From: Candidatus Peribacteria bacterium
GTDB lineage: Bacteria > Patescibacteriota > Gracilibacteria > Peribacterales > Peribacteraceae
Reading direction: 5' to 3'
Assembly (NCBI GenBank): GCA_018652265.1
Contig: JABICL010000006.1
Location: 1-64,000, forward strand
DNA: 64,000 nt
The stretch's first letter is position 1; the number at the start of each line of letters is the position of its first letter. The notes under the pieces were generated by a model. It was not told where the DNA came from, did no database searches, and worked only from the letters and a program-made list of their open reading frames with translations. The translations under genes and the position numbers were made by a program. Below, in pieces: positions 1 to 64,000 of this stretch.

Positions 1-60
1 GGCCACATTTGCGAGTCGAATGACCCTGAGTGAACGGAGCGAAGCGTAGTGAATCGAAGG
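1..60. repeat. GC-rich dispersed-element fragment
   Basis: This stretch is rich in short GC-containing words (gagtgaacggagcgaagcg and similar) unlike the AT-rich surroundings. It resembles the GC-rich gap at 57579-57660, which has the same cttcg, cgctccg and ctcagc words. No coding function is visible. It is probably one end of a dispersed intergenic repeat cut by the window edge; the assignment is weak. Confidence 0.3.
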
Positions 61-104
61 GCCATTATCAAACAAGCCACCAAAAGCGAAGAATGGCCGC
101 TATG

Positions 105-164
105 CCGAAGATACTGTGTGCTCCGAAGTCCGCCGCAGCGGACGAAGGGGTACTATCTAGCAAA
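105..164 (-). repeat. Repeat family A, copy 1 (60 bp, inverted)
   Basis: This 60-base segment is the reverse complement of the segment at 4724-4783; I see no mismatch by eye. It carries a central palindrome, GTCCGC and GCGGAC separated by a short TGCG loop, flanked by CTTCG-type words. It lies just upstream of the CNNM gene, so it is part of that gene's upstream region. Confidence 0.85.
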
Positions 165-200
165 TGCTTCATGGCAAGCTACATATGCTAAGCTAAAACC

Positions 201-1175
201 ATGACAGCAGTAATTATTCTCATAATCGTAGTAATAATATTATCTGGAATTTCGTCTGGAGCAGAGGCAGCAATTATCAGCATAAACCCTGCAGAAGTAG
301 AAAGTATGACACAGGACAAAAAATATGGATCTAAAGCAGTTGCAATTGTTACAAGAAATTTAAGCAGATCAGTTACAACAATCCTAATACTAAACAATAT
401 CGTAAACATAGTAGGATCCATAATGGTTGGGCGCATGGTCATGGATCTATACGGAGATGCGATGCTTAGTATCATCACAACAGCTCTTACATTCGGAATA
501 ATAATTTTCGCAGAAATCATTCCTAAATCCTTAGCTACTAAATATGCATGGACCGCAAGTTTAATATTTTCTCCATGGATACTAACAATTACAGCAATTC
601 TATATCCCATAATATGGCCTATAGAAAAAATGTTGCTGCTCCTTGGAAAAGGAGAGAGAAAGGTAGGAACAGAAGACCAAATAAGATCTATGGTAAGGCT
701 TGGCAGAAAAGAGGGATATATAGAGCAAGACGAAGGACAGCTAATTCACAGGGCTTTTAATCTAAATGATGCAAAAGCAAAAAATTTAATGACAAAACGT
801 GAAGATATAGTTGCATTTAAAGCATCTGAAACCTCAGGAGAATCGTCTACAAAAATGATAGACAACACTCATAGTAGATTTCCTATATATGGTGAAAGCC
901 TTGATGATATAAGAGGAATTGTTCTAGAAACAGAAGTTCTGGCTGCATGTACAAAAAATGAATACTCAGAAAAACTTTCTGATTTTGCTCGCCCTGCACT
1001 TTTCGTAGATGACGACACTGCAGCAGATGATCTTTTGATTCTTTTCCGAAATGAAAGATCCCATATGGCAATTGTTCAAGAAAAAGGAAAATTCACTGTA
1101 GGAATAGTAACTCTAGAAGACGTATTAGAAGAGCTAGTTGGAGAGATAGAAGATGAAAGAGATCCTAAAGCATAG
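201..1175 (+). CDS. CNNM/CBS-domain membrane protein (CorC/HlyC-type)
   Basis: A 324-residue membrane protein. Hydrophobic segments near residues 1-21, 58-78, 88-107 and 120-139 match the DUF21/CNNM transmembrane domain, which contains the family motif FAEIIPKSLA (about 103-112). A cytosolic CBS pair follows (about 190-318), ending in VGIVTLEDVLEELVGEIEDE, typical of the second CBS repeat. Family members are linked to magnesium or other divalent-cation transport; the older hemolysin name is historical. The usual C-terminal CorC_HlyC domain is absent, so the protein stops soon after the CBS pair. Its end overlaps the end of convergent serS by 11 bases. Confidence 0.85.
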   Translation: MTAVIILIIVVIILSGISSGAEAAIISINPAEVESMTQDKKYGSKAVAIVTRNLSRSVTTILILNNIVNIVGSIMVGRMVMDLYGDAMLSIITTALTFGIIIFAEIIPKSLATKYAWTASLIFSPWILTITAILYPIIWPIEKMLLLLGKGERKVGTEDQIRSMVRLGRKEGYIEQDEGQLIHRAFNLNDAKAKNLMTKREDIVAFKASETSGESSTKMIDNTHSRFPIYGESLDDIRGIVLETEVLAACTKNEYSEKLSDFARPALFVDDDTAADDLLILFRNERSHMAIVQEKGKFTVGIVTLEDVLEELVGEIEDERDPKA

Positions 1176-2418
1176 CCTGTCCACCCATATATGGCCTAAG
1201 AACTTCAGGAACAGTCACGCTTCCATCTTTATTCTGATAAGTCTCTAGGATAGGAATAAGGATACGAGGAGTGGCTATGCAAGTGTTATTCAAAGTATGT
1301 ACAAATTTCTTTTTACCATCTTCTTCGTATCGAATATTTAGACGACGCGACTGAAAATCTCCCAAATAACTGCAACTATGTGTCTCGCAGTATGCCTCAC
1401 GACTTGGCATCCAGGTCTCTATATCTTGCATAAACACTTTCCCCTGCCCCATATCACCAGTACATACATTTACTACTCTGTAAGGAAGATCAAGAGCTTG
1501 CAAAACTTCTTCTGCATTATTGCGAATCTCTTCAAATATTTCTAAAGCAACTTCTTGATTAGCTTCACATAAAACAACTTGTTCTACTTTCATAAACTGA
1601 TGAACACGATAAAGACCTTTTGTATCTTTTCCATAAGTACCAGCTTCTCTTCGAAAACACGGACTTATGCCACAGTATCTTTTAGGCAAACCTTTCAAAT
1701 CTAAGATTTCACCTTTGTGATAACTGCATACAGACACTTCTGATGTTCCTATCAGATAATTATCATCTGTTTCATATGTCTGTTCTTCCGCTCCAGGGAA
1801 AAATCCTGTTCCCATAAGACAATCCCATCCCACCATCACAGGCGGAGAAAATACTGTCCAACCCTTCGCTGCTAAGTGATCCATCGCAAATCTAAGCAAG
1901 GCATGCTCAAGTCTTGCACCATTCCCTTTAAGGAAATAACTACGAGCGCCTGCAATTTTCACACCACGTGGAATATCTATAATGTCCAACTTCTCACCAA
2001 GATCTGTATGATCTACCACATCAAAATCAAATGTCTTTGGCTCACCTTCTTTTTTGATCTCTACATTCTCAGAATCATCTTTTCCTACTGGGACAGTATC
2101 TAATGGAATAGATGGAAGCTTAAGTTGCATATCATTCCACTTTTCTTCTACCTCTTTCAGCACTTCTTGTTTTTTCTTTAGATCGTCACTCAAGATTTTC
2201 ATTTCTTTCAAAATCTTTTCTTTTTCTTTTCCTTTAAGCTTAGGCATTTCCTTGCTTACCTCATTCTGTTTTTTTCTCATTTCCTCAACTACTGGGATTA
2301 GCTGTTTTCTTTCTTCGTCAATCTTCAAAAACTCATCAACATCTAAATCTATGTTCTTATTTTTCAAAACTGTCTTATAGACATCTGGCCTGTTACGTAA
2401 ATCCTGTAAATCGATCAT
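1165..2418 (-). CDS. serS: Seryl-tRNA synthetase
   Basis: A 417-residue class II aminoacyl-tRNA synthetase that charges tRNA-Ser. Residues 1-110 form the charged helical-hairpin arm that contacts the long variable arm of tRNA-Ser. Motif 2 is visible as CFRREAG with downstream RVHQFMKVEQ (about 250-275), and motif 3 as NTCIATPRILIPILE near the C terminus. Length is normal for the family. The ATG lies 6 bases after a TATGAT box, so the mRNA may be leaderless. The gene is convergent with the CNNM gene and sits downstream of purH on the same strand. Confidence 0.97.
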   Translation of the reverse strand: MIDLQDLRNRPDVYKTVLKNKNIDLDVDEFLKIDEERKQLIPVVEEMRKKQNEVSKEMPKLKGKEKEKILKEMKILSDDLKKKQEVLKEVEEKWNDMQLKLPSIPLDTVPVGKDDSENVEIKKEGEPKTFDFDVVDHTDLGEKLDIIDIPRGVKIAGARSYFLKGNGARLEHALLRFAMDHLAAKGWTVFSPPVMVGWDCLMGTGFFPGAEEQTYETDDNYLIGTSEVSVCSYHKGEILDLKGLPKRYCGISPCFRREAGTYGKDTKGLYRVHQFMKVEQVVLCEANQEVALEIFEEIRNNAEEVLQALDLPYRVVNVCTGDMGQGKVFMQDIETWMPSREAYCETHSCSYLGDFQSRRLNIRYEEDGKKKFVHTLNNTCIATPRILIPILETYQNKDGSVTVPEVLRPYMGGQAML

Positions 2419-2424
2419 GATGAA

Positions 2425-2430
2425 ATCATA
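2425..2430 (-). promoter_or_regulatory. Candidate -10 box of serS (leaderless)
   Basis: On the minus strand TATGAT is followed by six bases and then the serS ATG. A start 6-7 bases after the -10 would place the first transcribed base at or next to the start codon. No Shine-Dalgarno sequence lies between. No good -35 was identified. Confidence 0.5.
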
Positions 2431-2450
2431 GCATAATGTCGCAATTTACC

Positions 2451-2467
2451 ACCTTAAGCACGCGAGA
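2451..2467 (+). repeat. Repeat family E copy (TTAAGCACGCGAG core)
   Basis: The core ACCTTAAGCACGCGAG recurs exactly at 51156-51171, with one or two changes at about 51190-51207, and its TTAAGCACGCGAGC core occurs inverted at 26541-26554. Here it lies between serS and purH. The core is half palindromic (CTTAAG, CGCG). Confidence 0.65.
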
Positions 2468-2474
2468 GGAGTTC

Positions 2475-3980
2475 TTAATGTCGAAAAGCCCGAACTCCCG
2501 TAGTGACCATTACTATCCCTAGTTCATTTGCCTTAGCAAAGACCTCCTCATCTCTTATAGACCCTCCAGGCTGGATAATTGCTGATATACCATGCTTTGC
2601 TGCCTCCTCCACGCAATCTGGGAATGGAAAGAATGCATCAGATGCCATTACAGCATTCTGTGACCTGTCCCCTGCACGCCTAGCTGCAATGATAGCGGAA
2701 TCCACGCGACTAGTTTGACCACAGCCTATGCCTACAGAAATTTGATCCTTAGTAAAAACTATTGCATTGCTTTTGGCATGCTTCACAACTTTCCATGCAA
2801 ATAATAAATCTCTTATCTGATCATCTGTTGGCTTTTTATCAGTTACACATGTGAGATCAGATTCAGAAACGATATTATCATCCTCGTTCTGAACAAGCAT
2901 TCCATCAAGACAAGATCTGTAAGTGCGGTTCGCGGTTCGCGGTTCGCGGTTCGCTATAACCCTCAATTTCGGCTTCTTCTTCAATAGCTCTATCGCCTCC
3001 TCAGAATATCCTGGAGCAATCAAAATTTCTGCAAAAATCTTCTGTTCAATTATTTTCTCTACCACTTCTTTTGTACATTCTCGATTCAATGAAATTATAA
3101 CTCCAAATGCAGAAAGGCGATCTGTGTCATATGATCTTTGAAATGCTTCTGCAATATCTTCATGTGAAGCAACTCCAGAAGGATTCGCATGCTTTATACA
3201 AGCCGCAGTAGGATCTTCGAATTCATTTACTAGATTCCATGCTCCATCGGCATCTAGAATATTTAAGTAGCTCATTTGTTTTTCTTCCTGCAGAACCTCC
3301 CATCCAGGATTAGAACGATATATTTCATAGAAGCTACCTTCCTGATGAGGATTTTCTCCATACCTTAATTCACGCTTATTCGTCATCATCAATCCCTTAT
3401 TCTCACCATTCGACATCCATTCTGTAATTGCGCTGTCATATGCTGCAGTCCTCAGAAAAACTTTTGTCGCCAATTCTTTTCTAAGATCCAGACTTGTATC
3501 TCCATCTTTTTCTATTTGCTCTATTACTCGAGCGTAATCACGCGAATCACAAACAACAGTTACAGAATCAAAATTCTTCGCAGCACTTCGAAGTAGTGTT
3601 GGACCTCCTATATCAATTAGCTCTACTATATCTTTCTCATTCTTATCCTGCTCACAGCCTTCTTCGAATGGATAAAGATTCACAACTACTAAATCTACAG
3701 TTCCAATCCCTAGTTCCTCCGCCTGCTTCTCGTGCTCTTTGTCCCCACGCCTAAACAAAACTCCACCCATTATAAGTGGATGCATAGTTTTCACTCTTCC
3801 AGAAAAGCATTCTGGGAACTTGGTGACATCTTCTACATTGGTAACAGGAATCCCTGCATCACTTATAATTTTAGCTGTTCCTCCAGTAGAAACTATCTCT
3901 ATCCCCTTTTTGCTGAGCTTCTCGGCAAATTCTACTATGCCTTCTTTGTCTGAAACGGAAATGAGAGCTCGTTTAATCAA
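2475..3980 (-). CDS. purH: Bifunctional AICAR transformylase / IMP cyclohydrolase
   Basis: A 501-residue PurH catalysing the last two steps of IMP synthesis. The N-terminal MGS-like cyclohydrolase domain (1 to about 195) begins KRALISVSDKEGIVEFA; the C-terminal transformylase domain contains RYGENPHQE (about 206), CIKHANPSG (about 262) and IIQPGGSIRDEE near the end. The start is TTG at 3978-3980: an in-frame stop lies shortly upstream with no ATG or GTG between, and an AGGA sits 14 bases upstream. Residues about 343-352 are encoded by a heptamer repeat that interrupts the loop before GMLVQ. No other de novo purine genes are in the window. Confidence 0.96.
   Translation of the reverse strand: MIKRALISVSDKEGIVEFAEKLSKKGIEIVSTGGTAKIISDAGIPVTNVEDVTKFPECFSGRVKTMHPLIMGGVLFRRGDKEHEKQAEELGIGTVDLVVVNLYPFEEGCEQDKNEKDIVELIDIGGPTLLRSAAKNFDSVTVVCDSRDYARVIEQIEKDGDTSLDLRKELATKVFLRTAAYDSAITEWMSNGENKGLMMTNKRELRYGENPHQEGSFYEIYRSNPGWEVLQEEKQMSYLNILDADGAWNLVNEFEDPTAACIKHANPSGVASHEDIAEAFQRSYDTDRLSAFGVIISLNRECTKEVVEKIIEQKIFAEILIAPGYSEEAIELLKKKPKLRVIANREPRTANRTYRSCLDGMLVQNEDDNIVSESDLTCVTDKKPTDDQIRDLLFAWKVVKHAKSNAIVFTKDQISVGIGCGQTSRVDSAIIAARRAGDRSQNAVMASDAFFPFPDCVEEAAKHGISAIIQPGGSIRDEEVFAKANELGIVMVTTGVRAFRH
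2925..2954 (-). repeat. Heptamer tandem repeat inside purH
   Basis: The plus strand shows four perfect GCGGTTC units followed by GC. Read on the coding strand, a 7-base repeat cycles through all three frames and encodes the heptapeptide period NREPRTA (seen as ANREPRTANR). The peptide has no counterpart expected in PurH at this position, so it looks like an in-frame insertion. Related tracts lie in murD, murB and the gene at 59146. Confidence 0.9.
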
Positions 3981-4050
3981 TGCAGAGAGAGTTTAGCTTC
4001 CTAAGGACGGATTGTTAATTATTAATCTGCAAAAAATTCCTACTTACAGC

Positions 4051-4647
4051 TTAAATAAGCACCAAATACAACACAAATATCACTCCAACAAAAATTGTTG
4101 CAAGTATAAGTATGTTAAATTTGATCAATTTGCGCTTAATTATCTTGTCTTTACAAAAATGATAGTTTGCAAAAATCAAACCTAATGCTAATCCAAATAA
4201 TACTCCTATCAATAATCTAACTCCTGGAAGGAGTATTTCTTTATAGCCACCACACCCTTCCGGAATAGAGGTAGGAATACCACGCAGAAACATTGTGCCT
4301 GATGACATTGGTACGATTAATGGAATGTAAGATCCCATTGATTTAAACGAAATCAGGTAAACAAAATATGTGATCCACACAAAAACAACAGGAAATACTA
4401 TAAAAATAAAAACTTTCCTTAAAATTAATTTTGTCTTCTTGGAAAGATTTTTCCAAAAATGATTAAAACGAAACAAAAAAATTAATCCAATGAGTATCCC
4501 TAGCAAGATACTTATTTTCAGTTCAAATAATACCGACATAACACTAGGGCCTCTCATTACGCCACAAGCAAATACATTAAATGGATACATAAACAAGCTC
4601 AATGCCGCAATATAAGCAGTATATCTAGTAAGGCTTTTATATTTCAT
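4051..4647 (-). CDS. Membrane protein of unknown function
   Basis: A 198-residue protein I do not recognise. An N-terminal hydrophobic segment ending near VFACG (about residue 28) could be a signal peptide or a lipobox-like site. Further transmembrane stretches lie at about 43-62, 79-104, 137-160 and 174-198. Between them is an apparently external loop with MSSGTMFLRGIPTSIPEGCG. Lysine-rich loops follow the positive-inside pattern. It is alone between purH and the repeats next to tRNA-Thr. Confidence 0.6.
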   Translation of the reverse strand: MKYKSLTRYTAYIAALSLFMYPFNVFACGVMRGPSVMSVLFELKISILLGILIGLIFLFRFNHFWKNLSKKTKLILRKVFIFIVFPVVFVWITYFVYLISFKSMGSYIPLIVPMSSGTMFLRGIPTSIPEGCGGYKEILLPGVRLLIGVLFGLALGLIFANYHFCKDKIIKRKLIKFNILILATIFVGVIFVLYLVLI

Positions 4648-4723
4648 ATATGCATTGTACCAAGTTTATTTTATTTTCAATAATTCAACTGTGGCCTGCC
4701 ATTAGCCAGAGTACAGATCGGTG

Positions 4724-4787
4724 TTTGCTAGATAGTACCCCTTCGTCCGCTGCGGCGGACTTCGGAGCACACAGTATCTTCGGATTC
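4724..4787 (+). repeat. Repeat family A, copy 2
   Basis: This copy matches 105-164 in inverted orientation over 60 bases and shares its last 57 bases with 4831-4887. The core is a hairpin of GTCCGC and GCGGAC around a TGCG loop, flanked by CTTC and TTCGG. It is not translated in any credible gene. Confidence 0.88.
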
Positions 4788-4830
4788 ATTAAATATTTTT
4801 TGTCAGATGTAGAAAATAAGTGCTCTAAAA

Positions 4831-4887
4831 GATAGTACCCCTTCGTCCGCTGCGGCGGACTTCGGAGCACACAGTATCTTCGGATTC
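4831..4887 (+). repeat. Repeat family A, copy 3
   Basis: This direct copy of 4731-4787 starts at GATAGTACCCC and ends at CGGATTC. The two copies are 107 bases apart in register and separated by about 43 bases of AT-rich spacer. Confidence 0.88.
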
Positions 4888-4929
4888 GCGCTACGCCCTA
4901 CGGGCTTGCGCTCATCTCGAATTCAACTG

Positions 4930-5006
4930 TGGAGCCACCTCGGGGATTCGAACCCCGGACCTATCGCTTACAAGGCGATTGCTCTGACCAACTGAGCTAA
5001 GGTGGC
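4930..5006 (-). tRNA. tRNA-Thr (anticodon UGU)
   Basis: On the minus strand the acceptor arm GCCACCT pairs with AGGTGGC. The anticodon stem ATCGC/GCGAT encloses the loop CTTGTAA, giving anticodon TGT (threonine). The T arm CCGGGGTTCGAATCCCCG is canonical, the discriminator base is U, and CCA is encoded at 4930-4932. The CCA end lies inside a 13-bp sequence repeated 238 bases away. Confidence 0.97.
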
Positions 5007-5102
5007 GTCAGAACACATATTAGCTATTTTCTTCTGCGGGATCTATGAGATATCTAGTTATATTTTATATGTGATACATGTGTTTATAGATAACCAGGCA
5101 TT

Positions 5103-5131
5103 TAGACAAATAAGGCCAATTTTGCTATAAT
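5103..5131 (+). promoter_or_regulatory. Sigma-70-like promoter, leaderless
   Basis: A -35 box TAGACA (5103-5108) and a -10 box TATAAT (5126-5131) are separated by exactly 17 bases. The ATG at 5138 begins 6 bases after the -10, so the transcript should start at or within a base of the start codon. This is the clearest complete promoter of the leaderless type in the window. Confidence 0.75.
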
Positions 5132-5137
5132 ATAAGC

Positions 5138-5437
5138 ATGAAACACAAAAAAACAAAAAGTCCCAAATCTTCCAATGCTATCTTAATTTTAGCAGCATTA
5201 CTGTTTTCATCTTCTGCTCTCGCATTCATTGCAAGTGGATATGAAGCTAATGTAGTTGAAATTAGATTTTTAGCAGGAATAGTAATTGGGATAGTAACCG
5301 GAATTACTATTTCTTTTTATCTACAACCAAACAAAAAGAAAGAAAGAACTAGTAGAGAGTTCTCTCTCGTAGAAAGGTTAGCCATCTTGGTTGTACTTGT
5401 TGAAATAGTGCATACATTAATGAGAATTTTCGGTTAA
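5138..5437 (+). CDS. Small two-helix membrane protein
   Basis: A 99-residue protein with a lysine-rich N terminus (MKHKKTKSPK), two hydrophobic helices (about 14-32 and 42-62) joined by a short loop, then a charged cytosolic stretch (QPNKKKERTSREF) and a final amphipathic or hydrophobic helix (78-98). No family is recognised. It is monocistronic: a strong promoter sits immediately upstream and a bidirectional hairpin terminator begins 17 bases after the stop. Confidence 0.65.
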   Translation: MKHKKTKSPKSSNAILILAALLFSSSALAFIASGYEANVVEIRFLAGIVIGIVTGITISFYLQPNKKKERTSREFSLVERLAILVVLVEIVHTLMRIFG

Positions 5438-5453
5438 TATTATTTAATACAAG

Positions 5454-5477
5454 AAAAGCAGGTATTAACCTGCTTTT
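5454..5477. terminator. Bidirectional hairpin terminator
   Basis: A perfect 10-bp stem, AAAAGCAGGT and ACCTGCTTTT, with a 4-base loop. The T-rich right arm ends plus-strand transcription of the 99-residue gene; on the minus strand the same hairpin, 10 bases past the RNase P RNA 3' end, also ends in a T run. Confidence 0.85.
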
Positions 5478-5487
5478 TCCTGATGTT

Positions 5488-5869
5488 CACTCTTTTGTAC
5501 GCCGAGTTCTGTGATACCCAGTAAAGGGTATGATAGCCATCGATCTAGCCTAACTGTTACCAGAAAGGTCAAGCGGAGGGGAATATAGTAGATCGAAACA
5601 AATCTAGATTTCTAGATTCCCAAATCCTCCTTGCACCACCTAGAGTTTATCAATCTTGTTTCTTAGAAAAATAAAGAAACAAAGATCCTCGGTTCCCGAG
5701 GCGTTTCATTCTCACTGTAAAGCGAGACTACGTCTCTGTGACACTAGTCCTTACATGCCTTTACCTAATATATGACATGCAGATGGGCGTTACCCACTAA
5801 GCGTTTCATTGGTGCTCGGACGTTCCTCTGTACTCCGCAAAGCGGAGCAAAGCGACTATCAAAAGAGCG
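5488..5869 (-). ncRNA. rnpB: RNase P RNA
   Basis: Read on the minus strand this is the catalytic RNA of RNase P, which removes tRNA 5' leaders. The 5' conserved block reads AGAGGAACGTCCGAGCACC (family form GAGGAAAGTCCGGGC). Further matches are GTGGGTAACGCCCA, ACAGTGAGAATGAAACG, TAAACTC followed by GTGCAAG, and the 3' block GGCTAGATCGATGGCTATC with CACAGAACTCGGCGTAC (family form ACAGAACCCGGCTTA). Ends are set by a 10-bp P1 helix, CGCTCTTTTG with CAAAAGAGTG. Length is about 382 nt. The A-to-C and G-to-A changes in the first conserved block are unusual. ORFs crossing it are spurious. Confidence 0.92.
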
Positions 5870-5876
5870 GACTGAT

Positions 5877-5882
5877 ATCATA
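5877..5882 (-). promoter_or_regulatory. -10 box of RNase P RNA
   Basis: TATGAT on the minus strand is followed by 7 bases and then the first base of the proposed P1 helix at 5869. The agreement of promoter spacing with the secondary-structure end supports the 5' end. No convincing -35 hexamer is seen at 16-18 bases. Confidence 0.6.
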
Positions 5883-5904
5883 GCATGATATACAATACGG
5901 AGCA

Positions 5905-7305
5905 GTGAAGCGCTCAGAAGTGATTTTCGGGATTCTAAGGGTAGCAAGTGATGCCATCGCTGTATTCTGTGCAATTCTGATCGCATTCTATCTAAGAACT
6001 AAAAATATAGATCTAATTCCTGGAGCACAAATACTTGAGCCTTCCGACACTCTTCCTGCTGTCTCATATTTTATAAAAAACTTCGTAATACAGTCGGTAA
6101 TTCTATTTCTGACTATATCTGCGATGCTTAAGTTATATCTAATACGAGTAACACTAAGCGCATTCCGAGAAGCATCTCGCATACTCTTATCTGCAATAGT
6201 TTGGATAGCACTAATAATGGGATGGTATTTCCTAGTACAAAAACAACTATTCTATTCAAGAGCAATACTTGTTCATTCTCTGCTTTTTGTAATTATCCTT
6301 GTAACTACCGGGAGAATATTATTAACAATTTTTCAAAGAACACTTCTAAAAAAAGGAATAGGGGTTAGATCTATAATTTCAGTAGGATCACAATCTCTAC
6401 CTAATGTAGTAGAAAAATTCCTAAAGAAAGACTCAAGATATATGCATATAGGTCATATTCCATCATTTGATTTCGAAAATGCAGATATAGAAAACATAGA
6501 TCTTATAATCCAAACAGATCCGAGTACTTCACAGGAAACAAATATGCTGATCGATTACTGTAGAAGTAAACATATAGGATATGCATTTTTGCCACCAGTA
6601 CTTACAAATGTGCCACATCTTCTTTCTGTATATAGATTTGGATCTGTGCCAATACTCAGATTTTGCCCTACACCATTAGATGGATGGGGAGCTGTATTTA
6701 AGCGATTATTTGATTTTGTCATTTCACTAATTCTAATAATTTTACTTATTCCATTATTTCTAGCAGTAGGAATAGCAATAAAAATAGATTCAAGAGGTCC
6801 AGTATTTTATGTATCCAAACGAATGGGACAGAAGAGAACTGGGCTAAAAGCTTTGCCTTGTATATGCGTATGGAAATTTAGATCAATGGTAAAAAATGCT
6901 GATGATATAAAACAAGATCTCTACAATCAAAGTCACAGAAACGATGGTCCATTATTCAAAATAAAAAATGATCCTCGTATAACTAGAACTGGAAAATTAC
7001 TACGAAGATTTAGCATAGATGAACTTCCTCAGATCTTTAATGTACTTAAGGGCGACCTGTCATTAGTAGGGCCAAGGCCTCATTTGCCAGAAGAAGTAAA
7101 AAACTACACTGACTTTCAGCACAGAGTATTCGCAGTAAAGCCAGGAATTACTGGGCTTGCTCAAATTTCTGGCAGATCTAATCTTTCATTCGAAGAAGAA
7201 GTAAGATTTGATCTTCAATACATAGAAGAATGGAGTCCATGGCTCGATATGTTTATTCTCTGGAGAACTGCAGGAGTGGTATTGAAAGGCGATGGAGCTG
7301 ATTGA
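5905..7305 (+). CDS. Polyprenyl-phosphate sugar-1-phosphate transferase (WbaP/WcaJ-like)
   Basis: A 466-residue membrane enzyme expected to transfer a sugar phosphate from a nucleotide sugar to undecaprenyl phosphate, starting a surface glycan. Hydrophobic helices occupy about 9-28, 48-72, 88-110 and 118-140; a soluble Rossmann-like segment follows (150-250), then a hydrophobic segment (270-295) and the PF02397 catalytic domain. Visible motifs are VWKFRSM, DELPQIFNVLKGDLSLVGPR and KPGITGLAQISGR. The start is GTG with GGAG upstream. It is divergent from rnpB, and the two promoters overlap. The glycan genes at 55-64 kb are its likely partners; the sugar cannot be read from sequence. Confidence 0.9.
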   Translation: MKRSEVIFGILRVASDAIAVFCAILIAFYLRTKNIDLIPGAQILEPSDTLPAVSYFIKNFVIQSVILFLTISAMLKLYLIRVTLSAFREASRILLSAIVWIALIMGWYFLVQKQLFYSRAILVHSLLFVIILVTTGRILLTIFQRTLLKKGIGVRSIISVGSQSLPNVVEKFLKKDSRYMHIGHIPSFDFENADIENIDLIIQTDPSTSQETNMLIDYCRSKHIGYAFLPPVLTNVPHLLSVYRFGSVPILRFCPTPLDGWGAVFKRLFDFVISLILIILLIPLFLAVGIAIKIDSRGPVFYVSKRMGQKRTGLKALPCICVWKFRSMVKNADDIKQDLYNQSHRNDGPLFKIKNDPRITRTGKLLRRFSIDELPQIFNVLKGDLSLVGPRPHLPEEVKNYTDFQHRVFAVKPGITGLAQISGRSNLSFEEEVRFDLQYIEEWSPWLDMFILWRTAGVVLKGDGAD

Positions 7306-7306
7306 T

Positions 7307-10300
7307 TTACCTACTTCTCTTTCCTTCTCTGTACATACCAGCAACTCTTGATGTTTCATCAAGATTACTAATTTCTCTGTAATCATCACATGTGTACTGC
7401 AATATGGTATGCAAAGCCAATGCCCTAAACCTATCTTGTACTTGTTTAGGAATCTTTATTTCCATATCAATTGATATGCCAACTTCTTTAGAAAGTTCTA
7501 GAACTAACCTGCTAATAGATGGATCTTTTAAGCTATACCTATTTGAAAGCTTATCTATTAGATCAGTATTTGATTCGAATTCTATGTTCAACCTTCTGGC
7601 CAATCCAAAAAGCACATCATCAGCAGTTGAATTGTCTAGATTCTCTGCTTTTAAAATTCTTTGTACTTGAGCTCTTACAGATGGAGCCCTGAGTCCTAGA
7701 GATTTAGCAGCTCCATCCAGAAATCTTCCTCCACAACCAGAAACTCCAACACTCCACGCTATTTCACCAGATTTCATGCTAACAACATTTGAAACTCTCA
7801 AAGCCTCCATTTTCTTATGCTTAAGAGGGTCACTTATATTTGCATTGGTTCTACCTAAAACTTTTTCCATGTCGGTCCGAAGTAATGCGCAAGATTGATC
7901 ATCTGGAAAATCTCTAAGCGCCTTTTCTGCTTGTAGCAAATCGGTACCACCAGCACATTCGTTTATTATGCTCTCCACTGCATCCATCCACTGACGATCC
8001 GATGCCCAAGGAATAGATTGGGCACCATATCTTGTACGAAGCTCTTTTGGACTAATATCAACGTAGCTTTTTGGATTATTTGCACCTTTTAGAAAATATG
8101 CAGCCCTACCATTTCTATTACTCACCAAAAATTGTGCATTCATATCTTCTGGCAAAGTTACAACTGTATAACCCTGCCCCTCTGATTCCGACGGCAATAC
8201 TTTAGATTTTGGACTTTGACCCTGATTTTCACCCTGTTCATCTTCATCATAATCAAATCTGGCACGTATTCCATGCTTGAGCAAAATTCCAGTTATGATT
8301 TGTAATCTAGGCAATTCAGACTCACCCTCTTCTGCACCATTCCCCCCCTGATCAATCGTCATATCTTTCTCAGAGCTCACAGACAGAAGTCTGCCACTTA
8401 TAGATCCTATATCGAACAAGCTTCTCTCTTGCTCATCAGTATCAGGCAACTCAATCATATCCCATTCTCCTCTAATATCTTGAATACCTAAATCATTCAC
8501 TAGCTCTTCTATCTCAGTGGTATCGGATGCCTGAATACCCAATGTGAGCTGCATCAGAAGCAAGTATTGCCTAGGAAAAACTACACACCTACCACCTTCT
8601 CTTTCTACCAGAAACAACGGCTCAGGAACATTATCCAAGCTCATAATTGCAGGACAATGTAAGTACAGTGCCTTTTTCATATCACGATTTAGAGATATAG
8701 CACCTGCTTCTATAGGCTTCATCTTTTCTGCAATTGAAGAGCTATGAGAAGGAGCCGCAAATGCTGTATGCGCCACTGTCTCAATATTACCAACATCTCC
8801 TAATCTTAAGCCTTTACCTCTAACAGTAAAATTATGTGGAGTCTGATGTGAACACACTATATCCGTTGCATATGTACCTCTAACTTGTTCATCTTGCGAT
8901 GCAATTCTACCAGTCATTACTTCGCATGAATGCGGATCAACCGAATGAAATAGAAAACTATCTTTTTCTGGCATCTTACAAATAAGGCCAACTACAGTAT
9001 TAGTTGGATGATTTCTAAGAATTTTTTTGTATGTAGAACCTGTACACATATTCTTTGACACACTTGTAGTATCTACACCTATATCATCACCAATAGTACG
9101 TAAATCACCTGATAACGATAAAGCTTCTTTCGAAGCAAATATAAACATACTTCTAACTAGAGGCATATCGCATTGAGTAGATAATGTAGCACTTTCCATC
9201 TTTAAGCTAAGATCTTTAACAATGCTCACCATTCTTGAATCAAGTGAATAAATTACCTCTCGTAATACCGAATAAAATATCGAGAAGTAAACAGGACCTC
9301 TATTTGTATCAAGGCCAGGAAATGCACCCTTATTTTGAAACTCAGATAAAATCGTATGTGCCAATCTCTCAATAACTCCCATAGTAACTAGAACAACTTC
9401 TGCAATTTCTATATCTGATAGCTGTGATTGTTTTCTAGAAGAAAGAATTTCTGTAACAATATTTTGTACCATTTCATCCACAATTCCCAACAGCTCTCTT
9501 TTATATTCACCCTGCTCAAACAAGAATTCATGCCATTCATTTCTTGAGGCATCATCATTTGGAATATCCTGCGTAGTGTATTTAGGTTCTTGATTAAAAT
9601 CACAAAAAAGTTGAAATGCCATACCTTCAATATATCTAACGGCATCTTGAACGCTCCTCTTCAGTGGCCTTCTGGCATTCAGACGTCTTCCTGCAAGATC
9701 TTCTGGACTACCACCATTTGCTAATGGATCTTCATCGTAAGCACCAATTGCCGACAATTCCTTTATTGCATCTGCATAATATTTAATAGAAAGATCTTCA
9801 ACTCTAGCTTCTAGACTAGCATCCACAGATTCATCTTCACTATGATCTGCGTTATCGCCAACACAAGCTGATTCATTTTTTGATTTGTAAATATCAATTA
9901 TCTGCTCCTGTGGAATTTTATATATCTCATCATTTAAATCTTCAACAATACTTCCAAACTTTTGCTTAAAAATTTCATATGAAGCATTGCCACATACTCC
10001 TGCTAAATATGTGCACATACGTAAATATGCTTCTTGCACACTCATAGGTAATTCATCTCCTATTTCTTCATGCATACGCCTTGTTGTTTTTAAGATCCAA
10101 TCCTCAAAATTAGCACTTGCATCTGTTTCAAACTCATCAGAAATTTTATTAGCTACATCAGAAAATCTACCATCAGTACACACATCCAATGCTTGGACGA
10201 TGGCAGAGTGTTTAAGAGCTAAACTCGCATTTGAATTATCACCAAAGCCGCCACTATCAACCAGCTGAAGTGATTGCGCAAAGGATCCAAGCAAAGCAAT

Positions 10301-10963
10301 ACCAGCCCATCTCGGAGTAGTCTGCAATGGATTTACTCCAATAAATGTAGCAGCAGACAATCGACGATATTTGCATAAAACCTTTGTATCAGATCTAAAA
10401 TTATCCCTCTCAAGGATACCTATATTTGTTCTCTGCTCTTCAATATCAATAGAAAGTTCACCACGCTCGCTGAGACGTGCTGCTTTATAACTCAATGGCA
10501 CTAGTTCAATTTGTCTTTTTATAACAGACAATGTTTCCTCAGTGTTGATTTCTACTAACGTTTCACTCTTATCCGTATGAGAACCCTCTACTTTGGACAA
10601 TATCAAATCAATACCCTCTTTATAGATCCTCTCTAATTCATCTGGCTCCATCAACTCTCCAGTAAAAATTGGATCAGCAATTTTATCAGATTCAGACGTT
10701 GCCTGCTCTACAGCCAATGCATCTTCTGCTTTTGCTCTAAGTATTTCTCTTTCTTCTTCTAATTTTGCAGAAATAAGCTCTTCGGCAATTAGTAACTGCC
10801 ATTCTTCTGCTTCGTCTAAAGGCGAATGCTTTTTCCTTGCTCGCTTCCCCTTAGCATCATTATGCAATCTTCTTTTCGTCTTCAAGCTATCACGAAGCTT
10901 TATGAGCTCCTCAGAATTCATACCATCAAGATCTGCCCTTATTGCATCTTCATTAAGTTCCAT
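7307..10963 (-). CDS. Large cytoplasmic protein of unknown function
   Basis: A 1218-residue protein with no signal peptide, transmembrane segment or domain I can name. The N terminus is strongly charged and helical with a basic patch (KTKRRLHNDAKGKRARKKH, about 28-46) and likely coiled coil to residue 95. The middle (170-700) is mixed alpha-helical. An acidic low-complexity linker lies near 880-905 (DEDEQGENQGQSPKSK), followed by a smaller globular part and a basic C terminus. The ORF is intact and shows no in-frame repeat insertions. It ends 2 bases from the convergent sugar transferase; downstream of pcm on the same strand. Confidence 0.75.
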   Translation of the reverse strand: MELNEDAIRADLDGMNSEELIKLRDSLKTKRRLHNDAKGKRARKKHSPLDEAEEWQLLIAEELISAKLEEEREILRAKAEDALAVEQATSESDKIADPIFTGELMEPDELERIYKEGIDLILSKVEGSHTDKSETLVEINTEETLSVIKRQIELVPLSYKAARLSERGELSIDIEEQRTNIGILERDNFRSDTKVLCKYRRLSAATFIGVNPLQTTPRWAGIALLGSFAQSLQLVDSGGFGDNSNASLALKHSAIVQALDVCTDGRFSDVANKISDEFETDASANFEDWILKTTRRMHEEIGDELPMSVQEAYLRMCTYLAGVCGNASYEIFKQKFGSIVEDLNDEIYKIPQEQIIDIYKSKNESACVGDNADHSEDESVDASLEARVEDLSIKYYADAIKELSAIGAYDEDPLANGGSPEDLAGRRLNARRPLKRSVQDAVRYIEGMAFQLFCDFNQEPKYTTQDIPNDDASRNEWHEFLFEQGEYKRELLGIVDEMVQNIVTEILSSRKQSQLSDIEIAEVVLVTMGVIERLAHTILSEFQNKGAFPGLDTNRGPVYFSIFYSVLREVIYSLDSRMVSIVKDLSLKMESATLSTQCDMPLVRSMFIFASKEALSLSGDLRTIGDDIGVDTTSVSKNMCTGSTYKKILRNHPTNTVVGLICKMPEKDSFLFHSVDPHSCEVMTGRIASQDEQVRGTYATDIVCSHQTPHNFTVRGKGLRLGDVGNIETVAHTAFAAPSHSSSIAEKMKPIEAGAISLNRDMKKALYLHCPAIMSLDNVPEPLFLVEREGGRCVVFPRQYLLLMQLTLGIQASDTTEIEELVNDLGIQDIRGEWDMIELPDTDEQERSLFDIGSISGRLLSVSSEKDMTIDQGGNGAEEGESELPRLQIITGILLKHGIRARFDYDEDEQGENQGQSPKSKVLPSESEGQGYTVVTLPEDMNAQFLVSNRNGRAAYFLKGANNPKSYVDISPKELRTRYGAQSIPWASDRQWMDAVESIINECAGGTDLLQAEKALRDFPDDQSCALLRTDMEKVLGRTNANISDPLKHKKMEALRVSNVVSMKSGEIAWSVGVSGCGGRFLDGAAKSLGLRAPSVRAQVQRILKAENLDNSTADDVLFGLARRLNIEFESNTDLIDKLSNRYSLKDPSISRLVLELSKEVGISIDMEIKIPKQVQDRFRALALHTILQYTCDDYREISNLDETSRVAGMYREGKRSR

Positions 10964-10987
10964 AAAGGAACATATTCTGCAACATTT

Positions 10988-11659
10988 CTATACAAAAGGC
11001 AAGTCTGGAAGGTCTCTATTTTTCTCGTCCCCAAATTTCCCGACTATAGGCACAAATACATATGCTCCATGATCTTCCTCTGAGATATTTCCGTCAGAAT
11101 CCTTTCTAAATACAAGCATTCTTTGTTCTACAGTTCCTACTGGAGCCACAAGTGATCCACCAGGATTTAACTGATCTATAAGATGACTAGGAGTTTCAGA
11201 AAAGGCAGCAGAAACTAATATTCGATCGTAAGGAGCTCCCTCTTCCCATCCGCCACTAGCATCCGCAGAATGCATAGAAATTTTATCACCATGTCCAAGC
11301 TTACTTATTACCTTGGCAGCAATAACCGAAAGCTCTGGAACTATCTCTACACCAACTACTTCGCAGCCAAGCTCAGAAAGTATGGCGCATACATATCCAG
11401 ATCCAGATCCTATCTCCAAAACTCTATTCCCCGAAGAAGGAGATAAAAGTGTAAGCATTCTAATTACCGTAGATGGCTGTGAAATTGTTTGACCATGCCC
11501 TATCTGCAGAGGCTTATCTGCATAAGCATGATCTTTCACATCTTCTGGAACAAAATCTTCTCTAGGCACTTTTTCGAATGCCTTAATTATCCCCTCATCA
11601 ATTTCCTCCAAACACCATTTGTCTATAAGAATTCTTTTGGACTCAATTGGGGTAGGCAT
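10988..11659 (-). CDS. pcm: Protein-L-isoaspartate O-methyltransferase
   Basis: A 223-residue class I SAM methyltransferase that repairs isoaspartyl residues in aged proteins. The PCMT signature is clear: GHGQTISQPSTVIRML (about 54-69) and the SAM-binding glycine loop VLEIGSGSGYVCAIL (about 79-93), then EIVPELSVIA and DRILVSAAFSETPSHL. The substrate-binding tail ends KFGDEKNRDLPDLPFV. The ATG follows TACAGT by 6 bases, another possible leaderless start. It lies 24 bases upstream of the 1218-residue gene. Confidence 0.94.
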   Translation of the reverse strand: MPTPIESKRILIDKWCLEEIDEGIIKAFEKVPREDFVPEDVKDHAYADKPLQIGHGQTISQPSTVIRMLTLLSPSSGNRVLEIGSGSGYVCAILSELGCEVVGVEIVPELSVIAAKVISKLGHGDKISMHSADASGGWEEGAPYDRILVSAAFSETPSHLIDQLNPGGSLVAPVGTVEQRMLVFRKDSDGNISEEDHGAYVFVPIVGKFGDEKNRDLPDLPFV

Positions 11660-11710
11660 GTGGATACTGTACGACAGAAATTGTCATTAACACAATCGCC
11701 AATTATGCTT

Positions 11711-11803
11711 TCCTCGAGTGAGTCTTGAGCTTGTCGAAAGACGAATCGAGAGGCAATCTCTGTGTATACCTCTCGACGTCCGCGGTTGGCGAACGCTCGA
11801 GGA
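11711..11803. repeat. Repeat family C, intergenic copy (multi-hairpin palindrome)
   Basis: A 93-base element bounded by TCCTCGAG and CTCGAGGA. Inside are a GTCTT/AAGAC hairpin, a TCGAGAGG/CCTCTCGA hairpin and a weak third arm, so the single strand could fold as a cloverleaf. A related element of 79 bases lies inside murD (35579-35657) with the same ends and the same GTCGAGAGGCA-like centre. It sits between pcm and the RlmD-type gene. Confidence 0.8.
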
Positions 11804-11809
11804 GAGTAT

Positions 11810-13330
11810 TTAACTTTTCTGTAATAAAGCTACTGTCTCCACATGTGCTGTATGCGGAAATAGGTCCAGAGGCTGCACCATACGAAGTTCATATCCGTTC
11901 TTTAGAAATTCTCCTAGATCTCTCGCGAATGTAGAAGTATTGCAAGAAACATAAATCACTTTTTCTGGAGAATGACCAAGAATAGATTCAACTACCTTCT
12001 TATGAAGCCCTGCTCTAGGCGGATCTACCACAACAACATCGAATTTATATTTACCACCAGGAGCAAGCTGCTTAGAAAGCACATGCTCTGCAGCACCTTT
12101 ATAGAAACTTATGTTAGCAATCTTATTTGTGCCAGCAGATACAAGTGCATCTTCTATCGCATGAGCATTACTTTCAATTCCTACTACTTTTTCCGAGAAT
12201 CTAGATAAATACTGACCTATAGATCCAAGTCCGCAGTAACAATCAAGCACTATCTCTCTTCCAGAAAGATCTGCCACTTGAGCTATCGTTTGATACAACT
12301 TCTCTGCAGCTAAAGTATTTGTCTGGAAAAATGAAAACGGAGACAAATTAAATTCTAAATCGAATAATCTTTCTTTGATACTTGGAGGTCCTTTCAGAAC
12401 ATGTATGTTTTTCTTTGAAAGATTATTTATTCCAGAAGACGATAGTGTGTCGTTTCTACCAAAATGCTCTACAACAATTAAAGAAGAGATATTTGGAAGC
12501 TGACCAAATTTAGTAAAGTGCTGAAAGAGTGGTTCTAGCTCTCTTTTTTTTGCCTGTACTACAAAACAAATCATCTGTTCTCCGGTATGTATACCTCTAC
12601 GAAGAAGTAATGTTCTAAGCATTCCTTTGTGAGTCTTTGGATTGTATACAGGCAGCTTTGTTCGTTCCATAAAACGCTTAACCTCAGCAAGCAAAGCTGT
12701 AATTTGCTCATCGTACAAGTGACATTCTTCTACAGGAAGAATAGTCGCCCATTGTCCTGGTTGATGGAAGCCAATAGAAGGATTCTCATCAAAATACACA
12801 CACTTAGATTCAGACCCCTGTGGATCAACCGTTTCTGATCTCATAGAAGAGTATCCAAAAGTGAGTTCTAATTTATTCCTATAATTAAATATCTGTGGAC
12901 TTGGAATTATAGATAACACACGTCCAGAAAGACTTTTTCTTATATTCTCATCCACAGGGGTCACGTGCTCCAATGTATCTTTTACTATCTGCTCTTTGTA
13001 GAGAATTTGTTTGTTATATGGCAAATGTTGCCAGATACAACCTCCGCATTTCGCAAAATGCTTACATCTCGGCATTATCTCATCCACAGTCTTGCTCTCT
13101 ATTTTCCTCATTTTAGCCTCTATATATCCTCCTTTGTTTTTGGTAATACAAACTCGTACTTTTTGACCTGGAATAGCTCCCTGTACGAATACAGGCACCC
13201 CTTCATGGATCGCCATCCCAGCTCCCTGAGCGGCAATCTTCTCGATCTTCAGAACTATCTCTTGCCCTTGTTTTAGACCACTAGAAGGCCTCTGTGAGCC
13301 CACAGGATCTGCATCTGAGGTACTTGACAT
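11810..13330 (-). CDS. RlmD/TrmA-family RNA (uracil-5-)-methyltransferase
   Basis: A 506-residue enzyme that methylates a uridine in 23S rRNA or tRNA using SAM. A TRAM RNA-binding domain occupies about 22-85, followed by an iron-sulfur cysteine cluster, PRCKHFAKCGGCIWQ (about 87-101). The methyltransferase domain shows FFQTNTLAAEKLYQ, the SAM loop LDCYCGLGSIGQYL and the catalytic cysteine in VIYVSCNTSTFARDL. The exact target (U747, U1939 or tRNA U54) cannot be decided. The ORF begins with a low-complexity stretch (MSSTSDADPVGSQRPSSG), so the true start could be a little downstream. Confidence 0.9.
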   Translation of the reverse strand: MSSTSDADPVGSQRPSSGLKQGQEIVLKIEKIAAQGAGMAIHEGVPVFVQGAIPGQKVRVCITKNKGGYIEAKMRKIESKTVDEIMPRCKHFAKCGGCIWQHLPYNKQILYKEQIVKDTLEHVTPVDENIRKSLSGRVLSIIPSPQIFNYRNKLELTFGYSSMRSETVDPQGSESKCVYFDENPSIGFHQPGQWATILPVEECHLYDEQITALLAEVKRFMERTKLPVYNPKTHKGMLRTLLLRRGIHTGEQMICFVVQAKKRELEPLFQHFTKFGQLPNISSLIVVEHFGRNDTLSSSGINNLSKKNIHVLKGPPSIKERLFDLEFNLSPFSFFQTNTLAAEKLYQTIAQVADLSGREIVLDCYCGLGSIGQYLSRFSEKVVGIESNAHAIEDALVSAGTNKIANISFYKGAAEHVLSKQLAPGGKYKFDVVVVDPPRAGLHKKVVESILGHSPEKVIYVSCNTSTFARDLGEFLKNGYELRMVQPLDLFPHTAHVETVALLQKS

Positions 13331-13380
13331 ATTTTGTCAAAAATGGTATAAAGTTATCCTTTACTTGAGAACTACAAGAA

Positions 13381-14259
13381 ATGCCTAAAACCCTCTCCTT
13401 CCTCCTCATAGGCCTCACTTCTGCCACTATTCTAGCATATGGAATGGTGGAAGCAACGAATATAGACAGAGATCAGCATTCTGTAATCAGAATCCAGCAG
13501 ATGGAAATTCCAGCTATAGCTGATGTGAGAATTGTAGAGAGAGCAGCTGCTAAAGAAGAGAGTTTAGATGTTGTAGATGTTGTAGAGACAGTAGAAGTGG
13601 AATCAATAGAAACAGAGGAAGTATCTTATCTCCCTGTAGTAGATCAGGATGATATAAGAGAAGAAGATAAGAAGCTTCTAAACGATATTCTTATGTGGCT
13701 CCCCTCTTCTTGCAGAGACAATCTAGACCATCTAGTAGTTAGATATGATCCTTCTGCCCCACGTGGACAGGGAACATCCAGCACCATTCTTATACGTGGT
13801 GGAATGTCTAAAAAAGAAACCGTCTCCATTATGGTTCACGAATGTGGTCATATAGTGGATCTAGGATCTATGCAGGGAACACAGGATTCTGGCGAAAGCG
13901 TATATCCTGACGGACCAATCCCTACCTACAATAACGATCTAAGTGCTGCTTTCTATTCTATTTCTTGGTCAGACGTTGTATCTAAGTATTCGACTTCTGA
14001 TGAAAATGACTTTGTATCTGGATATGCTGCATCTGATCCTTTCGAAGATTTCGCAGAAAGCTTCATTCTTTATGCCCTACATAATGACGCCTTCAAAAAG
14101 ATGGCAAACCAAAATGAAGTTATCTCTCAAAAATACGATTTCATGAAAAACTTCATATTCAATTCTGGATTTGAATCATTACAAGGAATGTATGAATTAC
14201 CAGAGAATGAACGTGTCTGGGATATAACTAAGCTTTCGCACGACGCTCTTCGCGTCTAG
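13381..14259 (+). CDS. Secreted zincin-like metalloprotease (putative)
   Basis: A 292-residue protein with an N-terminal signal or anchor (about 5-22), an acidic valine-rich linker (45-85) and a C-terminal domain containing HECGH (residues 153-157, an HExxH zinc motif). Downstream, FEDFAESF (221-228) supplies glutamates suited to be the third ligand. The pair HExxH plus F-x-x-FAE-x-F resembles the anthrax-lethal-factor-like (ATLF) and related gluzincin families. Substrate is unknown. It stands alone on the plus strand between minus-strand genes, and its last 32 bases overlap a convergent small ORF. Confidence 0.7.
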   Translation: MPKTLSFLLIGLTSATILAYGMVEATNIDRDQHSVIRIQQMEIPAIADVRIVERAAAKEESLDVVDVVETVEVESIETEEVSYLPVVDQDDIREEDKKLLNDILMWLPSSCRDNLDHLVVRYDPSAPRGQGTSSTILIRGGMSKKETVSIMVHECGHIVDLGSMQGTQDSGESVYPDGPIPTYNNDLSAAFYSISWSDVVSKYSTSDENDFVSGYAASDPFEDFAESFILYALHNDAFKKMANQNEVISQKYDFMKNFIFNSGFESLQGMYELPENERVWDITKLSHDALRV

Positions 14260-14362
14260 CTCTTGCCTTCTCTTTGTTTAGCCTATTCCTCATCTTTGCC
14301 TTTGGGCGACGAGTATTTGGCGTAGAATCCTTGCCTTGGTGATTTGATGCTCTGTTTGACAT
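14228..14362 (-). CDS. Small highly basic protein (44 aa)
   Basis: An ATG-to-TAG ORF of 44 residues (MSNRASNHQGKDSTPNTRRP, then KAKMRNRL and a Lys/Arg/Glu-rich tail). About one third of residues are Lys or Arg, as in small ribosomal or nucleic-acid-binding proteins, but I cannot match it to a named one. A TAAAAT box and a weak AGG lie upstream. It overlaps the 3' end of the convergent zincin gene by 32 bases. Confidence 0.45.
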   Translation of the reverse strand: MSNRASNHQGKDSTPNTRRPKAKMRNRLNKEKARARREERRAKA

Positions 14363-14388
14363 AAGCCTGCATATTTTACACAAAAATG

Positions 14389-14464
14389 AATCGCGGCGTA
14401 GTTTAAAAAGGCTTTCTTTTTCGAAAAAGCCGGATTCATCGCGGCGTAGTTGAACGAAGCCGGA
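14389..14464. repeat. Direct repeat pair with internal hairpin (family F)
   Basis: ATCGCGGCGTAGTT occurs near 14389 and again near 14438. Between them GGCTTT and AAAAAGCC form a hairpin with T-rich and A-rich arms that could terminate transcription. The second copy runs into GAACGAAGCCGGA immediately before the CCA end of tRNA-Arg, echoing the repeats beside tRNA-Thr. Confidence 0.55.
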
Positions 14465-14539
14465 TGGTATCCCCGGTAGGAATCGAACCTACATCTGCCC
14501 CTTAGGAGGGGGCCGTTCTATCCATTGAACTACGAGGAC
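14465..14539 (-). tRNA. tRNA-Arg (anticodon CCU)
   Basis: On the minus strand GTCCTCG pairs with CGGGGAT in the acceptor arm. The anticodon stem GCCCC/GGGGC encloses CTCCTAA, giving anticodon CCT (arginine, AGG codons). The T arm GTAGGTTCGATTCCTAC is regular, the discriminator is A and CCA is encoded. Confidence 0.96.
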
Positions 14540-14608
14540 ACAGCACTATTGTACTAGAAAAAATCTCTTCATTTCCTATTTTTCGCGGAGCAGGAGCTCC
14601 GCGACACA

Positions 14609-15145
14609 TTATCCAAGCACATAAACCTCCCTCGACTCAGTAGGAAGGGAGCTTTTCTTTAGTTTAATTTCTTTCACAGTCTCGGTGTCTTTTCCCCCAC
14701 AAGCAGCAACTACCTCATTGAATATTTTGTCATCTGCAGTTCTCATAGGAATAACTACAGGTGGATCTACTTCTTCTACTATAGCCTGAACCTTCTTTAC
14801 ATCTTCTGCAGGAATTATCAAAACATCCAAATCTCCGAGTAGTTCAATCTCGTATTCGGACCATTCTCCAAGTGGGGCATTCATAAAACCACAACGCAGA
14901 TTATCCACAGTAACGATGTAAGAAACATTTCCATTTACACCAACTCCACGAATAGAGATTCCATCGTAGTCATATTCGCCAGGCCAAGAAATTACTCCTT
15001 CTACTTGTTGATCCTGAGCTTTATCCAATAAAAACCTTTTCCCTGCCTCGCCTTTTTTGATGTCTCCTTCAGGAAATACTACCAATGAGCCCTGCTTTGT
15101 CTCACATAGAACTGTCTTTTTGCCTTTCGACTTTATTGTAATCAT
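14609..15145 (-). CDS. Degenerate metallo-beta-lactamase-fold protein
   Basis: A 178-residue protein whose pattern (short strands, WPGEYDYDGISIRGV at about 53-67, a DVLIIP strand and a late VVIPMR strand) resembles small UlaG-like MBL-fold proteins. The metal-binding HxHxDH motif is absent, so hydrolase activity is doubtful. The gene starts inside murA (44-base overlap), which implies co-transcription and possibly translational coupling. Role unknown. Confidence 0.6.
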   Translation of the reverse strand: MITIKSKGKKTVLCETKQGSLVVFPEGDIKKGEAGKRFLLDKAQDQQVEGVISWPGEYDYDGISIRGVGVNGNVSYIVTVDNLRCGFMNAPLGEWSEYEIELLGDLDVLIIPAEDVKKVQAIVEEVDPPVVIPMRTADDKIFNEVVAACGGKDTETVKEIKLKKSSLPTESREVYVLG

Positions 15146-16418
15146 GTGATGAGTCTACCTGACCATCCTCTATTCGTTCAATACGAGCACCAACAGATCG
15201 AAGCTTTTCTTCGAGTTTTTCATATCCACGTTCAATGTACTGTACATCTGTGATCAAAGTTTCACCCCTTGCGCATAGTCCTGCAAGGACCATTCCAGCC
15301 CCAGCCCTTATATCGTTACTTGTAACTGTGCGACCACGCAGTTGAGTTGGTCCGATTATAAGAGCTTGATGAGCATTCAAGATTTCTACATGTGCACCCA
15401 TCTTTTCTAGCTCAAAGAGATATCCCAATCTTCCTTCGAACATTCTTTCAAATACTCTACTAACTCCACTTGCCTGAGTCATGGCAACGCCAATTGCTGC
15501 TTGTAAGTCTGTTGGGAATCCAGGAAAGACATTTGTTTTTACATTACATGCCTTTAGGGATTTGCCTCCTTTTACATGCAATACAGAATCTTCGACGCTC
15601 CACATAGCACCCAAAGAAGATAGCGTCTTCATGAATGAAACCATTTGTTCTTCTCTAAATCCTTTTATCCTCAAATCTCCACCAGTAAGAATTCCAGCTA
15701 GAGCAAAAAATCCTGCCTCCAAATAATCTGTAGTTACAAAGTGCTCTGTTCCACTTAACTTAGATCCTTTTATAACCAAATCATGAGAACCAATCCCCTC
15801 TATATTTGCCCCCATACTTACAAGTAGATCACATAAGTCCTGTACATGTGGCTCTGATGCTGCAAGTTTTATGTGTACCTTATTATTTCCATAAGCAGCA
15901 GCCATGAGAATATTCTCCGTAGCTGTAACAGAAAACTCTGGAAGTATTACTTCTCCATTTTTTATGTCCCCTTTTAAATGTAACACCTCATCATTTGAAA
16001 TATCCTCTGCTCCCAATTGCACAAGTGAATCTATATGTGCATAAACAGGCCTCTTTCCTATTACACATCCACCAGGATATGCCATTTTCACTTCTCCACA
16101 TCTAGCAAGCAGTGGGCCGAGAACCAGAATGGAAGCTCTAAGCTTTTTCACAAGATCATGAGGAATGGTTTTGCATTCCAAATTTTCTGCTTTGATCTTT
16201 AGTGTATTTCCTTCGAGCTGATGCTCTACTCCTAGGTATGTAAATATATCTAGCAGAGAATAAACATCACTAATTGCAGGAACATTTTTTAGAACTACCT
16301 CTTCATCTGTAAGCAGTGCTGCACACATACAAGGAAGTGCTGCATTTTTGGCTCCACCTAGGGATATTTCTCCGCGGAGAGGAGATATGCCTTCTATGCG
16401 ATAACGGGTATCGAGCAT
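15102..16418 (-). CDS. murA: UDP-N-acetylglucosamine 1-carboxyvinyltransferase
   Basis: A 438-residue EPSP-synthase-fold enzyme that transfers enolpyruvate to UDP-GlcNAc, the first committed step of peptidoglycan synthesis. The N terminus GGAKNAALPCMCAALLTDE and the active-site loop PGGCVIGKRPV are present; the catalytic cysteine, the fosfomycin target, is residue 118. DIRAGAGMVLAGL and GYEKLEEKL near the C terminus are also typical. The ATG follows a TATAAT box by 8 bases. The C-terminal tail (QVDSSHDYNKVERQKDSSM) extends past the usual end and overlaps the next gene. Confidence 0.97.
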   Translation of the reverse strand: MLDTRYRIEGISPLRGEISLGGAKNAALPCMCAALLTDEEVVLKNVPAISDVYSLLDIFTYLGVEHQLEGNTLKIKAENLECKTIPHDLVKKLRASILVLGPLLARCGEVKMAYPGGCVIGKRPVYAHIDSLVQLGAEDISNDEVLHLKGDIKNGEVILPEFSVTATENILMAAAYGNNKVHIKLAASEPHVQDLCDLLVSMGANIEGIGSHDLVIKGSKLSGTEHFVTTDYLEAGFFALAGILTGGDLRIKGFREEQMVSFMKTLSSLGAMWSVEDSVLHVKGGKSLKACNVKTNVFPGFPTDLQAAIGVAMTQASGVSRVFERMFEGRLGYLFELEKMGAHVEILNAHQALIIGPTQLRGRTVTSNDIRAGAGMVLAGLCARGETLITDVQYIERGYEKLEEKLRSVGARIERIEDGQVDSSHDYNKVERQKDSSM

Positions 16419-16426
16419 GGAGCTGG

Positions 16427-16432
16427 ATTATA
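16427..16432 (-). promoter_or_regulatory. -10 box of murA (near-leaderless)
   Basis: A perfect TATAAT on the minus strand is followed by CCAGCTCC and the murA ATG. The implied transcript starts at or within two bases of the start codon. Confidence 0.6.
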
Positions 16433-16441
16433 GGGTATTTT

Positions 16442-16825
16442 TCATTTCTTCCTAAGAAATTCAACCACTAATAACAACCCTACTCCTACAGTAATACATG
16501 AATCCGCTACATTGAAACTTGGCCACCATCCCACATCTATAAAATCAGTTACAAAACCATCGTCGAATCTGTCGAGAATATTTGCAAAAGCACCACCTAT
16601 TATCAATCCAAACCCTATAGATTGAATTTTGTCCTTACGAGATTGCCATCCAAAATACAAAACCAAAATAAGCGCAATGGGTATTAATAATTTCTGAGCG
16701 CTAAAAGGTAAATCTATACCAAAAGCTATACCTGAGTTTTCTACTGTATCTACAGCAGATGACTCTACCATCAATCTGATAGCTACTGATATTAGAAACG
16801 AAGATAATGCTGATATAAATATCAC
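16442..16825 (-). CDS. lspA: Lipoprotein signal peptidase
   Basis: A 127-residue integral membrane aspartic protease that cleaves prolipoprotein signal peptides before the lipidated cysteine. Motifs are ENSGIAFGI (about 29-37) and GGAFANILDRF with TDFIDV and NVADS; the Asp in NILDR and the Asp in NVADS form the catalytic dyad. Four hydrophobic segments are visible. It is shorter than typical LspA at the N terminus. The start is GTG. A substrate in the window is the cyclophilin lipoprotein at 19350. It ends 24 bases before murA. Confidence 0.93.
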   Translation of the reverse strand: MIFISALSSFLISVAIRLMVESSAVDTVENSGIAFGIDLPFSAQKLLIPIALILVLYFGWQSRKDKIQSIGFGLIIGGAFANILDRFDDGFVTDFIDVGWWPSFNVADSCITVGVGLLLVVEFLRKK

Positions 16826-16881
16826 TTTTAATAGTAGTGTAGACAGACAATATATTAGACATCTATTCTACATGTGAAGTT

Positions 16882-18063
16882 ATGTTTCATAAATACGATA
16901 CTCTCCTTCTTGGAGTTACTATCGGGCTCACTTTGTTTGGACTTGCAATGATTGCAAGTGTTAGCGTTTATGAAAGTTTTCAAATAACAACACAACACGT
17001 AAACCAAGGGATTCTAGATGAACCAAATAATTCTTTTTATTTGATTAGGAACTTTTGGCATGTAATCACCGGGCTTGGAATCATGCTATTTCTTGCAACT
17101 ATCCCCTACAGACTGTGGGAGAAGCTTGCATTGCCTCTTTTTCTTATAAGTCTTGGGCTTCTAGTTTCATTATTTATTCCAGGAATAGGAGCAGACTATG
17201 GAACAGCAAGAAGCTGGATATCTGTTGGCCCAATTTCTTTGCAGCCATCTGAATTTACTAAACTTACTTTGATTCTTTATCTCGCAGTATGGCTACAAAA
17301 AAGAGAACAGCTTATACAAACTTTAGAACAAGGATTCTTCCCGTTCGCCATTCTTCTCTCTGTAACAACTTTGCTTGTTGCCATGCAACCAGATCTAGGA
17401 TCGGTACTCGTAATAGTATCTATAGCTGTAACTATGTTCTTTATAGCTGGAGGGAATATTGTACATATTGTAGTTGGAGCTGCAGCAAGTATTTCAGTAG
17501 CACTACCACTAATACTGAGTAAGGCATATATAAGAGCAAGATTTCTCGCTTTTATACGACCAGATGATCCTTCTATAAGTGAAACTATAGGATTCCAAAT
17601 AAATCAGGCTTTGATTGCTGTAGGAAGTGGAAGATTTTTTGGTCAGGGTTATGGAAAATCTATTCAGAAATTTGGATATTTACCAGAAGTTCAATCCGAC
17701 ACAATATTTGCAGCTATGGGAGAGGAGCTTGGCTTTATTCGCATGCTTATAATCCTTACTTTGTTTAGCACGTTAGTTATAAGGGGCTTCAAAGCAGCAA
17801 CTCAAGCACCGGATAGATTTGGGCTGTTAGTCGCTGCAGGAATATCTACATGGATTGGATTTCAAACAGTTATAAATATGTGTGTGAATCTATCTCTTCT
17901 GCCACTTACAGGGATTACCCTTCCTCTTATAAGTTACGGCGGCTCTTCTCATTGGGCATTGCTCGCATCTATCGGAATACTACTAAATATATCTGCATAT
18001 TCTGTACATGAAACTGTTAGAAGAAAAAAGACATCGAGAGTAACAACAGGCATTAGATTGTGA
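16882..18063 (+). CDS. ftsW: SEDS-family peptidoglycan polymerase (FtsW/RodA)
   Basis: A 393-residue polytopic protein with about 10 transmembrane helices. SEDS motifs are visible: RSWISVGPISLQPSEFTKL (about 113-131), GYGKSIQKFGYLPEVQSDTI and GITLPLISYGGSSHWAL near the C terminus. Family members polymerise glycan strands from lipid II with a partner transpeptidase. FtsW and RodA cannot be separated with certainty; murG directly downstream favours FtsW, as in classical dcw clusters. It is divergent from lspA. Confidence 0.9.
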   Translation: MFHKYDTLLLGVTIGLTLFGLAMIASVSVYESFQITTQHVNQGILDEPNNSFYLIRNFWHVITGLGIMLFLATIPYRLWEKLALPLFLISLGLLVSLFIPGIGADYGTARSWISVGPISLQPSEFTKLTLILYLAVWLQKREQLIQTLEQGFFPFAILLSVTTLLVAMQPDLGSVLVIVSIAVTMFFIAGGNIVHIVVGAAASISVALPLILSKAYIRARFLAFIRPDDPSISETIGFQINQALIAVGSGRFFGQGYGKSIQKFGYLPEVQSDTIFAAMGEELGFIRMLIILTLFSTLVIRGFKAATQAPDRFGLLVAAGISTWIGFQTVINMCVNLSLLPLTGITLPLISYGGSSHWALLASIGILLNISAYSVHETVRRKKTSRVTTGIRL

Positions 18064-18095
18064 CATAATTATTTGGAAAAAATCTGTATACAATA

Positions 18096-18206
18096 GAAAG
18101 ATGGAAAGGATTTAAAAGATAGAAAGGAGTGAAAGGAAATGTCATTATTATCAAATATGAGCGCCTCCTTTTAATCCTTTCACTCTTTTCCATCATTTCC
18201 ATCCTT
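18096..18206. repeat. Repeat family D, copy 1 (about 110 bp, purine-arm/pyrimidine-arm inverted repeat)
   Basis: The left arm is purine-rich (GATGGAAAGGAT, AGTGAAAGGA) and the right arm its pyrimidine-rich complement (TCCTTTCACTC, TTTCCATC), separated by an AT-rich centre containing TCATTAT. It is closely similar to 54997-55106 along its whole length. The position between ftsW and murG suggests an effect on transcript end or stability. Confidence 0.8.
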
Positions 18207-18248
18207 AATGTCCACATTATATCCTCCACCTCTGCGTTGATCCTGTAT

Positions 18249-18254
18249 TATAAT
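18249..18254 (+). promoter_or_regulatory. -10 box of murG (near-leaderless)
   Basis: TATAAT is followed by GACCATCC and the murG ATG, so the transcript probably begins at the start codon. murG therefore seems to have its own promoter downstream of repeat D. Confidence 0.6.
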
Positions 18255-18262
18255 GACCATCC

Positions 18263-19333
18263 ATGAGAATACTTTTTGCTGGCGGCGGCTCGGTAGGTCA
18301 TTTGGCTCCATCTGTGGCTGTATGGGAGTCTGTAAAAAATAAAAGCCCTAATGCATCTGCACTATTTGTGTGCTCTTCAAAAAAAGATGATCGCAAATTT
18401 CTAAAAACTCAAAAGGTACGAAAGGCTTCACTTATTGCTCCTAAAGGGAATTCTCTACTATTTATAGTTCTATTCCCAATAGCAATAATCCAATCGTTTC
18501 TCATACTGATTATTTTTCGCCCACATGTAATTTTTTCCAAAGGTGGATATGTATCTGTTCCAATTTGTTTAATTGGATGGGCATTTAGAATCCCAATTGT
18601 TTTACATGAATCCGATAGAGTAATGGGAAGAGCAAATAAATTCCTTATGAAATTTGCAAATCACTTATGTATAGGAACTCCACAAAAAGAAATATCGGAC
18701 GATGATGTAATGACAAACTTAAGCATAGATATAACTGCAACAGGAAATCCTATAAGAGAGAAAATTCTTACAGGATCAAGCGATGGCGGGAAACGGGTTA
18801 CTGGATTTTCTGGAAAACGACCTGTGCTACTTATAATAGGCGGAAGCCAAGGTGCGAGCACTATAAATGAAATTATATGGAATGCATTAGATTCTCTTGT
18901 AGATATCTGTGACATAGTTCACCTCACTGGACGAGGAAAAATGAATCCAAAAAAATCGCATGGAAGATATTTCCAAAGTGAATCATCTTACGAAGAAATA
19001 CATAATATTTACGCAATTGCTGACGTAGTTCTTAGTCGTGCAGGCGCAGGAACAATTGCAGAGTTAAGCTCACTTGGTAAAGCAACTATTCTTGTTCCTA
19101 TTCCAAAGCTTGCATCAGGTCACCAAGAAGAAAATGCTCATTTTATGCAAGTTGCTGGAGCAGCTGTTGTAATTGATCAGAACAATTTAAATCGAACACT
19201 TATATCAACAATAAAAATGCTCGTAGAAGATGAAATCAAAAGAAAAGCTCTATCTGAACGCTTTAGAAGTTTTGCAGATCCTGATGCTGCAGACCGTATT
19301 GCAAACATTCTACTGGTAACAGCAAATAAGTAG
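18263..19333 (+). CDS. murG: UDP-GlcNAc:lipid I N-acetylglucosaminyltransferase
   Basis: A 356-residue GT28 glycosyltransferase making lipid II at the inner membrane face. The N-terminal glycine loop is FAGGGSVGHLAPSVAV (the family form is GGTGGHxxP). Other landmarks are ISPKGGYVS-like FSKGGYVSVPICL, IVLHESDRVMGRANK, LLIIGGSQGASTIN (about 192-205) and the acceptor-domain SRAGAGTIAELSSLGKATILVPIP. The usual Thr in GGTGGH is Ser-Val here. Length is normal. Confidence 0.95.
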   Translation: MRILFAGGGSVGHLAPSVAVWESVKNKSPNASALFVCSSKKDDRKFLKTQKVRKASLIAPKGNSLLFIVLFPIAIIQSFLILIIFRPHVIFSKGGYVSVPICLIGWAFRIPIVLHESDRVMGRANKFLMKFANHLCIGTPQKEISDDDVMTNLSIDITATGNPIREKILTGSSDGGKRVTGFSGKRPVLLIIGGSQGASTINEIIWNALDSLVDICDIVHLTGRGKMNPKKSHGRYFQSESSYEEIHNIYAIADVVLSRAGAGTIAELSSLGKATILVPIPKLASGHQEENAHFMQVAGAAVVIDQNNLNRTLISTIKMLVEDEIKRKALSERFRSFADPDAADRIANILLVTANK

Positions 19334-19349
19334 CGCTAAAGTTTACTAC

Positions 19350-19940
19350 ATGAAAAAATTACTCACATTATCAACCACATTATTTTTACTTGCTTGTACT
19401 TCTACTACCCCTCAAGACACTGTGAATGATACTACAGAACCAAAGACCGACACTCCTGGTGTCACTATGCTTTCTGGCACACACACTGTTGTACTCGAAA
19501 CCTCAAAAGGTGATATCACTTTAGAACTATACGCAGACAAATCACCAAAAACCGTTACCAACTTCGTAACACACGCAAAAAACGGATATTACGATAATCT
19601 TATTTTCCACCGAGTAATTAAAGAATTTATGATCCAAGGAGGAGATCCTCTAGGCACTGGAACAGGAGGAGAAAGTATTTACGGATCAGAATTTGAAGAT
19701 GAAATAAATGATATGCCTATGGTTAAAGGAGTGATTGCTATGGCAAATCGCGGGCCAGGCACAAATGGCAGCCAATTTTTCATAATGCATGGCGAAGAAG
19801 CTCCATGGCTTGTTGGAAACCACACAGTATTTGGAAAAGTAATAGAAGGCATAGACGTACTAGATGTAATTGCAAATTCTGAAACAGGCACAATGGACAA
19901 ACCTGTAGAAGACATCACTTTTAGTGCCAAGGCTTTATAA
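19350..19940 (+). CDS. Cyclophilin-type peptidyl-prolyl isomerase, lipoprotein
   Basis: A 196-residue protein with a lipoprotein signal peptide (MKKLLTLSTTLFLLAC, lipidated Cys16), a Thr/Pro-rich linker, and a cyclophilin domain from about residue 45. Core motifs include NFVTHAKNGYYDNLIFHRVI, MIQGGDP, MANRGPGTNGSQFFI and HTVFGKVIEG. It should catalyse proline isomerisation on the outer face of the membrane. It lies 16 bases after murG and 2 bases before gltX, so the three are likely co-transcribed. Confidence 0.94.
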   Translation: MKKLLTLSTTLFLLACTSTTPQDTVNDTTEPKTDTPGVTMLSGTHTVVLETSKGDITLELYADKSPKTVTNFVTHAKNGYYDNLIFHRVIKEFMIQGGDPLGTGTGGESIYGSEFEDEINDMPMVKGVIAMANRGPGTNGSQFFIMHGEEAPWLVGNHTVFGKVIEGIDVLDVIANSETGTMDKPVEDITFSAKAL

Positions 19941-19942
19941 AA

Positions 19943-21349
19943 ATGCGTACTAGATTTGCCCCATCTCCTACCGGCTACTTACATATAGGAGGACTCCGAA
20001 CTGCACTATTTTCTTACTTAATGGCTAAAAAGGAGAAAGGCACATTCTATCTACGTATAGAAGATACTGATCGTGAAAGACATATAGAAGAAGCTATAGA
20101 TCATCTGAAAGAAATGATGGATTGGGCAGGGTTTAAAATTGACGATGGTCCGTATATACAATCAGAGAGACTTGAGATCTATAAAGAGCATGCTCAGAAG
20201 CTAATGGACTCAGGCAAAGCTTACAGATGCTTCTGCAGCAAAGATCGCCTTGATGAAATGAGAAAGGATCAAGAAAAAAGAAAACAAGCTCCTATGTACG
20301 ATAGAACTTGTGTAAATCTTTCGAAAGAAGAGTCCGAAGAGCGCGCAAAGTCAGAACCACATGTAATTAGATTTCTAGTGCCACGAGGAGAGACAGTTGA
20401 ATTCAATGATCACATAAGAGGCAATGTAAAATTCAAAACTAATACCATAGATGATCAAGTTCTACTTAAGTCAGATGGATTTCCTACATATCATCTCGCT
20501 CATATTGTGGATGATCACCTTATGGAAACTACATTGGTAATACGAGGAGAAGAATGGCTACCCTCACTGCCAAAACACATACTGCTATTTAGAGCTTTTG
20601 GATGGGAACCAGTTGAATATGCTCATGTTCCCCTACTTCTTTCGAAAGGCGGAGGAAAGCTTAGCAAGCGTGACGGAGATGTTTCGGTAGAAAAATATAT
20701 AGAGAAAGGATATTTGCGTGAAGTAATCATAAACTTCATAGCGATGCTTGGATGGAATCCAGGAACAGAAGAAGAAGTATTTTCTATGGAAGAACTTATA
20801 GAAAAATTCTCACTAGAAAGAGTTCAGAAAGGAGGAGCTATATTTGATACTGCAAAATTGGATTGGCTACAGGGACAGTGGATGAGGAAAATGCCTATAG
20901 AAGAATTTTGCAATCAAATTCAACCACTAGTTGTAGAAAAATATCCTGATGCGAATAAAGATTCTGACTTCTTTTCGAAAGCTACTCTCATTCAGGAGAG
21001 GATTACATTCTTTTCGGAAGCCCAAGACATGATGGGATACTTTTATGAAACACCAAAAGTAGAAAAATCCCTACTTGCAAGCGATAAGCAAAAAGTAAAA
21101 GAAGAAGATTTGCCAAAAATATTTGAGATCCTAATCTCAGAATTAGAAAGTATGGAAAACTGGACAGAGGAAGATATCAAAACCAAGCTTTTCGAAGCTG
21201 CAAAGGCAAATGAACTTAAAAATGGACAGTTACTCTGGCCTATGAGAGCAGCACTAACTGGCCTTCCATATAGTCCTGGAGCATTTGAGGTAGCTACTGT
21301 ACTTGGGAAAGATGAAACATTGAACAGGTTAAAATCTGTGATAGGATGA
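19943..21349 (+). CDS. gltX: Glutamyl-tRNA synthetase
   Basis: A 468-residue class I synthetase. The HIGH motif appears as FAPSPTGYLHIGGLRTALF (about 4-22) and the KMSKS motif as GGKLSKRDGDVS (about 236-247). Residues RIEDTDRER follow the first motif. CPR and many other bacteria use a non-discriminating GltX with an amidotransferase, but that cannot be decided here. It ends in TGA, which is read as stop. The 227-residue gene follows after 6 bases. Confidence 0.96.
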   Translation: MRTRFAPSPTGYLHIGGLRTALFSYLMAKKEKGTFYLRIEDTDRERHIEEAIDHLKEMMDWAGFKIDDGPYIQSERLEIYKEHAQKLMDSGKAYRCFCSKDRLDEMRKDQEKRKQAPMYDRTCVNLSKEESEERAKSEPHVIRFLVPRGETVEFNDHIRGNVKFKTNTIDDQVLLKSDGFPTYHLAHIVDDHLMETTLVIRGEEWLPSLPKHILLFRAFGWEPVEYAHVPLLLSKGGGKLSKRDGDVSVEKYIEKGYLREVIINFIAMLGWNPGTEEEVFSMEELIEKFSLERVQKGGAIFDTAKLDWLQGQWMRKMPIEEFCNQIQPLVVEKYPDANKDSDFFSKATLIQERITFFSEAQDMMGYFYETPKVEKSLLASDKQKVKEEDLPKIFEILISELESMENWTEEDIKTKLFEAAKANELKNGQLLWPMRAALTGLPYSPGAFEVATVLGKDETLNRLKSVIG

Positions 21350-21355
21350 TCCCCT

Positions 21356-22039
21356 ATGCCTGAATTGGAAGTAGATATTGAAACAATTAAAGATGGTGAT
21401 TTAACTGAGGCCATTCGTCTTGCAAGAGCAAGTGATGATGTCGGCATAATACACCAACCAGTAACAAGCCCTTCTGTTCCTGAAAAATTTCAAATAGTAA
21501 AAACAGGTACGCCTGATCTTGAAGGCTGGGAAATTTTGAATGGAACAAATCCTAAAACATTACGTAGAATTTTACACAGCCAAGTAGAAGATATTCTTGG
21601 CAACAAAACTCAAAACTTGTTACAGGAGTGCATAAAGCCACTCGAACAACTTGTACAAGAGTTTAAAAGAGTTGAAAAATTAATAGTAACAGAACCTTCT
21701 CCAAGAGAGGGCTTATTGATGCAAATGAGACATGCTGTTGCCAATATATTAAGAGACCCACTTAGAAAAAGCGCCAGAACAAGAGAGGGCATGAGAATCT
21801 CATGTTTCTCACTCGCACGATCAGCTCCACCAAAAATTAGACAACTCATACTCAGTCTAAGAAGTAGAATTACATTGAGCTTTATGTCGAATACATGGAA
21901 TGAAGATGATGATCAAGCATCAGAAAGAATTTCCACCGAATATGAAGAATATCACAATATATATGGAAATGAACTAGCAACATTGAAAGAGTGTGTAGGA
22001 AAATATCTAGACATAGATTGCGATGACACTTCTGATTGA
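21356..22039 (+). CDS. Hypothetical protein downstream of gltX
   Basis: A 227-residue soluble protein, acidic at both ends, mostly helical, with basic patches in the centre (REGLLMQMRHAVANILRDPL, about 121-140). I do not recognise it. It begins 6 bases after gltX with an AGGA overlapping the gltX stop, so it is probably in the same operon. Confidence 0.6.
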   Translation: MPELEVDIETIKDGDLTEAIRLARASDDVGIIHQPVTSPSVPEKFQIVKTGTPDLEGWEILNGTNPKTLRRILHSQVEDILGNKTQNLLQECIKPLEQLVQEFKRVEKLIVTEPSPREGLLMQMRHAVANILRDPLRKSARTREGMRISCFSLARSAPPKIRQLILSLRSRITLSFMSNTWNEDDDQASERISTEYEEYHNIYGNELATLKECVGKYLDIDCDDTSD

Positions 22040-22061
22040 TCCGTGTTACGCTACGCTTACT

Positions 22062-22556
22062 ATGCCTCTACCTCCAGAAATCAAAGACAGACTGAAGAAG
22101 TCTGCTGAATCAAAAGTTTCCATGAAAACATCTGATGGTGATGAAGTTATCGTAGAAGGAAAGACAGGTGTTCCGTTTAATTTGTTTGTTAAGTTGATTC
22201 TGAAGAGAAAAATCCAAACTCTTTTCAAAGATTGGCAAGATGAACCAGTAGTTATCTCATCTGAACTGCTTACTAAAATCGCAAGCGCACCAGAAGACAA
22301 CACAGAAGACAGAAGTAAGATTGTAATCACTGCAATGGTTATAGGATTCTGCGTAGGAATGTTTGCAACTGCGGTAATTTTAGTTGGACTATCATTTTCT
22401 GGAATAGCTGTTGGCTCTAGAGAGCTAGTAGCTGTTATGGGAGCTCTAGGACTTGTAGCACTAGCGGTATTTGCAGCTATGAAAGTTCACACCCGTAAAG
22501 CAAAACAGGGATTCGTAGAGAAAATAGAGGAAATAGCTGAGGTATTCTCAAAATAG
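22062..22556 (+). CDS. Small membrane protein of unknown function
   Basis: The protein (164 residues from the ATG at 22062) has an acidic/basic cytosolic N-terminal part with DGDEVIVEGKTGVPFNLFVKL (about 23-43) and two transmembrane helices (about 98-120 and 127-145). An earlier ATG at 22023 would add 13 residues but overlaps the preceding gene; MPLPPEIKDRLKK looks the more natural start. Function unknown. Confidence 0.6.
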   Translation: MPLPPEIKDRLKKSAESKVSMKTSDGDEVIVEGKTGVPFNLFVKLILKRKIQTLFKDWQDEPVVISSELLTKIASAPEDNTEDRSKIVITAMVIGFCVGMFATAVILVGLSFSGIAVGSRELVAVMGALGLVALAVFAAMKVHTRKAKQGFVEKIEEIAEVFSK

Positions 22557-22560
22557 GGTA

Positions 22561-22597
22561 AATTTGCTATTGAATTTTATATAGAATTTGCTATACT
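22561..22597 (+). promoter_or_regulatory. Promoter and possible operator of the toxin-antitoxin pair
   Basis: TTGAAT (22570-22575) and TATACT (22592-22597) are 16 bases apart, and the antitoxin ATG begins 6 bases later. AATTTGCTAT is directly repeated at 22561-22570 and 22585-22594, overlapping both boxes, a plausible binding site for autoregulation by the antitoxin. Confidence 0.6.
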
Positions 22598-22603
22598 TCT
22601 AAT

Positions 22604-22879
22604 ATGTTTGAAACAATTGCCATTTCAGAGCTTCAAAAAACGCTATCTAGAGTACTCAACTCTACAAAAGGCTTTCTTTATATCCTGTCCAATAACAAAA
22701 AAAAGGGGCTGATAATTGGTGAAGATCTTATGAAATATATGGAAGAGGAGGGAATTTTAGAAGAATATGAAGACGCAATGTTGCTTGAGAAATGTAAAAA
22801 AGAAAGAGTAGAAGCTCACAAGAAAATTTTAAGTGGTGATACTTCCGACTTCCTCACTTTTGATGAATTATGCCAATAG
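22604..22879 (+). CDS. Antitoxin of a type II toxin-antitoxin pair
   Basis: A 91-residue protein with an N-terminal part like Phd/YefM antitoxins (FETIAISELQKTLSRVLN, then GFLYILSNNKKKGLIIGEDL) and an acidic helical C terminus that would wrap the toxin. Its last 10 bases overlap the RelE-type toxin gene, the usual arrangement for translational coupling. Expected to neutralise the toxin and repress its own promoter. Confidence 0.8.
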   Translation: MFETIAISELQKTLSRVLNSTKGFLYILSNNKKKGLIIGEDLMKYMEEEGILEEYEDAMLLEKCKKERVEAHKKILSGDTSDFLTFDELCQ

Positions 22880-23142
22880 AACTAACAAGTGATAATTGCA
22901 AATTTTCAAAGAAATTCAAAAAACAACTTTCTAAACTTAACCCCTCTGTCAAAAAAAATATTGAATCCAAGTTATCATCAATATTTGCAGGAAAACTTAA
23001 AGCAGACTTAAAGAAATTATGTAATTATCAAATCGCTGATTATCGCTTAAAGATTGGTAATTATAGATTACTTATAGCATATGATGAAAAAAATGATGAA
23101 AGTTATTTCATCTCATGCAAACACAGAAAAGATCTCTATTGA
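22870..23142 (+). CDS. RelE/ParE-superfamily toxin
   Basis: A 90-residue basic protein with the RelE fold pattern: KKFKKQLSKLNPSVKKNIESKL helices followed by strands CNYQIADYRLKIGNYRLLIAYD and a C-terminal HRKDLY. RelE relatives cleave mRNA at the ribosome, ParE relatives poison gyrase; the C-terminal His-Arg-x-x-x-Tyr favours an mRNA interferase but is not proof. It is paired with the overlapping antitoxin and ends 6 bases before murB. Confidence 0.82.
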   Translation: MPIELTSDNCKFSKKFKKQLSKLNPSVKKNIESKLSSIFAGKLKADLKKLCNYQIADYRLKIGNYRLLIAYDEKNDESYFISCKHRKDLY

Positions 23143-23148
23143 TACATC

Positions 23149-24072
23149 ATGATCATAAAAGAAAATATTCCCTTGGCTCCAAAAACTACTCTAAAAATTG
23201 GAGGAGATGCTAGGTTTTATGCAGAAATTACAACCAAGGAAGCTTTAAAAGAAGCATACAAATTTGGAGATACAAATAACATTCCAGTAGTAATACTTGG
23301 CTCTGGATCGAATACTATATTTGCAGATGGAACTATAAATGCACTAGTTATAAAAATAGTTACCAGCGAAGTTAAAATAAATGGAAATGAAATAGAGGTA
23401 GACGCAGGAAAAAATCTGGCACAGCTTGTAAACGAACTTGCAGAGCTAAATCTCGATCTCTCCCCTCTTACCGGAATCCCCGGAACTGCAGGAGGCGCTG
23501 TTTTTGGAAATGCGGGACAAGGATGCGGAAAAATATGGATAGATGAGTATGTAGACAGTATTTGTACATTTGAGAAGCGATTAGCGATCAGCGATCAGCT
23601 TGCCACGGCGAAGCGAAGCGAAGACGGGCGATTAGCAGAATCAAACATTGCAAAGAATGAATGTGGATTTGGATACAGAACAAGCATTTTTAAGAACGAT
23701 AAAAAGAATTCAATTATCTGGTCAATAAAACTTAATGTCCCATCTCGGTCAAAAGAAGAAGTGCAAACAGAAATAGAAAGGCTTCTAAAAAAACGCATAG
23801 AATCCCAACCTCATAAAAGAACTGCAGGCTCTTGCTTCTTGAGTTTAGACAAAGAAAATCCTGCATGGAAACTAATAGATGCAGCTAACCTTCGCGGAAA
23901 ACAGATTGGGGGAATAAAAATTTCAGAAAAACATTCAAACTTCCTAGAAAACACAGGTGGAGCTACATTTGAAGATGCAAAGAATCTAATTGCAGAAATA
24001 AAATCAAAAATAGATCAGCCGTTGCCTGTAGAAATGCGACTGATCAACAACGATGGTGAGATCGAGAATTAG
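23149..24072 (+). CDS. murB: UDP-N-acetylenolpyruvoylglucosamine reductase
   Basis: A 307-residue FAD enzyme that reduces UDP-GlcNAc-enolpyruvate to UDP-MurNAc. FAD-binding motifs are VVILGSGSNTIFADG (about 46-60) and LTGIPGTAGGAVFGNAGQGC (about 106-125). The substrate domain shows CGFGYRTSIFKN, the proton-donor region RTAGSCFLSL and a final GGATFEDAKNLI. Residues about 143-163 are encoded by a heptamer repeat and a GC-rich tail, lengthening the loop before CGFGYR. It overlaps a convergent gene by 4 bases. Confidence 0.95.
   Translation: MIIKENIPLAPKTTLKIGGDARFYAEITTKEALKEAYKFGDTNNIPVVILGSGSNTIFADGTINALVIKIVTSEVKINGNEIEVDAGKNLAQLVNELAELNLDLSPLTGIPGTAGGAVFGNAGQGCGKIWIDEYVDSICTFEKRLAISDQLATAKRSEDGRLAESNIAKNECGFGYRTSIFKNDKKNSIIWSIKLNVPSRSKEEVQTEIERLLKKRIESQPHKRTAGSCFLSLDKENPAWKLIDAANLRGKQIGGIKISEKHSNFLENTGGATFEDAKNLIAEIKSKIDQPLPVEMRLINNDGEIEN
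23576..23637 (+). repeat. Heptamer tandem repeat inside murB
   Basis: AGCGATT, AGCGATC, AGCGATC and AGC follow each other at 23576-23599. A GC-rich tail with GCGAAGCGAAGCG runs to 23620, and GGCGATTAGCAG returns to the heptamer theme. The encoded peptide includes RLAISDQLATAKRSEDGRLA. It is in frame and interrupts no catalytic motif. Confidence 0.8.
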
Positions 24073-24338
24073 CTTTCTTCTTTGCCTTCTTCAGACTTCT
24101 CTTCAGCTTCTACAGCCATCAGTAATTCTTCTGCTTTGTTCAAAATTTTATTCGCAGCTGTCCTGGTTATTACCTGTTCTATTACCAATCTATCCAATTC
24201 TTTATTTATAGCACTCAAAGATTCTCCTCTACGAAAAGTAATGTACAAACGTTCGCTCTCCTTGAGGAATGCAATAACAAGCTCACGTTCTTTGCCCCTA
24301 TGTTTATCTAAATCGAAACGATCGTCTTTTTCTAACAC
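24069..24338 (-). CDS. Small acidic helical protein
   Basis: An 89-residue protein starting at GTG, 7 bases after a TATTTT box. It is helical throughout with a Glu-rich C terminus (AEEKSEEGKEES). The segment DRLVIEQVITRTAANKILNK (about 49-68) is faintly like the C-terminal helix of ribosomal protein bS20, but the protein is acidic, unlike bS20, so I do not name it so. Confidence 0.5.
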   Translation of the reverse strand: MLEKDDRFDLDKHRGKERELVIAFLKESERLYITFRRGESLSAINKELDRLVIEQVITRTAANKILNKAEELLMAVEAEEKSEEGKEES

Positions 24339-24398
24339 AACATAGAAAATATTTTATTTACCATAAAAATGAAACCAAATAAGTGCTATTTTATAGCC

Positions 24399-25205
24399 AT
24401 GAAAAGATCTTCTATTTCTAGAAAAGGTGAAAACGGATCTGTAGCAATAATCGGTGGCTCATATCATATGCATGGAGCACCTATATTCTCTGCACTGTCC
24501 GCAGAAGCTTCTGGAGTAGATCTAATATTTCCATATGTTCCACGATGTCACGTCGAAGTAACTAAATCTCATTCTCTAAACTTCATAACTTCACATTTCA
24601 GAGAAAATAATCTTCACGAATGCGATACAGAAGACATATTGGAATCAATCTCAGAAAACAGCACAGTAGTAATAGGTCCTGGACTTACAGTAAGTGAAGA
24701 AACTCAAAATGCAGTATCTTCTATCATTCACGATATAGAAAATCCTTTGGTGATAGATGCATCTGCATTACAAGAATGGACTCTAGAACTTATAAGAAAT
24801 AAAAATGCAGTAATCACACCTCATATAGGAGAGCTAGGCAGAATGATTGGAAAAGATCTGAAGAACAAAGACTTCAAATACAGAAAAAATCTAGTAAAAG
24901 ATATATCTGAGGAATATAAAATAACTGTTCTACTAAAAGGTGCTATAGATATAATTTCAGATGGAGAAAATATAGAAGAAATAGAAGGCGGTAATGCAGG
25001 CCTCACTGTTGGCGGAACTGGAGACGCTCTTGCTGGGCTTATTGCAGGACTAATTGCTCAACATATTAAGCCATTCGAAGCTTGCTGCACCGCTTCTAGA
25101 ATTATCAAACGTGCAGCTACGACTCTTTGCCCAGAAAAAGGATATTCATTTACCACTAAAGACGTCATAGAGAACATTCCACATCTATTACATACATATT
25201 CATAA
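24399..25205 (+). CDS. nnrD: ADP-dependent NAD(P)H-hydrate dehydratase
   Basis: A ribokinase-like (CARKD/YjeF C-terminal) enzyme that repairs hydrated NADH and NADPH. Motifs are GSVAIIGGS near the N terminus, VVIGPGLTVSEET, VIDASAL, AVITPHIGELGRMIG and the nucleotide-binding GGNAGLTVGGTGDALAGLIA. The NAD(P)HX epimerase domain found fused in many bacteria is absent. Length is 268 residues from the ATG at 24399, which follows TATTTT by 6 bases; an upstream ATG at 24369 would add 10 residues. Confidence 0.9.
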   Translation: MKRSSISRKGENGSVAIIGGSYHMHGAPIFSALSAEASGVDLIFPYVPRCHVEVTKSHSLNFITSHFRENNLHECDTEDILESISENSTVVIGPGLTVSEETQNAVSSIIHDIENPLVIDASALQEWTLELIRNKNAVITPHIGELGRMIGKDLKNKDFKYRKNLVKDISEEYKITVLLKGAIDIISDGENIEEIEGGNAGLTVGGTGDALAGLIAGLIAQHIKPFEACCTASRIIKRAATTLCPEKGYSFTTKDVIENIPHLLHTYS

Positions 25206-25261
25206 CTTAAACCTATTTTTCATACCTTGTCTTACAAATATCCCCAGGTAAACTTAAATGT

Positions 25262-25873
25262 ATGGGAGGAATTAACTGGAAATCTTGGATATTATTAATC
25301 GCAACTATTGCAGTTGCTGCATATTTTATTTCAGAGAAAGATATTCTTAGTTATTTCGAAGATCCGACACCTGTACAAGAAAACATAAATACAGAAGAAG
25401 CCAAAGAACCTTCAAAAGAAGAACTTAAAAAGGAGTTATGCTTCTCAAATGAGCCATTTTCTGCGAAGGGTAGTGAATTTTTATATGGAGCAGGATCTAC
25501 CACCATTCGTGGAATGGTAGAAATTAGAAAATCATCCATATGGAACAAGAGAATCCCTGTAGTTTTTATAAAAACTCTGAGTGCAGACAAGGAATTTAAG
25601 AGAGTATTTTCCACGTGGGATTCAAATATTGAACGTAATGGAGAATTTATTCTTTTCCCTTTAGGGAAATTTGAGAATGATGATCTGGTTACAACTGCAT
25701 CTATTAGTTCACAAACTAGAAAAGGAATTATTCAAGCATTAGACAGTAGAAGACAAATTGGCCTCAAGCTCACATTCTTATCTGCACAAAGTTCAATCAA
25801 AAATCATGAAAGGGTTATAGCTCCAAATGACACTCCAGCTTGCCGAATTGATTGGGTGGAGATTCCTAGATAA
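25262..25873 (+). CDS. Membrane-anchored protein of unknown function
   Basis: A 203-residue protein with one N-terminal transmembrane helix (about 6-24), a Glu/Pro-rich linker (40-58) and an external domain with two cysteines (about residues 60 and 195). No family is recognised. It lies 3 bases before the YfiH-family gene, so the two are probably co-transcribed. Confidence 0.6.
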   Translation: MGGINWKSWILLIATIAVAAYFISEKDILSYFEDPTPVQENINTEEAKEPSKEELKKELCFSNEPFSAKGSEFLYGAGSTTIRGMVEIRKSSIWNKRIPVVFIKTLSADKEFKRVFSTWDSNIERNGEFILFPLGKFENDDLVTTASISSQTRKGIIQALDSRRQIGLKLTFLSAQSSIKNHERVIAPNDTPACRIDWVEIPR

Positions 25874-25876
25874 AGA

Positions 25877-26527
25877 ATGATCAATTTCCAAATCTTCAAT
25901 CAATTTCCAGAAGTAAAGATTCAAATCTTCAATAAAGAAGAGAATTGCAACTCAGATGAAGAAGCAGCTCACAGGCTTGGATTTGAGAGTATCGCTAAAC
26001 TAGAACAAATTCATGGAAATGTTGTACACACAGTTCACAAGCAGCCAGATACAATTCTAAAAGGCGATAGCTTAATCACAAATACTAGAGACGTAGCACT
26101 AGCTATTCGATTTGCAGACTGCCAAGCATTTGCAATATATGCACCGAAAAAACACGTTGTAGGACTTATTCATGCTGGATGGAGAGGAATGGCAGCGAAA
26201 GCTATTACTTCTTTCTTCGAAGAATTAAAAAGAAGGTTTGAAATATCATCAGAAGAAACATTTGTAGGAGGAGCTCCTTCTATTTGCAGTAAATGTGCTA
26301 CTTTTTCTAATCCAGAAAAAGAATTACCACATCATATGCATGAATTTATAGATGGATCGGAAGTAGATCTAATATCAGCATCACAAAAAGAGTTACACGC
26401 TGTAGGAGTACCAAAAGATCACATAGAAATACTCCCAGGATGCACAAAATGTGGAGATGGATACTTTAGTGCTAGAGGTGGCGATATTGATAAGAGAAAT
26501 TATCTTGTTGCTGGAATTGAAAACTAA
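25877..26527 (+). CDS. YfiH/LACC1-family purine nucleoside phosphorylase
   Basis: A 216-residue protein of the multicopper-polyphenol-oxidase-like family (DUF152, YfiH/YlmD). Family motifs are LEQIHGNVVHTV, ADCQAFAIYA, GLIHAGWRGMAAKAI (about 95-109) and a C-terminal GGDIDKRNYLVAGI. The conserved Cys and His residues that bind zinc are present. Studied members cleave adenosine and inosine with phosphate; the old laccase name is misleading. Confidence 0.9.
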   Translation: MINFQIFNQFPEVKIQIFNKEENCNSDEEAAHRLGFESIAKLEQIHGNVVHTVHKQPDTILKGDSLITNTRDVALAIRFADCQAFAIYAPKKHVVGLIHAGWRGMAAKAITSFFEELKRRFEISSEETFVGGAPSICSKCATFSNPEKELPHHMHEFIDGSEVDLISASQKELHAVGVPKDHIEILPGCTKCGDGYFSARGGDIDKRNYLVAGIEN

Positions 26528-26540
26528 TACACAATGATCC

Positions 26541-26554
26541 GCTCGCGTGCTTAA
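26541..26554 (-). repeat. Repeat family E copy
   Basis: The minus strand reads TTAAGCACGCGAGC, identical to the core at 2455-2466 and 51160-51171 over at least 12 bases. It lies just beyond the 3' end of the 6S-like RNA. Confidence 0.6.
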
Positions 26555-26571
26555 CTAGCTTCTTACTTATT

Positions 26572-26724
26572 ATCTCCCGACATCCGTAGAGCACCAGTCG
26601 CTTATTCCCTGGATATACCAGGTGGGGTTCCGCATCCCTCAGCCACAGCCTAGGGTGATTAAGATCCCCTTATAAGAACGATTTTGAAGAGAAAAAGCGA
26701 AAGTACTCTACGTAAGGTCGAGAT
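26572..26724 (-). ncRNA. ssrS: Rod-shaped structured RNA, probable 6S RNA
   Basis: On the minus strand the ends pair: ATCTCGAC with GTCGGGAGAT, then CGTAGAG with CTCTACG, then TCGCTT with AAGCGA. An unpaired 5' side of about 25 bases faces a 3' side holding a small hairpin (CCTGG and CCAGG, 26608-26622), and the distal part folds from GGGG/CCCC to an apical CCCTAGGC hairpin. A closing stem, a large central bubble with a 3'-side hairpin and a long terminal stem are the hallmarks of 6S RNA, which mimics open promoter DNA and binds RNA polymerase. A perfect -10 ends 7 bases before the first base. About 153 nt. The family assignment is inference; the structure is visible. Confidence 0.65.
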
Positions 26725-26731
26725 AAATTTC

Positions 26732-26737
26732 ATTATA
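26732..26737 (-). promoter_or_regulatory. -10 box of the 6S-like RNA
   Basis: A perfect TATAAT on the minus strand, 7 bases before the proposed 5' end at 26724. TTATTG about 16 bases further upstream is a weak -35. The same region must also hold the divergent dgt promoter. Confidence 0.65.
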
Positions 26738-26805
26738 GAACATAAATTGTTAACAATAAAAAGATCTTATGTTGCATAGGATGATATATTGTTACGCGAA
26801 GCTTT

Positions 26806-27918
26806 ATGAAAAATTTAAAAGCACTCATAAGCGGCATGAATTCACTTTTATCTTCTTATGCCATTCCACATGGAACAGGCCTAGGAAGAAACCACGAAGA
26901 GAAAGAAGATGAAACACGAACTCCTTTTCAAAGAGACAGAGATAGAATAATACATACACAAGCTTTTAGAAGGCTTAAACACAAAACACAAGTGTTTGTA
27001 GGTAATAGAGGCTTATCTGATCACTACAGAACAAGACTTACCCACACAATGGAAGTAGCACAGATAAGTAGAGACATGGCTCGCACTCTTTCTTTAAACG
27101 AAGATTTAGCAGAATGCATAGCTCTCGCTCATGATCTTGGACACACTCCATTTGGACACGCTGGAGAAGAAGCTATAAACGAAGAAATGCAAAGATTCGG
27201 CAAAGAATTTGAGCATAACAATCAATCTCTTCGAACAGTAACTATTCTCGAAGAGAGATCTAATAAATATAATGGACTAAATCTAAACCAGGAAGTTTTG
27301 GAGGGACTTATGAAGCACAGAACTAGTTTTGATTCTCCAAGTGATACCGAAATTCCTAGATCACCTAGCCTAGAAGCCCAAATAGTAAATCTAGCAGATG
27401 AAATAGCATACACATCTCATGATATAGATGATGGAATTAGATCTGGAATCTTAAATTCAGATGAATTGGTTAAATTATCACTTTTTGCACGAGCAAAAGA
27501 GTTATCTGATGCAAGTGGAACGGAAGTTAAAAGCTCTGTGATACATATACTTGTGATTGACGCCTACTCTGAAACCGAAAAAAGACTAAAGGAAGCAAAT
27601 ATTTCATCTCTAGAAGATGTATATGCAGCAAAAAATGATCTAATTGCATTTTCTGCAAGCACTACACAAGAGCTTAAGGGTCTAAGAGAATATTTATTCT
27701 CTAATTTCTATAATTCTCCAGAGGTTTTAGTAAATTCAAACAAAGGCAAAGAAATTATCCAAGTATTATTTTCTGATTACGAAAAAAATCCACCAGAAAA
27801 AGTTTTAGAGTTACAAGAAAGAACAAATGGATCACTAGATGAGTCTATAAAAGATTATATAGCAGGTATGACAGATAATTTCGCTATGGAATCAGTATCT
27901 AAGGCAAGTAATACATAG
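26806..27918 (+). CDS. dgt: dGTPase-like HD-domain triphosphohydrolase
   Basis: A 370-residue HD-domain protein related to deoxyguanosinetriphosphate triphosphohydrolase. The N-terminal RTPFQRDRDRIIHTQAFRRLKHKTQVFV motif region is diagnostic, followed by the metal ligands RLTHTMEVAQ (His), ALAHDLGHTPFGHAGEEA (His-Asp) and a later AYTSHDIDDGI (Asp). Family members remove triphosphate from dNTPs. The last 20 bases overlap the convergent M23 peptidase gene. Confidence 0.92.
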   Translation: MKNLKALISGMNSLLSSYAIPHGTGLGRNHEEKEDETRTPFQRDRDRIIHTQAFRRLKHKTQVFVGNRGLSDHYRTRLTHTMEVAQISRDMARTLSLNEDLAECIALAHDLGHTPFGHAGEEAINEEMQRFGKEFEHNNQSLRTVTILEERSNKYNGLNLNQEVLEGLMKHRTSFDSPSDTEIPRSPSLEAQIVNLADEIAYTSHDIDDGIRSGILNSDELVKLSLFARAKELSDASGTEVKSSVIHILVIDAYSETEKRLKEANISSLEDVYAAKNDLIAFSASTTQELKGLREYLFSNFYNSPEVLVNSNKGKEIIQVLFSDYEKNPPEKVLELQERTNGSLDESIKDYIAGMTDNFAMESVSKASNT

Positions 27919-28819
27919 GATCTACTGCCTCTCCGAACACTCTAGTTTCGAAATGTAGATGAGGACCTGTGGTAAATACTCCAGCACCCTTAGAGCCTGG
28001 CCTTCCTCCACTTAGAGCTATCACCTCTCCTCTACTAACCTCCTCTCCTTCTTCCACGAGGATATCGCTTACGTGTCCATACACTGTAACTAAGTGATCA
28101 TCATGTGAAATGCTCACAGTGCTATATCCATAACCTCCATCATTTACTTCTAGTACTACTCCATCGTCTGCAGCTACGACATCACTTCCCTGTTCTACTG
28201 GAATATCTATAGCAGAATGTTCCATGCCAAACATTTTTTCATAGGACTCATCTAGAAAGCTTGCACTAATTTCATATTCACTTTCCACAGGCCACATTAG
28301 AACAGTATCTATATCCTCTTTTGAGATATTTGTATTTACAGGAACAATATTTCTTTCTCTATCACTTACATATTCTTTCAAAAGCATTCTCTTGTATTCG
28401 TTCTCATCTTTTTTCATAGATAAAAGTCTTTCTCGCGCATTGCGAATCTCATCACTCACACCTCTTAACTCTTTCAGCTTTTTTTCAAAAACTTCATACC
28501 TCTTATCTGGTCCATATTCTGCTTCTTTTCTTTCTACAAGCATGAGCATAATTCTAAGAGCTGCTCTCTGTCTTCTTACCTGCCTCTCTTCTTCTTTTAG
28601 AGACTTTAGATGCATATCCATTATCTCTTGTTTCCTAATTTCCATTTCCCTCTCATATTTCTTAACTATAGGCTTGATGTTCCTATAAGCCTCAACTTCT
28701 ACCCTGCTACCTACAGAAATCACATCAAAATCAAAATCTCCAGGCCCACCCATAGCATTACCTATCGGCTGAGAGCCAAAAATTGCAGATGCCAAAAATA
28801 TCGCTAAAACCTTATGCAT
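27899..28819 (-). CDS. Secreted M23 (LytM) metallopeptidase with coiled coil
   Basis: A 306-residue protein: signal peptide (about 1-22), a long charged coiled coil (about 45-150, as in EnvC-like murein hydrolase regulators) and a C-terminal M23 domain. Zinc ligands are His and Asp in HSAIDIP (about 201), and the late GPHLHFETR carries the last His pair. With all ligands present it should be catalytically active on peptidoglycan cross-bridges. The ATG follows TATAAT by 7 bases. Confidence 0.93.
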   Translation of the reverse strand: MHKVLAIFLASAIFGSQPIGNAMGGPGDFDFDVISVGSRVEVEAYRNIKPIVKKYEREMEIRKQEIMDMHLKSLKEEERQVRRQRAALRIMLMLVERKEAEYGPDKRYEVFEKKLKELRGVSDEIRNARERLLSMKKDENEYKRMLLKEYVSDRERNIVPVNTNISKEDIDTVLMWPVESEYEISASFLDESYEKMFGMEHSAIDIPVEQGSDVVAADDGVVLEVNDGGYGYSTVSISHDDHLVTVYGHVSDILVEEGEEVSRGEVIALSGGRPGSKGAGVFTTGPHLHFETRVFGEAVDPMYYLP

Positions 28820-28826
28820 TCTGGTG

Positions 28827-28832
28827 ATTATA
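28827..28832 (-). promoter_or_regulatory. -10 box of the M23 peptidase gene (leaderless)
   Basis: TATAAT on the minus strand, then CACCAGA, then the ATG. The expected transcription start coincides with the start codon. Confidence 0.6.
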
Positions 28833-28879
28833 GCAGAAATATGATCAATTTAATATAATGCAGACTCCGATTCAAGCTA

Positions 28880-28955
28880 TGGCAGGCGCGGAGGGGCTCG
28901 AACCCCCGACCCCTGGTTTTGGAGACCAGTGCTCTACCAGCTGAGCTACGCGCCT
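28880..28955 (-). tRNA. tRNA-Trp (anticodon CCA)
   Basis: On the minus strand AGGCGCG pairs with CGCGCCT. The anticodon stem CTGGT/ACCAG encloses CTCCAAA, giving anticodon CCA (tryptophan). D arm GCTCAGCTGGTAGAGC, T arm CGGGGGTTCGAGCCCCT, discriminator G, CCA encoded. A TATAAT box on the same strand lies at 29009-29014. A CCA anticodon fits UGA being a stop. Confidence 0.97.
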
Positions 28956-29161
28956 AAGTGAATCCTGAGAAATAATGATCAGCAAGGCTCTATCACCTAA
29001 CACGTTATATTATACAATAAAATCAGCATTTTTTCCTTCAGCAAAATTACTATCGATATCCAGAGAGCAAAAAAATAACATAATTAATTGACATAAGAAA
29101 TTCTCAGTAATACCTTTTAATCAGTTCTGTCACCGTTTTCAATTCTTTTAGGAGAAACGAG

Positions 29162-29317
29162 ATGAGCGATCCACGGGAAAATTGTGCAGGTCATGGCTTT
29201 GACACAGAGAGTAGCAGAGCCGAATCTTACGACTGCGAAACTTGCACCGAAGGCGATCACGATTCATCATCGGGAACAGATGACAGCGATTTCGACGCCG
29301 ATAATGGTCTAGACTAA
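29162..29317 (+). CDS. Small acidic Cys-containing protein (51 aa)
   Basis: An ATG-to-TAA ORF with a good Shine-Dalgarno (AGGAG, 7-8 bases upstream), a TTGACA 70 bases upstream and a perfect terminator hairpin 21 bases downstream. The product (MSDPRENCAGHGFDTESSRA, then ESYDCETCTEGDHD and a Ser/Asp tail) has three cysteines, two as CETC, and is very acidic. No homologue is recognised. Its GC content is higher than that of neighbours. Confidence 0.6.
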   Translation: MSDPRENCAGHGFDTESSRAESYDCETCTEGDHDSSSGTDDSDFDADNGLD

Positions 29318-29337
29318 CGAAGTCGCGTGACAGATGC

Positions 29338-29371
29338 GCCGCTGAAACCAATGGTTTCAGCGGCAATTTTT
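29338..29371 (+). terminator. Rho-independent terminator
   Basis: A perfect 12-bp stem, GCCGCTGAAACC and GGTTTCAGCGGC, with a 3-base loop followed by AATTTTT. It closes the transcript of the 51-residue gene. The T run overlaps the stop codon of convergent nrdR. Confidence 0.92.
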
Positions 29372-29816
29372 AAGTAAGCAGCTTCCCTACCTCCTCTTTA
29401 AATTCTTCAACATCCTTAAATTGCCTATGAACAGATGCAAAACGGATATAAGCAACATCATCAAGCTTCTTAAGCGCCCTCATAACATCATGACCTATAG
29501 TTTTTGATGCAACTTCTTTCTGATTCTCTCTCCATTTCTCCTCAAGCTTATTTAGCATAGATTCAACCTTCTCATGACTAACTGGTCGCTTGCTACATGC
29601 AAGCCAAACACCTTTCTCCAATTTACTTCTGCTATATGTTTCACGGATTCCATTATTCTTCACAACTATAAGAGAGGAAACATCTTGTCTCTCGAAAGTT
29701 GTAAATCTATATTCGCACTTAGGACATTCCCTTCTACGTCTTACTGCACGACCATCTTCGGACATTCTGGAATCTACTACAGAAGTATCATCGTTTTTGC
29801 AGCGGGGACAGTACAT
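29370..29816 (-). CDS. nrdR: Ribonucleotide reductase repressor NrdR
   Basis: A 148-residue repressor of ribonucleotide reductase genes. The N-terminal zinc ribbon has MYCPRCKNDD and RRRRECPKCEYRFTTFER (four zinc cysteines), followed by an ATP-cone that senses ATP/dATP (SLIVVKNNGIRETYSRSKLE onward). Length matches the family. The ATG follows TATAAT by 6 bases. It lies directly downstream of tsaC; its -10 box is inside the tsaC stop region. Confidence 0.97.
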   Translation of the reverse strand: MYCPRCKNDDTSVVDSRMSEDGRAVRRRRECPKCEYRFTTFERQDVSSLIVVKNNGIRETYSRSKLEKGVWLACSKRPVSHEKVESMLNKLEEKWRENQKEVASKTIGHDVMRALKKLDDVAYIRFASVHRQFKDVEEFKEEVGKLLT

Positions 29817-29822
29817 GATTTT

Positions 29823-29828
29823 ATTATA
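29823..29828 (-). promoter_or_regulatory. -10 box of nrdR (leaderless)
   Basis: TATAAT on the minus strand is followed by AAAATC and the nrdR ATG. It overlaps the last codons of tsaC, so nrdR can be transcribed separately from tsaC. Confidence 0.6.
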
Positions 29829-30390
29829 CAGAAATAGAACCCTGGCGCAGAATCTCTATATTCCCATCAGATATCTTCAAAACAGTAGATGGACTACTTT
29901 TTGGGATTACGCCTGAATCAAGTATTAAATCCGGTTGAAATTCTTTATTCTCAAACTTTTCAAGCACTTCCTTACCACTATATATCTCTGGTTCACCATG
30001 CAAATTTGCCGAAGTGGTACTTATAGGAATCGCAGAAAGCTCTGCAAGTTTTGAAGCAATTGAATTGGAAGAAACTCTTACTCCAATAGTTTCTGATTTC
30101 GATGCGATCGGCAATATAATAGTAAGTGGACCAGGCAGATATTTTGATGCAAGCTCTTCCGCTACATCATTCCATTCCACATACTTCTTCACATCTTCTA
30201 TAGATGCAAACAAAGCACTTACTGGCATTCCTTCTGGCCTTTCTTTTATAGCAAACAATTTCGCAACAGCTTCATCATTTCCCAAATCACATGCAAGCCC
30301 ATAACAAGTCTCTGTAGCATGTGCTACTACTCCGCCGGAAAGTATTATTTCTACTGCCTCCTGAATATTGGAATCCGATACTAGCCTCAT
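29824..30390 (-). CDS. tsaC: Threonylcarbamoyl-AMP synthase
   Basis: A 188-residue YrdC/Sua5-domain enzyme that makes threonylcarbamoyl-AMP for the t6A37 modification of tRNAs reading ANN codons. Visible motifs are GGVVAHATETCYGLACD (about 19-35), FAIKERPEGMPVSAL, PGPLTIILP, GVRVSSN and ISTTSANLHGEPE. It is the short form, lacking the C-terminal Sua5 domain. Confidence 0.95.
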   Translation of the reverse strand: MRLVSDSNIQEAVEIILSGGVVAHATETCYGLACDLGNDEAVAKLFAIKERPEGMPVSALFASIEDVKKYVEWNDVAEELASKYLPGPLTIILPIASKSETIGVRVSSNSIASKLAELSAIPISTTSANLHGEPEIYSGKEVLEKFENKEFQPDLILDSGVIPKSSPSTVLKISDGNIEILRQGSISV

Positions 30391-30507
30391 ACGGCTTCGC
30401 GTTTAGAAAGATACTTATTCATTTTCACCATCTTGCTAAGACTGATCGTCGATCCCGCTACGCCGCCATTATTCTTAATATTGTTCATGTGCATTTATAA
30501 TGTGATA

Positions 30508-33500
30508 TCACGCCACTTTCTTTATACCGTGTTTCTCCATAGCCTCCTCCACCTTCTTTTCCAGAATCGTAGACATAGTTACTGTAATTGGAAGCTCCAT
30601 ATTTTTTGATCCAATCTTGAATTGAATTCTTTCATTACCAGGAAATCTATCAAGTACAGATTTAAGATCCATAAGAAGTTGCTTAGGTGCTTTGTCTGGC
30701 AAATCTATTGTATGAATTTTTATAGATTTTGCACTAGATGTAGTTTCATCTGTTTTTTTATCTGATTTCTTTTTAGTTTTTTTCTCAGCCTTTCCTCCAA
30801 AAATATTTTCCAATCCTTTCATCGCATCTTCTATCTTCATTCCACTGGATACAAATCCAGCAAGATCTCCAACTAAATCACTTGCATCTCCTTTCTCTTT
30901 TTCCAAAGAGACTGTTTCGCCTGCAATCACATTGCCGTCTTCATCTACAGCCTCCATTACCTCTGGCTCATCCAAAGAAATTCTCGAGATACTAATCCCG
31001 TTCTTTGCCTCTTCTTCATCATAAAAGCCTGATTCTTTTGCCCTTTCTATCATTCTAGGAAGAGATGCCTTCTTAACAGCATCTGCACGTATTTGCATCT
31101 GTCCAACCCTATAATCAAGAGTACCACCTACAACCAAAACAACATCCGGCCCTTCGAGAAATTCAGAAACTCTGGCATAAGTCCTAGGAAATAGAGTTAT
31201 TTCTAATTTTCCTGTTGGGTCCTCAAAGAAAACTATAGCCATAGTTTCTCCTTTTTTCGTAGTTATCTTTTTTATGCCCTCAGCAATTCCGGCAACAGTT
31301 ACTTTCTTGCCTATATTATCTTTAGTGAAATTTTCTATAAGCATTGCTTTCTTGCCTATATATTTCTTTAGCCCTGCAAGTGGATGACTAGATACATAGA
31401 GACCTAATGTTTCTTTTTCCCATTGAAGTCTCTGAACTTGAGATGCTGGCTCTGTTTCTGGAAAAGAAATTTTTGCAGCATCAATATTTTCATCCACAAC
31501 AGAGAATAAATCTGTCTGACCCTGCCCAACATCTCCAGCTGCCTTGCTAAATTCTGCAACTTTTTCATAATGCTCAACCAAAGTAGTCCTTTCTCCGAAA
31601 CAATCTAAAGCACCTGATTTTGCCATAGCTTCTATAAGCTTCTTATTCAAAAGCTTAGCAGGCACTCGGCCAGCAAAATCTTCTATGGACTCAAATTTTC
31701 CTGTCTCTTCTCTTATATCCAAAACACTTTTTACAGAACTTTCTCCGACACCCTTTATAGCAGTAAGTCCAAATCTAATTTTATTATCAGGCAAAGGAGT
31801 GAAGTCTGAATCTGACTCATTTATATCTGGAGGAAGCACTTCTATTCCCATAGCTCTACATTCAGCAATCTCCAAAGTTACACGATCTGTATTTCCCGAA
31901 TCGGCACTAAGCATAGCTGCCATAAATTCAGTTGGATAATGTGCTTTTAGATATGCAGTTTCGTATGCAATTTGTGCATAACAAGCTGCATGAGATTTAT
32001 TAAATCCATATCCTGCAAAAGGAAGAATAACATCATCAAAAATTTTAATAGCAAGCTTTTCTTCATACCCCTTACCCACCGCACCCTTTATGAATTTTTC
32101 TCTTTGTGCATCTAACTCTTTTTTTATTTTTTTACCGATTGCTCGACGGAGTAAATCCGCTTCCCCTAGCGAAAAATTAGCAAACACACGTGCCATTTCT
32201 AAAATCTGTTCCTGATATATTCCAATCCCATATGTAGGCTTAAGTATTGGCTCGAGATCATTGTGAATATATTTCACTTTTGCCTTTCCATGCTTTCTCT
32301 TAATGTAGTCTGGTATCCATTCCATAGGACCAGGACGAAACAAAGAAACCATAGCTGTGATGTCTTCGAATTCTGTTGGCTTAAGTTGTTTGAGATATCT
32401 TCTCATTCCACCAGATTCCAACTGGAAAACACCAGTTGTATCTGCCTTTGCAAGTAACTTAAATGTTTTTTTATCATTAGTTTTTATAGATGACATATTT
32501 ATCTTCTTTCCTTGAAGTCGTTCTATGGTTTCTAATGTAGTTTGAATAATGGAAAGATTTTTTAATCCAAGAAAATCCATTTTTAGTAGCCCAAGTGCTG
32601 CAAGTGGCTTAGCTGAATACTGTGTAATTATTGTTTTATCATCTTTTGGAGCTTTTTGTAGAGCTGTGTACTTTACAGTTGGCTCCTGAGTGATAATTAC
32701 ACCACACGCATGAACCGAAACATGCCGCGCTTTTCCTTCTAGCTTTATTGCAGTATCTATTATTGTTTTATATTTATCATTTCCATTATATGCAGTGCTT
32801 AACTCTGCTGTTTCTAATGCATCTTTTAGCTGAGTTCCTGGCTTTTCTGGAATAAGTTTTACAAGCTCATTCATTTCTACAAAAGGAACACCATATGCTC
32901 TACCTACATCTTTTACTGCAGCACGAGCTGCAAGTGTTCCAAATGTACATATTTGCACAACCCTATCTCTTCCATACTTATCTGCAACATATTCAAGTAC
33001 TTCATCTCTTCTAATATCTGCAAAATCCAAATCTATATCTGGCATTTCTACTCTTTCTGGATTTAGGAATCTCTCAAAGAGAAGTCCATGTTCAAGTGGA
33101 TCTAGAGTAGTAACATCGAGACAATAACTAACTATAGATCCTGCTGCAGAACCTCTACCTGGACCAACTGTTATACCTTTTTTCTTCGCATAAGAAACAA
33201 AATCAGCAACTATCAAAAAGTATCCAGAAAATCCCATCTGATCGATTATTCCTAACTCATAATCGAGTCGCTCTTTCACTTCTTTGTCTGGATTTTTTCC
33301 GTATCTCTTATCCATACCTTCTTCACATAATTTTCTAAGATATGAAGACTCTGTACTTCCTTTTGGAACATCAAATTTTGGAATTCTATACTTTCCAAAC
33401 TCAAAATCTAGTGAACATCTGTCTGCAATTACTCTAGTGTTTTCCATGGCTTCTGGAACATGTGAAAATGCCTTTTCCATTTCTTCATATTCACGCATAG

Positions 33501-34236
33501 AAAAGTCACTATCCATCATAGAAAACCTACTTGTATCTTCTACATTTGCATTTTTCTGTATACATAGAAGAACATCATGTGCATCTGCATCATCTTTTCT
33601 ACAATAATGACTATTACAAGTAGCAACCACTGGAACATCTAACTCTTTGCCTATTCTTATAAGCTGCTGATTGGCTTCCGCTTGTCCTGTTACATTTGGA
33701 AGATCCATAAGCTCAAAATACAAATTATCTTTTCCAAAAAAAGAGCGATACTTCTCAACCAATTCTTTTATCCTCTCTTCATCTTCATCGACTGCAGCCT
33801 GAGGAATCAATCCTCCTATAGGGCCACTAAGAGCTATAATCCCCTTTCCATACTTCTTCATCAATTCAGCATCGATGCGAGGCTTGTAATACATACCTTC
33901 GAGCGATGCATATGTAGATAGCTCAAGTAGGTTCTGATATCCCTCTTTATTCTCTGCAAGAAGAGTAATTGGATATCTTTTTGTATCTTCCCTCTCTTTA
34001 TCGTGACGAGTTCGTGCGGCTATGTAAGCTTCGTATCCAAGAATAGGTTTAATATCATGATTTTTTGCTGCTTGATAAAATTCTATAAGCCCATGTGTGT
34101 GACCTTTATCTGCAAGTCCTACAGCAGTCTGCTTGAGCTCTTTTGCTCGCAGAACGATTTCCTCCGGCCTTGGGAGTCCCTCTAGAAGAGAGTAGGTGCT
34201 ATGGCAATGCAGATGAACAAAATCAGTTGGTTTCAC
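30508..34236 (-). CDS. dnaE: DNA polymerase III alpha subunit
   Basis: A 1242-residue replicative polymerase of the DnaE1 type. The N-terminal PHP domain has FVHLHCHSTYSLLEG (about 6-20). Catalytic aspartates lie in PDIDLDFADIRRDEV (about 397) and MDFLGLKNL (about 553); GPGRGSAAGS and GYGFNKSHAACYA are conserved. A helix-hairpin-helix region and an OB-fold (about 965-1060) follow. After residue 1130 there is a Lys/Thr/Ser-rich linker (KKTKKKSDKKTDETTSS) and a small extra C-terminal domain. Start GTG after TAAAAT. Confidence 0.97.
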   Translation of the reverse strand: MKPTDFVHLHCHSTYSLLEGLPRPEEIVLRAKELKQTAVGLADKGHTHGLIEFYQAAKNHDIKPILGYEAYIAARTRHDKEREDTKRYPITLLAENKEGYQNLLELSTYASLEGMYYKPRIDAELMKKYGKGIIALSGPIGGLIPQAAVDEDEERIKELVEKYRSFFGKDNLYFELMDLPNVTGQAEANQQLIRIGKELDVPVVATCNSHYCRKDDADAHDVLLCIQKNANVEDTSRFSMMDSDFSMREYEEMEKAFSHVPEAMENTRVIADRCSLDFEFGKYRIPKFDVPKGSTESSYLRKLCEEGMDKRYGKNPDKEVKERLDYELGIIDQMGFSGYFLIVADFVSYAKKKGITVGPGRGSAAGSIVSYCLDVTTLDPLEHGLLFERFLNPERVEMPDIDLDFADIRRDEVLEYVADKYGRDRVVQICTFGTLAARAAVKDVGRAYGVPFVEMNELVKLIPEKPGTQLKDALETAELSTAYNGNDKYKTIIDTAIKLEGKARHVSVHACGVIITQEPTVKYTALQKAPKDDKTIITQYSAKPLAALGLLKMDFLGLKNLSIIQTTLETIERLQGKKINMSSIKTNDKKTFKLLAKADTTGVFQLESGGMRRYLKQLKPTEFEDITAMVSLFRPGPMEWIPDYIKRKHGKAKVKYIHNDLEPILKPTYGIGIYQEQILEMARVFANFSLGEADLLRRAIGKKIKKELDAQREKFIKGAVGKGYEEKLAIKIFDDVILPFAGYGFNKSHAACYAQIAYETAYLKAHYPTEFMAAMLSADSGNTDRVTLEIAECRAMGIEVLPPDINESDSDFTPLPDNKIRFGLTAIKGVGESSVKSVLDIREETGKFESIEDFAGRVPAKLLNKKLIEAMAKSGALDCFGERTTLVEHYEKVAEFSKAAGDVGQGQTDLFSVVDENIDAAKISFPETEPASQVQRLQWEKETLGLYVSSHPLAGLKKYIGKKAMLIENFTKDNIGKKVTVAGIAEGIKKITTKKGETMAIVFFEDPTGKLEITLFPRTYARVSEFLEGPDVVLVVGGTLDYRVGQMQIRADAVKKASLPRMIERAKESGFYDEEEAKNGISISRISLDEPEVMEAVDEDGNVIAGETVSLEKEKGDASDLVGDLAGFVSSGMKIEDAMKGLENIFGGKAEKKTKKKSDKKTDETTSSAKSIKIHTIDLPDKAPKQLLMDLKSVLDRFPGNERIQFKIGSKNMELPITVTMSTILEKKVEEAMEKHGIKKVA

Positions 34237-34300
34237 AAGGATTTAATTTTAGCGCAAAACTGCTAACTACTGGAGCTCTTTAGCTGGAAATGAGCTAAAT

Positions 34301-34642
34301 TCAACTACCCTGCCCAAGCCCCATCCTTCGCCGATCTTCTTTGCTACTTAAGACTCTCACATCAAATAGTGGCATTCCATTTTCTGCCCTTGCGTTTCTC
34401 AGTTGCTGATCAGTTGTTTCAATGTGCTCTGTCGGTGCTGCAATTTGAACTGTTCGTGGTGTTGGAACTCCACTGCCCTGCCCATAGCCCCATCCTTTGA
34501 GATTATAGATTGTTTCTGCCATTATCCTTCCACAGCGCTCTGCACACTCTGAATGATGAAAGCATTGGTTACCATTGTGCGGACAATCTACTGCCTCAGG
34601 ATTAATGGTTGCATAAAAGTTTTCAGAAGTTTGAGGTGCCAT
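34301..34642 (-). CDS. Small Cys/His-rich protein of unknown function
   Basis: A 113-residue protein. The N-terminal third has CPHNGNQCFHHSECAERC (about 20-37), four cysteines and three histidines that could bind a metal. A GQGSG motif at about 54-58 recurs as GQGS at the C terminus. TATAAT lies immediately before the ATG. No family is recognised. It follows murD on the same strand. Confidence 0.5.
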   Translation of the reverse strand: MAPQTSENFYATINPEAVDCPHNGNQCFHHSECAERCGRIMAETIYNLKGWGYGQGSGVPTPRTVQIAAPTEHIETTDQQLRNARAENGMPLFDVRVLSSKEDRRRMGLGQGS

Positions 34643-34749
34643 GATTATATATAATGAAAGAAATAGGAGATGAAGATTACTCTCTCAAATTGTTCTGTCA
34701 ATTGGAGATATATAATTTTGATACGGCTCATTTCATCTGCTAACAAACC

Positions 34750-36108
34750 TCACACCCCCTCCACAATCTCCGTAAACTCTTCTCCTCTTTTTTTTGCATT
34801 CTTAAACATGTCGAAGCTAGCACAGGCAGGACTTAGGGCGACATTATCGCCACTGCTGGCTTCTTGTCTCGCATCTACAATTGCATCCTGCAATGAATAA
34901 TGGATAGTGGAAAATGAGCAATTGTCTGGAAGATTTTTTTTGAATTCTTCTCCCATCTCCCCATAAGGCACAACCCTTACTTTTCTTTCTTTTATAACCT
35001 CATACAACTTAGAGAAATCCATGCCCTTATCTCTTCCTCCCATTAGTAATATCAAAGATCCTTCTGGGAAAGCATTGCAAGCTGCGATCGCAGACTCCGG
35101 AGTGGTGCAACTGCTGTCATTGTAATACTTCACCCCATCAATTTCGCGGATGAACTGAAGTCTGTGCTTAACTCCTGGGAAAGTTTGTAATACTTTTTTT
35201 ATATTCTCTTCAGAAACATTTAAAGCACGTGCCGCTTTTACGGCTGCAGATAGAGTTGAGGGATGAGTTTTTAAACAATCAGCATTTATTGGTGATTTAT
35301 TACCAAACCAAACAACTTCCCTGTCTGTATCCTCAGAAAATTTCTTAACTATCGGATCATCCTGATTCAAAACTGCAACACCATATCCGCGATCCGTGTT
35401 CCGCGATCCGTGTTCCGTATTTTTAACTATTTTCTTTTTTGCATTCACATATTCATCCATATCCTTATGCCAATCTAAATGATTTGGGGTTATGTTTAGG
35501 ACAACTGAAACATCAGGAGTCGCATCTGAATCTATTAGTTGGAATGAGGATAGTTCTAGGACAACAAAGTTTGTGCTTTCCTCGAGCGTCCGCCCATCGC
35601 GGACGTCGAGAGGCAGCCTCTCCACTCGCGCCGTCTTCGGCGCTCGGTCGAGGAGAGCTGGAGAGCTCAAAAGTAAATCCAGCCTCGGAACGCCATCATT
35701 CCCTCCTCTCTCAACATTCTCATCACCAAACTCTGCCTTTAACATTTCTGTAATAAGTGCAGTGCATGTTGTTTTTCCATTACTGCCTGTAATTCCTATA
35801 GTTACTCCAGGAAAGTTTTGTAAAAAGAATTCTGTAGAAGAGGTAATTGGAATATTTTTTTCTTTTGCTTCTTTTACTAGAGAATGTGTTATTGGAAATC
35901 CAGGAGATCTAAACAACAGATCAATACCATCCAGCGATTGTCCATATTGTTGCGGTCCGCGGTCCGCGGTTCGCGGTTCGCTGTCATCAAAGATGATCAC
36001 CTTCTCCACCTCATCAATCCCCTCCAAAAACTCACACACTTCTTTTCCATCCACCCCAAACCCCAGTATCCCCACCGTGCCATTTAATTTGCGTAGATTG
36101 CTCTGCAC
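34750..36108 (-). CDS. murD: UDP-N-acetylmuramoylalanine-D-glutamate ligase
   Basis: A 452-residue ATP-dependent Mur ligase adding D-Glu to UDP-MurNAc-L-Ala. Motifs: N-terminal VGILGFGVDGKEV, the P-loop GITGSNGKTTCTALI (about 104-118), FVVLELSSFQL, LNITPNHLDWHKDMDEY and YYNDSSCTTPESAIAA, with LLMGGRDKGMDF later. Three peptides encoded by repeats interrupt it: about 43-52, 151-177 and 231-241. All fall in loops between motifs, so the enzyme may be active. The start is GTG inside the last codons of the upstream secreted-protein gene (25-base overlap), tying murD to that operon. Confidence 0.93.
   Translation of the reverse strand: MQSNLRKLNGTVGILGFGVDGKEVCEFLEGIDEVEKVIIFDDSEPRTADRGPQQYGQSLDGIDLLFRSPGFPITHSLVKEAKEKNIPITSSTEFFLQNFPGVTIGITGSNGKTTCTALITEMLKAEFGDENVERGGNDGVPRLDLLLSSPALLDRAPKTARVERLPLDVRDGRTLEESTNFVVLELSSFQLIDSDATPDVSVVLNITPNHLDWHKDMDEYVNAKKKIVKNTEHGSRNTDRGYGVAVLNQDDPIVKKFSEDTDREVVWFGNKSPINADCLKTHPSTLSAAVKAARALNVSEENIKKVLQTFPGVKHRLQFIREIDGVKYYNDSSCTTPESAIAACNAFPEGSLILLMGGRDKGMDFSKLYEVIKERKVRVVPYGEMGEEFKKNLPDNCSFSTIHYSLQDAIVDARQEASSGDNVALSPACASFDMFKNAKKRGEEFTEIVEGV
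35386..35419 (-). repeat. Heptamer-type tandem repeat inside murD (14-bp unit)
   Basis: On the plus strand the unit TCCGCGATCCGTGT occurs twice in tandem, followed by TCCGTA. On the coding strand it alternates ACGGATC and GCGGAAC heptamers. The encoded peptide is EHGSRNTDRGYG, placed just before the conserved VAVLNQDDP strand. Confidence 0.88.
35579..35657 (-). repeat. Repeat family C copy inside murD
   Basis: A 79-base element bounded by TCCTCGAG and TCGAGGA. Three internal hairpins are near perfect: CGTCCGC/GCGGACG, GAGAGG/CCTCTC and GCGCCG/CGGCGC. With the end pairing this makes a cloverleaf. It encodes about 26 residues (LLDRAPKTARVERLPLDVRD, then GRTLEE) between the P-loop helix and FVVLELSSFQL. 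It has the same ends and centre as 11711-11803. Confidence 0.85.
35952..35981 (-). repeat. Heptamer tandem repeat inside murD
   Basis: Plus strand: GCGGTCC, GCGGTCC, GCGGTTC, GCGGTTC, GC. It encodes SEPRTADRGP on the minus strand (about residues 43-52), close to the peptides in purH and in the gene at 59146. Confidence 0.9.
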
Positions 36109-37529
36109 TCAGGTAGCGTACTATTAGATGGGTTATCACGGAAGAAACTATCCATAAGAAAAGCACTGAAACAATCATCCCTCAAAGTGTGTTCTATGGC
36201 CCTTAGAAGCGAATAACTGCAAGATCTATTCACACACATGCGAGAAAGAAATGTCGCATATTTTCGTGCAAGGGCACGAAGTGGAGCATCTGCATTTTCT
36301 CCGCCATCTAGGGAAACAACGTGGCTCGCAAAATCTAAAGTATTTTTATGAAGTTCATCTGCAAAGTTTTGCATATTTTTTTGAGGATCACGTATAGAAA
36401 GCATAGAAAGAGATTCTACTTTTAGATGTTCTCTATTTATATTTTCCATCGAAGAAGAATTGAAAGCACTTAAAAATAATTCTTCATCAATTATTTCTGT
36501 ATTTAAACTTCTGACATATTCAAACCATCTAACGTGATCTCTTTCTTGTAAGAAAGAAAACACCTCTGCAATTTCTTGTGTAAGTACAAATGGATAATAT
36601 CCCTGAAGAGGAATGTCATCTCCTGTTACAGGACCAGATACAACATCAGAAGGCCATCCTATGCATCCCGACTCTCCACTGTTATCTACATTGGTATTAG
36701 TAAACGCAGGAATCTGAGGTAGTGCTCTGGGTCCTGGCAATCTAGAGGTAGATACATCCGAAATGTAATCATCTCTATCACTAAAGATAGAGAAAATCCT
36801 ATTTCTTAAGTTTCCAAATTCAAATGAAAGTCCTCTGATCCCCAATATTCCAATTTTTTCCAAAATATTATTCATAACACTCATTTCAACTTGCAGCCTA
36901 TCTCTAGCGCTTAGAGGAAGATCGTCATCCTGACATCCAATATCACTTATAGTAGGAAGTGTATAAACAGAATGATATGGACATCTAGTATCATCATCAG
37001 ATGAAGAACTTCCGCTTGGAGGATCATCTATCACTTCTCCCTCGAAAGGAGAATGTGTTCTAGGATCTGTTCCAAATCTTCTTATATCAAATAACTTATT
37101 CCACACAAATCGTATAGCGTTCTGATATGCAGCCTTTGCTGAATCGTCACAACTAGATGCGCTCTGTATCATTAGATCTATAAGCTCTCTGAGATATATT
37201 TCTAATGCCTCTACATCATTTACTAGACATGCAGATCTCTCTATATCTGCATTGGGCTCAGATACAGAAGCATATGTATCAAATAATATTTCTCTAAGCT
37301 CTCTTGTTGCCTTTGCTGTATTGAAATTACCATCACAGTTACCAGCGCTACCAGATGAAGCATTTGTAAGCATGTTGTCCATGCTCTGAATTACCTCTTG
37401 TGCATATGGACTTATGGCATCTGGAGCAGATGGGACAGCAAGAGCACTCGCATTTTGCGCGATCAGTAGTAAGCCTGTTATGAATAAAAGTTTTTTCAAA
37501 ATATTATTGGCAAAGAGTTTGTGAACCAT
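36084..37529 (-). CDS. Secreted protein of the giant-protein operon, 481 aa
   Basis: A 481-residue protein with a signal peptide (about 1-30, ending NASALAV). The mature part is largely helical and has about a dozen cysteines, a poly-Ser/Asp stretch (SGSSSSDDD), and a proline-rich segment TSRLPGPRALPQIPAF in the middle. No known domain is visible. It overlaps the end of the 2623-residue gene by 26 bases and the start of murD by 25 bases. Being in the same operon and exported, it is a likely partner of the giant protein. Confidence 0.7.
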   Translation of the reverse strand: MVHKLFANNILKKLLFITGLLLIAQNASALAVPSAPDAISPYAQEVIQSMDNMLTNASSGSAGNCDGNFNTAKATRELREILFDTYASVSEPNADIERSACLVNDVEALEIYLRELIDLMIQSASSCDDSAKAAYQNAIRFVWNKLFDIRRFGTDPRTHSPFEGEVIDDPPSGSSSSDDDTRCPYHSVYTLPTISDIGCQDDDLPLSARDRLQVEMSVMNNILEKIGILGIRGLSFEFGNLRNRIFSIFSDRDDYISDVSTSRLPGPRALPQIPAFTNTNVDNSGESGCIGWPSDVVSGPVTGDDIPLQGYYPFVLTQEIAEVFSFLQERDHVRWFEYVRSLNTEIIDEELFLSAFNSSSMENINREHLKVESLSMLSIRDPQKNMQNFADELHKNTLDFASHVVSLDGGENADAPLRALARKYATFLSRMCVNRSCSYSLLRAIEHTLRDDCFSAFLMDSFFRDNPSNSTLPECRAIYAN

Positions 37530-40500
37530 CTATAGGACATACAGTTTCTGTTGGCACTACCCTCTCCATATCAAAAATAAGAAGAGATGCTGTCTTTATA
37601 TATGAAGTAAGTAATCTAAATGATTCAGAAATGTAATTATCTAATGTCTTACTACCAACTACGTATCCAATCTCAAGTGCATGGCTTATTGAAGTCTCAT
37701 AAAAGACAGATGATTCATCATAGGCGTTTACTCTCTGGAGTAGATCAAAGCCTGAGTCTCCAAATGAAGGAGTAAGATCATCTGCATCATCTGCGCATAA
37801 GAATATAAATGCACGTCTAGGAAATCCTATTTTCTTACAAATGAATGATTCAATATCACGAACAAGTTCTGATGGTCTGTATTCTGGAATATGAACCATT
37901 GGTATAGGAGGTATTTCTACCGCGCTTACAAGTTCTGCACGTGGCTCCTGACATGCCTGGAAGGACATTGGTCCAATAGGTTGATAAGGAAGTATTGGCT
38001 GTCTATCCGGTAAATATTTTCTGCTCATTATTTTTTCTGCACATCTGGAAGTTAGTATGAAATTATTTACAACTGAATTATTAAATGATTTAGGACTACA
38101 AGGATTAGTCCAATCTCCCCACCAATTAGTACCACGAAGATTGTTTCCTCTTCTTATCCACTGTGACCATGGTCCTATGTTTACACCCCAACTCTCTACT
38201 TCTATAAACGGATTATGTCCTTGCATGAGTAAAGTCTCTTTCCATATTGGGACTTGAGAATCTCCAATTCCATCTTGGCATAGATCTAAAGTAGAATCTT
38301 CTTCTCCTGGAATCTCAAATCTACAATCGCTAGAGCATCCATCTTGTGAAGCTGTCAGACACATAGACCTGCAATCTTCATCGCTCATACAAATTCTATA
38401 TGAATCATCCGAACACGTTCCTGTAGTCCCATTAGCAATAGATCCTCCTGTACAACCTCCTGCATCACAATCTGAATGATCTGAACATGTGATACTAGAA
38501 TCATGACTACAGCTTCTGCCGTCATCACACTGTTCACCAGGATCGACTGTTCCATTTCCACAATCGCCAAATACACACTCGAGTGCGCATTCTGGTCTAA
38601 GTACACACGTACTACGAGGACAATCCTGATTGCCATTTTCTATTCTGCAATATCCAGATCCGTCTTCACATATAAAAGTAGTACTAGAACTACATGCATC
38701 TGTATTACAAGATCTTTCCTCTACTTCACATCTTTCAGAGCAACCATCATTGTTTATTAGATTTCCATCATCACATTCTTCTGGATAGAAAACAGAACTA
38801 TCTACTACTCCATTTCCACAAAGCCATGGATTTTCTGTTTCGTATTCTTCATATTTTTCTGTGCAATCTGCAGTACATAAAATCCCATCCAAGCCCGGGA
38901 ATACTTCATCCATAACTTTGCAAACATTCATTTGGCAATCTTCATCTCGAGCACAACTTCTAGACCAATCTCCTGTACACATCCATGTATCTTCATCACA
39001 AGTAGAATAAGGACACTGCCAATCATCTATACAATAAGCATTAGGACTGTTCTCGCAATGCATTCCAGGGTCACAGTGTTCTGTGTACGAATAATCATCA
39101 TAATAAGTTTCTCCATTCCAAACATTTAATATCGCATTCTCTTGCTTAATGCCATCTCCACATTTTGGAAGTTCACATTCCCTGTTGCATGAAGCTCCTG
39201 GAATGTTGCTATTGTTTACAACTCCTTCATCACATTCTTCTCCAAGGCCAGGCTGAAGAACTCCATCACCACAATATTCTACAAGACAATCTGGTGAACA
39301 GCCGTCATCACTAAACACATTTCCATCATCACATTCCTCAAAAAGATCTCTATCTAGTTCACTGTTTCCACACACCTCTTCTATCAAACAAAATTGTGAG
39401 CAGCCATCAAACGCTCTTCTGTTTCCATCATCACATTGTTCTCCTCTATCTATTTTTCCATTTCCACATCTATCTACTATGCATCTTCCTCCATATACAT
39501 CTGTTCCCCAGTATCCGTATACACTTTTACACTCTGTAGGATTGTTATATACACAGTAACAATTACAACTACTATTACCACCATACCCAACACACGCTTC
39601 TCCAGAAGAACAATCTCCATCACTAACACATCTAGCAATTCCACATCTCCATGGCTGATTTTCAGCAACATAATGACATTCTGAATCATTTGGACAATCA
39701 TCATCTATTGCACAAACAGTACCTCTACATCTGCCTGTATTTGGATTTGTACCTAAACTCATATCGCACTCAAGTCCTATTGGACAATCGCTGTTAGATA
39801 AACAAGCTCCAGGATCACCACATAAATTATTGTGCAGTGAAGATCCTTGTTCTACGCAAACTCCACCTGTATCGCATTCCTCATACGGTTCTATTTCTTT
39901 GTTTCCACAAATTGTATGTGGCTCCACCTCACACCAGTTACTACATCCATCACCACTTGCAGGAACACACACCTGATCATCATCTGTTCCAGAAATATTA
40001 TCCCAACCATTCGCATCACAGTATGTTGTACCAGGCTCAATACGACAGTATGTTCCAGAAATCACCATCCCAGTACCTGTAGTACAAGAACCTCCATCAT
40101 CACATTCTTCGAATCCAGATAGAACATCATCCCCACATGTATAAGGACCGAATGGATTGAATCCCCCCTCTTCAAAACATTCAGAAGAACATCCGTCTCC
40201 ATCTTGTGGCTTACCATTTAAAAGGTTTGTATCTTCGCATGTTTCACCTGGATCTATCTTGCCATTACCACAATAACTAAGCTCACAATCTTCTGAACAA
40301 TAATCTTTTTTGTATTCTCTTTCCCATCCTTCGGAATCAAAATCCATTAATTCTTCGACTATTTTTAGAACTGCCCATGGAAGACCATATGGAGTTAGTT
40401 GGTAATCTTCTAAATCATCCAAAACATCTGTAGGAAGTATTGAGCCACTTGCAACCCACAAGCTTCTAATTCGCCTCGCATATGGAGCACGATCAAAACT

Positions 40501-43500
40501 GTAATACCCTTCTGTAAGCCTACCGTTATCACATTCTTCATCTGATTCATTTATATAATTTCCGCAGGTCAGACAAGACTGTTTTCCTACAGTTACAGAA
40601 TCTCCTTCTATTACTTCTTTGTCACCAAGAAGAGATACTGGAGGATTGCCTCTGGATTCAAAAATCCTTGGCGTTATGTACCATCCGCCAGCACTCCAAC
40701 CTTCATCTAAGAATCCTACATTCAGAATCGCAGGCTGAAGCCCTGCATACAGAACTTGTGATCCATCTGGGAATCTGAAATCAAGATTATAGCCACCTAT
40801 GGATCTTAGAATTCTTCCAAATACATCTCCTTTCCATATTCCTGAAAGATCTTTTCTTCCATCTCCACAATAAGGAGCTGGATTTGGAAGCTGACAATAT
40901 GAATCACACTCAACTGTGCGATATGAATGCATCTGATCACATGTTTCACCTGGATCTATTTTTCCATTTCCACATAAGTCTGGATTTTCTAGTTCACATT
41001 CCTGCGAACATCCATCGGAACTTGAGGTATTTCCATCATCACACTGTTCACCAAAATCACGATATCCATTTCCACATAGATTTATTCTTCTAGTGCATGA
41101 AGTTGTACAAGTCATCAAGCTTTCATCTGGATCTTTATAATCACATTCTTCGTCATCTCTAGTTCCCGAAATACCATCTCCACCATAATCATCCCACACT
41201 CCATTTCCACACAATGACATATCAGGTAAACAAGCAGAGCTGCAACCATCTCCATTGATAACATTTCCATCATCACATTCTTCTCCTGCATTATAATTTA
41301 CAAATCCATCACCACAATAATCCCACTGACACGATGAATCACATCCATTGTAGTCATTTCGATTCACACATCGTTCATCCTCTCTCATTGGCCCTGTGCC
41401 ATCACAGTCCATATCTGAAATGCATGAAAGTCCATTTGGACATGTAGGCATATCACATTGTTCTCCGCTATCTACCACACTATCGCCACATCTAAAGTTT
41501 GTACAATCGGTACGACATGCATCTGCAACCGTATCATTATTCCCCCATCCAGAATCACATTTTTCATCATCTTCTGTGCCCACAATATTATCTCCTCCAT
41601 CTGCATCATAAGTTCCATCACCACAAAATTCCCACATACACGAGACATTACAACCATCTCCATTATCCAGATTTCCATCATCACATTCTTCATTACATTC
41701 TACTATTCCATCTCCACATGATATAGGTGCACATCTATCAGTACATCCATTACAAGGATTCGACTCACAATCTGCTGCGCTTACGCTACACGTACCAGCT
41801 CCACACTGTGAATCATCAGTACACCAGCCTCCGCCTCCAGCGTCTGTAATTGTACATACACCTATTTGGCAAGTGCTTGGACTTTCTACTGCACAACTAG
41901 ATCCATCGTAACAAACTCCACCATCATCACATGCTTCATCTGGCTGAGGAATTCCATCTCCACAATATTCATTCATACAAATTGAATTACAACCATCATT
42001 ATCATCTAAGTTTCCATCGTCACATTCTTCTTGTGGGAAATTTCTTACACAATCTCCACAACGAATTTCTTTGCAATAATTAGAGCAAGTAGGATGATCT
42101 CTAACTATGAGACAAGCTCTATTTGAATTGCAATCAGAATTATTTTCACAACTTGTACCACCATACACTCCTCCACATGTCTTGCCTGGATCACAAACTT
42201 CACCCCTAAGTGGCTGCTGCTCTCCATCTCCACAGAAATTTTCTTTGCAATCATTTCCACAGTCATCTAAATCATTGTCATTTCCATCATCACATTCTTC
42301 ACCGGAATCCTCACACCCATCTCCACAACTGCCATCACAAGGACTTGGACAACCTTGCGCTTCTCTACAGCTACTCAGACATACTCCCTCTGGTATTGCA
42401 CACTCTCCATTACAAGTAGTTACACATCCTACTTCTCCATAATCGCAACATTCACCAGAATCACCACAACAGACAATCTCCCATTCACTTGGATTTGTTC
42501 CTGCAATACATCTTCCTGGATCACTCCAGACTCCACATACATTACCCACACCCATAACCACACACTGTCTTTCTGCACATAAATCTGAATTATCAGTACA
42601 ATCCTGACCATCATTCATTCCACCAAAACAATAACTACCATCGTCACATTCTTCTTGGTCATCAGGCCATCCATTTATATCACCATCCCCACAATATTCT
42701 CTTTCATTTCCATCACAAGCATCATCGCCAAGAGCTACGCCATCATCACATTCTTCATTTCCTTCTCTTCTACAATTACCACCATTTTCTTCTAAACAAT
42801 TTTCATCACATCCATCGCCATTATCTGTATTCCCATCGTCACATTCCTCATCTCCTTCTACATTTCCATCACCACACGTAACAGGTGGTGGAGGCGGAGG
42901 TGGTGGAGGCCTGAGACATGAACTTAAACATGCACTTGTATCCCTGGGCTCACAAGTTGAACTATCCGCACAACTAAAAATACAAGATGTTCCATCTGCA
43001 CAATGCTTTCCATCATCACACTGCTCACCCAAAAAGCTTTGAGTGACAGTATCTCCACAAAATTCAGAAACACACTCTGCACTACATCCATCCATACCTA
43101 CAGGTCCACAGGTTTCTTCATCATCAGAACAATCATCATCAGATGTACATGCATTTCTCCACCTACTACAAACCATGCCGTCATCACATGTCTCACCTAA
43201 ACCATTTTGAATAAATCCATCTCCACAAAATTCAACTATACAAGCGATACTACATCCATCTTCACTGCGTGAATTACATGAAGAAGCATTATTTTGTGGC
43301 ACACATTCACTATCTCTTGGGCAATCATTGTTGGTATCACATGATCGATATGAATAACCATGACAATAGCTATATTCAGTAGGACAATCTATGTCTCTAT
43401 CACAAGAAGCACCATTGTCACATACTCCGCCATTATCACACTCTTCATTTGGGCCTACCTCACCATCACCACAATATTCATCCTGACAATTACTATTGCA

Positions 43501-45375
43501 GCCATCATTACTTCTTGGTTCACAAATAGATCCATCGTTACAATCTGAGTTTGTAACACAAGATATGCCGTCCTCACAATGTTTCCCGTCATCACAAGTT
43601 TCTATTCCTTCCTCGAAACCATTTCCACATACCTGCACCTGACAACTGGATGTACATCCTTCCACGCTTCTCATAATGCATGCGCTTGCATCTTCACAAT
43701 CTGCATTTACATAACAACTATCACCATTTGCACAATGAAATCCTGGATCACAATGTTCAATGTTTCCGTTGTAATCTAGATATACAATTCTATCTCCACA
43801 AAACATTTCAAATTGACAATTTTCATCACAAACAGATCTCTGAACTACGCCTCCATACGTTCTAGCTCTACAAATATTTTCAAATTCCATAACACAATAT
43901 TCCGAAGGGCAATCTTCGTTTTTTCTGCATTCTTCACCAGTTGTATAGCACTCTCCCCATATGTCTTCATTTGTACATGAAGTGCAATCATAATTTGATT
44001 CACATAAAGTTCCATTAGGATCGCCACTACATACACCTATGTCTTGATTAGGCTGAATTAGGCATTGAGAAAGAGAAAGACACTCAGATGCATCTGAACA
44101 TCTTCTATTTCTAAAAGCTCTCCCCACTTTACAAACGCCAGGAGCAGTATATTCACCTGAATTTGGAGGATATTCGATTATGCATTGATCTGAATTCGCA
44201 CAAGCACGACCATCTGGGCACTCTCTGCCTTCATCACAACCTTCGAAGATTTGCACTTCTCCATCTCCACAATAATTTCCCTCAATCTGGCAAAAAGAAT
44301 CACATCCATCACCTGATGCAATGTTTCCATCATCACATCCTTCTTTTATCTGCAAAATCCCATCTCCACATTTTATCCCACCTTCCGATCTACAATATTT
44401 ATCACAACCATCTCCGGAAACATTATTACCATCATCACATTGTTCACCCTGAGAATCATTTGCAAAAAATTTGCTCAGTTCTTGATTGCCTAGAATATTA
44501 GAAACAGCAGCAATATCTAGAAGCAAATCATATGTTCTAAGTTGCCCACCAGTTGCAGTCTTATAGGAGAAATCTTCTAGGATTAATTTAACTGGTTGAT
44601 CGGATAGTAAAAATTCTGCATCCATTACACTACTTTCTCCATAAGCAACTAGCTGCAACTCTTTACGCAATTCATATACATCTAATTCTTGCTCCAATGC
44701 ATTCTTTATTTCCTGCGTCAGCATTACGCAGTTATATATAAGCTCCTCATCCTCAACATTTGTAGGGACAAGTGGACCATTTGCAAGCCACCACTGAGAC
44801 TTCCACTTAACACATGCCTCTGTCTCAGACAGAAAGAACACATCTCTTACAAATCTTTTTATTTCATGGAAAAGTTTATTGTGATCTACAGGATTAGAAT
44901 TCAGACTTAACTCTGCCGGAGGAATTTCTGTGAGATCATCTGTTCTCCAAACAACTAAATCATCCTCGTATCTATACATTGGATTAGTACCAACTTGGTA
45001 AAACTGTACAACTAGATCGCTCGCAACAGATGTGATTATTCTATCGTGAATACTGCCAGTATTCATTTCTTCTTGAATAGACAAAAAGCCATCACCATTA
45101 GTATCTGTAGGCAATATTTCATCTACTCTTCTGCTACCAAATATATTTGAGCTATTTGTATCTAGAGAAGAATCGTAGAGTCTTGAATATAAAGATATAG
45201 ATCCAGTAACAGACCATGTACTTGGAGGGACAGGAACAGATGGAGTAATAATAGTCGCTGACTCCACTCCAAATACATTGAATAAAAGGCAGATAGCAAA
45301 TATCAAAAGATATGTAGATGTCGTCAGACAATTACTGATTTTTCTTTTGCCTAAAATGAATAAATTAAATTTCAC
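37504..45375 (-). CDS. Giant DUF4215-type cysteine-rich repeat surface protein, 2623 aa
   Basis: A signal peptide (about 12-39) is followed by an N-terminal domain to about residue 305 that includes a perfect EF-hand-like loop, DTNGDGFLSIQE (91-102). From about 310 to 2355 there are about 30 repeats of the pattern CGDG...GEECDDGN...GDGCS..C, the Myxococcus-type cysteine-rich repeat (DUF4215), interleaved with shorter Cys-rich units such as CTSDDDCSDD. A run of nine prolines lies near 822-830, and a non-repeat island at about 1505-1690. The C-terminal domain (2358-2623) is unique and helical with a proline-rich segment. Hundreds of cysteines imply an exported, disulfide-rich, rod-like adhesin or fibre. 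Start GTG overlapping the upstream stop (TAGTG). Function is inferred only. Confidence 0.88.
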   Translation of the reverse strand: MKFNLFILGKRKISNCLTTSTYLLIFAICLLFNVFGVESATIITPSVPVPPSTWSVTGSISLYSRLYDSSLDTNSSNIFGSRRVDEILPTDTNGDGFLSIQEEMNTGSIHDRIITSVASDLVVQFYQVGTNPMYRYEDDLVVWRTDDLTEIPPAELSLNSNPVDHNKLFHEIKRFVRDVFFLSETEACVKWKSQWWLANGPLVPTNVEDEELIYNCVMLTQEIKNALEQELDVYELRKELQLVAYGESSVMDAEFLLSDQPVKLILEDFSYKTATGGQLRTYDLLLDIAAVSNILGNQELSKFFANDSQGEQCDDGNNVSGDGCDKYCRSEGGIKCGDGILQIKEGCDDGNIASGDGCDSFCQIEGNYCGDGEVQIFEGCDEGRECPDGRACANSDQCIIEYPPNSGEYTAPGVCKVGRAFRNRRCSDASECLSLSQCLIQPNQDIGVCSGDPNGTLCESNYDCTSCTNEDIWGECYTTGEECRKNEDCPSEYCVMEFENICRARTYGGVVQRSVCDENCQFEMFCGDRIVYLDYNGNIEHCDPGFHCANGDSCYVNADCEDASACIMRSVEGCTSSCQVQVCGNGFEEGIETCDDGKHCEDGISCVTNSDCNDGSICEPRSNDGCNSNCQDEYCGDGEVGPNEECDNGGVCDNGASCDRDIDCPTEYSYCHGYSYRSCDTNNDCPRDSECVPQNNASSCNSRSEDGCSIACIVEFCGDGFIQNGLGETCDDGMVCSRWRNACTSDDDCSDDEETCGPVGMDGCSAECVSEFCGDTVTQSFLGEQCDDGKHCADGTSCIFSCADSSTCEPRDTSACLSSCLRPPPPPPPPPVTCGDGNVEGDEECDDGNTDNGDGCDENCLEENGGNCRREGNEECDDGVALGDDACDGNEREYCGDGDINGWPDDQEECDDGSYCFGGMNDGQDCTDNSDLCAERQCVVMGVGNVCGVWSDPGRCIAGTNPSEWEIVCCGDSGECCDYGEVGCVTTCNGECAIPEGVCLSSCREAQGCPSPCDGSCGDGCEDSGEECDDGNDNDLDDCGNDCKENFCGDGEQQPLRGEVCDPGKTCGGVYGGTSCENNSDCNSNRACLIVRDHPTCSNYCKEIRCGDCVRNFPQEECDDGNLDDNDGCNSICMNEYCGDGIPQPDEACDDGGVCYDGSSCAVESPSTCQIGVCTITDAGGGGWCTDDSQCGAGTCSVSAADCESNPCNGCTDRCAPISCGDGIVECNEECDDGNLDNGDGCNVSCMWEFCGDGTYDADGGDNIVGTEDDEKCDSGWGNNDTVADACRTDCTNFRCGDSVVDSGEQCDMPTCPNGLSCISDMDCDGTGPMREDERCVNRNDYNGCDSSCQWDYCGDGFVNYNAGEECDDGNVINGDGCSSACLPDMSLCGNGVWDDYGGDGISGTRDDEECDYKDPDESLMTCTTSCTRRINLCGNGYRDFGEQCDDGNTSSSDGCSQECELENPDLCGNGKIDPGETCDQMHSYRTVECDSYCQLPNPAPYCGDGRKDLSGIWKGDVFGRILRSIGGYNLDFRFPDGSQVLYAGLQPAILNVGFLDEGWSAGGWYITPRIFESRGNPPVSLLGDKEVIEGDSVTVGKQSCLTCGNYINESDEECDNGRLTEGYYSFDRAPYARRIRSLWVASGSILPTDVLDDLEDYQLTPYGLPWAVLKIVEELMDFDSEGWEREYKKDYCSEDCELSYCGNGKIDPGETCEDTNLLNGKPQDGDGCSSECFEEGGFNPFGPYTCGDDVLSGFEECDDGGSCTTGTGMVISGTYCRIEPGTTYCDANGWDNISGTDDDQVCVPASGDGCSNWCEVEPHTICGNKEIEPYEECDTGGVCVEQGSSLHNNLCGDPGACLSNSDCPIGLECDMSLGTNPNTGRCRGTVCAIDDDCPNDSECHYVAENQPWRCGIARCVSDGDCSSGEACVGYGGNSSCNCYCVYNNPTECKSVYGYWGTDVYGGRCIVDRCGNGKIDRGEQCDDGNRRAFDGCSQFCLIEEVCGNSELDRDLFEECDDGNVFSDDGCSPDCLVEYCGDGVLQPGLGEECDEGVVNNSNIPGASCNRECELPKCGDGIKQENAILNVWNGETYYDDYSYTEHCDPGMHCENSPNAYCIDDWQCPYSTCDEDTWMCTGDWSRSCARDEDCQMNVCKVMDEVFPGLDGILCTADCTEKYEEYETENPWLCGNGVVDSSVFYPEECDDGNLINNDGCSERCEVEERSCNTDACSSSTTFICEDGSGYCRIENGNQDCPRSTCVLRPECALECVFGDCGNGTVDPGEQCDDGRSCSHDSSITCSDHSDCDAGGCTGGSIANGTTGTCSDDSYRICMSDEDCRSMCLTASQDGCSSDCRFEIPGEEDSTLDLCQDGIGDSQVPIWKETLLMQGHNPFIEVESWGVNIGPWSQWIRRGNNLRGTNWWGDWTNPCSPKSFNNSVVNNFILTSRCAEKIMSRKYLPDRQPILPYQPIGPMSFQACQEPRAELVSAVEIPPIPMVHIPEYRPSELVRDIESFICKKIGFPRRAFIFLCADDADDLTPSFGDSGFDLLQRVNAYDESSVFYETSISHALEIGYVVGSKTLDNYISESFRLLTSYIKTASLLIFDMERVVPTETVCPIDGSQTLCQ
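45070..45105 (-). other. EF-hand-like calcium-binding loop in the giant protein
   Basis: Residues 91-102 read DTNGDGFLSIQE. Asp1, Asn3, Asp5, Gly6, Leu8 and Glu12 all fit the EF-hand consensus. A single loop next to the signal peptide suggests calcium-stabilised folding outside the cell. Confidence 0.6.
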
Positions 45376-46100
45376 TATTTCAAAAGTGATGTTTCAGGTT
45401 GAGAAAATCTTTCTGGGAGACATTGAGATGCATCAGAAATAATAGACATAGCATTGCGGATATCAGTAGAGCCACGCTGCAAGCAACGAAGTGATGCATG
45501 TAGTGGCAAATATTTTTCAGAGGCTCTAATAACAGACATTAATCTTTCATATGTAAGACGCGCCCTGCTTCTCTCTAGCTTTATTTGTTCAGCAGCAAGA
45601 ACAGAATCACTTATTAGATTAATAACATCTGGATTTTGATCACCATTTACCGTTTCCATAAGAAGTGGCTGATTGTGTTCTATGGAAAACAAATGGCAAT
45701 CGTATGTTCTCCAAAATTCATAAAGTAACTTTTCAAAATCTGCATATGTAAAAGGATCAGGGATTCCATATGCCGCATCAAGTGATCTAAGTTGTGCTGC
45801 TATTGCAGAAGAAAATTCTCCCTCCGGAATTACGCTCTTCATATCTTCTTCTTCACATTTAAGTAATTCTCTTCCTTCATACATATCCATTCTTTCTTCT
45901 GTCATTTTCTCCATGCTCCAGTGATAACTTCTTTGCATGTCAGCAAGCGATCTATTTCTATAATATTCACTGTAAGTACACTCTCTTAGATCTTCTGGAG
46001 CACCTATTAAATACACACGAGCTACAAATATCATAAATATCCCTGCAGCGATTGCTGCTAATGAGATAGTAAAAGCCCTATGTCTAGGATTTAAGTACAT
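45375..46100 (-). CDS. Membrane-anchored protein of the giant-protein operon
   Basis: A protein of 241 residues from the ATG at 46100 (a TTG at 46115 would add five). One transmembrane helix near the N terminus (about 10-30) leads to an external helical domain rich in Glu, Arg and Met (MEKMTEERMDMYEGRELLKC) with several cysteines. No family is recognised. Its stop overlaps the giant gene's GTG start by one base, implying translational coupling. Confidence 0.7.
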   Translation of the reverse strand: MYLNPRHRAFTISLAAIAAGIFMIFVARVYLIGAPEDLRECTYSEYYRNRSLADMQRSYHWSMEKMTEERMDMYEGRELLKCEEEDMKSVIPEGEFSSAIAAQLRSLDAAYGIPDPFTYADFEKLLYEFWRTYDCHLFSIEHNQPLLMETVNGDQNPDVINLISDSVLAAEQIKLERSRARLTYERLMSVIRASEKYLPLHASLRCLQRGSTDIRNAMSIISDASQCLPERFSQPETSLLK

Positions 46101-46840
46101 TGTGTAACCAAACAAGGAATAGGATGCAAAACAGAACCAAAGAAGTCTGTAATTTTTCTCAAATTAAATAAAAAGTCGTTTCTTATACTCCCAATAGAAA
46201 TTTGGAAAACATTTATATAATTTCTCATTCCCCTATTTACGCTATCGCCAGCAACAACCATTTTCATCATTTGTTTTTCTTCCATCAAAATACGATCTAC
46301 TAAATCATGACATTGAAGATCAATTATTGTCTCGGTTGGAGAAACTTCGTATCCCACATCATCCCCCACATACAAAGAATAATTACATTCTTCTATGGGA
46401 TTTTTCGCAAAAATTTCATCCCGCCTTTCTGGGTCCCACCATCTACCACGAGCTGCAAACATTCTGCTACAACCAATGGGCCTGTGATATGCATCATCAG
46501 TATTGTCCTGATCTTCTCCAGCATACGAACTACCTACTGCATCACAAACCATTCTCAGCTTACATCCAAGAGCATGATAATTTGATGTTAGGTAAGGAAT
46601 TAAATCTTCTGTCTTTGCATTTGTGCCCAAAACACTTTTACTCTCTCCATATTGTATCCCTCTATAAACTTTTACCTCTTCTTCCATCATATCCCACATT
46701 CTGTTCGAACACTTTTCATTCATAGTAGATAAAATCGCTGAATTTTCTTCTGGAGTTAACGCAAAAGCATTTTTAGTAATCAAACTTATATAAATAATCA
46801 GAATCACAACGCCAATAATTAAATATAATCTCTTTATCAT
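46091..46840 (-). CDS. Secreted protein of the giant-protein operon, 249 aa
   Basis: A 249-residue protein with a signal peptide or anchor (about 5-27, ending NAFALTPEE). The mature part is helical and contains about eight cysteines, consistent with export and disulfides. The signal-peptide end resembles that of the 756-residue protein (NAFALDENE). Its ATG overlaps the upstream TGA by 4 bases (ATGA). Confidence 0.68.
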   Translation of the reverse strand: MIKRLYLIIGVVILIIYISLITKNAFALTPEENSAILSTMNEKCSNRMWDMMEEEVKVYRGIQYGESKSVLGTNAKTEDLIPYLTSNYHALGCKLRMVCDAVGSSYAGEDQDNTDDAYHRPIGCSRMFAARGRWWDPERRDEIFAKNPIEECNYSLYVGDDVGYEVSPTETIIDLQCHDLVDRILMEEKQMMKMVVAGDSVNRGMRNYINVFQISIGSIRNDFLFNLRKITDFFGSVLHPIPCLVTQCT

Positions 46841-49098
46841 TTTTTCATAGAGGAGTGTCTGTAATAATCAGTATGTTCACGCGTAATTTCATCTCGTGAA
46901 ATTACAGACCAGAAACTTACTTGTGCATTCCATTCATCTATAGCCTTGAGCATAGAGTCTTGTAGATGACCCCATCTTACTTCCATTTCGAAATGCTGAT
47001 CAATTTCTGTTTCATTGTGAACAGTTGCACAATCAGGACACATGTTTGGTGGGATAAGTCCTGTATCCCTAAAGTCTCCAGATGGCCACTCGGGCCAGAC
47101 TCTAGATGGAGAATCGAATCTAGAAGATCCACTACCACCAAGTAAAAATGAATAAGCACGAATTGCAGCAGGATCAACTTCGCTTCGCCTCATATCAGAT
47201 TCACTTACCAAAAAAGCATCAGGAGTTTCAGAGCAAATATTATCCAAAGCAATTAAGCCTTCTTTTGTTCTTCTTAGAGCACCCCTCCAACTGTTAACTA
47301 TCTGTGGCGGCTCTGGAACTACAAATAATTCACTGTTTGGATCTGGGAGATCTAGATCTGGAAATGTTAGATCAAACGCAGGAGGCCTAAGGTATGGGAG
47401 TGGCTTTATATTATTTGCTAAATTCGCATCTATTTTTGGTGGCCTACCTATAGGCATTGGATGTATTTCTACTTTTAGAACTGGAACCTCCACTTCTTTC
47501 TCTAGATAAATATCTGAAAAATCAAATGTGAGATCAGGAAGTGGCATATGAATAAGATTGAATGGTGGCCATGCATTCATTCTTATGTCCTGTCTATTAA
47601 GTGGATCCTCCCACATGCGAACAGTTCCATAACGACCGTATGAAGCTATTCTTGGAAAAACTTCTATGTTTACATTTGCATCAATTGGGAAGGCATTTAG
47701 CCGACATGAAAGACCTAAACAATGAGAAAGCCTATTCCCCATTTCATAAATCTCATGAAGATCCGATAAAACTCCTTCTCCTGCCTGATTATCCAAAAAA
47801 TAACTTCTATAAACATCATGCCAATCTTCTAGTCTTTCTGCATTCACATCTATCCATTCTTCGCGCAGAAATGTATTTACATCTTCTGTATAACTAAGAA
47901 GTGCATCCATATATTTCGGGAAACTAATTCTATATTCACGAATTGTTTCTAGCAATGATTTATATGAACGCATAGTTTCTATATTTCCTTCTATGACTGA
48001 AACAAGAGATGCATCTATAGCTCCCCTGTTTACCTCTAGCCATGTTTCCCATTCGACAATTATTTGCTTAAGCGCAGTGTCGGATATAGATGGCACACGA
48101 ATTACTACAGGCTCATACTTTATTTCTAGCAGCGGAATCTTTCTAAGGTGTTCTGCAGCCATAAGTAACGCATCAGGTTCATTGCCAATTGTTCTAATCA
48201 TCGATAATTCTTCATCATCTCTATCTATCTCATCAAACATATTTTCAAATAGATTAGATATTTCACTAGAAAGACTTGCTCCACCTTCTGGAAGAATTAT
48301 TTCTATATTTGGAGGATTTTGGAATTTAGATATAGCCTGCAGCGCTGTTGGATGATTTAGAAGAGGAATATTTGCCCTAAGCCATGGATGTATAACTCCA
48401 GCATGATTAGAGGTTTCTCCACTATCTAAATCTAATTGTGACAAACTGCTATCTCTGGGTGCTAGAGAATTGATATCTGAATTCAGAGTAGATGCATTAC
48501 TGTCATATACTGGAGTCCAATGATTTGATCCTAATCTTGGAATTGGAAATTTTTCCACTCTTGGTGAAACATCTAACCAGCCCATAGGTTCATCCACACT
48601 AATTGGAGAAGTCCCACTTGGATATTCCACTATGCAGTTATATCTCTGGCTCCTACCAGTACAAAATGCAGTCTGACCTCCAGCACATTCATACTTACGA
48701 TAATAATCATTAAGAGAACATCTACTTCTTGGATTCGACTCTGTACAAGATCCGCTTGTACAATCTTCCGCAAGAGTGCTTTGTAATTCATCACCAGAAT
48801 AAATACCAACACAACCATTACCTATACAATTTCTATTGCTATCAACTGCATCACAAGAATATACGACCTTACAATCTAAATTTTCTCTTCTAGAGTAATA
48901 AGCAAGGACTCTTTCATCGTTTGCCCTCATCTGTCCTCCGCATGTGAAATTCTGTGCATCAATGTAATCTGCATTCACCTGATTCCTTACATCATTCACT
49001 CGATTTTCTATTTCATTTTCATCTAAAGCAAAGGCATTACCACATATGTTTCCTGTCAGGAAAACGATAAAAAATATGTAAACAAAAATCCTTTGCAT
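46837..49098 (-). CDS. Secreted protein of the giant-protein operon, first gene
   Basis: From the ATG at 49098 the product has 753 residues (an upstream TTG would give 756). A signal peptide (MQRIFVYIFFIVFLTGNICG) is followed by a Cys-rich N-terminal part (to about 165), a helical centre, and a striking strand/proline-rich segment (about 495-590: MPLPDLTFDF, VPVLKVEIHPMPIGRPP, YLRPPAFDLTFPDLDLP). No known domain is recognised. It heads the operon, 38 bases upstream of the RNase J stop on the same strand. Confidence 0.7.
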   Translation of the reverse strand: MQRIFVYIFFIVFLTGNICGNAFALDENEIENRVNDVRNQVNADYIDAQNFTCGGQMRANDERVLAYYSRRENLDCKVVYSCDAVDSNRNCIGNGCVGIYSGDELQSTLAEDCTSGSCTESNPRSRCSLNDYYRKYECAGGQTAFCTGRSQRYNCIVEYPSGTSPISVDEPMGWLDVSPRVEKFPIPRLGSNHWTPVYDSNASTLNSDINSLAPRDSSLSQLDLDSGETSNHAGVIHPWLRANIPLLNHPTALQAISKFQNPPNIEIILPEGGASLSSEISNLFENMFDEIDRDDEELSMIRTIGNEPDALLMAAEHLRKIPLLEIKYEPVVIRVPSISDTALKQIIVEWETWLEVNRGAIDASLVSVIEGNIETMRSYKSLLETIREYRISFPKYMDALLSYTEDVNTFLREEWIDVNAERLEDWHDVYRSYFLDNQAGEGVLSDLHEIYEMGNRLSHCLGLSCRLNAFPIDANVNIEVFPRIASYGRYGTVRMWEDPLNRQDIRMNAWPPFNLIHMPLPDLTFDFSDIYLEKEVEVPVLKVEIHPMPIGRPPKIDANLANNIKPLPYLRPPAFDLTFPDLDLPDPNSELFVVPEPPQIVNSWRGALRRTKEGLIALDNICSETPDAFLVSESDMRRSEVDPAAIRAYSFLLGGSGSSRFDSPSRVWPEWPSGDFRDTGLIPPNMCPDCATVHNETEIDQHFEMEVRWGHLQDSMLKAIDEWNAQVSFWSVISRDEITREHTDYYRHSSMKK

Positions 49099-49145
49099 AT
49101 GTAACAAAGGATATATCAGAGAAGCCGTTTCTTCTAGTATCTAGA

Positions 49146-50867
49146 CTAGACCTCAATCATTATCGGAACTATAACAGGTTCTCTATTTAGCTTCCTACGA
49201 AAGAACCTATGAAGCGCTGCCTGTATGGCTTTCTTATAAGCTTTTCTATCTTTCTCTCCTGTAGCTCTTTCTTCTTCGTAAGTTTTACGCACAACTTTTG
49301 CAGCCTCTGCAGTAACTTCATTTAGTTCGGACCCATATACAAATCCACGAGACAAAATATCTGGATCTCCAACCAATCGACCGCTATCGCTATAAGCTTT
49401 TAGAATTGCTACAAATACACCACCAGAAGATAATTGTTTTCTGTCTGCCAGAACTCTTTTGCCTTCCCCTTCTTTACTAGTTCCTAGGCCATCGATTATC
49501 ACATCATTTGCGAGAACCCTGTGTTTGCTTTTTCTTGCATTACCATTTGCATCGAACTCAAGAACTTCTCCATTATTTAGAAGATGAATACTGTTATCTT
49601 GATATCCAATACTTTTCACTAGATCTGCATGTGCCGACCTCATATATGGCTCACCATGTTCTGGAATAATATGCCTTGGCTTAAGAAGTCTATGCATAAG
49701 CAAAATATCTTCCTGATAACCATGGCCAGTAGTATGAATGTCTAAAGTATCATTCGTAAGAACATTGGCACCTTTTAAATGAAGGTTATTTATCATAGTA
49801 GCTACAGCCCTTGCATTACCTATTATTGGATTACTAGAGAGCACAACTGTATCTCCTTTTTTTATAGAAATATCTCTGTGAACACCAAGGCTAATTCTTG
49901 CAAGTGCCGCTCTTTCTTCTCCCTGTGATCCAGTTGTAATAATAACAACTTCACTATCTTTCATTTTATTTATAGCAGGGCTTACTTTTCTTATCATTCC
50001 GCGTGGTGCATTTATATAACCAAGCTTTTGAGCAAGATCTATGTTGTACTCCATACTTCTACCAGATATAAAAATCTTTCTATTATTCTCTTTTGCTGCA
50101 TCTATGATTTGCTGAATACGATTAAGAAGAGAAGAAAAAGTACTAATTATTAATCTTCCTTCTGCATCACGAATAATTCTATTTAGAGAATCGCCAATAG
50201 TCTTTTCACTCATTGATCTTCCTGGCTTATTTGCATTTGTACTATCTGCCATTACAGCAAGCACTCCCTTTTCACCGATTCCTGCAATTCTTGAAAAATC
50301 AGCAGGAGGCTCATTTACCGGAGTAAAATCGAATTTGAAATCTCCAGTATGAACTATAGATCCTAGAGGAGTATGTATAGCGATTCCTGCAGAATCTGGA
50401 ATACTGTGTGTTACTCTGAAAAATTCTATATCACACGATCCCAATCTTATTCTCTTTCCATATTCAATAGTGTTTAAACTTGCTTTGGATGAAATTTTGG
50501 TTTCATCCAATCTTTTCTTCAAAAATCCCATAGTAAGCTTCGTACCAAAACAAGGTGGGTAATTTAATTTTGGAAGTAAATGTTGAGCTGCACCTATGTG
50601 ATCTAAGTGACCATGTGTAAAAAGTATTCCTCTTATGTATTTCTCTTTACCTTTTAGAAAAGAAATATCTGGAATTAAATAATCTACTCCCAACATATCT
50701 TCTTCCGGAAACTGCAATCCCATATCTATAATAAATAAATCTTTGTCCACTTGGACAACCATGCAGTTTCTTCCAACTTCTTCAAAGCCACCAAGTGGCA
50801 ATATGCGAATTATCGGCTTTCTTTTGCTGTTTTTTACTTGAGGTTTCCCTCGTCTCCCTTTCTCCAT
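49146..50867 (-). CDS. rnj: Ribonuclease J
   Basis: A 573-residue metallo-beta-lactamase/beta-CASP nuclease with 5'-3' exonuclease and endonuclease activity in mRNA decay and rRNA maturation. The basic N-terminal tail (MEKGRRGKPQVKNSKRKP) precedes LPLGGFEEVGRNCMVV. The metal motif THGHLDHIGA is at about 80-89, with HTGDFKFD, ADSTNANKPG and the beta-CASP motifs STFSSLLNRIQQI and HTTGHGYQED. The C-terminal domain is present. In a leaderless-rich genome 5'-end-dependent decay is of special interest. Confidence 0.96.
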   Translation of the reverse strand: MEKGRRGKPQVKNSKRKPIIRILPLGGFEEVGRNCMVVQVDKDLFIIDMGLQFPEEDMLGVDYLIPDISFLKGKEKYIRGILFTHGHLDHIGAAQHLLPKLNYPPCFGTKLTMGFLKKRLDETKISSKASLNTIEYGKRIRLGSCDIEFFRVTHSIPDSAGIAIHTPLGSIVHTGDFKFDFTPVNEPPADFSRIAGIGEKGVLAVMADSTNANKPGRSMSEKTIGDSLNRIIRDAEGRLIISTFSSLLNRIQQIIDAAKENNRKIFISGRSMEYNIDLAQKLGYINAPRGMIRKVSPAINKMKDSEVVIITTGSQGEERAALARISLGVHRDISIKKGDTVVLSSNPIIGNARAVATMINNLHLKGANVLTNDTLDIHTTGHGYQEDILLMHRLLKPRHIIPEHGEPYMRSAHADLVKSIGYQDNSIHLLNNGEVLEFDANGNARKSKHRVLANDVIIDGLGTSKEGEGKRVLADRKQLSSGGVFVAILKAYSDSGRLVGDPDILSRGFVYGSELNEVTAEAAKVVRKTYEEERATGEKDRKAYKKAIQAALHRFFRRKLNREPVIVPIMIEV

Positions 50868-51212
50868 ATCATTGTTTTTTAAAAAATATTATCTGCTTCG
50901 TCAATTCCTCATTTAGTCGCTTTTAACGTTGCATGAACATAGTATCAGAAAGGCCTCTGAAAAGCAATGTATCAGATGTCGAAGCATGGACTTTTTGGCT
51001 TATGGTAAACAAATTTTTAGTTTGAAAATATTGATTTTTTGTTTATTACAAAAACGTAGCAAGCGTGCAGGTGGTATTTTGCGTAAGAAATCAATCCGTA
51101 ACCTGCGGATAAATAATAAACGGTGATGGGTTACGTTGATTTCGTCGCATATACGACCTTAAGCACGCGAGTGGCTTTTCTACAGAATTACCACCTCAAG
51201 CATGCGAGCGAC
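50868..51212. other. Divergent intergenic region
   Basis: 345 bases between divergent rnj and the PP2C-like gene. It holds AT-rich promoter-like sequence on both strands, a GC-richer part (51085-51135) with a CGTAAC/GTTACG inverted pair, and two copies of repeat E (51156-51171 and about 51187-51210). An ORF of 65 codons (50929-51126) has no start signal and no recognisable product; I do not call it a gene. Confidence 0.5.
51156..51210 (+). repeat. Two tandem copies of repeat family E
   Basis: ACCTTAAGCACGCGAG (51156-51171) is identical to 2451-2466. About 30 bases on, AATTACCACCTCAAGCATGC (51187-51206) matches 2443-2462 with few changes. They end right before the likely ATG of the PP2C-like gene. 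Confidence 0.65.
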
Positions 51213-53264
51213 ATGTCACGATCAGCTATCACTCCAACTTATAGTTGCCAATTTAGCCATAGCAGGGTAGCCTTTTGCATTGTGCAGGACTTGGTAATAA
51301 AGACTACGAAAACTAAGGCTCTCAAAGATACACATTTGGTTTCTAGAACTTTCAAGTCGGAAACTGGAGAACGCGTGATTGCGCTTTTACATATACACGG
51401 AAAAGAAAAAGAGAGTGATCATCTTACTCATGAGTGGGTACACACCATTGAGCGCACATTGGTTCATGCAGAAGAGCCAGCATATGAAAGAATGGAAGGA
51501 GCACTAAAAGAAATAAATGGACTTTTGAAAGGCACTCAAATTGGCAATGGAATCTCTGAGATAGATGGATTAATAATGATTCAGGATGAAGATGGTGTTT
51601 TACATATGTCTCAAGCAGGAAGAGCCGAGGCATATTTATGCCGCAAAGGGAAAACTGTACAAATAACAGAAAGGGCTGCGGGCAGAAGTGGATCACAGTT
51701 TCTTTATATATCTAGTGGAGATATTGAAGGAGAAGACACAATAATAGCATCTACAGAGAGATTGCTTAGATGTATGACTCCAGCGCAAATGTCGCAAATG
51801 CTCAGAAAAAGAACAACTGCATTAGATGAAATTCGCGATGTTCTAGAAGCAGATAAAGAGCCTGCAGTTGTATCACTTATATATCAGGATGGAGATAGCT
51901 CTGAAATTAAGATTCCTAAAGTGTCTAAAATTTTCAAAAAAGAGAAAAATGGAATAAAGAAATTAATGAATGCAATAAGTGGAATAAAAAATATTAAACC
52001 AAGAAGAAAAGGCAGAAGAACTACAAGCGTAAAGAAGGACTCTAAATCACTTAAATCATTTGTTTCGATATTTTCTAATGTAAAAGAAAGATTTAATAAA
52101 ATATTTGGAAGTTTTCTTTCAGATCTACAACACCCTACAAAGAAGCGTCGTGCTCATATTATCTTGCTTGCAAGTGCAATAGTTGTATTTATAGCAATAT
52201 GGGCAGGATTTCAGGTAACAAATTTAAGTGTTCATTCCAAAAATAGAACAGAGCTCAGAGAAATAGTAGAAAAGATAAATTCAGATATCACCACTTCAGA
52301 AAATCGTCATCTAATGGGTGATATAGATTCTGCTAGTGCAATTCTAAACAGAGCAGAGCAGTCTGCTAAAAACATTATGCAGAATGAATCTGGACTATTT
52401 AGAACAGAAGCTCTGGATTTACTAGATAGAATAAGAGAGAAGAGAGAATCTATAAGTAATATAGTGAGGCTATCTCCAACTATAGTTGCAAATCTTACAT
52501 CTCGTAATCCTGATGTATCTGCGCGTGGGCTTATAGGAATAGAAAGAGGAAGAATGATCGCTTATGACAGGCAAAACTTATACTCAATAATAGTAAATGC
52601 AGTAGACGAGCCACAGAGACTTGATGGAGATAACTTAATTCTCAATGGATCATATTTCTCTAGATACAACACAACCATATTCATGACTAAGGAGAATAGG
52701 TTGATAGAACTTATAGAAGGACAGCCAACTGCAATGAAAACAGATGATCTCTCTGGCTGGTTATCTGGACCAGATATGGAAACTTACATCAGATTCTTAT
52801 ACGTCTTATCTCCTCAGAATAATCAGATATATAAATATGAACGTCTAAGCAATCGTTATAGCGCTCCAACTGAATACAACGTAAGTGGAAATCTAGAAGG
52901 AGCTCTGGACATGACAATAGATGCCAGTGTGTATGTACTGCGCCAAGGAGGAAACATGACAAAACTATTCCGAGGAGAAGAAAGTAACTTCACTATAAGA
53001 AACTTGCCAGAAGGAGCACTAGAAACTGCTACAAAAATATACAAGGTTAGAGACAGAGGAAACTTCTACTTCCTAGATCCAGAACATGCACGCATCATAG
53101 TTTCTAGAACAGATGATGATCTTGGAGAATCTTTATACTTAAAACAATATGTTCTAGAAGGAGAACAGATTGGAACCCTGCAAGATCTGTACATAGATCA
53201 GGAAGAAACTCATTTGATAGTAATGGATGAAAAGAGGGTGTATTCGATTAATCTTCAAGACTAG
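51213..53264 (+). CDS. Transmembrane protein: PP2C-like cytosolic domain, external beta-propeller-like domain
   Basis: About 683 residues from the ATG at 51213; an earlier start at 51123 would translate two repeat-E copies and is unlikely. The cytosolic part (1-230) resembles a PP2C-type fold (VIALLHIHGKE, ISEIDGLIMIQDEDGVL, GRAEAYLCRKGKTVQITE, LYISSGDI). A basic linker, one transmembrane helix (about 315-334), a coiled segment (345-415) and an external repeat-strand domain with YxLxP-like turns (430-683) follow. The acidic residues of active PP2C phosphatases are not clearly conserved. Possibly a trans-envelope signalling or anchoring protein. Confidence 0.6.
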   Translation: MSRSAITPTYSCQFSHSRVAFCIVQDLVIKTTKTKALKDTHLVSRTFKSETGERVIALLHIHGKEKESDHLTHEWVHTIERTLVHAEEPAYERMEGALKEINGLLKGTQIGNGISEIDGLIMIQDEDGVLHMSQAGRAEAYLCRKGKTVQITERAAGRSGSQFLYISSGDIEGEDTIIASTERLLRCMTPAQMSQMLRKRTTALDEIRDVLEADKEPAVVSLIYQDGDSSEIKIPKVSKIFKKEKNGIKKLMNAISGIKNIKPRRKGRRTTSVKKDSKSLKSFVSIFSNVKERFNKIFGSFLSDLQHPTKKRRAHIILLASAIVVFIAIWAGFQVTNLSVHSKNRTELREIVEKINSDITTSENRHLMGDIDSASAILNRAEQSAKNIMQNESGLFRTEALDLLDRIREKRESISNIVRLSPTIVANLTSRNPDVSARGLIGIERGRMIAYDRQNLYSIIVNAVDEPQRLDGDNLILNGSYFSRYNTTIFMTKENRLIELIEGQPTAMKTDDLSGWLSGPDMETYIRFLYVLSPQNNQIYKYERLSNRYSAPTEYNVSGNLEGALDMTIDASVYVLRQGGNMTKLFRGEESNFTIRNLPEGALETATKIYKVRDRGNFYFLDPEHARIIVSRTDDDLGESLYLKQYVLEGEQIGTLQDLYIDQEETHLIVMDEKRVYSINLQD

Positions 53265-53270
53265 TAGATA

Positions 53271-53276
53271 TAGAAT
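53271..53276 (+). promoter_or_regulatory. -10 box of the nucleotidyltransferase gene (leaderless)
   Basis: TAGAAT within TATAGAAT, then CTAAAT, then ATG at 53283. Spacing of 6 bases matches other leaderless starts here. Confidence 0.45.
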
Positions 53277-53282
53277 CTAAAT

Positions 53283-53639
53283 ATGAAAGTTTTAATATTT
53301 GGAACTTTTGATGGCCTGCACGATGGACATAAGTTTTTTATTTCAGAAGCTCTCAAGCGTGGAGATTTATTTATAGTTGTTGCAAGAGATAACAATGTTA
53401 AATTTATAAAAAATAAAGAAACCAAATTCTCTGAAAATGAAAGATTAAATGTAATCGAAAAAGAATTTCCAGAAGTAGATGTAAGACTTGGTGACACAGA
53501 AGATTTTATGAAACCTGTGAAAGATATTGCTCCGGATTTAATCTTATTTGGATATGATCAGAAATTACCGCCTGGAATTGGTGTTTCCGATCTAAAATTT
53601 TCCACAGAAAGGGTTGGATTTTTTGACAGAGAGGAATGA
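53283..53639 (+). CDS. Cytidylyltransferase-like nucleotidyltransferase
   Basis: A 118-residue HIGH-superfamily nucleotidyltransferase. GTFDGLHDGHKFFISEALKR (about 7-26) contains the nucleotide-binding DGLHxGH motif; the ISSxTR-like region is degenerate and the protein is short, like glycerol-3-phosphate cytidylyltransferase or archaeal-type FAD synthase. Substrate cannot be assigned. Glycan-precursor activation would fit the neighbourhood. Confidence 0.75.
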   Translation: MKVLIFGTFDGLHDGHKFFISEALKRGDLFIVVARDNNVKFIKNKETKFSENERLNVIEKEFPEVDVRLGDTEDFMKPVKDIAPDLILFGYDQKLPPGIGVSDLKFSTERVGFFDREE

Positions 53640-53649
53640 AAATACATAC

Positions 53650-53982
53650 ATGTCAGAATTTAATCCAGAACGGGAATATAAACACAGCTTAATAGAGCGG
53701 GCATTTGGAGAATATGAAGCTATGTGTAGATCAGGATCTGTAATCGAGGCATGTGATCCTTTAATTAAACGAATGGGCATTGCAATCTCGAAAGGAGAAA
53801 TTACACCTCAGATGAAGGTAGATGCTTTCATAACCGAAGCAAATGTAATTCTGTCTTACCAACTGCGCGATGCGTTTCACAAAATTTTTACAGAAAAACC
53901 TAAGATAACAACTTATGAAGATGGCTGTTTTGCAACAGAAGTTGCAAGGAGAATCTTCGAAAAACATCATCAGCTTAACTAA
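53650..53982 (+). CDS. Hypothetical protein, 110 aa
   Basis: A helical soluble protein starting at ATG 53650, with GAGGAATGA upstream. It begins MSEFNPEREYKHSLIERAFG and has no recognisable domain. It follows the nucleotidyltransferase by 10 bases and overlaps the convergent PfkB kinase by 8 bases. Confidence 0.55.
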   Translation: MSEFNPEREYKHSLIERAFGEYEAMCRSGSVIEACDPLIKRMGIAISKGEITPQMKVDAFITEANVILSYQLRDAFHKIFTEKPKITTYEDGCFATEVARRIFEKHHQLN

Positions 53983-54940
53983 GCGAAGACAACTTCTGTC
54001 CATATGTTTTTTCTGCCCTTTCGTATAAATCATCAAGCAGAAATTCTTCTAGCTGTGTTCCTTCACATTCGACAACAAAAGATGCAATAGTAGCGCCTAG
54101 TCTTCCTGCCTCTTTTATGTCCCACCCTTTAGAGAGGCCAGTAACAAATCCTGCTCTGAATGCATCCCCTGCCCCAGTTGGATTAACAAGTTTCTTAGTA
54201 GGAACTGCTTCTACAACTATGCTTTCATCTTGTGTTTGAATTCCTACTCCATGCTCACCATGAGTAACTACTATAAATCCAGCGTGTTCCAAAACATCAC
54301 TCTGTGTCCACTCAAGAGAATCACATAACATAGTCCATTCATATGAGTTCACAATCACTGAATTACTGCCATCTACCATTCTTCTTAGGTCATCACGGGA
54401 AAACTGTAGTATCTGCTGTCCTGGATCAAATACATAAGGAATTTCATGCTCCTGACAAAGGGAAACAGTCTGCATCATAGAAGTAGTAGAGTGCGGACTT
54501 ACAAGTACATATGATAATTTGTCTTTTATAGCTTCAAGAGCTGGCGGTTCTGTTTCTAGATCTGCACCAGGATGAAAGAATGTTATCTGACGCTCATTGC
54601 TATCCGTTCCAATAATTGCAGTAGGCGTTACATGTTCGTGCTTCTGAGTAATACAAGAAACATTTATATCTTTTCCTTTAAGCCTATCAATATATTCATC
54701 TCCATCTTTTCCAACAGATCCTGCAACCATTACATCTTGATTTAGAAGCTTAAAATTCCAAGCAATGTTTGCAGCTGTGCCACCATAATGCTTAGCTAAA
54801 TGACGAGTCACATAAGCAACGGATAGATTTTCTAAATTATCTGTATCTATACCTTCTGCAAAAGAGCCATCGTATGAAAGTAGCATATCGTATGCTATAG
54901 AACCGGAAACTAGGAAAGTAGACATGCGATAAGGATACAT
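53975..54940 (-). CDS. PfkB-family carbohydrate/nucleoside kinase
   Basis: A ribokinase-fold kinase of 321 residues from the ATG at 54940, which follows TATAAT by 6 bases. Longer readings (to 55111) would translate repeat D and are artefacts. Motifs: FLVSGSIAYDMLL near the N terminus, YGGTAANIAWNFKLL, and the anion-hole/catalytic NPTGAGDAFRAGFVTGL with the catalytic Asp in GAGDA. The closest subgroup is adenosine-kinase-like sugar kinases; substrate unknown. Confidence 0.88.
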   Translation of the reverse strand: MYPYRMSTFLVSGSIAYDMLLSYDGSFAEGIDTDNLENLSVAYVTRHLAKHYGGTAANIAWNFKLLNQDVMVAGSVGKDGDEYIDRLKGKDINVSCITQKHEHVTPTAIIGTDSNERQITFFHPGADLETEPPALEAIKDKLSYVLVSPHSTTSMMQTVSLCQEHEIPYVFDPGQQILQFSRDDLRRMVDGSNSVIVNSYEWTMLCDSLEWTQSDVLEHAGFIVVTHGEHGVGIQTQDESIVVEAVPTKKLVNPTGAGDAFRAGFVTGLSKGWDIKEAGRLGATIASFVVECEGTQLEEFLLDDLYERAEKTYGQKLSSLS

Positions 54941-54946
54941 TGTTAA

Positions 54947-54952
54947 ATTATA
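54947..54952 (-). promoter_or_regulatory. -10 box of the PfkB kinase gene (leaderless)
   Basis: TATAAT on the minus strand, then TTAACA, then ATG. It decides the start at 54940 over a second ATG at 54925. Confidence 0.6.
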
Positions 54953-54996
54953 AATCCCAAGATCTTGCACATCGCTCGCTCGCTTAAGGCAATATG

Positions 54997-55106
54997 AAGG
55001 ATGGAAAGGATTTAAAGGATTCAAACGATTGAAAGGAAATATCATTATGATCGAATATAAGCTTCTCCTTTCAATCCTTTCACTCTTTTCCATCCTTTCC
55101 ATCTTT
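54997..55106. repeat. Repeat family D, copy 2
   Basis: GATGGAAAGGAT pairs perfectly with ATCCTTTCCATC at the outer ends, and GATTGAAAGGA with TCCTTTCAATC nearer the centre. The whole resembles 18096-18206, including the central CATTAT. It lies between divergent kinase and ugd genes and is flanked by weaker repeat-E-like words (54972-54989, 55110-55133). Confidence 0.82.
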
Positions 55107-55195
55107 CTCATTAAGCCTCCTGCTCGCTTGCTGCATTTTTGATTTAATTAAAAATTTACAATTCAGAACAAAAAATTTGAGGTATCATGTGCAGC

Positions 55196-56512
55196 ATGAA
55201 AATCTGCGTAGTTGGAACTGGATATGTCGGATTGGTATCCGCGGCATGCTTCTCGGAAATTGGACACGATGTAGTTGGAGTGGATATAGACGAAAAAAAA
55301 GTAGAGATGCTTAAACAAGGAGGATGTCCTATATATGAACCAGGACTTCCTGAGCTTTTGGCTAAAAATATAGAAGCAGGCAAAATTACTTTTACCACAA
55401 ACTTGGACGAAGGAATTCATGAATGTGAGCTGATTATGGCTGCTGTAGGTACACCGGTAGGACAAGGAAGACGTGCAGACTTATCACAGGTAGAAAGTGT
55501 ATGCAGAACAATTGGACAACATACAAATGATGAAAGAATTCTAGTAATCAAATCTACAGTGCCAGTTGGCACCAGTAAAAAATGCCAAATATGGGTAGAA
55601 GAAGAAATGGAAAAAAGAGGAGTAAATCACCATGTTCATTTGGTCAGTAATCCAGAATTTTTAAGAGAAGGAAAAGCCATAAAAGATTTTATGGAACCAG
55701 ATCGAATAGTTGTAGGATTTCGTGACGAAAAAGCAGGAACAGCAATGCGTGAGCTATATAAGCCACTTATAGATCAAGGATCTAACTACTTGGAAATGAA
55801 TGTAGAAAGCTCAGAGCTCACTAAATATGCAAGCAATTCATTCTTGGCTACCAAAATTTCATTTGTTAACTTCATGGCACAACTCTGTGAAGAATGTGGT
55901 GCCAATGTAGAAAGAGTTGCCGAAGGAATGGGAACAGATAGTAGAATCGGAGCTCAATTCTTGAATGCTGGAATAGGATATGGAGGGAGCTGTTTTCCAA
56001 AAGATGTACAAGCACTTATAAAAACATCTGATGCACTCGGAGTAGATTCCCAATTGCTTCGTGACGTTGAAACAATAAATGAAAGACAGAGAGAATCATT
56101 TGTCAGAAAAATAGAAAAGTCAGTAGGAAATGTTCGTGGAAAAAGCTTTGGAGTATGGGGACTTGCATTCAAACCAGATACAGATGACATGAGATCTGCT
56201 CCATCTATAGACATAATAAATATGCTTTTAGATAAGGGTGTATCAAAAATAAAAGCATATGACCCAGTTGCTATAGAAGTCGCAAAAAGATCCCTTCCTG
56301 AAGTTGTAGAATTCACTGAAAATGAGAAAGATGCAGCAGCTGGAGCTGATGTACTTTTAATCCTTACGGAATGGAGTCACTGGCAAGAATGGAGCCCTGA
56401 ACAGATTGCCTCAGTACTTAGTGGTAAACATGTAATAGATGGAAGAAATGTATTTGATCCAGAAGAGATGAGAGAAGCAGGACTTGAGTATATTTCTGTG
56501 GGACGTATGTAG
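55196..56512 (+). CDS. ugd: UDP-glucose/GDP-mannose 6-dehydrogenase
   Basis: A 438-residue NAD-dependent dehydrogenase, probably oxidising UDP-glucose to UDP-glucuronate. The Rossmann start MKICVVGTGYVGLVSA is canonical; VKSTVPVGTS and VSNPEFLREGKAI follow, and the catalytic cysteine lies in GIGYGGSCFPKDV (about 265). The partner epimerase next door acts on UDP-glucuronate, which favours UDP-glucose as substrate. ATG 55187 has GAGG 4 bases upstream; ATG 55196 fits the family start and a TATCAT box 7 bases before it. Confidence 0.94.
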   Translation: MKICVVGTGYVGLVSAACFSEIGHDVVGVDIDEKKVEMLKQGGCPIYEPGLPELLAKNIEAGKITFTTNLDEGIHECELIMAAVGTPVGQGRRADLSQVESVCRTIGQHTNDERILVIKSTVPVGTSKKCQIWVEEEMEKRGVNHHVHLVSNPEFLREGKAIKDFMEPDRIVVGFRDEKAGTAMRELYKPLIDQGSNYLEMNVESSELTKYASNSFLATKISFVNFMAQLCEECGANVERVAEGMGTDSRIGAQFLNAGIGYGGSCFPKDVQALIKTSDALGVDSQLLRDVETINERQRESFVRKIEKSVGNVRGKSFGVWGLAFKPDTDDMRSAPSIDIINMLLDKGVSKIKAYDPVAIEVAKRSLPEVVEFTENEKDAAAGADVLLILTEWSHWQEWSPEQIASVLSGKHVIDGRNVFDPEEMREAGLEYISVGRM

Positions 56513-56584
56513 CGATCAGCGGTCCGCGTTCAGCGATCAGTAGCAAAGCAAGAATATTTAACGGATCACGGATCGCAGAACGCC
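56511..56584 (+). repeat. Heptamer repeat tracts between ugd and the epimerase gene
   Basis: AGCGATCAGCGGTCCGCGTT with CAGCGATCAG (56511-56540) and ACGGATC, ACGGATC, GCAGAAC, GCC (about 56571-56584) use the same heptamers seen inside murB, murD and the gene at 59146. This intergenic site shows that the family also inserts outside genes. Confidence 0.75.
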
Positions 56585-56630
56585 ACAAATTAGTATCCCA
56601 ACCCTTTTTTTTACATTATTATCTACATGA

Positions 56631-57578
56631 ATGAAAATTCTAGTAACAGGTTCCGCCGGCTTCATAGGGTTCCACCTCATAAAGAAGCTTCTAGAACGTG
56701 GAGATGAAGTTGTTGGGTTAGATAATTTTAATTCTTATTACGATCCAAAACTAAAAGAGGCTCGTAATTCGCAGCTTATGGAACAAAAAGGATTCACCCT
56801 TATAAAAGGAGACATTTTGGACAAAGAAATATTAGATGAATCAATGAAAGGCGTAGATCGTGTATGTCATCTCGCAGCACTTGCTGGAGTTAGATATTCC
56901 CTAGAACATCCAGAAGAATATATTTCCAATAATATTGTTGGATTTTTTAATGTTATAGATGCAGTTAAACGACATGAAATTCCAGGACTTATATATGCAT
57001 CATCCAGCTCTGTTTATGGAGGAAATAATAAGCTTCCAGCAAGTGAAGGAGACAGAGTAGATAATCCTATTTCTCTCTATGCAGAGAATAAGCGCGAGAA
57101 TGAAATGCTCGCTCATACATATCATCATCTATATGGATTCCCTGTAACTGGACTACGATTTTTCACTGTATATGGACCATGGGGAAGACCAGACATGGCA
57201 CTATTCTTATTCACTGACGCAATACTTAGAGGCAACAAAATGCAAATATTTGGAGAAGGCAAAATGCAACGTGATTTCACATTCGTGGACGATATAGTAG
57301 ATGGAGTAATTGCTTCGATAGACAAAAATTATGATAATGAAATATTTAATCTAGGATCTGGGAGAAAAGAAGAACTCATGGATTTTGTATCAATCATAGA
57401 AAAAGAATGTGGCAAAGAAGGAAATAAAGAAATGCTAGGAATGCAGCCTGGTGACGTACGAGCAAGCCTTGCAGACGTCAACAAAGCTCGTGACGCGCTT
57501 GGATATGATCCAAAGACATCAATTGCTGAAGGAATTCCAGAATTCGTTAGTTGGTATAAAGAGTATTATGAGATATAG
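56631..57578 (+). CDS. NAD-dependent sugar epimerase, probably UDP-glucuronate 4-epimerase
   Basis: A 315-residue extended SDR enzyme. GSAGFIGFHL at the N terminus binds NAD; the catalytic triad includes SSSVYG and YAENK. TVYGPWGRPDMALFLFTDAI is characteristic of UDP-glucuronate 4-epimerases. With ugd it would convert UDP-glucose through UDP-glucuronate to UDP-galacturonate. TATTAT 8 bases before the ATG suggests a leaderless start. Confidence 0.9.
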   Translation: MKILVTGSAGFIGFHLIKKLLERGDEVVGLDNFNSYYDPKLKEARNSQLMEQKGFTLIKGDILDKEILDESMKGVDRVCHLAALAGVRYSLEHPEEYISNNIVGFFNVIDAVKRHEIPGLIYASSSSVYGGNNKLPASEGDRVDNPISLYAENKRENEMLAHTYHHLYGFPVTGLRFFTVYGPWGRPDMALFLFTDAILRGNKMQIFGEGKMQRDFTFVDDIVDGVIASIDKNYDNEIFNLGSGRKEELMDFVSIIEKECGKEGNKEMLGMQPGDVRASLADVNKARDALGYDPKTSIAEGIPEFVSWYKEYYEI

Positions 57579-57702
57579 CATGCTTCGACACGCACTTCGT
57601 CTCACAGAACTTAAGCATCGCTCCGCTCCGCTTCAAGTTCAGCTCGCTCAGCGCGGCTCAGCATGACATGCTAATCACTAATCACTACCTACTAACCACT
57701 CG
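57579..57702. repeat. GC-rich element and heptamer tract in a convergent gap
   Basis: 57590-57665 is a GC-rich stretch of cgctccgctccgc-like words resembling the window's first 60 bases. At 57671-57702 the plus strand shows CTAATCACTAATCAC and CTACTAACCACT; on the minus strand this is AGTGGTT and AGTGATT heptamers. No terminator with a clean T run is seen. Confidence 0.55.
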
Positions 57703-57703
57703 A

Positions 57704-58795
57704 TTAGCCTTTCCAAGTTACCAACCTATTGATCGTATAATTCCAGAACGTTCCTACAATTGCACCTACAACCACAGCTGTGATTTCTCTATACCCCTGT
57801 GAGAATATAAGTGCAGCAACAGCGTAGTTTGCGAAAGCTCCAACAGCACACGCCACATTAAACTTCAGAAAACCTCCTACAGCTTTCATTCCACGCAACT
57901 TAAGATGATTGAACGTCCACATATTGTTCAATATGAAATTGAAGAAAATTGCGACTTCTATTGCACTTAGCAAAGCTATGGAAAACCCAACAATCGTAAG
58001 GTTATAAGCCTCTAATATATATCTGGAAACTGAATAATAAGTTCCCCACTGAACACCAATTCCAAGTGATCCGACGATACAATATTTAAGAAAAGTAAGA
58101 GGTATAAATCTTCCAACAGTTACATCATACAAATACTCCAAAAACTCAACTTTGACTTTAAATTCGAGCTTACTTTTACCGTGAATTCTTTCTCCGAATA
58201 CAAATGGAATCTCTGTAACTGTAGTTTTCTTTGGAGCATTAACAAGAAAGTCGAGTAGGATCTTGAATCCTTTAGGATTTAATTTGCTTAATGTCTTTTC
58301 AAACGTTTCTCGGTCTATTGCAAAGAATCCACTCATAGGATCACGAACGTCCACCTTACAAACAAACATCGCCAAAGCAGTTGCAAATCTACTAATAGAC
58401 TGACGATCTTCCTCCCAGTCCCCTACACTGCCCCCTTCTACGTAGCGAGAACCTATGGCAATGTTAGATCCACTTTTCACTTCGGCAAACATAATTGGCA
58501 GAATGGAAAGATCATGTTGCCCATCCGCGTCTGCAACTGCCAATACATCACCCTTAGCTGCCAGGAATCCTTCAACTACTGCAGATGAAAGTCCATGACG
58601 TCCTACACGTCTGATTACATGTAAATTGTGCATCTTTTCGGACATTTCTTGTGCAACTTTCCATGTATTATCCGGAGAATCATCATCAACAATTATTATT
58701 TCGTGCTCTACAGACTGTAGAGTCTCCTCTATTTTAGGGATCATAACCGGCAAGTTTTTGGCTTCATTGAAGGTTGGAAGTATTAGTGAAAGCAT
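57704..58795 (-). CDS. GT2 glycosyltransferase fused to GtrA domain (DPM1-like)
   Basis: A 363-residue protein. Residues 1-225 are a GT2 domain of the dolichyl-phosphate-mannose synthase group: LILPTFNEAKNLP, VDDDSPDNTW and ADADGQHDLS supply the nucleotide- and metal-binding aspartates. Residues about 235-360 are a four-helix GtrA membrane domain. It should load a sugar from a nucleotide donor onto polyprenyl phosphate and present it across the membrane for GT-C enzymes. Confidence 0.92.
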   Translation of the reverse strand: MLSLILPTFNEAKNLPVMIPKIEETLQSVEHEIIIVDDDSPDNTWKVAQEMSEKMHNLHVIRRVGRHGLSSAVVEGFLAAKGDVLAVADADGQHDLSILPIMFAEVKSGSNIAIGSRYVEGGSVGDWEEDRQSISRFATALAMFVCKVDVRDPMSGFFAIDRETFEKTLSKLNPKGFKILLDFLVNAPKKTTVTEIPFVFGERIHGKSKLEFKVKVEFLEYLYDVTVGRFIPLTFLKYCIVGSLGIGVQWGTYYSVSRYILEAYNLTIVGFSIALLSAIEVAIFFNFILNNMWTFNHLKLRGMKAVGGFLKFNVACAVGAFANYAVAALIFSQGYREITAVVVGAIVGTFWNYTINRLVTWKG

Positions 58796-58865
58796 GTTTC
58801 TAAGGGTATAGGAATATTTGAAAAATAGGAACAGATTGAGATTACTACTGGTAGAATATTATACG

Positions 58866-59156
58866 ATGAAATTGCGTCTCATGTTTATATTTTTGTGCAT
58901 TAGTTTACTACTAAGTAGTACATCGATTATGGGCATTTCACGACTAATCCCACTCTTTTTTAACTCAGAAATAAGATCACACGTTTCTGAATCTGCAGAC
59001 AAGTTGAGACTCATGGGCTTGTGGCTTATAAACATCGATATAGTAAAAGTTGAATCTAAAGATTTAGACACATGTTTTACATGGGAATATGAATATAGAT
59101 CGAAAGAAAAAGTATATCCAAAAGAATTGATTACAAATTGTACAAATGAAAATTAA
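58866..59156 (+). CDS. Small membrane-anchored protein
   Basis: A 96-residue protein from the ATG at 58866 (a longer form to 58818 is possible). One N-terminal hydrophobic helix (MKLRLMFIFLCISLLLSS) and a short external domain with two cysteines. It overlaps the GT-C-like gene by 11 bases, which suggests coupling. Function unknown. Confidence 0.5.
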   Translation: MKLRLMFIFLCISLLLSSTSIMGISRLIPLFFNSEIRSHVSESADKLRLMGLWLINIDIVKVESKDLDTCFTWEYEYRSKEKVYPKELITNCTNEN

Positions 59157-60429
59157 TCTTAAGCACATCTCATTGGCAATTATATTTCTTGGAATTGCAT
59201 TCAGATTCACAAATCTCACATTCCCAGATATGACAACTGATGAAGTGCAAGCAGCACTTGGAACATCGCCTGCATGGACACCTCTTGGGATGATGATACT
59301 CAGAGGTGCTCAAGCTATTTTTGGACATGAGATATTTGTAGTAAGAATGGTATCTGTAATTTTTGGGGTAGCATTCCTCCCTCTCTTTTATAATTTGTGT
59401 CGATTGTACTGCGATAAAAAGACATCACTTCTTGCGGTAGCTATAGCTGCAATATTCCCAACTCATATTCTCTTTTCCAAGCTCTCTTATCTAAGTATTC
59501 AACTATGCTTTGCATGGACTCTGACGCTTTATGCTTTCCTTAGAGCGAGAAAAGACCCAAGCATGAAGTGGCTATCTTTGCTTTACGTATCGAGCGTTGT
59601 TGCAACGATGACAAAAACACAGGGACTTTTATTACCAGTATTTTTAGTGGTTGGAATTGTGACTGAAGAACTTTGTAGAGCGATCAGCGGACCGCGGACC
59701 GCGGACCGCAAGAAAAACATTGAGATTGTCTTAACACTATTACTCAGCTTAATCCCAACCTTCTTCTATATCCTCTCGAATCCCGGAGTGTTTGCAACGG
59801 TGCTTCAATACGGAGGAAATATGTATGGAGTCTCTGAACCTGGAAACAGAGTCTTTGATCTCATATATACGTGGTGGCATGTGCTTTATCTATTCTTTAT
59901 AGCAATCATATTCAGTTTAAATTCATACAGAAAATTAGATTGGCCATTCTGCATCACTCTTGGAACTGGAATTTTAACAGGATTGGTTCTAGGGCCAGCT
60001 CATGATTACTATGCAACTTACTTAGTACTATGTGCTCTTCCTATAAGTATTTTTCTTATGAAAAGAAAGTCGATATATAGAAATATATCTATAGCGATGC
60101 TTACCCTAATGACAGTGTTTATGTTCGCTCCAATATCACTGATTCGTACACCGTGGATGCACGTACACTATCTCTCATATCCTTACTGGAATAACCATTC
60201 AGATGATATAAATGAGGTTCTGAAAGATGAGGAGGTTATAACTATCTTGGGCGGACCAGGTCACCATGTAAGGTGGTACTTAGATCCTCAATTACTTGTA
60301 GGAGACAACATGCAAGAGCCATACGAGACTGACTATGTGCTAGTTCTCAGAGATCGTGATCTAGCAAGAGAATTGGGGCATATTGTTTATGAGGATACAG
60401 AAACAAGCATTGTTCAAATTAGTAAGTAA
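59146..60429 (+). CDS. GT-C-fold membrane glycosyltransferase (GT39/ArnT-like)
   Basis: A 427-residue protein with about 10 transmembrane helices. The first external loop has the acidic motif TFPDMTTDEV (about 25-34), matching the catalytic loop of GT-C enzymes that use polyprenyl-phosphate sugars. Residues 179-188 (AISGPRTADR) are encoded by a heptamer repeat at a membrane-helix boundary. A short soluble domain ends the protein. Likely substrate donor: the lipid-linked sugar from a neighbouring GT2-GtrA protein. Confidence 0.75.
   Translation: MKINLKHISLAIIFLGIAFRFTNLTFPDMTTDEVQAALGTSPAWTPLGMMILRGAQAIFGHEIFVVRMVSVIFGVAFLPLFYNLCRLYCDKKTSLLAVAIAAIFPTHILFSKLSYLSIQLCFAWTLTLYAFLRARKDPSMKWLSLLYVSSVVATMTKTQGLLLPVFLVVGIVTEELCRAISGPRTADRKKNIEIVLTLLLSLIPTFFYILSNPGVFATVLQYGGNMYGVSEPGNRVFDLIYTWWHVLYLFFIAIIFSLNSYRKLDWPFCITLGTGILTGLVLGPAHDYYATYLVLCALPISIFLMKRKSIYRNISIAMLTLMTVFMFAPISLIRTPWMHVHYLSYPYWNNHSDDINEVLKDEEVITILGGPGHHVRWYLDPQLLVGDNMQEPYETDYVLVLRDRDLARELGHIVYEDTETSIVQISK
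59680..59709 (+). repeat. Heptamer tandem repeat inside the GT-C-like gene
   Basis: GCGATCA, GCGGACC, GCGGACC, GCGGACC, GC. It encodes AISGPRTADR in frame, nearly the peptide seen in murD and purH but read here on the plus strand. Confidence 0.9.
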
Positions 60430-60459
60430 TTTTCAATTTCGACATGCTATCCTATCCGT

Positions 60460-61431
60460 ATGCCAAAAGCATTCATAACAGGCACCACAGGCCAGGATGG
60501 AGCTTATTTGAGTGAACTATTGCTATCCAAGGGATATGAAGTTCATGGCCTTGTGAGAGATAAGGAAAAAAGCGATTTTTGGAGACTTGTAGAACTCGAT
60601 GTGAAAGATAAGGTAAATCTAGTGGAAGGCGATTTAACGGATGAAGAAAGACTCAAAAATATACTTACAGATATCAAACCAGATGAAATATATAACTTAG
60701 CTGCACAGACATTTGTGGGGGCCAGTTGGCATGATCCAGTAGCTACTGCAGATATAAATGCGATGGGTACACTTAAGCTCTTAGAAGCCTTCAAAAACTG
60801 TGCTTCCAACGCAAAGTTCTATCAAGCTTCTACAAGCGAGATGTACGGAGGAATACATACTAGCTTTGCATTAGATGAAGCCACTTCTCTTCACCCAAGA
60901 AGTCCATATGCAACTAGCAAACTTTTCGCACACTGGATGACTGTAAATTACAGAGAGAGCTTTGATCTGTTTTCTTGTTCTGGAATTCTTTTCAATCATG
61001 AATCCCCTCTTAGAGGAATAGAATTTGTAACCAGAAAAATTACAGATGGAGTAGCCAGAATAAAACTGGGACTCTCTAAATCTATATCACTAGGAAATAT
61101 AGATGCTAAACGTGATTGGGGATTTGCGGGAGATTATGTGGAAGCTATGTGGCTTATGCTTCAACAAGAAAAACCTGAAGATTTCGTAATATCCACAGGC
61201 GTCACACATTCTATTCATGACCTTCTAGATATTGCCTTTGAAGAGATTGGTATAAATGATTGGTCTAATTACATTACTCAAGACCCTAAATTTATGAGGC
61301 CATCTGAAGTAAAAGAGCTTTGTGGTAAAAATGAAAAAGCAAAGAGACTACTTGGCTGGGAGCCTAAAGTGGAATTTAAAGAACTTGTAAAAATGATGGT
61401 AGAAAAGGATTTGGAGCGGTTAGAAAAATAG
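60460..61431 (+). CDS. gmd: GDP-mannose 4,6-dehydratase
   Basis: A 323-residue SDR enzyme converting GDP-mannose to GDP-4-keto-6-deoxymannose, precursor of GDP-fucose, GDP-rhamnose or GDP-perosamine. Motifs are ITGTTGQDGAYLSELLLSKG, NLAAQTFVGASW, STSEMYG, PRSPYATSKLFAHW and FNHESPLRG; KRDWGFAGDYVEAMW is typical of GMD. No second-step enzyme lies in the window. TATCCT 6 bases before the ATG hints at a leaderless start. Confidence 0.94.
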   Translation: MPKAFITGTTGQDGAYLSELLLSKGYEVHGLVRDKEKSDFWRLVELDVKDKVNLVEGDLTDEERLKNILTDIKPDEIYNLAAQTFVGASWHDPVATADINAMGTLKLLEAFKNCASNAKFYQASTSEMYGGIHTSFALDEATSLHPRSPYATSKLFAHWMTVNYRESFDLFSCSGILFNHESPLRGIEFVTRKITDGVARIKLGLSKSISLGNIDAKRDWGFAGDYVEAMWLMLQQEKPEDFVISTGVTHSIHDLLDIAFEEIGINDWSNYITQDPKFMRPSEVKELCGKNEKAKRLLGWEPKVEFKELVKMMVEKDLERLEK

Positions 61432-61478
61432 GGTTTATTTACTTGTATTAAGATATGCCACACTGATAACTTTAATAT

Positions 61479-61631
61479 ATGGAAAATCACCAAGAAACAG
61501 GAAATAAAAGCACAGAAGACGCTATTGCATCCGCAGTTTGGGCTGTTACAAATGCAGAAAAAATTAATGCCTTGTCAGCAGCTTACCAAAGAGCTTGCGT
61601 GGAGAAATCAGATAAAAAAATTGAAAATTAA
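61479..61631 (+). CDS. Possible small protein (50 aa)
   Basis: An ATG-to-TAA ORF coding MENHQETGNKSTEDAIASAV, then a helical stretch and a Lys-rich end. There is no clear Shine-Dalgarno, and TAATAT directly abuts the ATG. It fills a 196-base gap between gmd and the convergent membrane protein. Plausible but unproven. Confidence 0.35.
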   Translation: MENHQETGNKSTEDAIASAVWAVTNAEKINALSAAYQRACVEKSDKKIEN

Positions 61632-62818
61632 TTTTTATCTTTAATAAAACTTATAATCAATTTGTGCTTAGTTGCACAGAGCAAGGCAAACATAATATCA
61701 ACAACGATGGGCACTAGGAAGAATGCATATGATAAATCATATATTTCTCGGAATTCCATGTATGCATATAGCCATTGAAAATGAAGAGTTGCAATCACAA
61801 ATGGAATCCAAAGTGGAAACTTTTTGAGGAAAGATAGAGACAAAATCACTAGCATCAAAACACTCGTCTGCATGTATGCGTTATCCAGATGATCAAGCAT
61901 CATAGCTAGTAGAAAGGCTGCAAGGAACGATGCTCCAAGTGCTCTCCACAAAGATTTATCACGGAAAAACATTGCAGGATACATAAGAGTAAAGATTCCA
62001 AACACCATAAGTAATGGTGATGAATGAACCATATTACTCATTCTGGTAAGAACAGGATCTAGAAAGTAAAAGTTATGCACAGAAAATAAAACCTGCACAG
62101 AATGTGCAACATTTAGCGGAAATCTAAGTGGATGAAATACATTTGCAGCAGTAATTTCTGGATTGGCTGCTGCTGCAATTGCTCCTGTTTGAAATAACTG
62201 AATCAGAACATAAATTGCAGGCACTACACACGCCAATAAAACTTGATTAAGACCTCTGGGAAATATCCATTCTTGTTTTTTATTCTTCCATAGAAGAAGT
62301 AGTGGAAATAGCGCAATTGCAAATGGCTTTGTAATAATTGCAAAACTAAGAGGAATAAAAGCCCATCTGGAACCTCGTCCATACAAAATTATCGTAAGCA
62401 AAACCAGAAGCGTATAAGAAGGAAAGGTAAATCCTCTAAAAGCAATATAAGAATAAAAAGGCATCATAGCAATTGCATATGTCCCAAGTAATGCAAGAAA
62501 CCTATCCTCAAACAATACCTTAACTGCAGCGTACATTGCAGGAATAAGAAGTAGTGCACAAAATATCTGAAAATAGATGTTAGAAAGATCTGACCTTGTT
62601 AAAAGATAAATAGGGAAAGCAAGCAACGAAGCGCCATGATATCCGGTAATAGAAAGATCGAATTTGCCACCCATAAGACTCTTCATAAAATCTTGATACA
62701 AAAAATGATCATCCATCGGATGTATGGTCGTCTGCGAAAATGAAAATGCTGTAGCAGAAGTAAGTAGAATTACATGCAGTAGAGGATGTCTTAAATATTT
62801 GATAATTTTTCGTTTCAT
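61628..62818 (-). CDS. Polytopic membrane protein, GT-C-like
   Basis: A 396-residue protein with about 10-11 transmembrane helices. After the first helix an external loop reads HPMDDHFLYQDFMKSL (about 33-48), resembling acidic loops of GT-C glycosyltransferases. It ends in a basic tail. Its start is 18 bases from the end of the GT2-GtrA gene upstream, implying the pair acts together. Sugar and acceptor unknown; a non-enzymatic membrane role is possible. Confidence 0.6.
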   Translation of the reverse strand: MKRKIIKYLRHPLLHVILLTSATAFSFSQTTIHPMDDHFLYQDFMKSLMGGKFDLSITGYHGASLLAFPIYLLTRSDLSNIYFQIFCALLLIPAMYAAVKVLFEDRFLALLGTYAIAMMPFYSYIAFRGFTFPSYTLLVLLTIILYGRGSRWAFIPLSFAIITKPFAIALFPLLLLWKNKKQEWIFPRGLNQVLLACVVPAIYVLIQLFQTGAIAAAANPEITAANVFHPLRFPLNVAHSVQVLFSVHNFYFLDPVLTRMSNMVHSSPLLMVFGIFTLMYPAMFFRDKSLWRALGASFLAAFLLAMMLDHLDNAYMQTSVLMLVILSLSFLKKFPLWIPFVIATLHFQWLYAYMEFREIYDLSYAFFLVPIVVDIMFALLCATKHKLIISFIKDKN

Positions 62819-62835
62819 TTTTTATGAATATTTAA

Positions 62836-63951
62836 TTAAACATTTCCTTCATTATCTTTTTTTCTGAAAACTCCAAAATGCATCCACAGGTAGTTCCAGA
62901 TTGCACATGTTGGAATAACAAATAATTTAACTAGGATATACCAAACACCCATGATCTCAGCAAAAATCCACATCATGCCCATATTTAGAGCAAAGCTAGA
63001 ACCATAAACCATCCAGAACTGCACATATTGCTTTAGATGCTTTTTATCATCATTACGGAAAGTCCAAAGCTTATTTATTACAAATGCATTAGTGATTGCA
63101 ACTAATGCAGCAAGTGCATTACTTGGTAATATCCCCCATCCTAAATATTCAATACAAAAAGTAAGTATCCCCAAATCCCAGAAAGCACTTGTGAAACCAG
63201 TCAAAACAAACTTCACAAATTGTTTTGTATGTGTGTACAACGAATGGGAACGTATCTTTAGTACTGCAAAGAAACTTTCTACTATTTCTTTGTGACTCAT
63301 ATTGGATTCTCCAAATCTTCTATTTATAAAGACAATAGGAATCTCTCCAAATGTACAACCTCTCTTATGGAACTGATAAGACATCTGTGGGATAACAGTA
63401 AATCCAACACCATCAATATCTAACTCTGGAAGCATCTCTAGAGCCTTTCTTCCATAGCAACGATATCCATTTGTGTAATCACTTATAGGTATTTTCAAAA
63501 TAAATCTTATGTACTTGTCTGCAAACTTACTAAGTAATTTTCTATGAAATGGCCAGCCTTCTACTCTTCCTCCAGGTAAATATCTGGACCCTATAACTAT
63601 ATCTGCATCTTTTAACCCTTCTATAAATTTTGGTATTAGCACAGGATTGTGAGAGAGATCTGAATCCATTTCTATAGCAGCTTCGTATCCATTATTGAGA
63701 GCAAAAGAAAAACCGTGCATGCATGCAGATCCTCTCCCAGCCTTTCCTTGCATTCTTACTTCTAAAAGCAATCTTTCTTCTCCGTATTTTTTCTGAAGAT
63801 CTCTAACTATATTTGCAGTACCATCTGGAGAATTATCATCAACTACAAGCACATCAATGTCTTCTCGCTTATGAGCAAAAATTCCATCTACCAACGTGCC
63901 TATATTCTCACGCTCATTGAACGTGGGGATGATTACAAGTGTTTTATTCAC
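62836..63951 (-). CDS. GT2 glycosyltransferase fused to GtrA domain (second copy)
   Basis: A 371-residue paralogue of the protein at 57704. GT2 motifs are IIPTFNERENIG, VDDNSPDGTA and EMDSDLSHNP; the GtrA domain (about 240-365) has four helices. The GTG start lies 6 bases after TAATAT. Divergence between the copies suggests different sugars or acceptors. It heads a two-gene unit with the membrane protein at 61628. Confidence 0.92.
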   Translation of the reverse strand: MNKTLVIIPTFNERENIGTLVDGIFAHKREDIDVLVVDDNSPDGTANIVRDLQKKYGEERLLLEVRMQGKAGRGSACMHGFSFALNNGYEAAIEMDSDLSHNPVLIPKFIEGLKDADIVIGSRYLPGGRVEGWPFHRKLLSKFADKYIRFILKIPISDYTNGYRCYGRKALEMLPELDIDGVGFTVIPQMSYQFHKRGCTFGEIPIVFINRRFGESNMSHKEIVESFFAVLKIRSHSLYTHTKQFVKFVLTGFTSAFWDLGILTFCIEYLGWGILPSNALAALVAITNAFVINKLWTFRNDDKKHLKQYVQFWMVYGSSFALNMGMMWIFAEIMGVWYILVKLFVIPTCAIWNYLWMHFGVFRKKDNEGNV

Positions 63952-63957
63952 ATGATG

Positions 63958-63963
63958 ATATTA
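63958..63963 (-). promoter_or_regulatory. -10 box of the GT2-GtrA gene (leaderless)
   Basis: TAATAT on the minus strand, then CATCAT, then GTG. It shows that a GTG can also be placed at a presumed 5' end. Confidence 0.5.
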
Positions 63964-64000
63964 GCAGAACACTGCATACGGGTTATAGTGGTTTGAATTT

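Follow-up and report, generated by a model that had tools for sequence, protein, structure and literature searches.

Evidence for a divergent 6S RNA in Peribacteria and other Patescibacteria, with covariation of two mutually exclusive helices

A 64,000-nt stretch of DNA from a Candidatus Peribacteria bacterium (the window) carries the gene of a divergent 6S RNA. We consider it close to certain that this gene specifies an authentic 6S RNA (ssrS) from a patescibacterium of the Peribacteria type, that its transcription runs leftward from its own sigma-70-type promoter, and that it would pass through a cycle of polymerase release. The identification is supported by homology, a conserved fold, a conserved promoter position, a single copy in the genome, and the covariation seen in each of two helices that exclude one another. 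6S RNAs are small RNAs that imitate an open promoter and hold RNA polymerase, acting as a global brake on this enzyme, and Patescibacteria are tiny, mostly host-dependent bacteria. In the open-licence papers searched, we found no description of a 6S RNA in Patescibacteria.

An earlier note on this DNA had described a 153-nt rod with terminal pairing, a central bubble, and a hairpin on its 3′ side. Folding bore out this description on the minus strand, where the RNA runs from about 26724 to 26572; the covariance-model match covered 26567–26730, and the length is approximately 153–164 nt. The 153 nt of the minus strand folded at −63 kcal/mol (z −5.0), with none of 200 dinucleotide shuffles equally stable, and the opposite (plus) strand folded more weakly (−47.9 kcal/mol, z −3.7). 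In the rod, a closing stem led into a bubble whose 5′ strand was unpaired over 21 nt and whose 3′ side carried a 5-bp hairpin, and an apical arm lay beyond (Table 1). This stability and the covariation in 37 relatives described below both indicate the rod architecture of 6S RNAs, in which a central bubble separates the closing stem from the apical arm. The pyrimidine-rich tract of the predicted product-RNA template was almost invariant in the family alignment, and the CCCACCUGG motif ahead of the 3′ bubble hairpin was conserved class-wide.

The plus-strand ATTATA at 26732–26737 reads as TATAAT on the minus strand (26737 to 26732) and is followed by 7 nt before the proposed 5′ end at 26724, in agreement with the spacing given in the earlier note. 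This position was conserved: TAnnnT occurred in the 14 nt preceding the modelled start in 87 of 98 loci, and a control interval yielded it in 18 of 98. A −35-like hexamer (four or more of six positions) was present at a spacing of 16–18 nt in 52 of 98 loci, as compared with 14 in the control. The TATAAT site of the window was absent from the listing of a consensus promoter scan because of its weak −35 element. These sequence patterns point to an independent gene with a putative housekeeping (sigma-70) promoter. The genome (1.07 Mb) encodes seven sigma-70 region-2 matches, a rich set for such a small genome.

Table 1. Features of the 6S RNA gene and its neighbours in the window
Feature	Position	Strand	Basis
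-10 hexamer TATAAT, the RNA's own promoter	26732..26737	-	Sequence and conserved position in relatives
6S RNA gene, 153-nt rod; 5′ end ~26724, 3′ end ~26572	26572..26724	-	Rfam RF00013, R1, R2, fold, covariation
Closing stem P1, 5′ strand	26702..26723	-	Window MFE fold and pairing in 37 relatives
Closing stem P1, 3′ strand	26575..26595	-	Window MFE fold and pairing in 37 relatives
P2 5′ strand UCGCUU, adjoining the bubble; predicted product-RNA template	26695..26700	-	Free-fold pairing with 26598-26603
P2 3′ strand AAGCGA, common to P2 and the collapse helix	26598..26603	-	Fold and covariation
Predicted product-RNA template strand UCGCUUUUUCUCUUC	26686..26700	-	Analogy to B. subtilis 6S-1 (PMC8876501)
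Central bubble 5′ strand, unpaired in free fold	26670..26690	-	Window fold
Distal 5′ bubble UCGUU; collapse-helix partner of 26598-26602 (AGCGA) when template is blocked	26677..26681	-	Pair probabilities and covariation
Apical arm	26624..26669	-	Window fold and helix 6 pairing
3′ bubble hairpin CCUGG-uauau-CCAGG, after conserved CCCACCUGG motif	26608..26622	-	Window fold and helix 7
dgt-like HD-domain dNTP triphosphohydrolase (neighbour, outside the RNA)	26806..27918	+	HD and HD_assoc domains
yfiH-type Cu-oxidase_4 (laccase-domain) gene (neighbour, outside the RNA)	25877..26527	+	Conserved neighbour in family only

An Rfam scan of the 321 bases around the element returned the 6S model RF00013 over its full length (1–187) at 39.7 bits (E 7.3e-7), and the sole other match was a chance snoRNA. 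This score lies below the RF00013 gathering cut-off of 46.4 bits, and the RNA is therefore skipped in routine scans; Rfam scans of the whole window with default filters missed it both at the gathering score and when E values as high as 1 were allowed. The gathering threshold is set for annotation and does not reflect a biological property. RF00013 gave 24 matches in a set of 59 related genomes, two of which were above the cut-off; two weak RF00013 matches among the relatives (L026 and L027) were dropped. The RNA is a divergent lineage of RF00013 below the cut-off and not a family outside 6S. Thus, of the earlier claim of a probable 6S RNA in a new sequence family, the 6S identity and the divergence of the sequence stood and the separate family did not, and the proposed check with the Rfam 6S model yielded a full-length match that did not reach the gathering threshold.

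BLASTN with the window RNA recovered just two relatives beyond itself, since the RNA is too divergent for plain sequence search. A covariance model built from 17 same-family relatives with the window excluded (R1; alignment A3) matched the window RNA at 83.2 bits (E 2.7e-25 for the window, 4.5e-24 for the whole genome), and there was no other match in the genome. The class-wide model R2, built exclusively on members of the window's class (60 sequences), gave 95.6 bits. Weak antisense matches (L041 and L061) were excluded as by-products of the near-palindromic rod. In the fetched stretch of Escherichia coli MG1655, searched with filters off, the best R2 match was at 582–769 (28.4 bits), where ssrS is annotated at 584–766, and the next-best match had only 4.9 bits. 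Because RF00013 matches the RNA and the patescibacterial model finds E. coli ssrS, the 6S homology is seen from both sides. The patescibacterial RNA resembles E. coli ssrS and RF00013 in its rod architecture (closing stem, bubble, and apical arm), in being a single-copy independent gene, and in the full-length covariance-model match in both directions. It differs in being shorter (about 155 nt vs. 183 nt), in that almost no member reaches the gathering score, and in its neighbours, which are not fau/ygfA.

The minimum free-energy (MFE) structure of the window RNA was computed before any relative had been seen and was mapped onto 37 relatives (alignment A5). Standard pairs occupied 84.4% of the cells, as compared with 39–48% when the partners were slid by 1–3 columns. 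Changes on both sides were found in 24 of the 48 pairs, and none of 500 shuffles reached any of the five measures. In closing stem P1, the proportions of paired cells were 79.5, 71.4, and 85.9% for helices 1, 2, and 3, respectively, and all six pairs of helix 3, the middle closing helix, showed changes on both sides. The corresponding values were 91.9% of cells and 7 of 9 pairs for apical helix 6, and 81.3% and 3 of 5 pairs for helix 7, which forms the 3′ bubble hairpin. Compensatory changes preserve the rod fold that had been predicted without reference to other sequences, which was the check in relatives proposed by the earlier note.

R1 found a match in 55 of the 57 genomes of the family (Peribacteria), nearly always as one full-length copy, and in 92 of the 242 class genomes. 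R2 matched 144 of these 242 and 147 of 381 phylum genomes, and these counts are lower bounds owing to the strict filters. Families f5, f7, f14, f15, and f16 yielded few matches or none. RF00013 recovered 4 of the 381 phylum genomes at its cut-off and 28 at E 0.001, and its places coincided with those of R2 in genomes where both were listed. Recovery in the sampled phylum genomes was approximately 1% by the Rfam cut-off versus 39%, a lower bound, by the lineage-specific model. A divergent 6S RNA is widespread across Patescibacteria and almost always missed by standard annotation.

Some members deserve separate description. The locus of one phylum member (G555) showed the canonical 6S rod fold with TATAAT upstream. 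Several members were approximately 55 nt longer (211–215 nt; L055 of genome G002, L136, G013:C5:43897-44111, and G059:C19:39460-39674), and the insertion in G002 sits in the apical arm. R1 gave no match in two family genomes, G068 (99% complete) and G001 (86%). Relatives in the genus of G068 (g18) do carry the RNA; for G068, loss, an assembly gap, and further divergence are the alternatives. Among loci beside dgt relatives, R2 found the RNA in 21 named ones, 20 of which were labelled Peribacteria, Peregrinibacteria, or Patescibacteria, and did not find it in dgt loci of clearly different phyla. The 21st (L130) was labelled Kiritimatiellales and grouped with Peribacteria by sequence and in the dgt tree; this contig is probably misnamed or from a mixed bin.

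In the window, the RNA lies between yfiH and dgt and is directed away from dgt, which confirms the divergent orientation noted earlier. The order yfiH–6S–dgt was conserved in the family, with the RNA preceding dgt and sharing its strand in 29 of 31 loci with dgt in the flank. Such an arrangement might be expected of a cis-acting, riboswitch-like leader of dgt, but in the window and in three further lineages the RNA is oriented away from dgt, a promoter of its own accompanies it throughout, and none of the 41 class loci outside the family has a dgt neighbour. Based on this orientation in the window and the absence of a dgt neighbour elsewhere, we rejected the leader as vanishingly improbable. 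The growth-state link that had been suggested through dgt likewise gained no support, the dgt neighbourhood being found only in the window's own family. Between yfiH and dgt, the gene has flipped its orientation in the window (25877–27918) and in three other Peribacteria lineages (L033, L044, and L141), and these in-place inversions represent four separate changes on the dgt protein tree. A peptidase M50 gene was the 5′ neighbour on the same strand in 15 of the 20 loci from other classes, at a distance of 23–297 nt, and the 5′ neighbour in 19 of the 41 class loci outside the family. The shared M50 neighbour provides sequence-independent evidence that the RNAs descend from one gene. Outside Peribacteria, an M50 gene of the site-2 protease type lay directly upstream, on the strand of the RNA, across several classes (L073, L075, L078, L209, L214, and others). 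The window also contains an RNase P RNA of class A (5482–5871, minus strand, 152 bits).

Two further readings accept a 6S-like RNA and differ in what it does. As the lowest-scoring of the 55 family matches (83.2 bits vs. 89–153 bits in the remaining family), the window RNA could be a decayed, non-functional 6S copy; however, its TATAAT is perfect, its stems are intact, and it is the sole copy in the genome. Moreover, the window dgt is likewise long-branched and of unusual composition, so the RNA is not alone in having diverged, and decay appears extremely unlikely. It is also very unlikely that the RNA is a counterpart of Ms1 from Actinobacteria, which has a 6S-like structure but associates with the sigma-free core of RNA polymerase and does not template product RNA. 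A central bubble is common to Ms1 and 6S (PMC9130861), and the window RNA would, like Ms1, associate with polymerase, its predicted partner being the holoenzyme. Nevertheless, Ms1 is about 300 nt long, has extra hairpins at its ends, binds the core polymerase, and is reported from Actinobacteria only in that paper (PMC9130861), whereas the window RNA is approximately 155 nt and folds without such hairpins. The match to RF00013, the recovery of ssrS by the patescibacterial model, and the conservation of a refolding helix tied to product-RNA release also argue against an Ms1-like RNA and for 6S.

This refolding helix has its counterpart in Bacillus subtilis 6S-1 RNA, in which helix P2 is opened by a product RNA templated by the 5′ bubble. 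Once free, the 3′ strand of P2 forms the central-bubble collapse helix with the distal part of that bubble strand, and a small 3′ bubble hairpin is preformed in the free RNA (PMC8876501). The patescibacterial RNA is similar on both points: its distal 5′ bubble can pair with the 3′ strand of P2, and its 3′ bubble hairpin is already formed in the free fold. The latter differs from E. coli ssrS, and the collapse helix stands in place of the 9-bp release hairpin of E. coli. The patescibacterial RNA differs from 6S-1 in its sequence and in its predicted product RNA, which is purine-rich.

The 3′ strand of P2 overlapped that of the collapse helix in 94 of the 98 RNAs, and both helices covaried. In 70 non-redundant RNAs, permutation across species, which removes relatedness only partly, gave a z of −12.7 for the P2 partners and −10.7 for the collapse helix, whose pairing energy was −6.06 kcal/mol within the same RNA versus −3.84 kcal/mol with the strands of others (0 of 5000 permutations). 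The collapse-helix signal was seen separately in the family, outside the family, and in other classes, and the helix was weak in some families (f18 and f21). When the template was blocked, MFE folds containing the collapse helix increased from 19 to 53 of the 98 RNAs, thus not in all, and the probability of this helix in the window RNA rose from 0.002 to 0.89. Comparative evidence supports an alternative (release) helix driven by product RNA, a feature of 6S RNAs. Both folds look selected, as is expected if the RNA runs through the 6S cycle. The covariation of P2 and the collapse helix supports RNA polymerase release by short product RNAs of the B. subtilis type as the probable mode.

Based on these features, we infer the following cycle for the window RNA, including polymerase binding, a product RNA with its start site, and a growth-phase role. 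The rod with its open centre would mimic a melted promoter and occupy the RNA polymerase holoenzyme containing the housekeeping sigma factor, and transcription would be dampened when nutrients are short. Upon the return of nucleotides, the polymerase would copy the pyrimidine-rich 5′ bubble strand (26686..26700, minus strand) into a product RNA predicted, by analogy, to be about 5′-GAAGAGAAAAAGCGA-3′. Copying would open helix P2, and its freed 3′ strand would pair with the distal 5′ bubble to form the collapse helix, by which the polymerase would be released. This route would be that of B. subtilis 6S-1 and Aquifex rather than that of E. coli.

Beyond the window, we favour, with some reserve, the view that the RNAs constitute an almost entirely unannotated 6S subfamily found throughout Patescibacteria, in which both the polymerase-bound and the released folds are selected and a working 6S/product-RNA switch has been kept, possibly as a main control between idle and growing states in these reduced bacteria. 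The phylum-wide covariation of two mutually exclusive helices also lends support, from evolution and independently, to the model of release through a collapse helix developed in B. subtilis. If the RNA works as proposed, host-dependent bacteria with genomes of approximately 1 Mb would still use RNA-based control of polymerase.
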